Source: a virus. Taken from it: a stretch of DNA of 23,430 bases. The notes below the pieces were generated by a model. That model had not been told where the DNA came from. It did not search any database and saw only the letters and a program-made list of their open reading frames with translations. The DNA lies in IMG/VR virus record IMGVR_UViG_3300017528_000501, positions 1 through 23,430 of that record; one strand, 5' to 3'. A program made the position numbers and the translations under genes. Below, piece after piece: positions 1 to 23,430 of this stretch (position 1 is its first letter; the number at the start of each line of letters is the position of its first letter).

Positions 1-519
1 TCACGACTCCACCACCCGGCCGGTCATCCTGTCGGTCACCTGAACCTTGTCGCCGCCCAGAATCACACCGGATTGATTAGCATCGCTAAACTGTTTTTCG
101 GCAGACATATCCCCGGATTCAGCGGCAGCCCTCGCAGATGCTTGTGCCGCAGCCAGTTTCGCCTTGAAATCCACTACAGGCAACGCATCTAGGCGCACTG
201 GCATACCACCCACCTGGAACTCGCCGCCGATGCTGGAAGACTGCCGGGCCGGGTCGACACCAGGGCGCGCGTAGCGCCCAGACAGGTTCAACACCCCGGC
301 CTGCTGCTCCCCCAAGTTGGCCATCAACTCATCGGTTTTCGACCAGCGCTGATCGGCATGGAATACGGCCGAATTCGGCGGTGCTGCGACGACTATCGAA
401 ATAAACTCCCAGCATGACAGCTTGGCAGTGCCAATGTCGTCGGCATGCAATTGCAATGACAAAAGGTCACGCTCGACCGCATGCCAGTGTTCGCTAATGA
501 TGCGGACGAGCGTTATCAT
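1..519 (-). CDS. Tail assembly chaperone, downstream partner (172 aa)
   Basis: Cytoplasmic chaperone that, with the product of the preceding gene, is expected to coat the tape measure protein during tail tube polymerisation. The N-terminal third has the pattern of actinophage second tail chaperones: a W..VERDLL segment, a short acidic DDIGT stretch, a W-E-[FL]-I motif, and APPNSAVFHA followed by a W-S-x-x-D segment. The C-terminal half is Ala/Gln-rich and charged, as often seen. The ATG at 519 overlaps the stop of the upstream gene as ATGA, so I prefer it to the longer open frame that begins further upstream. The stop codon is at the window's first three bases, so the gene is complete. It may also be made as a -1 frameshift extension of the upstream chaperone (see the GGGGGA site). 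The tape measure gene would be expected next, outside the window. Confidence 0.8.
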   Translation of the reverse strand: MITLVRIISEHWHAVERDLLSLQLHADDIGTAKLSCWEFISIVVAAPPNSAVFHADQRWSKTDELMANLGEQQAGVLNLSGRYARPGVDPARQSSSIGGEFQVGGMPVRLDALPVVDFKAKLAAAQASARAAAESGDMSAEKQFSDANQSGVILGGDKVQVTDRMTGRVVES

Positions 520-526
520 TCCCCCG
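516..526 (-). promoter_or_regulatory. Possible -1 frameshift site / coupled restart between tail chaperones
   Basis: On the minus strand the end of the first chaperone reads TCG GGG GAA TGA. The five G residues allow a GGG codon to re-pair one base upstream, giving GGG GGA ATG in the frame of the second chaperone, which is open through this point. Programmed -1 shifts between the two tail chaperone genes are well established in siphophages. The slip is not ideal here, because the A-site GAA would have to move onto GGA. Simple ATGA re-initiation explains the layout equally well. Confidence 0.35.
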
Positions 527-1040
527 AGGTCGCCCCTCCACCGATGGCTTCCATCCACTTGTCGCACATGTCGAAAAATTCGCGGTCATCGACGGTATTA
601 ACGATGTGGCGTTGAAGCGCCGTCGGTACCTCAAAACGATCCATCCACATGTACATCTGAGTGAACGGGTTGCGCCGAAGCTGGTGCAACTCGAAGAAAA
701 ACACCTTGTCGGGCTGATTGAAAACCACCGACGGCAACGGTATCGGTTCAGCGTTCTCAGCTTTGGGGTGATACCAAAACAGTTTGGTGCCTTCCGGGTA
801 CAACTTCTCAAAAGGATTATCGGCCGGTTTCGGTAGTTGCGGTGTCGGCGGTTTCGGCTTCTCGACGAACAGCTCCGGCGCAGCCGGTTGCGTGACAGCC
901 ACGGCCGGTTCATTAAGTGCCTCACACAGCCCGCAGATATCGTCAGGTCCGTCGTGCACGTGACCATCGATACCGACATGCTCCAACTGTGTGGAAGCTC
1001 TAACCCGTTTCGCCGCAGACTTTTTCGTTGCGGCGGCCAT
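516..1040 (-). CDS. Tail assembly chaperone, upstream partner (174 aa)
   Basis: First of the two tail chaperone genes that sit between the major tail protein and the tape measure gene in siphophages. The N-terminal about 60 residues are basic and then Pro-rich, with a DDICGLCEALNEP segment. The conserved part starts near residue 80, with KLFWYHPKAENAEPIPLP and a V-F-F-F-E-L aromatic strand. It is followed by M-W-M-D-R-F-E-V-P and a DDREFFDMCDKWM segment, matching the family pattern of a W.D...VP helix and a D..E...F...W helix before a short GE end. The ATG at 1040 overlaps the stop of the major tail gene as TGATG, so I prefer it to the GTG one codon upstream. The last codons contain the G-rich stretch discussed as a frameshift site. 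Confidence 0.8.
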   Translation of the reverse strand: MAAATKKSAAKRVRASTQLEHVGIDGHVHDGPDDICGLCEALNEPAVAVTQPAAPELFVEKPKPPTPQLPKPADNPFEKLYPEGTKLFWYHPKAENAEPIPLPSVVFNQPDKVFFFELHQLRRNPFTQMYMWMDRFEVPTALQRHIVNTVDDREFFDMCDKWMEAIGGGATSGE

Positions 1041-1630
1041 CACAGATGCAGACCGTCATTGAGGTACATGTACCCGTGGTTACGATTGGAATCCGGGTAG
1101 GCTTTCATCGTGCACGCGATGCTGCTGAACATTTTGTGGGTCAGATCCACCTCGCCAATCGCAATGACACGGCCGATCGGAATGACGATACGAACCAGCA
1201 TAGCGTTGAAAAAGCCGTCGAAAATCCACGATTGCGTGTCAAGCAAGTTCGGATTCATTTTGACGGCGATCTCATTACCCTGCTGGCTTGTCGCCGGAAT
1301 GACACTGACATTGCTAATGCCGTAGGCAGTCGCGAGAACCTGCGCGTTCATCAACTGCATCAACTTGAAATCCATTGTGCGGTCATACTTGTCCTGGATC
1401 GTGCCACCCAGGGCACCCCCCCACACAAACACGTCGGTGTTGGAGCGGTTCTCTCTCTGCCTCAAGCCGTTCTCGTCGGCGTAACCAAGGTCAAGCCACG
1501 CGACGGGAAGCGTCGCATACGAGGTGGTGGGCAGCGCCGTATTCAGCGGCGCACGCATGATCGAACCGGCTGCACGCGGCGAAACCGCGACAAACTGCAA
1601 CACATTCGACTGGGGAACAGGTGCTGTCAT
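1040..1630 (-). CDS. Major tail protein, tail tube subunit (196 aa)
   Basis: Forms the stacked hexameric tube of a non-contractile tail. Recognisable features are the L-D-L-G-Y-A-D-E-N-G-L segment near residue 45, followed by a polar stretch and TDVFVWGG. These are the early hairpin and strand signature of actinophage tail tube proteins. Later come a long helix-like MDFKLMQLMNAQVLATAYG segment and the strand run RIVIPIGRVIAIGEVDL, ending in a segment rich in Tyr and Asn. The length is normal for a tube protein without an added Ig-like domain. Its position directly ahead of the chaperone pair fits. ATG at 1630 follows GAAAGGA with about six bases of spacing. An apparent terminator hairpin lies just upstream (1645-1674), making this one of only two clear non-coding gaps in the operon. 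Confidence 0.85.
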   Translation of the reverse strand: MTAPVPQSNVLQFVAVSPRAAGSIMRAPLNTALPTTSYATLPVAWLDLGYADENGLRQRENRSNTDVFVWGGALGGTIQDKYDRTMDFKLMQLMNAQVLATAYGISNVSVIPATSQQGNEIAVKMNPNLLDTQSWIFDGFFNAMLVRIVIPIGRVIAIGEVDLTHKMFSSIACTMKAYPDSNRNHGYMYLNDGLHL

Positions 1631-1644
1631 TTAGATTCCTTTCA

Positions 1645-1674
1645 TGAAAAAGACCCCAGCAGCGCTGAAGTCTT
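1645..1674 (-). terminator. Intrinsic-terminator-like hairpin before the major tail gene
   Basis: Minus-strand RNA would read AAGAC UU CAGC, loop GCU, GCUG GG GUCUU, then UUUUC. This gives an 11-pair stem that includes two G-U wobbles, a three-base loop and a short U tract. The wobbles pair only in minus-strand RNA (they are C-A mismatches on the other strand), so the structure fits the operon direction. It lies about 15 bases before the ATG of the tube gene, so full termination would silence that gene unless it has its own promoter or the stop is leaky. It could instead protect or define a processed 5' end. Confidence 0.55.
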
Positions 1675-1681
1675 CGCTTTG

Positions 1682-1703
1682 TATTCTGTTGTATATTCTG
1701 TTG
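1682..1703. repeat. Short direct repeat TATTCTGTTG x2
   Basis: Two copies of TATTCTGTTG, 12 bases apart (1682-1691 and 1694-1703), in the AT-rich gap between the tail terminator candidate and the tube gene. I see no convincing -35/-10 pair around them. They could be a protein-binding site or a chance slippage product. Confidence 0.3.
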
Positions 1704-1709
1704 ATTCAG

Positions 1710-2144
1710 TTACGGCACGTGACTCGATATCTCCCATGTCACCGCGCCGCGATATCGCAGCAAGTTGATTTCAGGATCATCGAGGCGACGCCCGCCGATC
1801 ACCGTAACCACGCGGTTGATATACCAGCCTGCGATGCTGCGACCTGCTGCCGCTGCACAGTTCGCGATGGCAGTTCTGCTGATCAACGAGCACTGGTCTT
1901 CCCCGCCACCGACCGCCCCGGCGTAGGCATGGATGAGGAATGAAGCGAGAAACATTGCATTATGAGGCAGCTGAGGTACCACGTCACCGGCCTCGACACG
2001 ACAAAACCCGTTAACCACGTCCAACGCAACATCCGGTCTCGGCAACTCGACAGACACGATGGTCGGCGCCAGGATCGGTGTGAGAAAAACTTGGGCCAAA
2101 AATTCGATGTCGACCGGCATCATCACCGGAAAAATTTGGGGCAT
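1710..2144 (-). CDS. Probable tail terminator protein (144 aa)
   Basis: Assigned mainly from position: the gene just before the tail tube gene in siphophages usually encodes the ring protein that caps the tail tube and joins it to the neck. Sequence support is modest. It begins MPVDIEFLAQVFLTPIL, a helix typical of the first helix in tail terminators. This is followed by alternating hydrophobic strands (TIVSVELPRPDV), an A-rich central segment, a long helix with HAYAG, and a C-terminal R-x-R-x-A-V-T-W-E-I strand that resembles the final strand of the family. The ATG at 2144 overlaps the upstream stop as TAATG. I find no clear Shine-Dalgarno sequence, so translation is likely coupled. A tail-completion or neck protein of another type cannot be excluded. 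Confidence 0.6.
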   Translation of the reverse strand: MPQIFPVMMPVDIEFLAQVFLTPILAPTIVSVELPRPDVALDVVNGFCRVEAGDVVPQLPHNAMFLASFLIHAYAGAVGGGEDQCSLISRTAIANCAAAAGRSIAGWYINRVVTVIGGRRLDDPEINLLRYRGAVTWEISSHVP

Positions 2145-2329
2145 TACACAAACCGATCGTCTAATGCATTGTGGGAGTAGGTGACTGACCTGACCCAACC
2201 ATCGCGCGTCGCAACATTCTCGGGTCTGGGATTACACCAGCACATCGGCCACGTGTGTGGGCGACTGTCCGCCATTGGCACGACATGCATATCCCCGTAC
2301 CAGCGGTGCACCGTCCAGGGACCGTACAT
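2144..2329 (-). CDS. Small conserved phage protein with HVVP and CWC motifs (61 aa)
   Basis: A small neck-region protein of unknown function. It carries an HVVP motif at residues 15-18, then D-x-R-P-H at 21-25 and C-W-C-N-P at 30-34, and near the C-terminus S-H-N-A-L-D-D-R. I know this order (HVVP, D..H, C.C.P, HN..D.R) as a recurrent small protein in phages of Actinobacteria and other hosts, where His and Cys residues could bind a metal. That family recognition is from memory and its role is unknown. The ATG at 2329 overlaps the previous stop as TGATG and is preceded by AGGAAAG, so it is chosen over the GTG codon immediately upstream. The stop overlaps the next start as TAATG. Confidence 0.65.
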   Translation of the reverse strand: MYGPWTVHRWYGDMHVVPMADSRPHTWPMCWCNPRPENVATRDGWVRSVTYSHNALDDRFV

Positions 2330-2610
2330 CACTTTCCTGACATGCCCAACGCCGCCTTCAGTAGCACGCCATCGCGGATTTCGGCCCGGATGCCTTTACT
2401 GTTGGGGATGATCCAGGCGCGCGGCCTGTCCGGTGTGTGCGCCCTAGTGGGACTGACCTGTGCCGACAAGTTGAAAGCGTCGGGACGGCCGGTGTTGTCG
2501 ATGGTTTCCTGCGCCTTCTTGACGATGTGTGCCACCACCGCGGGGTGGTACAGGATTTTCAGCAACTCTTCCCGGCTGATGCCGTCCCACGATGCTCGCA
2601 CCGCAGCCAT
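2329..2610 (-). CDS. Tail-completion/neck protein candidate (93 aa)
   Basis: Short protein between the head-tail stopper and the tail terminator candidate, the usual place of an HK97 gp10-like tail completion protein. It has an N-terminal helical half (DGISREELLKILY, then AHIVKKAQETI) and a C-terminal basic strand half, with R-A-W-I-I-P followed by a KGIRAEIRDG segment. The size and the helix-then-strand layout fit a minor neck subunit, but I see no diagnostic motif. The ATG at 2610 is preceded by AAGGGGG at good spacing. The stop overlaps the next start. Confidence 0.6.
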   Translation of the reverse strand: MAAVRASWDGISREELLKILYHPAVVAHIVKKAQETIDNTGRPDAFNLSAQVSPTRAHTPDRPRAWIIPNSKGIRAEIRDGVLLKAALGMSGK

Positions 2611-2624
2611 TTTCGTCCCCCTTC

Positions 2625-2990
2625 TTAGGTAACACGCTTGAGGTGTACCTGACCACCGAACATGGTCTTGTCGAACCCGAACGGGTCGTCGCCACCCCAG
2701 TTACGAGGATCGTTCTGCACCAGAAACGCCTTGCCTTGAATCAGAATCCGGTCATTTTTGCTGTAGATTGTGGCGTCGGGGACGCTCATCAGCAGGTCGG
2801 TTTCGGTACGCGCCTCGTATTCGACGGTCACCGGATCGCGCCGCGGGCGCATGTGCAGCGGATATATCGCCTCAGCCATGCGTTTGACAGGCGGGGCGTG
2901 AATGTGGATTGGCTTGTTGTGGCTGTCCCTGGTGCCGGTGTCAGTCCACACCTGATGCTGCACCGGAATGTTCGCGGAAAAAACCGACAT
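2625..2990 (-). CDS. Head-to-tail stopper protein (121 aa)
   Basis: Closes the head after DNA packaging and forms the platform on which the tail docks. The family pattern is clear: an N-terminal VWTDTGTRDSHNKPI strand pair; a Pro-rich A-P-P-V-K-R stretch; an aromatic segment with I-Y-P-L-H; a polar R-P-R-R-D-P-V loop; the strand ARTETDLLMSVPD; then NDRILIQGKAFLVQ and D-P-R-N-W-G. The C-terminal part, D-P-F-G-F-D-K-T-M-F-G-G followed by a V-x-L-K-R-V end, is typical of actinophage stoppers. The length is normal. It starts one base after the stop of the preceding small gene (TAGATG). The separation of this gene from the head-tail adaptor (12820-13449) by nearly 10 kb is odd, since the two are normally near neighbours. 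Confidence 0.8.
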   Translation of the reverse strand: MSVFSANIPVQHQVWTDTGTRDSHNKPIHIHAPPVKRMAEAIYPLHMRPRRDPVTVEYEARTETDLLMSVPDATIYSKNDRILIQGKAFLVQNDPRNWGGDDPFGFDKTMFGGQVHLKRVT

Positions 2991-3197
2991 CTATCTTTTC
3001 CGCTCCACATGTCCGCGCAGGTTAGGATCGCTCATCGGGGAACTCCACGTCGTACGCGGGTAAACACCGATGTTGAGTGTGCGCAAACCACGCCAGATAG
3101 TCGGAACCGATTCGGTGGGTAAAGTATCTGACGACATAGCGCTCGGGAAAAGTGAATCGCTAGGGAATAACAAATCGGATGGGAATAGACCTGGCAT
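2991..3197 (-). CDS. Small protein with FPSD repeats (68 aa)
   Basis: Starts with three tandem copies of a short L-F-P-S-[DA] unit (residues 4-19), a motif I have seen in small structural genes of actinophages and at the ends of phage fibre proteins. The remainder is a Trp/Arg-containing segment (PTIWRGLRTLNIGVYPRTTW) and a basic C-terminus (RGHVERKR). The function is not recognised. It sits between the long repeat protein and the stopper, with only one base between the upstream stop and its ATG (TGAAATG) and none between its stop and the next ATG. It is therefore translated as part of the same chain of genes. A role as a small neck or fibre-attachment subunit is only inference. Confidence 0.6.
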   Translation of the reverse strand: MPGLFPSDLLFPSDSLFPSAMSSDTLPTESVPTIWRGLRTLNIGVYPRTTWSSPMSDPNLRGHVERKR

Positions 3198-3198
3198 T

Positions 3199-5460
3199 TC
3201 AGCTGCTTTCGTTTATTCGGAGATCCGCGGGCGCCCTAAAGATTCGGGTGCCACCCGGTGCAGCAGCGACGCGGGTGTCTGCTGTTGCCGCGAAAATTCT
3301 TGTGTCGACCGAATTTTTGAACACTCGATCATCGGTACCAGCCTCGAAAATCCGGTTGGACTGGTTGTACGCACTCGCCAACCCGAACACAACAACGGTG
3401 TCGATACCCGCCGGGAACAACGACTGCAGGCCGGAGAACTGGGAAAATGTCGGGGCACCGAAGCGTTCAACACCGGGGATGCCGCTCGGAGTGAACGTAT
3501 TAGAAGCGGTGAGGTTACCGAAAACGCCGACCGAGACAATCCCGCTCGGCGATATCGTCACCGCACCGGGTGTTACCGTTGGCGCTCCGGTTATTTCACC
3601 TGATCCGATTCCAGCTGGCGAAATCGTCTGCGTCAGCGCAGGATTGCCAAGTGTTTCACTGCCGCCAATACCTGCTGACGTAACAGCTTTCGCGACACTG
3701 AGTGCACCAACGGCTTCCGATGTTCCGATACCTGCTGGCGAGATGACCTGCGTGAGTGTCGGGCTGCCGAGTGTTTCACCAGTTCCGGTCCCGGCTAGTG
3801 CGACGCTTTGCGTCACTGTGACGAAACCGGCTTGCTCGGCGGTGCCGATGCCTGCCGGACTGATCAGTGATGCGCCAACACTGACATTGGGTACACCAAC
3901 AGCTTCTGCTGAACCGATACCGGCTGGCGAGACTGTGACCGCACCAGGAGTGACTGTAACAGAACCAGATCGCTCAGTTGACGCAATTCCCGCCGAACTG
4001 ATCAAGACAGTAACAACGGGGGCACCGAACGCCTCGCCGGTTGTCGCACCGGATGGCGTAATAACGCTTGTAATGCTCGGTGCGCCAACAGTTTCCGACG
4101 TACCGATACCGGCTGACGCAATTGTGTTGGCGGCAGTGATCGCCGGTTCGCCGATAGTTTGTGCTGACCCGATACCGGCTGGTGCAATACCGCCAACGCC
4201 TATTGCAGCCGCACCAATAGCTTCCGATGTACCGATACCAGCTGATGTGACAACGCTCGTAACAGTCGGTGCACCAACGGTTTCCGACGTGCCTATACCC
4301 GCTGACGCAATTGTGTTAGCAGCAGTGACTGCCGGTTCACCAATGACTTGTGCTGACCCGATACCGGCTGGCGCAATACCGACACCTACTGCAGCGGCAC
4401 CAGAAATCTCTCCGGTACCAATACCGGCTGGTGTGACTACCTCGGTAATAGTCGGTGCACCAACGGTTTCCGCTGTACCTATACCGACGGGTGAAACGAT
4501 CTGTGTGACGGTGGGTGCACCGAGTGTTTCACTAGTTGCGGTTCCTGCAGGGGCGATGCCAACGCCCACTGCAGCCGCACCGGAAACCTCTCCAGTACCG
4601 ACACCGGCAGGTGAGACTGTTACTACACCAGGCGTGACCTGGGGGCCACCAATGGCCTCTGCTGAGGCGATGCCAGCGAGTGAAACAATCTGTGTGACTG
4701 TCGGTGCACCAATAGTCTCCGAAGTTCCGACGCCTACTGGTGCAACACCAACCGCAACAGTCGCCGCACCAACAGTCTCGCCGCTACCGATACCGGTTGG
4801 CGTGACGATCTTCGTAACATTAGGTGCACCAACAGTTTCGGATGTTCCGATACCTGCTGGGCTGATCGTGTTGGCAGTAGTGACTGCAGATGCGCCAACA
4901 GTTTCACCGGTCGCGACACCGGATGGTGCGATCGTCTGCGTAACAGTCGGTGCGCCAACAATTTCTGAAGTTGCAACACCGGTCAGGGAAACCGTATTTG
5001 TTGCGCTAGCAGTTGATGCGCCAACGGTTTCCGATGTGTTGACACCGGCTGGAGCAATACCAACCGCGACTGTCGGCTCACCAACCGCTTCACTAGTTGC
5101 AATACCGACTGGTGCAATCGTGTTAGTGGCAGTGACTGCCGGTGCGCCAGCAGCTCCAGCTGTGTCAATACCGGCTGGTGCAATCGTGTTGGCTGCACTA
5201 ATCGCTGGTGCGCCAACAGTTTCCGCCGACGCTATACCAGCAGGCGAAATGACGTTCGTAATAGACGGTGCGCCAACAGCTTCCGCCGATAAGATACCGA
5301 CCGGTGAAACCGTGTTGGCTGCACTAATCGCCGGTGCGCCAACGGTTTCCGCTGATGCAATGCCAACTGGCGAAATCGTCTGCGCATTAACGACCGCACT
5401 GACCGGGCCAATCTTGGGCCGATACGACCCTACTGGTCGACCCCTACCGGCGCGGGACAT
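3199..5460 (-). CDS. Long tandem-repeat structural protein, probable virion fibre (753 aa)
   Basis: Three parts are visible. Residues 1-27 are a basic, Gly/Arg-rich head. Residues 28-702 consist of about 32 tandem units of 20-23 residues with consensus I-[SA]-P-[AV]-G-I-[GA]-[ST]-x-E-x-[VI]-G-x-P-x-[VI]-T. Residues 703-753 switch to a nine-residue repeat, D-x-R-[IV]-F-x-A-x-A. The units contain many Thr and Ser but very few aromatic, Cys or Lys residues, as expected for an elongated beta-type fibre or stalk. Similar G-I-x-S-x-E-x-x-G repeats occur in phage surface proteins of unknown fold. There is no signal peptide. It is translated from ATG 5460 after AAAGAG, which lies within the last codons of the HNH gene. 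The dense Thr/Ser pattern makes it a candidate acceptor for the glycosyltransferase encoded at 14566-15588. Its exact virion location is unknown. Confidence 0.8.
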   Translation of the reverse strand: MSRAGRGRPVGSYRPKIGPVSAVVNAQTISPVGIASAETVGAPAISAANTVSPVGILSAEAVGAPSITNVISPAGIASAETVGAPAISAANTIAPAGIDTAGAAGAPAVTATNTIAPVGIATSEAVGEPTVAVGIAPAGVNTSETVGASTASATNTVSLTGVATSEIVGAPTVTQTIAPSGVATGETVGASAVTTANTISPAGIGTSETVGAPNVTKIVTPTGIGSGETVGAATVAVGVAPVGVGTSETIGAPTVTQIVSLAGIASAEAIGGPQVTPGVVTVSPAGVGTGEVSGAAAVGVGIAPAGTATSETLGAPTVTQIVSPVGIGTAETVGAPTITEVVTPAGIGTGEISGAAAVGVGIAPAGIGSAQVIGEPAVTAANTIASAGIGTSETVGAPTVTSVVTSAGIGTSEAIGAAAIGVGGIAPAGIGSAQTIGEPAITAANTIASAGIGTSETVGAPSITSVITPSGATTGEAFGAPVVTVLISSAGIASTERSGSVTVTPGAVTVSPAGIGSAEAVGVPNVSVGASLISPAGIGTAEQAGFVTVTQSVALAGTGTGETLGSPTLTQVISPAGIGTSEAVGALSVAKAVTSAGIGGSETLGNPALTQTISPAGIGSGEITGAPTVTPGAVTISPSGIVSVGVFGNLTASNTFTPSGIPGVERFGAPTFSQFSGLQSLFPAGIDTVVVFGLASAYNQSNRIFEAGTDDRVFKNSVDTRIFAATADTRVAAAPGGTRIFRAPADLRINESS
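3202..3336 (-). repeat. C-terminal nonapeptide repeat block
   Basis: Five tandem units: TDDRVFKNSV, DTRIFAATA, DTRVAAAPG, GTRIFRAPA and DLRINESS, ending at the stop codon. The period of 9-10 residues differs from the 20-23 residue period of the rest of the protein, so this is a separate module. It may be a tip or an attachment region. Confidence 0.65.
3355..5379 (-). repeat. About 32 tandem 60-69 bp coding repeats
   Basis: Nearly the whole gene is built from units of 20, 22 or 23 codons that differ mainly at the linker: ...TQ or ...AV for 20, ...AAN for 22, ...PGAV for 23. The first two thirds hold the most uniform units. Units near the C-terminus are more divergent, with Phe appearing (VFG, RFG). 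At the DNA level, adjacent copies share runs such as GATACCGGCTGG and CCAACAGTTTC, which makes unequal recombination likely. Confidence 0.85.
4067..4382 (-). repeat. 189 bp higher-order duplication inside the repeat array
   Basis: Units 17-18 and 20-21 are near copies of each other, offset by exactly 189 bases (63 codons). For example, GACGCAATTGTGTT recurs at 4115 and 4304, and GTGCTGACCCGATACCGGCTGG recurs at the same offset. This is the clearest sign of recent block duplication in the array. Confidence 0.7.
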
Positions 5461-5463
5461 TAA

Positions 5464-5988
5464 CTACTCTTTAGGATAGAAGCGCGCCGGAAGCCGCTGC
5501 CGCCGATTTTGAGACTGTTCTTGCCTTGTCGCCCAGCGAAGATTCCCCGGCACATAGTCACCATCGTTATTAATCCTGTCTAACGTGGAACCCTCCGGGC
5601 GAGGCCCGAGATATTTATCCAAATACTCTGCAAAAACAGCAAAGTCAACCATCCACGGTTGATAGATCCCAATGCCCCGCCCGCCATAATAAGCCCAATC
5701 TGCGTGTGTCTCGCAAAGGCATTTACCCTTAATTGTCTGCCATGCTCGATACCGGTAATCCCCATATCCAGCACCATGTTTGAAATGCCTCTTCGATACC
5801 CGCTCACGCTTCAAGCAACCACAAGACTGTGAGCTATATGCTCCAATAGATTTGAGATTCCTAACATTGACGTCGCGCTCCGTCCCGCAATCGCAACGGC
5901 ATAAAACCTTACCAGTGGCTCGCGAGTAATCAGTCAACGCGACCCAACGACCGAACCGTTCCCCTCGTACTATACTCATGTGATACAT
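5464..5988 (-). CDS. Free-standing HNH endonuclease (174 aa)
   Basis: A homing-type nuclease inserted between two virion genes. The N-terminal part begins R-G-E-R-F-G-R-W and has a zinc-ribbon-like Cys set, C-R-C-D-C at residues 30-34 and C-G-C at 56-58. The middle has a Y-R-A-W-x-x-I-K-x-K-C segment and A-Y-Y-G-G-R-G-I. The C-terminal nuclease motif includes L-D-R-I-N-N-D-G-D-Y-x-P-G-N-L-R-W-A-T, where the D-R-I-N-N-D and N-L-R-W-A-T residues are typical of this phage HNH class. Free-standing members nick or cut intron-less or endonuclease-minus alleles and spread. Two in-frame ATGs (5988 and 5979) are possible and neither has a good Shine-Dalgarno site. A hairpin covers the second start (5974-6002). 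Removing the gene would leave the neighbours 6002-6496 and 3199-5460 intact, as expected for an insertion. Confidence 0.8.
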   Translation of the reverse strand: MYHMSIVRGERFGRWVALTDYSRATGKVLCRCDCGTERDVNVRNLKSIGAYSSQSCGCLKRERVSKRHFKHGAGYGDYRYRAWQTIKGKCLCETHADWAYYGGRGIGIYQPWMVDFAVFAEYLDKYLGPRPEGSTLDRINNDGDYVPGNLRWATRQEQSQNRRQRLPARFYPKE

Positions 5989-6002
5989 AATACATCATGA
6001 GT
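5974..6002 (-). promoter_or_regulatory. Hairpin over the HNH gene start
   Basis: Inverted repeat ACTCATG (5974-5980) / CATGAGT (5996-6002), extended by three more pairs across a two-base bulge. It spans the gap between the upstream stop and the HNH ATGs. In minus-strand RNA the ATG at 5979 lies inside the 3' arm. Hairpins that hide translation starts are known for phage-encoded homing endonucleases, so late translation of the nuclease may be damped. Confidence 0.45.
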
Positions 6003-6496
6003 CACTCCTCCCATACTACATAACACAGCATGTTGATCGTGGTCGCTGTAGTTACACGCACCCGAAGATAATCGGTGGAAACCACACCCGGCTCACGATC
6101 GAGCGGAAACTGTTTCGAATATTGTTGCGCCCACGTCAAACCACCATCCAATACACGAGTCGACGTAATCGTTCCCTCCGCTGAAGCGGTGAAACCTGAC
6201 GAGGCAGTACCCAGGGTGATTGCAGTCGCTGCGCCACCAGAATCATCGTAACCACGAACATCGCCTGCGTTGTAGGCAACCACCGTCGCATTGATAGCAC
6301 CAGTGGTGATCAGCTCGACTTTGATGACAGCGGTTGGAACAATATCAAAACTGTAGCCCCACTCCAAAATTGAGATATTGGTCGTCGGCTTGATCTGCAT
6401 CATCGTCTTGATAGCGGTACCCGTGGCAACCGATGCAAGTGCGGCAGTCAACGCAGCGGTAGCACCATTCCAGGCGATATACCTGCGTCTAGACAT
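6002..6496 (-). CDS. Virion structural protein of unknown role (164 aa)
   Basis: A small beta-rich protein with the composition of a phage decoration or fibre-tip protein: many Thr, Ala, Val and Gly, and two Cys. Near the N-terminus is a helix-like segment ending in T-G-T-A-I-K-T-M-M-Q-I. This is followed by P-T-T-N-I-S-I-L-E-W-G-Y-S-F-D, a pattern that recurs in phage proteins of this size next to tail fibre genes. The later part is Thr-rich strands ending in D-Y-L-R-V-R-V-T-T-A-T. ATG 6496 is preceded by AAGGAGATAC, the best ribosome site in the cassette, so strong expression is likely. The function is not recognised beyond structural by context. Confidence 0.65.
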   Translation of the reverse strand: MSRRRYIAWNGATAALTAALASVATGTAIKTMMQIKPTTNISILEWGYSFDIVPTAVIKVELITTGAINATVVAYNAGDVRGYDDSGGAATAITLGTASSGFTASAEGTITSTRVLDGGLTWAQQYSKQFPLDREPGVVSTDYLRVRVTTATTINMLCYVVWEE

Positions 6497-6511
6497 GTAT
6501 CTCCTTGTATA

Positions 6512-7225
6512 TCAGTAGAATCCGGCACGCCGCGTCCCAACAGCTAATGGCAAATGCTGGCTTTTCTGCATTAACGCAGTGAAAACTGCAGTGATTGCAC
6601 AGAACCGGGCACCCGTCGTCGGCGTTATATTCTGGTCTGCGACAGTCGTACCTGGTACCATCAAGGCGTTTTTGGAGTATATTGCCTGCAGTTGGTTCGT
6701 GTTGCTCGAAGCTTGGAATGTCCAGCCACCCGGCGCGGCACCGTAGGAGTCGGTGGTTTCCACGGTGAGCCCGCTTATCTGCCATGCACCGAGCGAAACA
6801 TTCGCCCCACTCACCCCCGGCATCACATGCGGAGTTGTACCGGCGGTCGAATTAAATGTAGTACTGGCAACATCAATTACATTATTCGTATCCACGCCGC
6901 GCAATGCCAAACACACTGCATTCCCGGTACCCGCCGTATTCCATAGGTTGGTCAACGTCCAAGCCACGGTCACCGCAGTCTCTTCCGCCTGTGTCACAAC
7001 ATGATACGCACAACACACAGTATGAACACTAGAGGCAACCACCGTATTGCCCCCTAACACGCTCACCCACCCAGCGGGCATTGTAACAGCCAAAACCGTT
7101 GTCGCAGAGAACCATCCAACAATGACATCATTCATCAATGGGGTATAAGCCGCAAAGCTACCAGTTCCAGGAGATCTCGACGCAGTATTACCCGAAGTGA
7201 TCGAACTCTGTTTAGTGATCGGCAC
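6512..7225 (-). CDS. Structural protein with lectin-like beta domain (237 aa)
   Basis: The sequence resembles the C-terminal half of the protein at 9105-10508. Shared features are N-D-V-I-V then T-M-P-A-G-W, an alternating strand segment with A-V-T-V-A-W, then A-L-R-G-V-D-T-N-N-V-I-D and a P-G-G-W-T-F segment before the last strands. This arrangement is common in phage and bacterial surface modules thought to adopt a jelly-roll or Ig-like fold. No catalytic motif is visible. Translation starts at GTG 7225 after AGAGG with 6-7 bases of spacing. It follows the second lyase-like gene by nine bases. A role in binding host surface glycans is inference from context. Confidence 0.6.
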   Translation of the reverse strand: MPITKQSSITSGNTASRSPGTGSFAAYTPLMNDVIVGWFSATTVLAVTMPAGWVSVLGGNTVVASSVHTVCCAYHVVTQAEETAVTVAWTLTNLWNTAGTGNAVCLALRGVDTNNVIDVASTTFNSTAGTTPHVMPGVSGANVSLGAWQISGLTVETTDSYGAAPGGWTFQASSNTNQLQAIYSKNALMVPGTTVADQNITPTTGARFCAITAVFTALMQKSQHLPLAVGTRRAGFY

Positions 7226-7234
7226 GACGTACCT

Positions 7235-8221
<987 letters not shown>

Positions 8222-8243
8222 TTTTTAACCTTTTCATACAACA

Positions 8244-9086
8244 TTAAAGTCCGGCCTGCGTTGTGGCACAACGGAATCCACATGCATACACAATACCAGT
8301 TGGTGTCGTCGGACTATTCCGATACAACCCGTCTTTACAATAAGCAGCAACCTGACCATTTGACATGGTCTGGCCTCGCCATGTAGTTGTTCCATCCAGA
8401 AATGTTTGAACAGAACCGTTATGCCACAAGTTAATAAATCCGTTCGCCGGATTTGTCGACCAATGAACTTGCATGATCACGTCATGCCAAGCACCAAGAG
8501 TCAGCGGCGTTTCCCAGATCGAAATAGCGTTAGCACTAACCGTTTTGGTTTGCAACATCCACTTGGTCGGATTCCACGACGCGCCCCCAAAAGCTATACA
8601 CGGCGCCCACGATGTCCCGTCATCAGCGTGCCACTGACCCGTTACGCACCATGGTGTATTCGCCATATCGAAATTGGACGCAAACATTATCGAATGCGAA
8701 TACCACAATGTCTGCCCCTCGACACCCCCAGGAGTGTCGTTTGATGCAACCTCCGACCGTTCGCCACCACCGAAATTAGGTACATCACCAGTTCGTACTT
8801 CGAACCGGGCAACCGTGCCTTTGATTCCGTTTGGATCACTGACGAACGTCAGAGAATACAGGTTACCTGTATAACCAGACCCCGTACTGTTGTACAGACG
8901 GGACTGATATCCTACCCATTGCGATGCATTTCCCGTCGAAAAATCACCATTAAAAATTCGGGTAGCACCCGACGATGCACCCGTAACTGTCGGTATCCAC
9001 GCCGAACCGGCTGCCTGCGCTAGCACAGCTATTGTCGATGCGTCAGCTGAGGCCGGTACATAAACCCTCGTTGCCCTAATCTCCAC
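8244..9086 (-). CDS. Polysaccharide-lyase-like protein (280 aa)
   Basis: The N-terminal about 40 residues are a short linker with an Ala-rich helix. The rest is one beta-sandwich lyase-like domain matching its downstream neighbour: F-N-G-D-F-S-T-G-N-A-S-Q-W, F-E-V-R-T-G-D-V-P-N-F, E-R-S-E-V-A, L-W-Y-S, T-G-Q-W-H-A-D, A-W-H-D-V-I-M-Q, N-L-W-H-N-G and T-F-L-D-G, then a Y-C-K-D-G-L-Y-R and P-T-G-I-V end. The conserved Q-W-H, W-H-D and W-x-N-G motifs are those of the heparin-lyase-I-like family. This suggests a virion depolymerase or a glycan-binding domain derived from one. Several Cys residues here are absent from the paralog. GTG 9086 is preceded by GGAGG at five bases, which settles the start. 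Confidence 0.72.
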   Translation of the reverse strand: MEIRATRVYVPASADASTIAVLAQAAGSAWIPTVTGASSGATRIFNGDFSTGNASQWVGYQSRLYNSTGSGYTGNLYSLTFVSDPNGIKGTVARFEVRTGDVPNFGGGERSEVASNDTPGGVEGQTLWYSHSIMFASNFDMANTPWCVTGQWHADDGTSWAPCIAFGGASWNPTKWMLQTKTVSANAISIWETPLTLGAWHDVIMQVHWSTNPANGFINLWHNGSVQTFLDGTTTWRGQTMSNGQVAAYCKDGLYRNSPTTPTGIVYACGFRCATTQAGL

Positions 9087-9104
9087 GGCACCTCCAAATA
9101 AGGA

Positions 9105-10508
9105 TCAAGCCGGTTTCAACGCACCCAGCCATGCACCCGATGACGAGTTTTGCGAGAAGGAACCGACAACCGACCCAGAACTACCCGCAACAACCTGTGG
9201 CATATCTGCTAAAACTAAACCGTTTGAAGCGGTCATACCTTGACGTTGCGTGAATCCAGCAGGCATTGTCCACACAATTCCACCGACACCATTAGTGCTT
9301 GCAATCCAGATCCATGTTCTATTAGATCCAACAGTGGAATTAATCACTGCCGGAGTATTCGGATCTACACTAGTTGTTTTAATCGCCGAATTAGTGGAAA
9401 CAATCACTGGGTCCGTTGGGTCACAACCAGTATATCGACAGGCAATTGCCTGCCGGGTAATCAAACCAGCTGCAATAGTAAACGTGTAGGTACCTGTGTC
9501 CGCTGCAATAGCACGCTTCCAGTAAACACGCAAATCTTGCGCAAGAGTACCTGTTACCACTACAGGAGAACTAGTGATCTCCACAAACCCGGTCGGTGAT
9601 GTCACAACTTGCGTGGTTTCAATATAGAAGGCAACAATAATAACATCGCCCGCTACCACCCCAGCTGGAACCGGCACAGCAGCCGTTGTCGAATTACTGC
9701 TAACCAATGTTGTCGAAGATGCAAATGCTGGTGGGGTCGTGGTAGGAACCGTAACCGTAGGCGGATAAGCTAATGCTGACCCCAACCCAGGCCCACCGCC
9801 GATCAATACAGCTTCCCCACTAATTGTTGGAATAGGCGCCAACCCTGAACTGGATGCCAATACGGCCACCCTGATTACAGGTAGTCCTAACGGTTGAATA
9901 GCATTAGCGTTGGCGGTAGCAACAACCGCATTTACGGTAACACCGTAAGTAACAGTCGGCACAAAAGCATTAGCGGATGCTGTCGCTATCACCGCAAACC
10001 CAGTAGATGCCGCAGTGCCAATCACAGACACCGAACCGGCCGTAGAGGTTGCAGCAGCTATAGGCGATGCAACAACAGCGCCAGCAGTAACAGTCGCCAC
10101 CAATGCTGTTGCCGACGCTGCCGATACCAATGCAAACTGATTAGCCGAGGTTGCACCACCCAATGCTGCCGCATAAGCCACACCGATCGACGCGGCTATA
10201 GGCGCATTCACCGTCGGACTACGCACACTCGTTACCGCAGGTGGTAACGCGATACCTGTTGCGGCTGCACGCACCGCAACAACAAGCCCGGACTGCCCAA
10301 TAACAGCGGTTACAACGGCACCATAAGCTGTGGCTGCACCCGTCGAAACAACGGCGGCCACCGTCACTGTACGAATACCAGTCACCGCTGGGGCGGACGC
10401 CATTCCAAACGCTGCAGCACACACCTGCACCATGCCGGGCAGCGCAACCCTCGGCAAATCAATGTCTACCGGAATCACCGGTCGCGGCGAAATATCTATC
10501 TCATGCAT
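9105..10508 (-). CDS. Ala/Thr/Val-rich repetitive structural protein with C-terminal beta domain (467 aa)
   Basis: Residues 1-30 contain an I-D-L-P-R-V-A-L-P segment. Residues about 30-265 are a degenerate repeat of roughly 20-25 residues rich in Ala, Val and Thr, with the shape V-x-A-x-A-x-A-x-x-x-x-P-x-V-T. There are almost no charged residues, consistent with a fibrous or solenoid stalk. Residues about 265-467 form a beta domain similar to the protein at 6512-7225: G-D-V-I-I-V, S-P-T-G-F-V-E-I, L-R-V-Y-W-K-R-A, T-G-T-Y-T-F-T-I and W-T-M-P-A-G-F-T. This C-terminal type is frequent at the ends of phage fibres. ATG 10508 follows GAGGATATCTC, so it is preferred to longer starts. Probably a head or tail fibre; its attachment site is unknown. 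Confidence 0.68.
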   Translation of the reverse strand: MHEIDISPRPVIPVDIDLPRVALPGMVQVCAAAFGMASAPAVTGIRTVTVAAVVSTGAATAYGAVVTAVIGQSGLVVAVRAAATGIALPPAVTSVRSPTVNAPIAASIGVAYAAALGGATSANQFALVSAASATALVATVTAGAVVASPIAAATSTAGSVSVIGTAASTGFAVIATASANAFVPTVTYGVTVNAVVATANANAIQPLGLPVIRVAVLASSSGLAPIPTISGEAVLIGGGPGLGSALAYPPTVTVPTTTPPAFASSTTLVSSNSTTAAVPVPAGVVAGDVIIVAFYIETTQVVTSPTGFVEITSSPVVVTGTLAQDLRVYWKRAIAADTGTYTFTIAAGLITRQAIACRYTGCDPTDPVIVSTNSAIKTTSVDPNTPAVINSTVGSNRTWIWIASTNGVGGIVWTMPAGFTQRQGMTASNGLVLADMPQVVAGSSGSVVGSFSQNSSSGAWLGALKPA

Positions 10509-10534
10509 GAGATATCCTCGCACGCACTATCAAA

Positions 10535-10972
10535 CTAACTTACAGTTACCGAAATTATTCCAGCCGGGTCCCACGAAATAGTAAAGTTTCCACCGGATGA
10601 TATAACATCGGCACCGAAATCGACATAACAAATCAGCGGCCGAGTAGCATCCGTACCAGGGGTAGAATCATAAATTATGGCATACCTAGCAGTAATTGTG
10701 GATGCCGCCCATACCACATCGGCTCCATCAAGGTTAAAAGTATTCGTACCGGCTGTGTAAGCAACCACCAACGATGCGATAGCCTGACCTGCCGCCACAT
10801 ATGCAGTTCCCACAACCTCATTCGTGATAGACGACTTATATTGGTGCGTATCCTGGCTTGGAGTATAAAGGCTAGTGCACAGCATTACTTTTAATGCATC
10901 GCTGTCCAGATCGATTTCTTTATTACCCAACGACTTCTGAAACAGACCATATTGAAGTGCGGTTACTGCCAT
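10535..10972 (-). CDS. Small virion protein, GGNFT-WD family (145 aa)
   Basis: Recognisable as a widespread small phage structural protein often found beside fibre genes. It has L-Q-Y-G-L-F-Q-K-S-L-G then D-L-D-S-D-A-L-K-V-M-L-C, an inner A-D-V-V-W-A-A-S segment with A-R-Y-A-I-I-Y, and the ending G-G-N-F-T-I-S-W-D. The same ending type closes the protein at 11600-12493, so the two are related. No enzyme motif is visible. It is likely a decoration or fibre-base subunit. The ATG at 10972 lies two bases after the upstream stop, with only a weak GGCGAG element, which points to coupled translation. Confidence 0.7.
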   Translation of the reverse strand: MAVTALQYGLFQKSLGNKEIDLDSDALKVMLCTSLYTPSQDTHQYKSSITNEVVGTAYVAAGQAIASLVVAYTAGTNTFNLDGADVVWAASTITARYAIIYDSTPGTDATRPLICYVDFGADVISSGGNFTISWDPAGIISVTVS

Positions 10973-10974
10973 GA

Positions 10975-11244
10975 TTACTCGCCTTCACTAATCAGTTCGC
11001 GACTCACAGAAAATTTTGTAACCTCTATATTGACTAAGGCCTCTATCTGATGTTGCGCTGCCTGCCTGGCGTTAAGGTCTGGGTGATTTTCCGCATGGTC
11101 CGCTGCCTGACGCCGCATTTCCTTAAGCTGATTAACCTCATCAGCCATGGACTCTTCATCAAGACGCTTAAAATGACGACGATTATCTTCCGGACCGAAC
11201 CAGATTTCGTACCACGAATCTAGCAGTTGATGTGTATCAGCCAT
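10975..11244 (-). CDS. Small acidic helical protein (89 aa)
   Basis: Not recognised. The sequence is charged and helical throughout, with a Y-E-I-W-F-G-P-E-D-N-R-R-H-F-K segment and then a long amphipathic helix (V-N-Q-L-K-E-M-R-R-Q-A-A to A-R-Q-A-A-Q-H-Q-I-E-A-L), which suggests coiled-coil assembly. It is short, cysteine-free and unlike its beta-rich neighbours, so it could be an assembly chaperone for the fibre proteins on either side. That role is inference only. ATG 11244 has AGGAG at eight bases, a strong site. Confidence 0.6.
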   Translation of the reverse strand: MADTHQLLDSWYEIWFGPEDNRRHFKRLDEESMADEVNQLKEMRRQAADHAENHPDLNARQAAQHQIEALVNIEVTKFSVSRELISEGE

Positions 11245-11270
11245 TGTTTATACTCCTATTCGCTTAGAAT

Positions 11271-11603
11271 TCAACTATCGGCTCGATCGGTTATACCGTT
11301 CATAGCGACAATCTCAGTTGTTGGAATTGTTGGATACGACACAACACATCGCCAAATGGTGCCCGCTGGAATATCGTCGACAATTCCCGATTCGACTTTG
11401 CATACGGCGTGGTAATCAACCGTCACTGCAGGAGCAATAACTCCAGCGGAATGGGGGGTACTTTCAATCACCAAATTTACATTAACACCGATATCGTAAT
11501 TGACATATACACCGCCGATACTCTGTAGGAAATCAACAACCAAATCTCCGCCTTTAGACAACGGCAATACCCGTCTTGGCGGCCGATTGAATACATCGGT
11601 CAT
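11271..11603 (-). CDS. Structural protein with FNRPPRRVLPL start (110 aa)
   Basis: A small beta protein that begins V-F-N-R-P-P-R-R-V-L-P-L-S-K-G-G-D-L-V-V-D-F. It continues with N-V-N-L-V-I, a central strand region, and I-P-A-G-T-I-W-R-C-V-V-S-Y before the C-terminus. This start and the G-T-x-W-R-x-x-V-S strand recur in small actinophage virion proteins located beside fibre-adaptor genes. The exact role is not established. The ATG overlaps the preceding stop as ATGA, which excludes the longer upstream start. Confidence 0.65.
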   Translation of the reverse strand: MTDVFNRPPRRVLPLSKGGDLVVDFLQSIGGVYVNYDIGVNVNLVIESTPHSAGVIAPAVTVDYHAVCKVESGIVDDIPAGTIWRCVVSYPTIPTTEIVAMNGITDRADS

Positions 11604-12493
11604 AGCTTGAAAATTCCCACGTGCTGCGAACCGACTGAATCCCAAGCGACAGTAATATTCCCACCATTTGGCGTAACGGGGAGCCCACTAGCTGTGGCTG
11701 GTGCGGAAGCCCTGGCAGCTGCGGCAACAGTCGTTGATGTCACGGTGATGGTGCGGGCGAACGCGGCGGGTGCACCGTTGATAGTGGCCGACGTACCGTC
11801 GCTGAACGCGAGCACCGTGCTGTTGGGAATAGCTGCCGCAAGTCGTTCCACCGGTAAGACCGTGCCAGCCGCGAGCGCAGCAGCACACGTGACGACCATC
11901 TGACCATCAATCCATGCCACCATCTTGTCGGTGGACGCCAAAGTACCGGAAACCGAAGAGGCAGTGGCGAGGATCGCGATAGCGCTGACGGCAGCACCAG
12001 AAACGGCGGTAAACGTTGTGCTGGCGGCACTTACGATGCCTTGCACCTCAGTCACGGATGTGAGTTTTACCGCTGTGCCAATCAGGGCACCGCTGAAGCT
12101 GGCCCACGTTCCGAAGCTTGGCCCCAGGTTGATCGCAACGCCACCGCTTGTGTAGGCACCGACGAGGGTTCCTTGTACGGCGGTGATCGGGTCAACTAAA
12201 TTGAACGCGTTGGTGGTTTGGCCGGAAACGACCCACATGTTGTTGGCGGTGGTGGTGCCGCCGACACCGGAAACGATGATCACGTCACCGTTGGCAAAAC
12301 CGTGCGCAGTAACGGTTAGCGCAGCGGCACCAGCACCGGTGGTGGCACCTGTGATTGCTTTGATTCCAGCGGTGGGAACGGTGTAGGTCATCAGGGCAGC
12401 CTGGAGTGCGCCAGCGCCACCCAAACCCGTTACCGCATTGATGGTTCCGTCCGCGAAGAAGTTCCTGCCGGTTTCGAAAACCGCATTGGCCAT
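11600..12493 (-). CDS. Structural protein with HGFANGD domain (297 aa)
   Basis: The N-terminus, with F-E-T-G-R-N-F-F-A-D-G-T-I, leads to a repeat-like module at residues about 45-115: A-L-T-V-T-A-H-G-F-A-N-G-D-V-I-I-V-S-G-V, later N-A-F-N-L-V and G-A-Y-T-S-G-G. This HGF-x-x-GD module is common in phage fibre and decoration proteins. The central segment (K-M-V-A-W-I-D-G-Q) and the end G-G-N-I-T-V-A-W-D match the smaller neighbour at 10535-10972, so the two share ancestry, with the HGF module inserted in this one. Ala, Thr and Val dominate. ATG 12493 is preceded by AGGAGAAA. A virion surface protein is likely. Confidence 0.7.
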   Translation of the reverse strand: MANAVFETGRNFFADGTINAVTGLGGAGALQAALMTYTVPTAGIKAITGATTGAGAAALTVTAHGFANGDVIIVSGVGGTTTANNMWVVSGQTTNAFNLVDPITAVQGTLVGAYTSGGVAINLGPSFGTWASFSGALIGTAVKLTSVTEVQGIVSAASTTFTAVSGAAVSAIAILATASSVSGTLASTDKMVAWIDGQMVVTCAAALAAGTVLPVERLAAAIPNSTVLAFSDGTSATINGAPAAFARTITVTSTTVAAAARASAPATASGLPVTPNGGNITVAWDSVGSQHVGIFKL

Positions 12494-12505
12494 AATGGGT
12501 TTCTC

Positions 12506-12823
12506 CTATTTCTGGAAAATATCGAGGTAGAGGGTTTGATCATCCTGGCGCCCCTGCGCGGTGGTAATGTGATTGACGATCGCGTGCATTGCACCAAAAA
12601 TCTGCATCGGATCGTCCACATGGCCACCCAACAACCACACAGTCGTATTGGTGGGTGCGAAGCTTGAGGTGAAGACCGCGATCCCGGTGTCGAATTCCCC
12701 ACCCGCAAGCGTGGGTATCCACGTCGAAGTGACGATGGTGTCGCCCGGTACGAGAAAAGGCGTCCAATCGCCTTCGTAATCCAGTTTGGCTGACGGATCT
12801 TTCACGTCATACCAGATGGTCAT
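12506..12823 (-). CDS. Fibre-tail-adaptor-like structural protein (105 aa)
   Basis: Has the pattern K-D-P-S-A-K-L-D-Y-E-G-D-W-T-P-F-L, then G-D-T-I-V-T-S-T-W-I and, further on, T-T-V-W-L-L-G-G, ending with H-I-T-T-A-Q-G-R-Q-D-D-Q-T-L. Proteins with KDP.A.LDY..DW, GDTI..S.W and T..GR.DD..L are widespread beta-sandwich phage subunits placed next to fibre genes and often described as fibre-tail adaptors. Here it lies immediately after the head-tail adaptor gene, so it may dock the following fibre proteins to the neck or head. The ATG overlaps the preceding stop as ATGA. Confidence 0.7.
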   Translation of the reverse strand: MTIWYDVKDPSAKLDYEGDWTPFLVPGDTIVTSTWIPTLAGGEFDTGIAVFTSSFAPTNTTVWLLGGHVDDPMQIFGAMHAIVNHITTAQGRQDDQTLYLDIFQK

Positions 12824-13449
12824 ATCAACAGCCGCACATAGTTGTCGACATTGATCTGATCAAACAAATCATCGAACGGTTCACTGGTTTTACCAATGTG
12901 GTATGGACCAATCGTCAAATCGAACGAACCGACCAGACCGCGAACCAAAGACATCCGGTCGGCGACCATCAGCACAATCTGGCGCCAATCGGCAGCCTCA
13001 GTTTCGGTCCAACCATGCGTGAACGTGACAACGATGCCCGCAAAATTGACCGACCAGCGCTGATGTGTCTTTTTTTCGACATTGCCCACCTGGTCAAACT
13101 GCAACGTCGAAATGTCCAGCGGCACACCGTCCTCCACCAATGACGAGATGCCTTGCAATCGTTTTGTCGGCAACATCAGCGTCTGACCGCCGGTACGCTG
13201 CCTGTGCAGGCCGCCGCCACTAGCGTAATACGGCCCGCCGTACAGGTTTCCGGCGCCGACCCCCCAGCCACCCCACTGCCCCGGCCCATTCAACGTCAGG
13301 GTCTCAGTCCGCACCGGCGACACAGGCCAGCGACAGTAGTTGCGCACCATGCTCAATGCCGCGGACAGCACCCGCTTGGTTTCGTAGTCGTTTCTGACGA
13401 GTCGGCCTTTAGTATAGGACTCCAGGTCAATCGGGCTAAGTTCAGCCAT
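12820..13449 (-). CDS. Head-tail adaptor (connector) protein (209 aa)
   Basis: Forms the ring below the portal. The N-terminal helical half (P-I-D-L-E-S-Y-T-K-G-R-L, then T-K-R-V-L-S-A-A-L-S-M-V-R-N-Y-C-R-W-P-V) is the DNA-packaging/gp6-like connector fold. It is followed by E-T-L-T-L-N-G-P-G and an L-M-L-P-T-K-R-L segment that begins the beta wing. A Gly/Tyr-rich insert of about 35 residues lies between these two halves and is unusually long. The C-terminal R-L-x-x-x-x-F-D-L-T-I and D-N-Y-V-R-L segments close the protein. ATG 13449 overlaps the upstream stop by a few bases (ATGGCTGA). This start is preferred to the longer frame because the connector pattern begins at MAELSPID. Confidence 0.75.
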   Translation of the reverse strand: MAELSPIDLESYTKGRLVRNDYETKRVLSAALSMVRNYCRWPVSPVRTETLTLNGPGQWGGWGVGAGNLYGGPYYASGGGLHRQRTGGQTLMLPTKRLQGISSLVEDGVPLDISTLQFDQVGNVEKKTHQRWSVNFAGIVVTFTHGWTETEAADWRQIVLMVADRMSLVRGLVGSFDLTIGPYHIGKTSEPFDDLFDQINVDNYVRLLI

Positions 13450-13999
13450 TAACCCTCGCAACCTCAATATGTTCCAGCGCGGAGGCACAAGCCTGTAAGC
13501 CAAACGCTTTGCGCGCCAACGCGAACACTCCGGGGCACTGCGGTTCATCCTCTTCCATCGCGAGCGGTTCCATTTTGAAGGCTTCAACGATGCTCCACAT
13601 GTCGTCGAACGTGTATCGCCAATGATCCTCGGGGAAAGGATGATAAGGGAAGCCGGGTGATCGTGTGGTAATCAACAGCAGACCACCCGGGGCTGTCGCT
13701 GCCACCATCTGCCGCATACAAGTCCGCCAATCACGGACATGTTCGAGCATTTCGGTGGATATAACGACATCCCATGCGTCATACCCCATTTCGATAGGTA
13801 ACCGCTCGCAGTCGACGATCAAGTCAACACCCGGACCGTCCTGCATGTCGACGCCGATATATGTTGTGGGGCCTAATGATTCAATGTAGGGACGCACAGA
13901 ACCGTTAACGTCGTAGGCACCCACTTCGAGAACAGCCTTGTTTTCGACGTCTTCGGCATAAAGCGACCGTTTCACGAAATCCATTACAGTTGGGTGCAT
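13442..13999 (-). CDS. SAM-dependent methyltransferase, class I (185 aa)
   Basis: A class I (Rossmann-fold) methyltransferase. The SAM-binding motif I is V-L-E-V-G-A-Y-D-V-N-G, followed by the acidic end of strand 2 (Y-I-G-V-D-M). The catalytic-side motif is D-A-W-D-V-V-I-S-T-E-M-L-E-H-V, and motif III is A-P-G-G-L-L-L-I-T-T-R-S, a layout like the ubiE/Methyltransf_11 group. The substrate is unknown. Its location with another methyltransferase and a glycosyltransferase suggests a sugar hydroxyl or another small glycan-linked target, not DNA, since DNA-methylase motifs such as DPPY or NPPY are absent. ATG 13999 has no strong ribosome site, and it lies 13 bases after the upstream stop. Confidence 0.8.
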   Translation of the reverse strand: MHPTVMDFVKRSLYAEDVENKAVLEVGAYDVNGSVRPYIESLGPTTYIGVDMQDGPGVDLIVDCERLPIEMGYDAWDVVISTEMLEHVRDWRTCMRQMVAATAPGGLLLITTRSPGFPYHPFPEDHWRYTFDDMWSIVEAFKMEPLAMEEDEPQCPGVFALARKAFGLQACASALEHIEVARVNG

Positions 14000-14012
14000 C
14001 AGTCAACCATTT

Positions 14013-14591
14013 TCATCTAGTCAGCACCCCTATACCAAACCCGGCGATGTGACTTCGCAGATGATCCTCGGTATCGATGATTTCCACCGCAGACTCATCT
14101 TTGATCTCATCCCAAAACTGTTTGACCGCAATGTTATCCACATTGGATTGTCCAGGTAATATGGGTGCAATGTCATGGAAAGCTATCAGACCACCACGCC
14201 TGACAAGCGGACTGTACATCGCATAGTCCTGGCACACACCATCGTAGGAATGATCACCATCAATGAACAGAAAATCTATTTCACGACCATCCAGCTGCTT
14301 TTTCAGTGCTGTAACAGTTTTCACATCATGCGAATTACCGAGTATCAATGTTGAACATCCAAATTCAACCACGTGTGGACCATCAGGCGCCCAATCAATC
14401 CCGATGGTAATCGGAGCAATCTGTTCCCAGGCATAGAGTGTGCCACCGACATGGACGCCGATTTCTACTATCACCTGTAGGTTCAAATCCATTAGGAGAC
14501 TGAGGAATTCAGCCAACTCTTTAGGCTTCTGTATCGCGCGATTGGCGATGGCAGCTTCTACGATCTCATCGCAGGATGCTTTTATACGCAT
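14013..14591 (-). CDS. SAM-dependent methyltransferase, CmcI/Methyltransf_24-like (192 aa)
   Basis: Rossmann-fold methyltransferase with V-I-V-E-I-G-V-H-V-G-G-T at residues about 40-51 (SAM site), T-I-G-I-D-W (strand 2 acid), and the family signature D-F-L-F-I-D-G-D-H-S-Y-D-G-V-x-x-D. R-R-G-G-L-I-A-F-H-D-I follows. The FIDGDHSY and FHDI motifs, with their Asp/His pairs, are typical of the metal-dependent CmcI and sugar O-methyltransferase group, which acts on antibiotic and glycan hydroxyls. A role in methylating the sugar added by the neighbouring glycosyltransferase is therefore plausible but not shown. ATG 14591 follows GGAG and overlaps the glycosyltransferase end by 26 bases. Confidence 0.82.
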   Translation of the reverse strand: MRIKASCDEIVEAAIANRAIQKPKELAEFLSLLMDLNLQVIVEIGVHVGGTLYAWEQIAPITIGIDWAPDGPHVVEFGCSTLILGNSHDVKTVTALKKQLDGREIDFLFIDGDHSYDGVCQDYAMYSPLVRRGGLIAFHDIAPILPGQSNVDNIAVKQFWDEIKDESAVEIIDTEDHLRSHIAGFGIGVLTR

Positions 14592-15588
14592 CAGCCCACT
14601 CCGACCATCCGGTTTGTATCGTCCACTGCGACGCCAACTCCCGAGCCTTTGCACCCATCTCTTCGCGCATAGCTTCGTCGTTGATCAGTTCACGCAGTCG
14701 TGTCGCCCATTCATGTTCACGACGCACCAGAAATCCCGTGACTCCGTCGATCACGAAATCCCGGTAAGGCGCCGTATCAGATGCGATAACAGGGATGCCG
14801 AGAGCCGAATATTCAAGCGCTTTGATGTGCGATTTCGTTTCGGCGAAAACCGTTGGCACCAACGGCGCAATGCCGATGTCGAAGTCGATCAGCTTGTAGT
14901 AGTCAGTGGTGGTCAGACACCACGGCGTGAATCTCACCGGCCGACGAATAAGCGATGTGAAATCGGCGCCGATGAAATGAACGTCAACATCTTTGTGATG
15001 ATCCATCGTCTTACGCAGCCCGTAGGCACATGACGCGATATCGTCGCGATGACTACCGCCACCGGCCCATCCGATGGTGAGCCGATCTCGTTTCGGCCGT
15101 TGCATTTTCAGCATCGACTCATCCACCCGGTTTTGCAACACAACAACGTTGGGGTTAATCTTGCTCATCCGCTCAGCCAGCACAGGCGTGGATACTGTGA
15201 CAAGATCAGCAACCTGTAGGCAATGCGTGATGCTGTCGCGCGAACCCGGATGCGAGTAAAAGTAATACACCGGATTGTGGGGTTCAATCTCAAAAGGATC
15301 GTCATCCAACTCGTAAACCAACCGGCATTCACGAGCGAGATTACGCCACCAATGATGCGCCACTACAACAGGACTGACGCCATGATCCAAAAGCGCAGCC
15401 ACTTTTTGGCGAGTAACCTGACCGCCGATGAACTGACCTACAACGATGTCAGCACCATCGGCTGTCACATCGGATCTCGACAGTACACAAGACGTTTCAT
15501 GACCGTGATTAACAAGTTCACCCAAGGGCTGACGAATACGATACCAACCACCGCCCTCAGGCTGGCGGCCAACGCCTTTAATCTTCAC
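14566..15588 (-). CDS. Glycosyltransferase, GT-B fold (GT4-like) (340 aa)
   Basis: The N-terminal domain has a G-G-G-W-Y-R-I-R-Q-P-L start, then V-G-Q-F and Y-E-L-D-D-D-P-F, a form common in phage GT4-like enzymes. The C-terminal donor domain has L-T-I-G-W-A-G-G-G-S-H, D-I-G-I-A-P-L, then K-S-H-I-K-A-L-E-Y-S-A-L-G-I-P-V-I-A-S-D. That last stretch is the acidic E-x7 region of retaining GT-B enzymes that holds the sugar nucleotide. The activity is transfer of a sugar from a nucleotide donor; acceptor and sugar are unknown. Mycobacteriophages with similar genes near their structural region are known to glycosylate capsid or tail proteins, which is the model I favour here. It starts at GTG 15588, overlapping the upstream stop (GTGA). 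Confidence 0.85.
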   Translation of the reverse strand: MKIKGVGRQPEGGGWYRIRQPLGELVNHGHETSCVLSRSDVTADGADIVVGQFIGGQVTRQKVAALLDHGVSPVVVAHHWWRNLARECRLVYELDDDPFEIEPHNPVYYFYSHPGSRDSITHCLQVADLVTVSTPVLAERMSKINPNVVVLQNRVDESMLKMQRPKRDRLTIGWAGGGSHRDDIASCAYGLRKTMDHHKDVDVHFIGADFTSLIRRPVRFTPWCLTTTDYYKLIDFDIGIAPLVPTVFAETKSHIKALEYSALGIPVIASDTAPYRDFVIDGVTGFLVRREHEWATRLRELINDEAMREEMGAKARELASQWTIQTGWSEWADAYKSILR

Positions 15589-16028
15589 TTGCGAGAACGA
15601 GGTGTGCGCTTAACGGGTACACGCGGCGGCTGAGGTTTTTCCGGCTTCAGTTCCAACTCAATCATTTCGGGGTCAACCTTTTCCGGCTCAAGCACTACCG
15701 CTGGCTCAAGCTCAACCTTTTCCAGCTCGGACGGTGGACGCTTCGCCTCAGGCAATTCGTCCACCCATTCCTTGTCGGGAAAGTGTGGCTCCCCTTTAAC
15801 GTTGCCACCCAGGTTTGTACCGCCGCCGATGAACGGTGGTTCGGATACAGACTCCACTTCCGGCGCCTTTTGCGGAACCTTAACCGCCCACCCAGCATCG
15901 AGATAACCCTGTAAACCGTCTTCCCCGAACTCATAATCGGCGGTATCGATGACATGACCAGATTTTATGCCGAGAGGATTATTGTGAAACGTCCCCTGAA
16001 CACCTGGGCCTACCCAGTGAATCTTCAT
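15585..16028 (-). CDS. Capsid-adjacent protein with Pro/Glu/Lys-rich tail (147 aa)
   Basis: Function not recognised. Residues 1-60 form a compact domain (M-K-I-H-W-V-G-P-G-V-Q-G-T-F, then a D-T-A-D-Y-E-F-G segment and a G-Y-L-D-A-G-W-A-V-K-V-P helix-strand pair). Small proteins that begin like this are found just after the capsid gene in actinophages. Residues 60-147 are low-complexity, rich in Pro, Glu and Lys, with P-P-R-V-P-V-K-R-T-P-R-S-R-K at the end, likely unfolded. It could be a small decoration protein, a minor connector or an assembly factor. ATG 16028 follows GGAAAGGA. An internal GTG start would remove the folded domain and is not favoured. Confidence 0.65.
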   Translation of the reverse strand: MKIHWVGPGVQGTFHNNPLGIKSGHVIDTADYEFGEDGLQGYLDAGWAVKVPQKAPEVESVSEPPFIGGGTNLGGNVKGEPHFPDKEWVDELPEAKRPPSELEKVELEPAVVLEPEKVDPEMIELELKPEKPQPPRVPVKRTPRSRK

Positions 16029-16059
16029 GCTTTGCAATCCTTTCCAACGCCAAGGCCAA

Positions 16060-16083
16060 CCCTGCCGGTCATTTCCGGCAGGG
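16060..16083 (-). terminator. Strong hairpin after the capsid gene
   Basis: CCCTGCCGG (16060-16068), six-base loop, CCGGCAGGG (16075-16083): a perfect 9-pair GC-rich stem 18 bases past the capsid stop on the minus strand. It lacks a U tract on its 3' side (GTTGGCC follows), so it is more likely a partial terminator or an mRNA 3'-end stabiliser for the capsid message than a full intrinsic terminator. Confidence 0.6.
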
Positions 16084-16101
16084 CTGAAACCTTTTGTACT
16101 A

Positions 16102-17388
16102 CTAGCTGGCCGCGGTGGCGTACAGCTTGATAGCGTTCGTGTCGCCGAGCTTGCCGTCCGTACGGTAAACGGCCCGGAACGACACCAGGTCATTGCCGAA
16201 TGCGAAATCATCCGATCTCTCGAACCTCAGCGGGGTCACGTCACGAATGAAGTAACCCTTGAAGTCGCCGAACGCAATCGGGAACGTCGACACCCCGATC
16301 TGTGGCATGTGCGGATCAGGCAGACATGGCCTACCCAGAATAGTGTCGGGTTGCCCCGCCACCAACGCTGGCTGCCAAAGATATTGCCCCGTACTGTCTT
16401 TCAGTTTCCTGACGACCTTTATGGTCGCATCATGCATGACGAAACATGCCCGCGGACGATACTGCGGAATTACGCTGTGATACAGCTCGATCAACGCGTC
16501 TGCACCGGTAAACGCACCGGCGGTAGGCAAACCGACCGTGCTGCCCTGGGTAGTAAGAGCCTGCACGCCTATCGAAGCGCCTCCGGCCGTTGCCAACGCA
16601 GTAAAGCCGATCGGCTGAGTAGTACCGGTACCCGCTACATACGCGGTGTCAACAGCAATACCAAGGTTACGACCCGCATGTTCAGCCATGAACCCGACAA
16701 TGTCGAACCCGGTGTCCGCCAACAACTCTGTCGAAACCTGCAGCAACTTCGCCACCTTGAAAGCGCCCAATGAAACACTGGACAACGCCGGATCACTGGT
16801 GACCAGCGGCGCACCCTCACCGGTCCACGTGGCAACACCTTCAGAGGTCGACCGCGGAATGGCAAGATTTTCACCGGAGTTGGTAGTGAACACACTGGGG
16901 TTGGCCTGCCGGATCGAAGACGTGTCGACCAGATACCGGTAGAGCTGTCCGACAAACGATGTGGGCAACGGTGTGCTCGAATCCAGCAAAGTACGGCGCT
17001 CCACTGCGTTTGGCAAAGATATCTCGTAGGAACGGGTTTCGCCTTTCAGGAACGCACGCAGTTCAGCGTCTTCCTGCTCGGCGGTTTTCATTCCGATACC
17101 ACCGACACCACCGGGAGGGGCAGCCGGGTCAACTGGCCTACCGGCCAGGTAATTGACCGAATCTTCGGTGTCTTTGGCGCGCTTCTCACCGGCAAGAATA
17201 TCCTGGATACGCTTGTCAGTTGAGTCGACTTCGGAATTCATTTGGTTCCACTGACGTTCCTCCTCACCAGAGAACACCCGGTTTTCCTCGGCCGCACGAG
17301 CAGCGAGCGCTTTCATTGACGCCCAAACCTCGTGGCGACGATCAGTAAGACGCGTCACCGTTGGATTGGTCATTGTTACGTTAGGCAT
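16102..17388 (-). CDS. Major capsid protein, HK97 fold (428 aa)
   Basis: Builds the icosahedral shell. Residues about 10-75 are a charged, heptad-like helical region (E-E-N-R-V-F-S-G-E-E-E-R-Q-W and D-S-T-D-K-R-I-Q-D-I-L), the scaffolding delta domain normally removed by the prohead protease. The main fold follows: S-F-V-G-Q-L-Y-R-Y-L (N-arm), A-I-P-R-S-T, G-E-G-A-P-L-V-T-S-D-P-A-L-S, K-V-A-K-L-L-Q-V-S-T-E-L-L-A-D-T (spine helix), G-T-G-T-T-Q-P-I-G-F, then C-F-V-M-H-D-A-T, G-Q-Y-L-W-Q-P and G-R-P-C-L-P-D-P-H-M-P (P-domain and A-domain strands), ending I-K-L-Y-A-T-A-A-S. The ATG at 17388 with AAGGAG nine bases upstream is chosen over the TTG six codons earlier. Hairpins on both sides may isolate its message for high expression. 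Confidence 0.92.
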   Translation of the reverse strand: MPNVTMTNPTVTRLTDRRHEVWASMKALAARAAEENRVFSGEEERQWNQMNSEVDSTDKRIQDILAGEKRAKDTEDSVNYLAGRPVDPAAPPGGVGGIGMKTAEQEDAELRAFLKGETRSYEISLPNAVERRTLLDSSTPLPTSFVGQLYRYLVDTSSIRQANPSVFTTNSGENLAIPRSTSEGVATWTGEGAPLVTSDPALSSVSLGAFKVAKLLQVSTELLADTGFDIVGFMAEHAGRNLGIAVDTAYVAGTGTTQPIGFTALATAGGASIGVQALTTQGSTVGLPTAGAFTGADALIELYHSVIPQYRPRACFVMHDATIKVVRKLKDSTGQYLWQPALVAGQPDTILGRPCLPDPHMPQIGVSTFPIAFGDFKGYFIRDVTPLRFERSDDFAFGNDLVSFRAVYRTDGKLGDTNAIKLYATAAS

Positions 17389-17522
17389 AGTTAAAAACTC
17401 CTTCAAAACGGGATTGTTTTGGAGGGTGCAAATTCATGCTGCCATCCGATGAAATGCGTGGCCACCCACGCCAACAGACCAGATGAGTGAGAATTCACCC
17501 TGCCCATCCAGTCTGTGAAACC
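17389..17522 (-). promoter_or_regulatory. Protease-capsid intergenic region with two hairpins
   Basis: The longest gap in the operon (134 bases). It holds a 6-pair stem GCGTGG-CCAC-CCACGC (17456-17471). Next to it is a longer interrupted stem (17474-17516): ACAGAC pairs with GTCTGT, then GATG with CATC, then GTGA with TCAC around a GAAT loop. I find no convincing promoter boxes on the minus strand. The position suggests an mRNA processing or stability element, or a site for adjusting capsid expression. Confidence 0.5.
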
Positions 17523-18557
17523 TTATGCCTCGTAGCTAGGATTTTCCTTTTCAAGCGCCTTCATCAACGCCTCTGCGCCAAGTATCGGCTTGATGTTTCG
17601 CGGCTTGCCACCGTCGATGTCGGTGCGGATGAAAAACGACCGAAGTTCGTTATTGTCAGCGCGTACCACCACGTCCTCATATGGTGCGCCCACAAAACGA
17701 GCCAGCGACCGCAAGGCCACCGTCGCATCCGGGTAAGCCGGAATGGTAACGGGGGCAACATCGATCAACTTACCTGTTAACAACATTCGGATCGGATAGC
17801 CACCTTCACTGGCACGCCACTCGTCTTGGAATGTCAAAAAGGCGAACGAACTATGCGCGAGGTCACCGCGGGTAACCATCTCCAGAACATCGTTGCGGCA
17901 TTCAGGCAGGTCTACGTCATACTGCAGACCCAGTTCATCCTTGTAGATACGTAGAGTGCGTGAACGTGTTGCGCCCAACAGGAAATCATCCTTGTGATTC
18001 CATCGGCACACCACGCCGGGCAAGTTTTCAGCGATTGACTTGTTAAAGAATCCCGGCGTAACAATCTCCTGGAACCCACCCAAATCCAGTGAGCGACAAT
18101 CAAAACGTGCCGCGTATCCGCCGATAGTGCGCCCATTACTGTTAGAGGCGGAACGCAATATGACACCTTCGAACTGGTTGTGCCAGCCGTTGAACAAATT
18201 GGTGGTGAAACGTTCCTGTTGCGGCGGCGCCGAACGGTGACCATCACTGCTTTCGGCTCCCATGTTGACCAGACTGTCTGGTGGATCTTCAGTCAAATCA
18301 TTGCGGTACAAGGTGATCAGTTTGCGTGCAGCCTCGGCCTTTTTCGCCGCGGACACACCCTGTACCTGGTCAATCCGCTCAGCGGCAGAGTGAACACCGT
18401 TGCGGTTCACCTCGCCCGACGGCTCCTTCACCGCTAGCTTGTATCGTTCCTTGGAACTTGGGTCGCCCTGCTCGGTGTCGATCAGGCATGAGCGCGCCCA
18501 CTGTTCCGAGGAGTAATCGGCCGTGCTAGGCGACCAGGGTGCATCCGAAACACTCAT
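17523..18557 (-). CDS. Prohead (capsid maturation) protease with N-terminal extension (344 aa)
   Basis: Residues about 130-290 are the HK97-type protease: I-G-G-Y-A-A-R-F near 145-152, then L-G-G-F-Q-E-I-V-T-P-G-F-F, the N-H-K pair at H188, and A-H-S-S-F-A-F, whose Ser (236/237) is the nucleophile. This cleaves the capsid protein's delta domain. Residues 1-125 are an extra domain not found in HK97 gp4. It has W-S-P-S-T-A-D-Y-S-S-E-Q-W, then L-A-V-K-E-P and N-R-N-G-V-H-S-A-A-E-R-I, a pattern known in fused actinophage proteases and head proteins; it may guide scaffold incorporation. The ATG at 18557 follows AAAGGAAA, so it is preferred to the TTG at 18563. An incomplete relative of residues 147-184 is encoded at 20047-20265. 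Confidence 0.85.
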   Translation of the reverse strand: MSVSDAPWSPSTADYSSEQWARSCLIDTEQGDPSSKERYKLAVKEPSGEVNRNGVHSAAERIDQVQGVSAAKKAEAARKLITLYRNDLTEDPPDSLVNMGAESSDGHRSAPPQQERFTTNLFNGWHNQFEGVILRSASNSNGRTIGGYAARFDCRSLDLGGFQEIVTPGFFNKSIAENLPGVVCRWNHKDDFLLGATRSRTLRIYKDELGLQYDVDLPECRNDVLEMVTRGDLAHSSFAFLTFQDEWRASEGGYPIRMLLTGKLIDVAPVTIPAYPDATVALRSLARFVGAPYEDVVVRADNNELRSFFIRTDIDGGKPRNIKPILGAEALMKALEKENPSYEA

Positions 18558-18559
18558 GT

Positions 18560-20047
18560 TCAATTTCCTTTCGTAGCAACAGGGTCGGACCCGTTGAGCA
18601 TTCTGTATCGCCAGTCTGGATGAGCTAACGCTTCTACTTGCGCCAACGCCACCGGCCCGAACGTAGCGCTTCTCTTGACACCCTTTTTGATGTCAGGCTT
18701 GACAACATTGGTTTTGGTGCCGACCGGATTGATCTTGTCCCCCACTTTGACATTGGGCTCCTCGGTCCAACCACCCAAACCATTGGTGGCGTCAAAGTCG
18801 TCGGGGTTTTGGGTGATGTTGTTGGGGTCTCCAGTGGCAGGCCGGGGCGGCTGCGGTACGACAGCAGGCGCCGCTGCTGCCTTGGGCATAGGCGGCCAAT
18901 CGTGGTCTGCCCTGATCTCGTCACGAGTCCGCCATCCTGGCGCAAGATTGGAACCAAGCGACATCTGATCGACCTCGGCTTGGGATTTCGCATCGAGCCG
19001 CAGCATTTCAGCTGTTTCGAATCGGATGTAGTAACCGCGGGGAAAACAGTTGGACAGCGCTGCCTCCCATTTCACCAGCCACGGTCGTATTGTAAACGTC
19101 AAATATTGAAGAGTGTTTTGTTCAACCGTGGCATATGTTAAGGATTCACCTTTTGAACCGCCGATCATTTCGGGGGGTATCCCGTAAATGGTGGCGATCT
19201 CTGTTGCCGTAAGTCTTGCGGTCTCAACGAAGAGAGCTTCACTCGGCTTGATGGCGATCGGGTTATAGGTCCAATCCTTGCCATACACAAGAGGTTTACG
19301 CGCCTGTAACCGGGCGACCAAACGCGCAGTGATCTGGGTGGCATCGTCGTCGGTGAACGTTTTTTCACTGTTCTGGAAGGTGCCGGGCGGAACACCGCCG
19401 TTGGCGTACCAGTTGGCTGCATACTCGTGGGCGCCGATCCCAACATTGGTTGTCAACTGGTATGCACCTATAGGACTCAGCCCGCGGACGCGCCACGGCA
19501 TGGTGAACCACGGTATGTGCAGCAGATTACGAGGATCGAGCGGGCGGCCCCACCACCACCAGATCGGGTTGACAAACGATCCGGGGCCTTCCAATTTACC
19601 GTCCTGCGTCGCCACCTGCTCCGGGTTAAGCCATTCGATCATGGTGGGAAAACCGTAGAAGTCACGCCTGGTGATCAGGCCGATAGCGTCGCCTTGCAAC
19701 GCTTGCGACACCACCCCGCGGTGCACCCAGTCAGGTAGTGTGCCGTGAACGGACGGGTTGTTGAGCAGACTAGGAGTTGGCTGGCGTTTCGGTATACCCA
19801 TTTTGTCACGGGTATACAACACCGGGGTCAAAGACGATATGGAGTCTGCGATCAGCCGGGCGGCACCGAACACCGGGACCAGGGACAGTGCCCGGCTGAC
19901 GCTGACATGCCCGGCCTGGCTTGACGGTTCCGTATAGTCGGGCCAGTAGCCGTCGATAAAGCTGATTGCGCGCCACTCTTCGGCAGTGAGTTTCCCGCCA
20001 CGCCTAGCCTTTTCGGCTGGTGTACGCCTTTGGAGAGGATTCCACAT
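18560..20047 (-). CDS. Portal protein, HK97/SPP1-type (495 aa)
   Basis: Forms the dodecameric DNA channel at one capsid vertex. Visible features are S-R-A-L-S-L-V-P-V-F-G-A-A-R-L-I-A (N-terminal helix), G-D-A-I-G-L-I-T, I-E-W-L-N-P-E-Q-V, the H-I-P-W-F-T segment, and G-L-S-P-I-G-A-Y. They continue with A-A-N-W-Y-A-N-G-G-V-P-P-G, then A-T-E-I-A-T-I-Y-G-I-P-P-E-M-I-G-G and T-L-Q-Y-L-T-F-T-I-R-P-W-L. These are the usual stem, wing and crown motifs, in order. A Pro-rich, flexible C-terminal tail of about 90 residues follows, with A-P-A-V-V-P-Q-P-P. The ATG at 20047 overlaps the previous stop as TGATG, so I prefer it to another ATG ten codons earlier. The stop is two bases before the protease ATG. 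A short tryptophan run (WWWW) in the central domain is unusual. Confidence 0.92.
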   Translation of the reverse strand: MWNPLQRRTPAEKARRGGKLTAEEWRAISFIDGYWPDYTEPSSQAGHVSVSRALSLVPVFGAARLIADSISSLTPVLYTRDKMGIPKRQPTPSLLNNPSVHGTLPDWVHRGVVSQALQGDAIGLITRRDFYGFPTMIEWLNPEQVATQDGKLEGPGSFVNPIWWWWGRPLDPRNLLHIPWFTMPWRVRGLSPIGAYQLTTNVGIGAHEYAANWYANGGVPPGTFQNSEKTFTDDDATQITARLVARLQARKPLVYGKDWTYNPIAIKPSEALFVETARLTATEIATIYGIPPEMIGGSKGESLTYATVEQNTLQYLTFTIRPWLVKWEAALSNCFPRGYYIRFETAEMLRLDAKSQAEVDQMSLGSNLAPGWRTRDEIRADHDWPPMPKAAAAPAVVPQPPRPATGDPNNITQNPDDFDATNGLGGWTEEPNVKVGDKINPVGTKTNVVKPDIKKGVKRSATFGPVALAQVEALAHPDWRYRMLNGSDPVATKGN

Positions 20048-20265
20048 CAGTGGTCGCCCAGATAAAGAGGGTTGCATTTAACACGGAAATCATCGGGCAA
20101 CGACCTTTTGAAAAACTCCGGGGTGACGACCTCTTTAAAACCAGCCAACTGACTACGCTGCTCAAACCTCTTCGCATATCCGAACGACACAGGCTTGATA
20201 TCACCACGAGTGACCCACTTTGTGATCTTTCGAATACGTCTGCGTGCAAGTATTTTACGAATCAT
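20047..20265 (-). CDS. Protease-like fragment, no catalytic residues (72 aa)
   Basis: Not a stand-alone protease. Residues 1-20 are strongly basic (M-I-R-K-I-L-A-R-R-R-I-R-K). Residues 29-64 (G-Y-A-K-R-F, L-A-G-F-K-E-V-V-T-P-E-F-F, K-R-S-L, V-K-C) align position by position with residues 147-184 of the maturation protease encoded at 17523-18557. The sequence ends just before the point where the protease has its catalytic His, and the nucleophile Ser region is absent. It sits directly ahead of the portal, translated from ATG 20265 (ATGA overlap), with its stop overlapping the portal start. It may be a remnant of a duplicated protease, a binding decoy, or a scaffold-related protein. A wholly independent origin is unlikely given the match. 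Confidence 0.65.
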   Translation of the reverse strand: MIRKILARRRIRKITKWVTRGDIKPVSFGYAKRFEQRSQLAGFKEVVTPEFFKRSLPDDFRVKCNPLYLGDH

Positions 20266-20690
20266 GCGCTGGCCACCCACGCCGAGATTGTGCCGCCGCT
20301 GATGATGGTAGTGATGTTGGCACGTAGATAACGCACCGGGGTCAAAGTTGCCGTCGCTATTGGAAAAACATTGTTAGCAGCGTTGACGGTAATGAGCACA
20401 GTAGGTGTGAAAACAAACCAGTTCACATTGTCCTGACTGCCCTGCAACGTGACCACACCACCAGACACTCCAGCCCCTGACACAACCACCATTGCGTGAT
20501 TGTTGCGTACACCCGTATTGTCAAGCACCGCACCAGGACCGGTGGCCGACACGTTGGTCAACGACTGGAGAGGCACCAACCCACTGATATTCACTCCTAG
20601 CGGCGCAAAAGTTCCGTCACCGAGATCTTTCATGCGGACCCCACCCGAGAACGGGACACCGGCAACAGGGTTAAAAACCTGGTCAGCCAT
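20262..20690 (-). CDS. Small beta-rich virion protein (142 aa)
   Basis: Not assigned to a named family. The N-terminus (M-A-D-Q-V-F-N-P-V-A-G-V-P-F-S-G-G-V) is followed by N-I-S-G-L-V-P-L, then alternating hydrophobic and Thr/Gly strands with V-T-L-Q-G-S-Q-D-N-V-N-W and a Y-L-R-A-N-I-T strand near the end. S-x-D-x-x-x-W and L-R-x-x-I-x-x-x-x-x-G segments of this type recur in small phage structural proteins, possibly as a jelly-roll. It has an ATG within the previous gene after GAGG, and its stop overlaps the next start as ATGA. A decoration protein is a fair guess. Confidence 0.6.
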   Translation of the reverse strand: MADQVFNPVAGVPFSGGVRMKDLGDGTFAPLGVNISGLVPLQSLTNVSATGPGAVLDNTGVRNNHAMVVVSGAGVSGGVVTLQGSQDNVNWFVFTPTVLITVNAANNVFPIATATLTPVRYLRANITTIISGGTISAWVASA

Positions 20691-20838
20691 CGTGGCGCCT
20701 CAATGCTGCCAATGCTTGTTCGGCCATCTCGTCGAGATACACGTCGACCTCTTCGCGGGCAATGGCACGCACCCGAGCCTCGGTCAACGGACGAGGACAC
20801 GACCCAGCAATGTGCGGCCTATGCTTCATGTGCTCCAT
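20683..20838 (-). CDS. Very small helical protein (51 aa)
   Basis: Its open frame extends upstream, but the ATG at 20838 is preceded by GAGAGGAGTG, a strong ribosome site, and starts inside the last codons of the previous gene. From that start it has a charged N-terminus with G-S-C-P-R-P, then a single amphipathic helix (T-E-A-R-V-R-A-I-A-R-E-E-V-D-V-Y-L-D-E-M-A-E-Q-A-L-A-A-L) with many Glu, Asp and Arg. Such short helical proteins often act as assembly or partner proteins. The function is not recognised. Confidence 0.6.
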   Translation of the reverse strand: MEHMKHRPHIAGSCPRPLTEARVRAIAREEVDVYLDEMAEQALAALRRHDG

Positions 20839-21262
20839 GCGCACTCCTCTCAGGTGTGCGAGCCAGAACAGCGCCGTCGATGTCGCACACCTCACGCTGA
20901 TCCAAGATAGGTTTATCGTCTTCGACGTTTCGCGCAAAAAATGTGAGCGTCACAGTCGGAACGGATTTACTGCTTACGTTGTAGGTGAAACCGTCGGAGC
21001 TGATGGCCCAAGGGAATTCGACACCGCCGATAGAAAACCGTTCCGGAGGACAGTCCTCGTCATCGCTACCCACCGTGAATGTCTGATAGCATCTAGTTTC
21101 CCTATCGACACAGAAAATTGCCACCGTGATGCCGTACAACTCGTTTCCCAGCTTCGTAACCTGCGGGCCGTCTTCGCTGATATACCAAGGGAATTGGGCG
21201 CCGTCGACAGTGAATTTGAATTTGAGCTTGCGTTTAATGATCACATGTTCGGCGATGTTCAT
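20819..21262 (-). CDS. Small phage protein with internal FPW duplication (147 aa)
   Basis: Contains the same motif twice: F-T-V-D-G-A-Q-F-P-W-Y-I-S-E-D-G near residues 17-32 and F-S-I-G-G-V-E-F-P-W-A-I-S-S-D-G near 76-91. Each copy is followed by a beta segment with alternating hydrophobics (G-I-T-V-A-I-F and T-V-T-L-T-F-F), so it is two tandem copies of a compact beta domain. Single-copy versions (V-D-G-x-E-F-P-W-x-I-S-x-D-G) occur in actinophage genomes with unknown role. The first copy carries two Cys. The start at ATG 21262 follows GAAAG. It probably encodes a virion or assembly protein. Confidence 0.65.
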   Translation of the reverse strand: MNIAEHVIIKRKLKFKFTVDGAQFPWYISEDGPQVTKLGNELYGITVAIFCVDRETRCYQTFTVGSDDEDCPPERFSIGGVEFPWAISSDGFTYNVSSKSVPTVTLTFFARNVEDDKPILDQREVCDIDGAVLARTPERSAHGAHEA

Positions 21263-21304
21263 CTTTCGACCGTTTTCGATGCGTATTCGCCTGTTTTCGA
21301 CCTG

Positions 21305-21415
21305 TTATCGACTCATTACGATCAACGCCAGACTCAACGCAGCCAAAGCCATTCCAAACGCGACGCAAGAGATAACGATGCAGACGACGACATGTGGGCT
21401 AATACCCGGTGGCAT
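21305..21415 (-). CDS. Short single-span membrane peptide (36 aa)
   Basis: Starts at an ATG inside the last codons of the preceding gene, 17 bases overlapping, and ends before the FPW gene, filling what would otherwise be an unexplained 136-base gap. After M-P-P-G-I-S-P-H it is almost wholly hydrophobic (V-V-V-C-I-V-I-S-C-V-A-F-G-M-A-L-A-A-L-S-L-A-L-I-V-M), then S-R, giving one membrane span of about 25 residues. It has no good Shine-Dalgarno site and would depend on coupling. Whether it is translated is unproven. The composition and frame-filling are suggestive, but a chance reading frame is possible at this length. Confidence 0.4.
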   Translation of the reverse strand: MPPGISPHVVVCIVISCVAFGMALAALSLALIVMSR

Positions 21416-21866
21416 CCACGTACCACAGCACAAAAGCAGCTGCGACGGTGTCCCACTTGTATCGACTCAGGTGGGTTTTCGTGGTAGCCGTCGTAGCCAA
21501 CAACGGCGTCTGCGAACCAGACGCCAAGAAGCTGGCACCCCAGGTAATCGCACGGGGAGCGGTGCCCTTGATCCTCACGTCGAGAGGTTGCCCTTCACCG
21601 GGTGTGCCAGTCACCGTAAAACCAGTGATGGCCAGGGTGAGACCGTTGATGACGAACAGGTCGGTGACGTTGACGTTAATAGTCTGAGTAGCCGATGAAG
21701 CTAATCCCTGAACAACACGCGGCGCAGCCATCGACACCCAGGCCGTGCCACTCCATTGATAGAGCTGGCCGGTGTCCGCCGCAAAACAAGGCGCAGGACC
21801 GCCGGAAGCAGGCAAATTGGCGACGAGGTCATAAATTGTCACCTCTCCAACGGAAAGCACTGGCAT
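21399..21866 (-). CDS. Small structural protein with GTPGEGQPLDVRIKG motif (155 aa)
   Basis: N-terminal residues include a D-T-G-Q-L-Y-Q-W-S-G-T-A-W strand pattern that recurs at the ends of phage fibres. The C-terminal half has the pattern N-G-L-T-L-A-I-T-G-F-T-V-T-G-T-P-G-E-G-Q-P, then L-D-V-R-I-K-G and R-A-I-T-W-G-A-S-F, and finally an R-Y-K-W-D-T-V strand. This is a known beta-type phage head/fibre module in which G-x-P-x-x-G-Q-x-L-x-I-R-I-K and A-I-T-W-G are conserved. It lies directly after the terminase, an unusual place for a fibre-type protein. ATG 21866 has AAGGAG upstream. Confidence 0.68.
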   Translation of the reverse strand: MPVLSVGEVTIYDLVANLPASGGPAPCFAADTGQLYQWSGTAWVSMAAPRVVQGLASSATQTINVNVTDLFVINGLTLAITGFTVTGTPGEGQPLDVRIKGTAPRAITWGASFLASGSQTPLLATTATTKTHLSRYKWDTVAAAFVLWYVDATGY

Positions 21867-21881
21867 ATCGAATCTCCTTAA

Positions 21882-23430
21882 TTATCGGACAGAAGCCAAA
21901 ATGTCGTAATTAGCGGCCTCGGCGAGCCCCAACCCCCACACCGCACCAATGAATGCGTACAGCGGGGCCGTGTCAGTCGGAGAACGCCGTATCGAAACCG
22001 ACCATGCCCCATCAGGTTTCAAATCTCTCACCGCCGATGTAGCCGCCATGTCCAGACCGGTATGCGGCAGATGCCTTATCGTCTTGTCAAACAGCCGGTC
22101 ATAAAGCTGGGAGTGCGCCACATAGATGTCGGCACCCTTCCATTCAAGGATTTCCGGCAAGTCGGAGCGCTGCCCGAGTTCCGACCACTTCCATACGCCC
22201 TCGGCGGTGATCTCCTCGAACAAAGACCTTGTAGGCGCAGCAGTTTGGGTGCGTATCACCACCGCGTCAATCTCAGACTTGTGGGCGAGAAGATATTCCA
22301 CAACACCGTCGGTGCCGGGCATGTCAACGTCCATGCCGCCAATCGCCATGCCATTAACGTCGTAGGTGACACGCGCAACATAGGTCTGTTGCCTTTTGTC
22401 CGAAAACTCAACGCACACAACACGTTGCGCACCGTCTCGGGGGTTGAGGGATTCACCCGTTTCGTCAGGGCAGACCAGCGTTGCCTCCCATGAACCCAAA
22501 GGAAACGGACCACCCTCACCGACAGTAGCCCACCGGCACATAACCTGAGTTTCATAGATGTATTCCGGTTCGGCCAACGCCGATCGCAGCGTCCTGGTGG
22601 TGGGCAACTTAACCTCTTGACCGGGGCCGAAAACTTCGAAATGATTCAGCGACGGATTAGCCTGCGCCAACGCATCCAGATTGGTACGGTTCGCGTCCGG
22701 AGGCGCCGACCATTCGAACCATCCCGGTTTTAGGTCATCACTGTTGGCGAGCAATTCGGCAACTTCGGCATCAGTCTCGTCGAGCACACCCTCAAATTCG
22801 AGATCACCATCAGGCCAACCCAGATCCCGGTGTGCGAGCGCCCGTTGATATTTCAGCACCACCGAGCGGGCATCACCGGCGTTGGAAAAACACCAGCACT
22901 GCGCCAGTGGTCGCGCGTTCATGGTGTGCGTGACCGACGCCCACAAATCCCAGTCATGCTGTTCGCGAATCTCGTCAATAAAAACAGCACCAGCAGTGAA
23001 CCCAAGGCCACCCGCAGTTGCTGACGCCACCCGATACTCGCACCCGTTGATCAGCGGAAGAACCTTGGGATGACCCAGCACCGCACCACCCGGCTGCACC
23101 AACTCGGCAAGAATCTCGTTGTTTTCGGCATGGGCAACAGCGTCTCTCCACACACGTTCCGCATTGTCCAGGTTCTGCGCCGTGCCGATCACCGTGCCCG
23201 ACTCCAGCGAAAAAATGTGCCACAACGCGAGAATCATTTCGACCGTACTCTTGCCATTCTGTCTGGCTACCTGGACGATGATCACCCTGAAACGGTAAAG
23301 CCTTTTGTCCAAAGACAATTCGAGCCCGTGGTTCAAAAGCCAGCGCTGCCAGTCGAACAGTTTCAACCCGAGAATGTCCTCGGCGAACGCGATACACGCG
23401 CCGCCGTCAGTGCATTCGGGCCGTATCTCA
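21882..23430 (-). CDS. Terminase large subunit, 5' end missing at window edge
   Basis: The packaging motor ATPase and nuclease, open to the right edge of the window (515 residues visible). The edge sequence (D-G-G-A-C-I-A-F-A-E-D-I-L-G then W-Q-R-W) is the usual pre-ATPase region. A start codon within the window (TTG 23366) would cut into this region, so the true start lies outside. Motifs: Walker A, V-A-R-Q-N-G-K-S-T (about 23244-23270); Walker B, V-F-I-D-E-I (about 22967-22987). The C-terminal nuclease begins at V-C-V-E-F-S-D-K-R, where Glu replaces the more common Asp, and ends with S-P-T-D-T-A-P-L-Y-A-F. The small subunit gene is not in the window. The usual next gene, the portal, is displaced by about 1.8 kb of small genes. 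Confidence 0.93.
   Translation of the reverse strand, partial: EIRPECTDGGACIAFAEDILGLKLFDWQRWLLNHGLELSLDKRLYRFRVIIVQVARQNGKSTVEMILALWHIFSLESGTVIGTAQNLDNAERVWRDAVAHAENNEILAELVQPGGAVLGHPKVLPLINGCEYRVASATAGGLGFTAGAVFIDEIREQHDWDLWASVTHTMNARPLAQCWCFSNAGDARSVVLKYQRALAHRDLGWPDGDLEFEGVLDETDAEVAELLANSDDLKPGWFEWSAPPDANRTNLDALAQANPSLNHFEVFGPGQEVKLPTTRTLRSALAEPEYIYETQVMCRWATVGEGGPFPLGSWEATLVCPDETGESLNPRDGAQRVVCVEFSDKRQQTYVARVTYDVNGMAIGGMDVDMPGTDGVVEYLLAHKSEIDAVVIRTQTAAPTRSLFEEITAEGVWKWSELGQRSDLPEILEWKGADIYVAHSQLYDRLFDKTIRHLPHTGLDMAATSAVRDLKPDGAWSVSIRRSPTDTAPLYAFIGAVWGLGLAEAANYDILASVR

What the first reader, a model, noticed from the sequence alone, without database searches (positions are those of the whole stretch)
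3199..5460. 753-residue protein with about 32 copies of a G-I-x-T-x-E-x-x-G repeat
The unit P-[AV]-G-I-[GA]-[ST]-x-E-x-[VI]-G-x-P is repeated almost without interruption across residues 28-702 with lengths of 20, 22 or 23. The low aromatic and charge content and regular Gly/Pro spacing suggest a beta-solenoid or fibrous stalk. Thr/Ser at fixed positions in each unit would display a regular array of glycosylation sites. I do not know a solved fold for this repeat.
Basis: partly seen in the sequence, partly recalled or inferred. Interest (0 to 1): 0.65.

Follow-up and report, generated by a model that had tools for sequence, protein, structure and literature searches.

The report
Repetitive stalk of phage adhesion fibre
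This virus gene encodes a long protein built from about 32 similar 20-23-residue blocks that very probably forms the stalk of a fibre on a tailed phage; in several related viruses the same stalk is fused to a protein of the head-tail joint, so some phages probably carry such adhesion fibres on the neck and not only at the tail tip.

Summary
Window 3199-5460 (MINUS strand) encodes a 753-aa protein with about 32 units of 20, 22 or 23 aa. The core G[IVT]x[ST]xExxG occurs 24 times (shuffles: mean 0.06); silent sites have drifted while residues are kept, so the motif is under selection. It matches PHROG 13352 'minor tail protein' (8e-54); no Pfam or PDB sequence match. 347 IMG/VR stretches encode relatives with the same unit lengths. 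In some the array follows lectin-like domains (Laminin_G_3, DUF2341); in nine loci (about six distinct) it is fused to a lambda gpFII-type head-tail joining protein, in one to a tail terminator. Here the gene ends a 9.8-kb cassette (phrog_644, two polysaccharide-lyase-like proteins, HNH endonuclease) between head-tail adaptor and stopper genes; in relative L006 those two genes abut. phrog_644 lies in 33 of 35 repeat-bearing records and is related to the solved 'tail wing arm' of phage Bxb1. Best reading: stalk of a swappable host-adhesion appendage on neck or tail tip. Beta-solenoid is only a weak prediction (pLDDT 66; AF2 is biased to it). Virion presence and location in this phage are inferred.

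The parts
3199..5460 (-). CDS of the 753-aa repeat protein
   Evidence: phrog_13352 minor tail protein E 8.2e-54
5374..5460 (-). N-terminal 29 residues, MSRAGRGRP...; short basic 'MARxGR' start also seen in relatives L007, L033, L085, L106
   Evidence: (N-termini list)
3382..5373 (-). about 32 GIxSxExxG units of 20/22/23 aa (residues 30-693), the stalk
3202..3354 (-). C-terminal 9-residue mini-repeats R[IV]Fxxxx[DG][TDL] (residues 703-753), candidate anchor or cap
   Evidence: same pattern in L029, L055
2991..3197 (-). small ORF, 68 aa, starts with LFPSDLLFPSDSLFPS, between repeat gene and stopper
   Evidence: no PHROG match
2625..2990 (-). head-tail stopper/adaptor (phrog_763)
   Evidence: E 5.3e-11
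12820..13587 (-). head-tail adaptor (phrog_442), other side of the cassette
   Evidence: E 1.2e-28
10535..10972 (-). phrog_644 protein, constant neighbour of repeat proteins; related to Bxb1 tail wing arm gp31
9105..10523 (-). Ala-rich second repeat-like protein with C-terminal domain (phrog_6813), probable fibre component
8244..9086 (-). polysaccharide-lyase-like protein (PF14099)
   Evidence: E 2.5e-31
7235..8221 (-). poly-proline plus polysaccharide-lyase-like protein (PF14099), paralogue of the former
   Evidence: E 3.7e-24
6002..6496 (-). 164-aa protein that travels with the repeat gene (homologue upstream of it in L007)
5464..5988 (-). HNH endonuclease directly before the repeat gene
   Evidence: phrog_374 E 1.5e-42

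Best explanation
The protein is the stalk of a host-adhesion fibre on a siphophage virion. About 32 units stack end to end to give length; each unit contributes two short beta strands (predicted) with conserved Gly/Pro turn positions and an invariant Glu. The stalk holds binding or glycan-cleaving proteins (here perhaps the separately encoded lyase-like and Ala-rich proteins; in relatives lectin-like domains fused to it) away from the particle. It is encoded in a swappable cassette between the adaptor and stopper genes. In this phage I think it most likely sits at the head-tail neck (about 0.45), else on the tail tip as a wing-like appendage (about 0.35). Shown: repeats, selection, relatives, fusions, gene context, absence of the cassette at the same site in L006. 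Inferred: presence in the virion, location, fold, binding function, and which proteins the stalk carries.
For: PHROG 13352 minor tail protein E 8e-54. 347 viral stretches with relatives. Laminin_G_3 and/or DUF2341 in front of the array in L024, L042, L072, L077, L100. Arrays fused to a head-closure protein in L058, L065, L068, L072, L100, L110 (phrog_82 E 2.6e-12 to 1.6e-16; PF05354 above its cut-off in L058, L065, L072, L100), also near-copies L083, L101, L103 (read); tail terminator fusion in L091 (phrog_78 4.5e-6). Downstream neighbours include tail terminators, adaptors, Neck1 and sheath. Window gene order adaptor - cassette - stopper; in L006 adaptor and stopper abut. phrog_644 in 33/35 repeat-bearing records, 31 of 33 within 3.6 kb, homologous to Bxb1 'tail wing arm' (9d93_Ra, E 9.8e-21). 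Satellite MiniFlayer has phrog_644 and a LamG/repeat protein just before its adaptor and short fibres that bind its helper (PMC10690885).
Against: The gene itself carries no head-closure fusion, so a neck location rests on relatives and gene position. Position is not fixed: in L007 the repeat gene lies upstream of TerL, in M. abscessus phages after the tape measure among minor tail genes, in L089 and L047 far from adaptor and capsid genes. Bxb1's phrog_644 relative is at the tail tip. No virion data for this phage.
Confidence: 0.65

Rival explanations
1. It is a tail-tip (baseplate) side fibre or wing component, as annotated in M. abscessus prophages, and its place between adaptor and stopper genes only reflects where the cassette landed.
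For: phiT46-1 gene 23 and prophiFSIL01-1 gene 70 are repeat proteins among minor tail genes, with phrog_644 immediately downstream; the phrog_644 relative is the Bxb1 tail wing arm; cassette position varies.
Against: About six distinct relatives have the array covalently joined to a head-closure protein and one to a tail terminator; several repeat genes sit directly before neck genes.
Confidence: 0.33
2. The repeats are a flexible, disordered low-complexity spacer without defined fold.
For: Low charge, Gly/Ala/Pro/Ser/Thr-rich composition; AF2 confidence only 66 and AF2 solenoids of repeats can be unreal.
Against: The Gly and Glu pattern and three fixed unit lengths kept across many relatives and codon-level purifying selection are not expected of a mere disordered linker. 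(The relatives' units were collected with the motif itself, so the pattern's strictness there is partly by selection of units; the spacings are not.)
Confidence: 0.12
3. It decorates the capsid as a head fibre.
For: In L093 and L107 the phrog_644 - repeat pair follows the capsid gene closely.
Against: No fusion to a capsid or decoration protein was seen; fusions are to neck proteins.
Confidence: 0.08

Closest known systems
Minor tail proteins of M. abscessus phages (phiT46-1 gp23, prophiFSIL01-1 gp70; PHROG 553/13352)
   Same: Same kind of repeats in the N-terminal part (about 32% identity), phrog_644 next to it.
   Different: Fewer units (under ten) instead of 32, large C-terminal domains fused, gene lies after the tape measure.
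Bxb1 tail wing (base gp30, arm gp31, brush gp33; PDB 9d93)
   Same: gp31 is a phrog_644 relative, so a phrog_644 protein is a proven part of a lateral appendage.
   Different: Brush gp33 is Gly-rich, without these repeats; mounted on the tail tip.
Neck passage structure of lactococcal 936/TP901-1 phages
   Same: Works alike: neck-borne fibres carrying carbohydrate-binding modules, non-essential in TP901-1 and variable between phages (PMC6669499).
   Different: Described there as a BppU-like ring with helical fibres; not compared by sequence here.
T4 fibritin whiskers, XM1 collar spikes, phi29 pre-neck appendages
   Same: Neck/collar fibres, with proposed roles in sensing or attachment (PMC10491603).
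   Different: Triple coiled coils; this stalk is predicted all-beta.
Satellite phage MiniFlayer genes 6-9
   Same: phrog_644, then LamG + repeat protein, then adaptor; its fibres bind the helper neck.
   Different: Different repeat (PMTGSG type).

Membership tests
PHROG 13352 / GIxSxExxG-repeat minor tail proteins | Significant profile match over several repeat stretches | tested here: met
   E 8.2e-54, 7 stretches; relatives P0003 and the L016 protein also match
PHROG 13352 / GIxSxExxG-repeat minor tail proteins | C-terminal part of the profile (positions about 327-702, matched by M. abscessus members) | tested here: inconclusive
   best stretch covers profile 14-115 only; the table lists only the best stretch
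Neck appendage joined to head-closure protein | Own gpFII-type (PF05354/phrog_82) domain in the same protein | tested here: not met
   window protein has no Pfam match and only phrog_13352; met in relatives
Neck appendage joined to head-closure protein | Gene adjacent to head-tail joining genes | tested here: met
   adaptor - cassette - stopper order
Lactococcal neck passage structure | BppU-like ring domain and helical fibre | not tested
   no NPS sequence was compared; known only from PMC6669499
Bxb1-type tail wing | phrog_644 arm protein in the module | tested here: met
   window 10535-10972 phrog_644 E 3.7e-43; family profile hits 9d93_Ra
Bxb1-type tail wing | Homologues of gp30 base and gp33 brush | tested here: not met
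   no similarity of the nine window proteins compared to gp29, gp30 or gp33 by blastp/phmmer; remote homology not excluded
Monomeric beta-solenoid | Confident parallel beta coil | tested here: inconclusive
   pLDDT 65.8, pTM 0.58; method biased

The most novel reading that the evidence does not exclude
A widespread, unrecognised class of neck fibre: a modular all-beta GIxSxExxG stalk, tied directly or through neighbouring genes to the head-closure/stopper ring and carrying lectin or glycan-cleaving domains, moved between phages as a cassette with a phrog_644 arm protein.
Probability: 0.4. Interest if true: 0.7.

Novelty: new variant of a known kind. Interest (0 to 1): 0.52.

Why it matters
Host recognition is usually sought at the tail tip. 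If many uncultured phages display lectin-tipped stalks from the neck, receptor-binding prediction from genomes must look there too. The fusions of this stalk to gpFII-type proteins, and the phrog_644 link to a solved Bxb1 appendage part, turn a set of 'hypothetical' and 'minor tail' genes into a testable appendage module.

Tried and rejected
Pfam and PDB sequence searches of the repeat: nothing. Foldseek against PDB and viral models: no E<=0.001; VIA Z up to 14.5 against assorted beta-solenoid-like proteins is not trusted because the model is weak and the method biased. Near-DNA search of the whole window in phages: no match. Antisense 766-aa frame as a gene: rejected, only 1 of 68 relatives keeps 90% of an antisense frame open, though a stop-free frame has P 0.008 under synonymous permutation. 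Single-protein patterns missed most relatives; an alignment query found 347. Two wrong ORFs (L057, L090) were removed from the phrog_644 alignment before folding. C-terminal 9-mer tail alone: no phage match. A fixed neck location for the whole family was rejected because capsid/adaptor markers lie far from the array in L089, L047 and L074. Portal, adaptor, terminator and PF05354 profiles ring in few of the 35 records, so they could not give a statistic on location. No paper mentions phrog_644 or phrog_13352; the Bxb1 structure paper itself is not held.

Full report
WHAT IS THERE. The window is a 23,430-base IMG/VR virus record. Nearly all genes run on the minus strand and form a siphophage head-tail module: TerL, portal, S78 protease, HK97-type capsid, glycosyltransferase- and methyltransferase-like genes (read from sequence), head-tail adaptor, a cassette, stopper, neck protein, tail terminator, major tail protein, tail assembly chaperone. 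The finding's gene is 3199-5460 on the minus strand, 753 aa.

THE REPEAT. I find 32 unit starts from residue 30 to about 693 and 24 strict G[IVT]x[ST]xExxG cores against 0.06 expected in shuffles. Codon positions 1, 2, 3 are 0.64, 0.74, 0.38 identical between units: the amino acids are held while silent sites have drifted. From residue 703 there is a second, 9-residue repeat, also present in the relatives L029 and L055.

RELATIVES. tblastn in named phages finds only nine M. abscessus phage records at about 32% identity, all annotated minor tail protein. An alignment-based scan finds 347 coding stretches in viral contigs (80 kept) and ten in genome contigs, including Pseudonocardia, Dehalococcoidia and Pseudomonadota bins. 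The same three unit lengths dominate. The closest full-length relative, L007 (portal 60% identical), shares about 42% over the array and the N-terminus.

ARCHITECTURE. In relatives the array is one module among others. N-terminal to it: Laminin_G_3 and DUF2341. C-terminal to it: the lambda gpFII-type head-tail attachment protein (PF05354, phrog_82) in L058, L065, L068, L072, L100, L110 and the near copies L083, L101, L103, and a tail terminator in L091. Genes following the array include tail terminators, adaptors, Neck1 and sheath. A protein that is one chain with a neck protein is expected to be anchored at the neck (inference from the known place of gpFII); the array then projects the lectin-like domain outward.

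CASSETTE. In the window 9.8 kb separate adaptor and stopper: phrog_644, an Ala-rich protein, two PF14099 polysaccharide-lyase-like paralogues, small proteins, an HNH endonuclease and the repeat gene. In L006, whose head genes are 56-66% identical, the adaptor stop is followed at once by the stopper. So the cassette is an insertion here (or a loss in L006) and is not needed for the head-tail joint as such. The closest contig, L010 (portal 81%), has the first cassette-side gene after its adaptor, then ends. In L007 the repeat gene and its 164-aa companion lie upstream of TerL instead, so the module moves.

PARTNER. phrog_644 (unknown function) is in 33 of 35 larger repeat-bearing records, once each, 31 of 33 within 3.6 kb of the array, and directly after the repeat gene in the M. 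abscessus phages. By tblastn it is in 161 of 50,697 phage records (less sensitive than the profile, so the contrast is indicative only). Its profile matches Bxb1 gp31, 'tail wing arm', in PDB 9d93 (E 9.8e-21); AF2 gives a beta-rich fold (pLDDT 80.7) with a Z 10.8 match in a Klebsiella phage baseplate protein. Satellite MiniFlayer has a phrog_644 protein, then a LamG protein with a different repeat, then its adaptor; its short fibres adsorb to the helper's neck, and its tail fibre gene with the adjacent hypothetical genes was proposed as its adsorption module (PMC10690885).

STRUCTURE. The AF2 model of eight units is regular, two strands per unit, but weak, without significant fold match. AF2 is known to fold repeats into unreal beta-solenoids with stacked charges (PMC11795689); here too an invariant Glu would stack along one face, so I do not accept the solenoid as shown.

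MECHANISM. Shown: selected repeats, modular fusion to lectin-like and neck proteins in relatives, phage structural context, presence/absence of the cassette, phrog_644 linkage. Inferred: that this protein is in the virion, forms a stalk, holds the lyase-like proteins, and sits at the neck (0.45) or tail tip (0.35). Working analogues are the lactococcal neck passage fibres with carbohydrate-binding modules (PMC6669499) and T4/XM1/phi29 collar fibres (PMC10491603); membership in those families is not claimed.

VERDICT. Observation confirmed. The stalk reading is supported, the solenoid weak, glycosylation unsupported. The repeat belongs to a known but uncharacterised minor-tail family; the joining of this stalk to head-closure proteins in relatives and its association with a movable phrog_644 cassette is the new part.

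Noticed in passing
window 3179-5479 (+): A 766-aa antisense ORF spans the whole repeat gene and its product even resembles the sense protein (40% over residues 25-196); not conserved in relatives.
   Followed up: yes
window 10535-10972 and 11600-12493: The 297-aa protein at 11600-12493 shares N- and C-terminal motifs with phrog_644 proteins, as if it were a phrog_644 protein with a large insertion (phrog_584 and phrog_644 matches).
   Followed up: partly
window 7937-8034: Poly-proline run of about 33 residues linking the N-terminal part and the lyase-like domain of the 7235-8221 protein.
   Followed up: no
window 13442-15588; L006, L010, L011, L012: Glycosyltransferase- and methyltransferase-like genes after the capsid gene are conserved in relatives; may modify virion proteins.
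   Followed up: no
L111 5186-9997 (MiniFlayer genes 6-8): Neck-binding satellite phage carries a phrog_644 protein 58.5% identical to the window's and a LamG protein with PMTGSG repeats.
   Followed up: partly
L113 8764-12363 (Pseudomonas phage 8P): Diverged PAGIxxxxxGxP-like repeats in a protein a few genes after phrog_644; phage F116 also has a phrog_644 match.
   Followed up: no
window 2991-3197: 68-aa ORF opening with LFPSDLLFPSDSLFPS between repeat gene and stopper.
   Followed up: no
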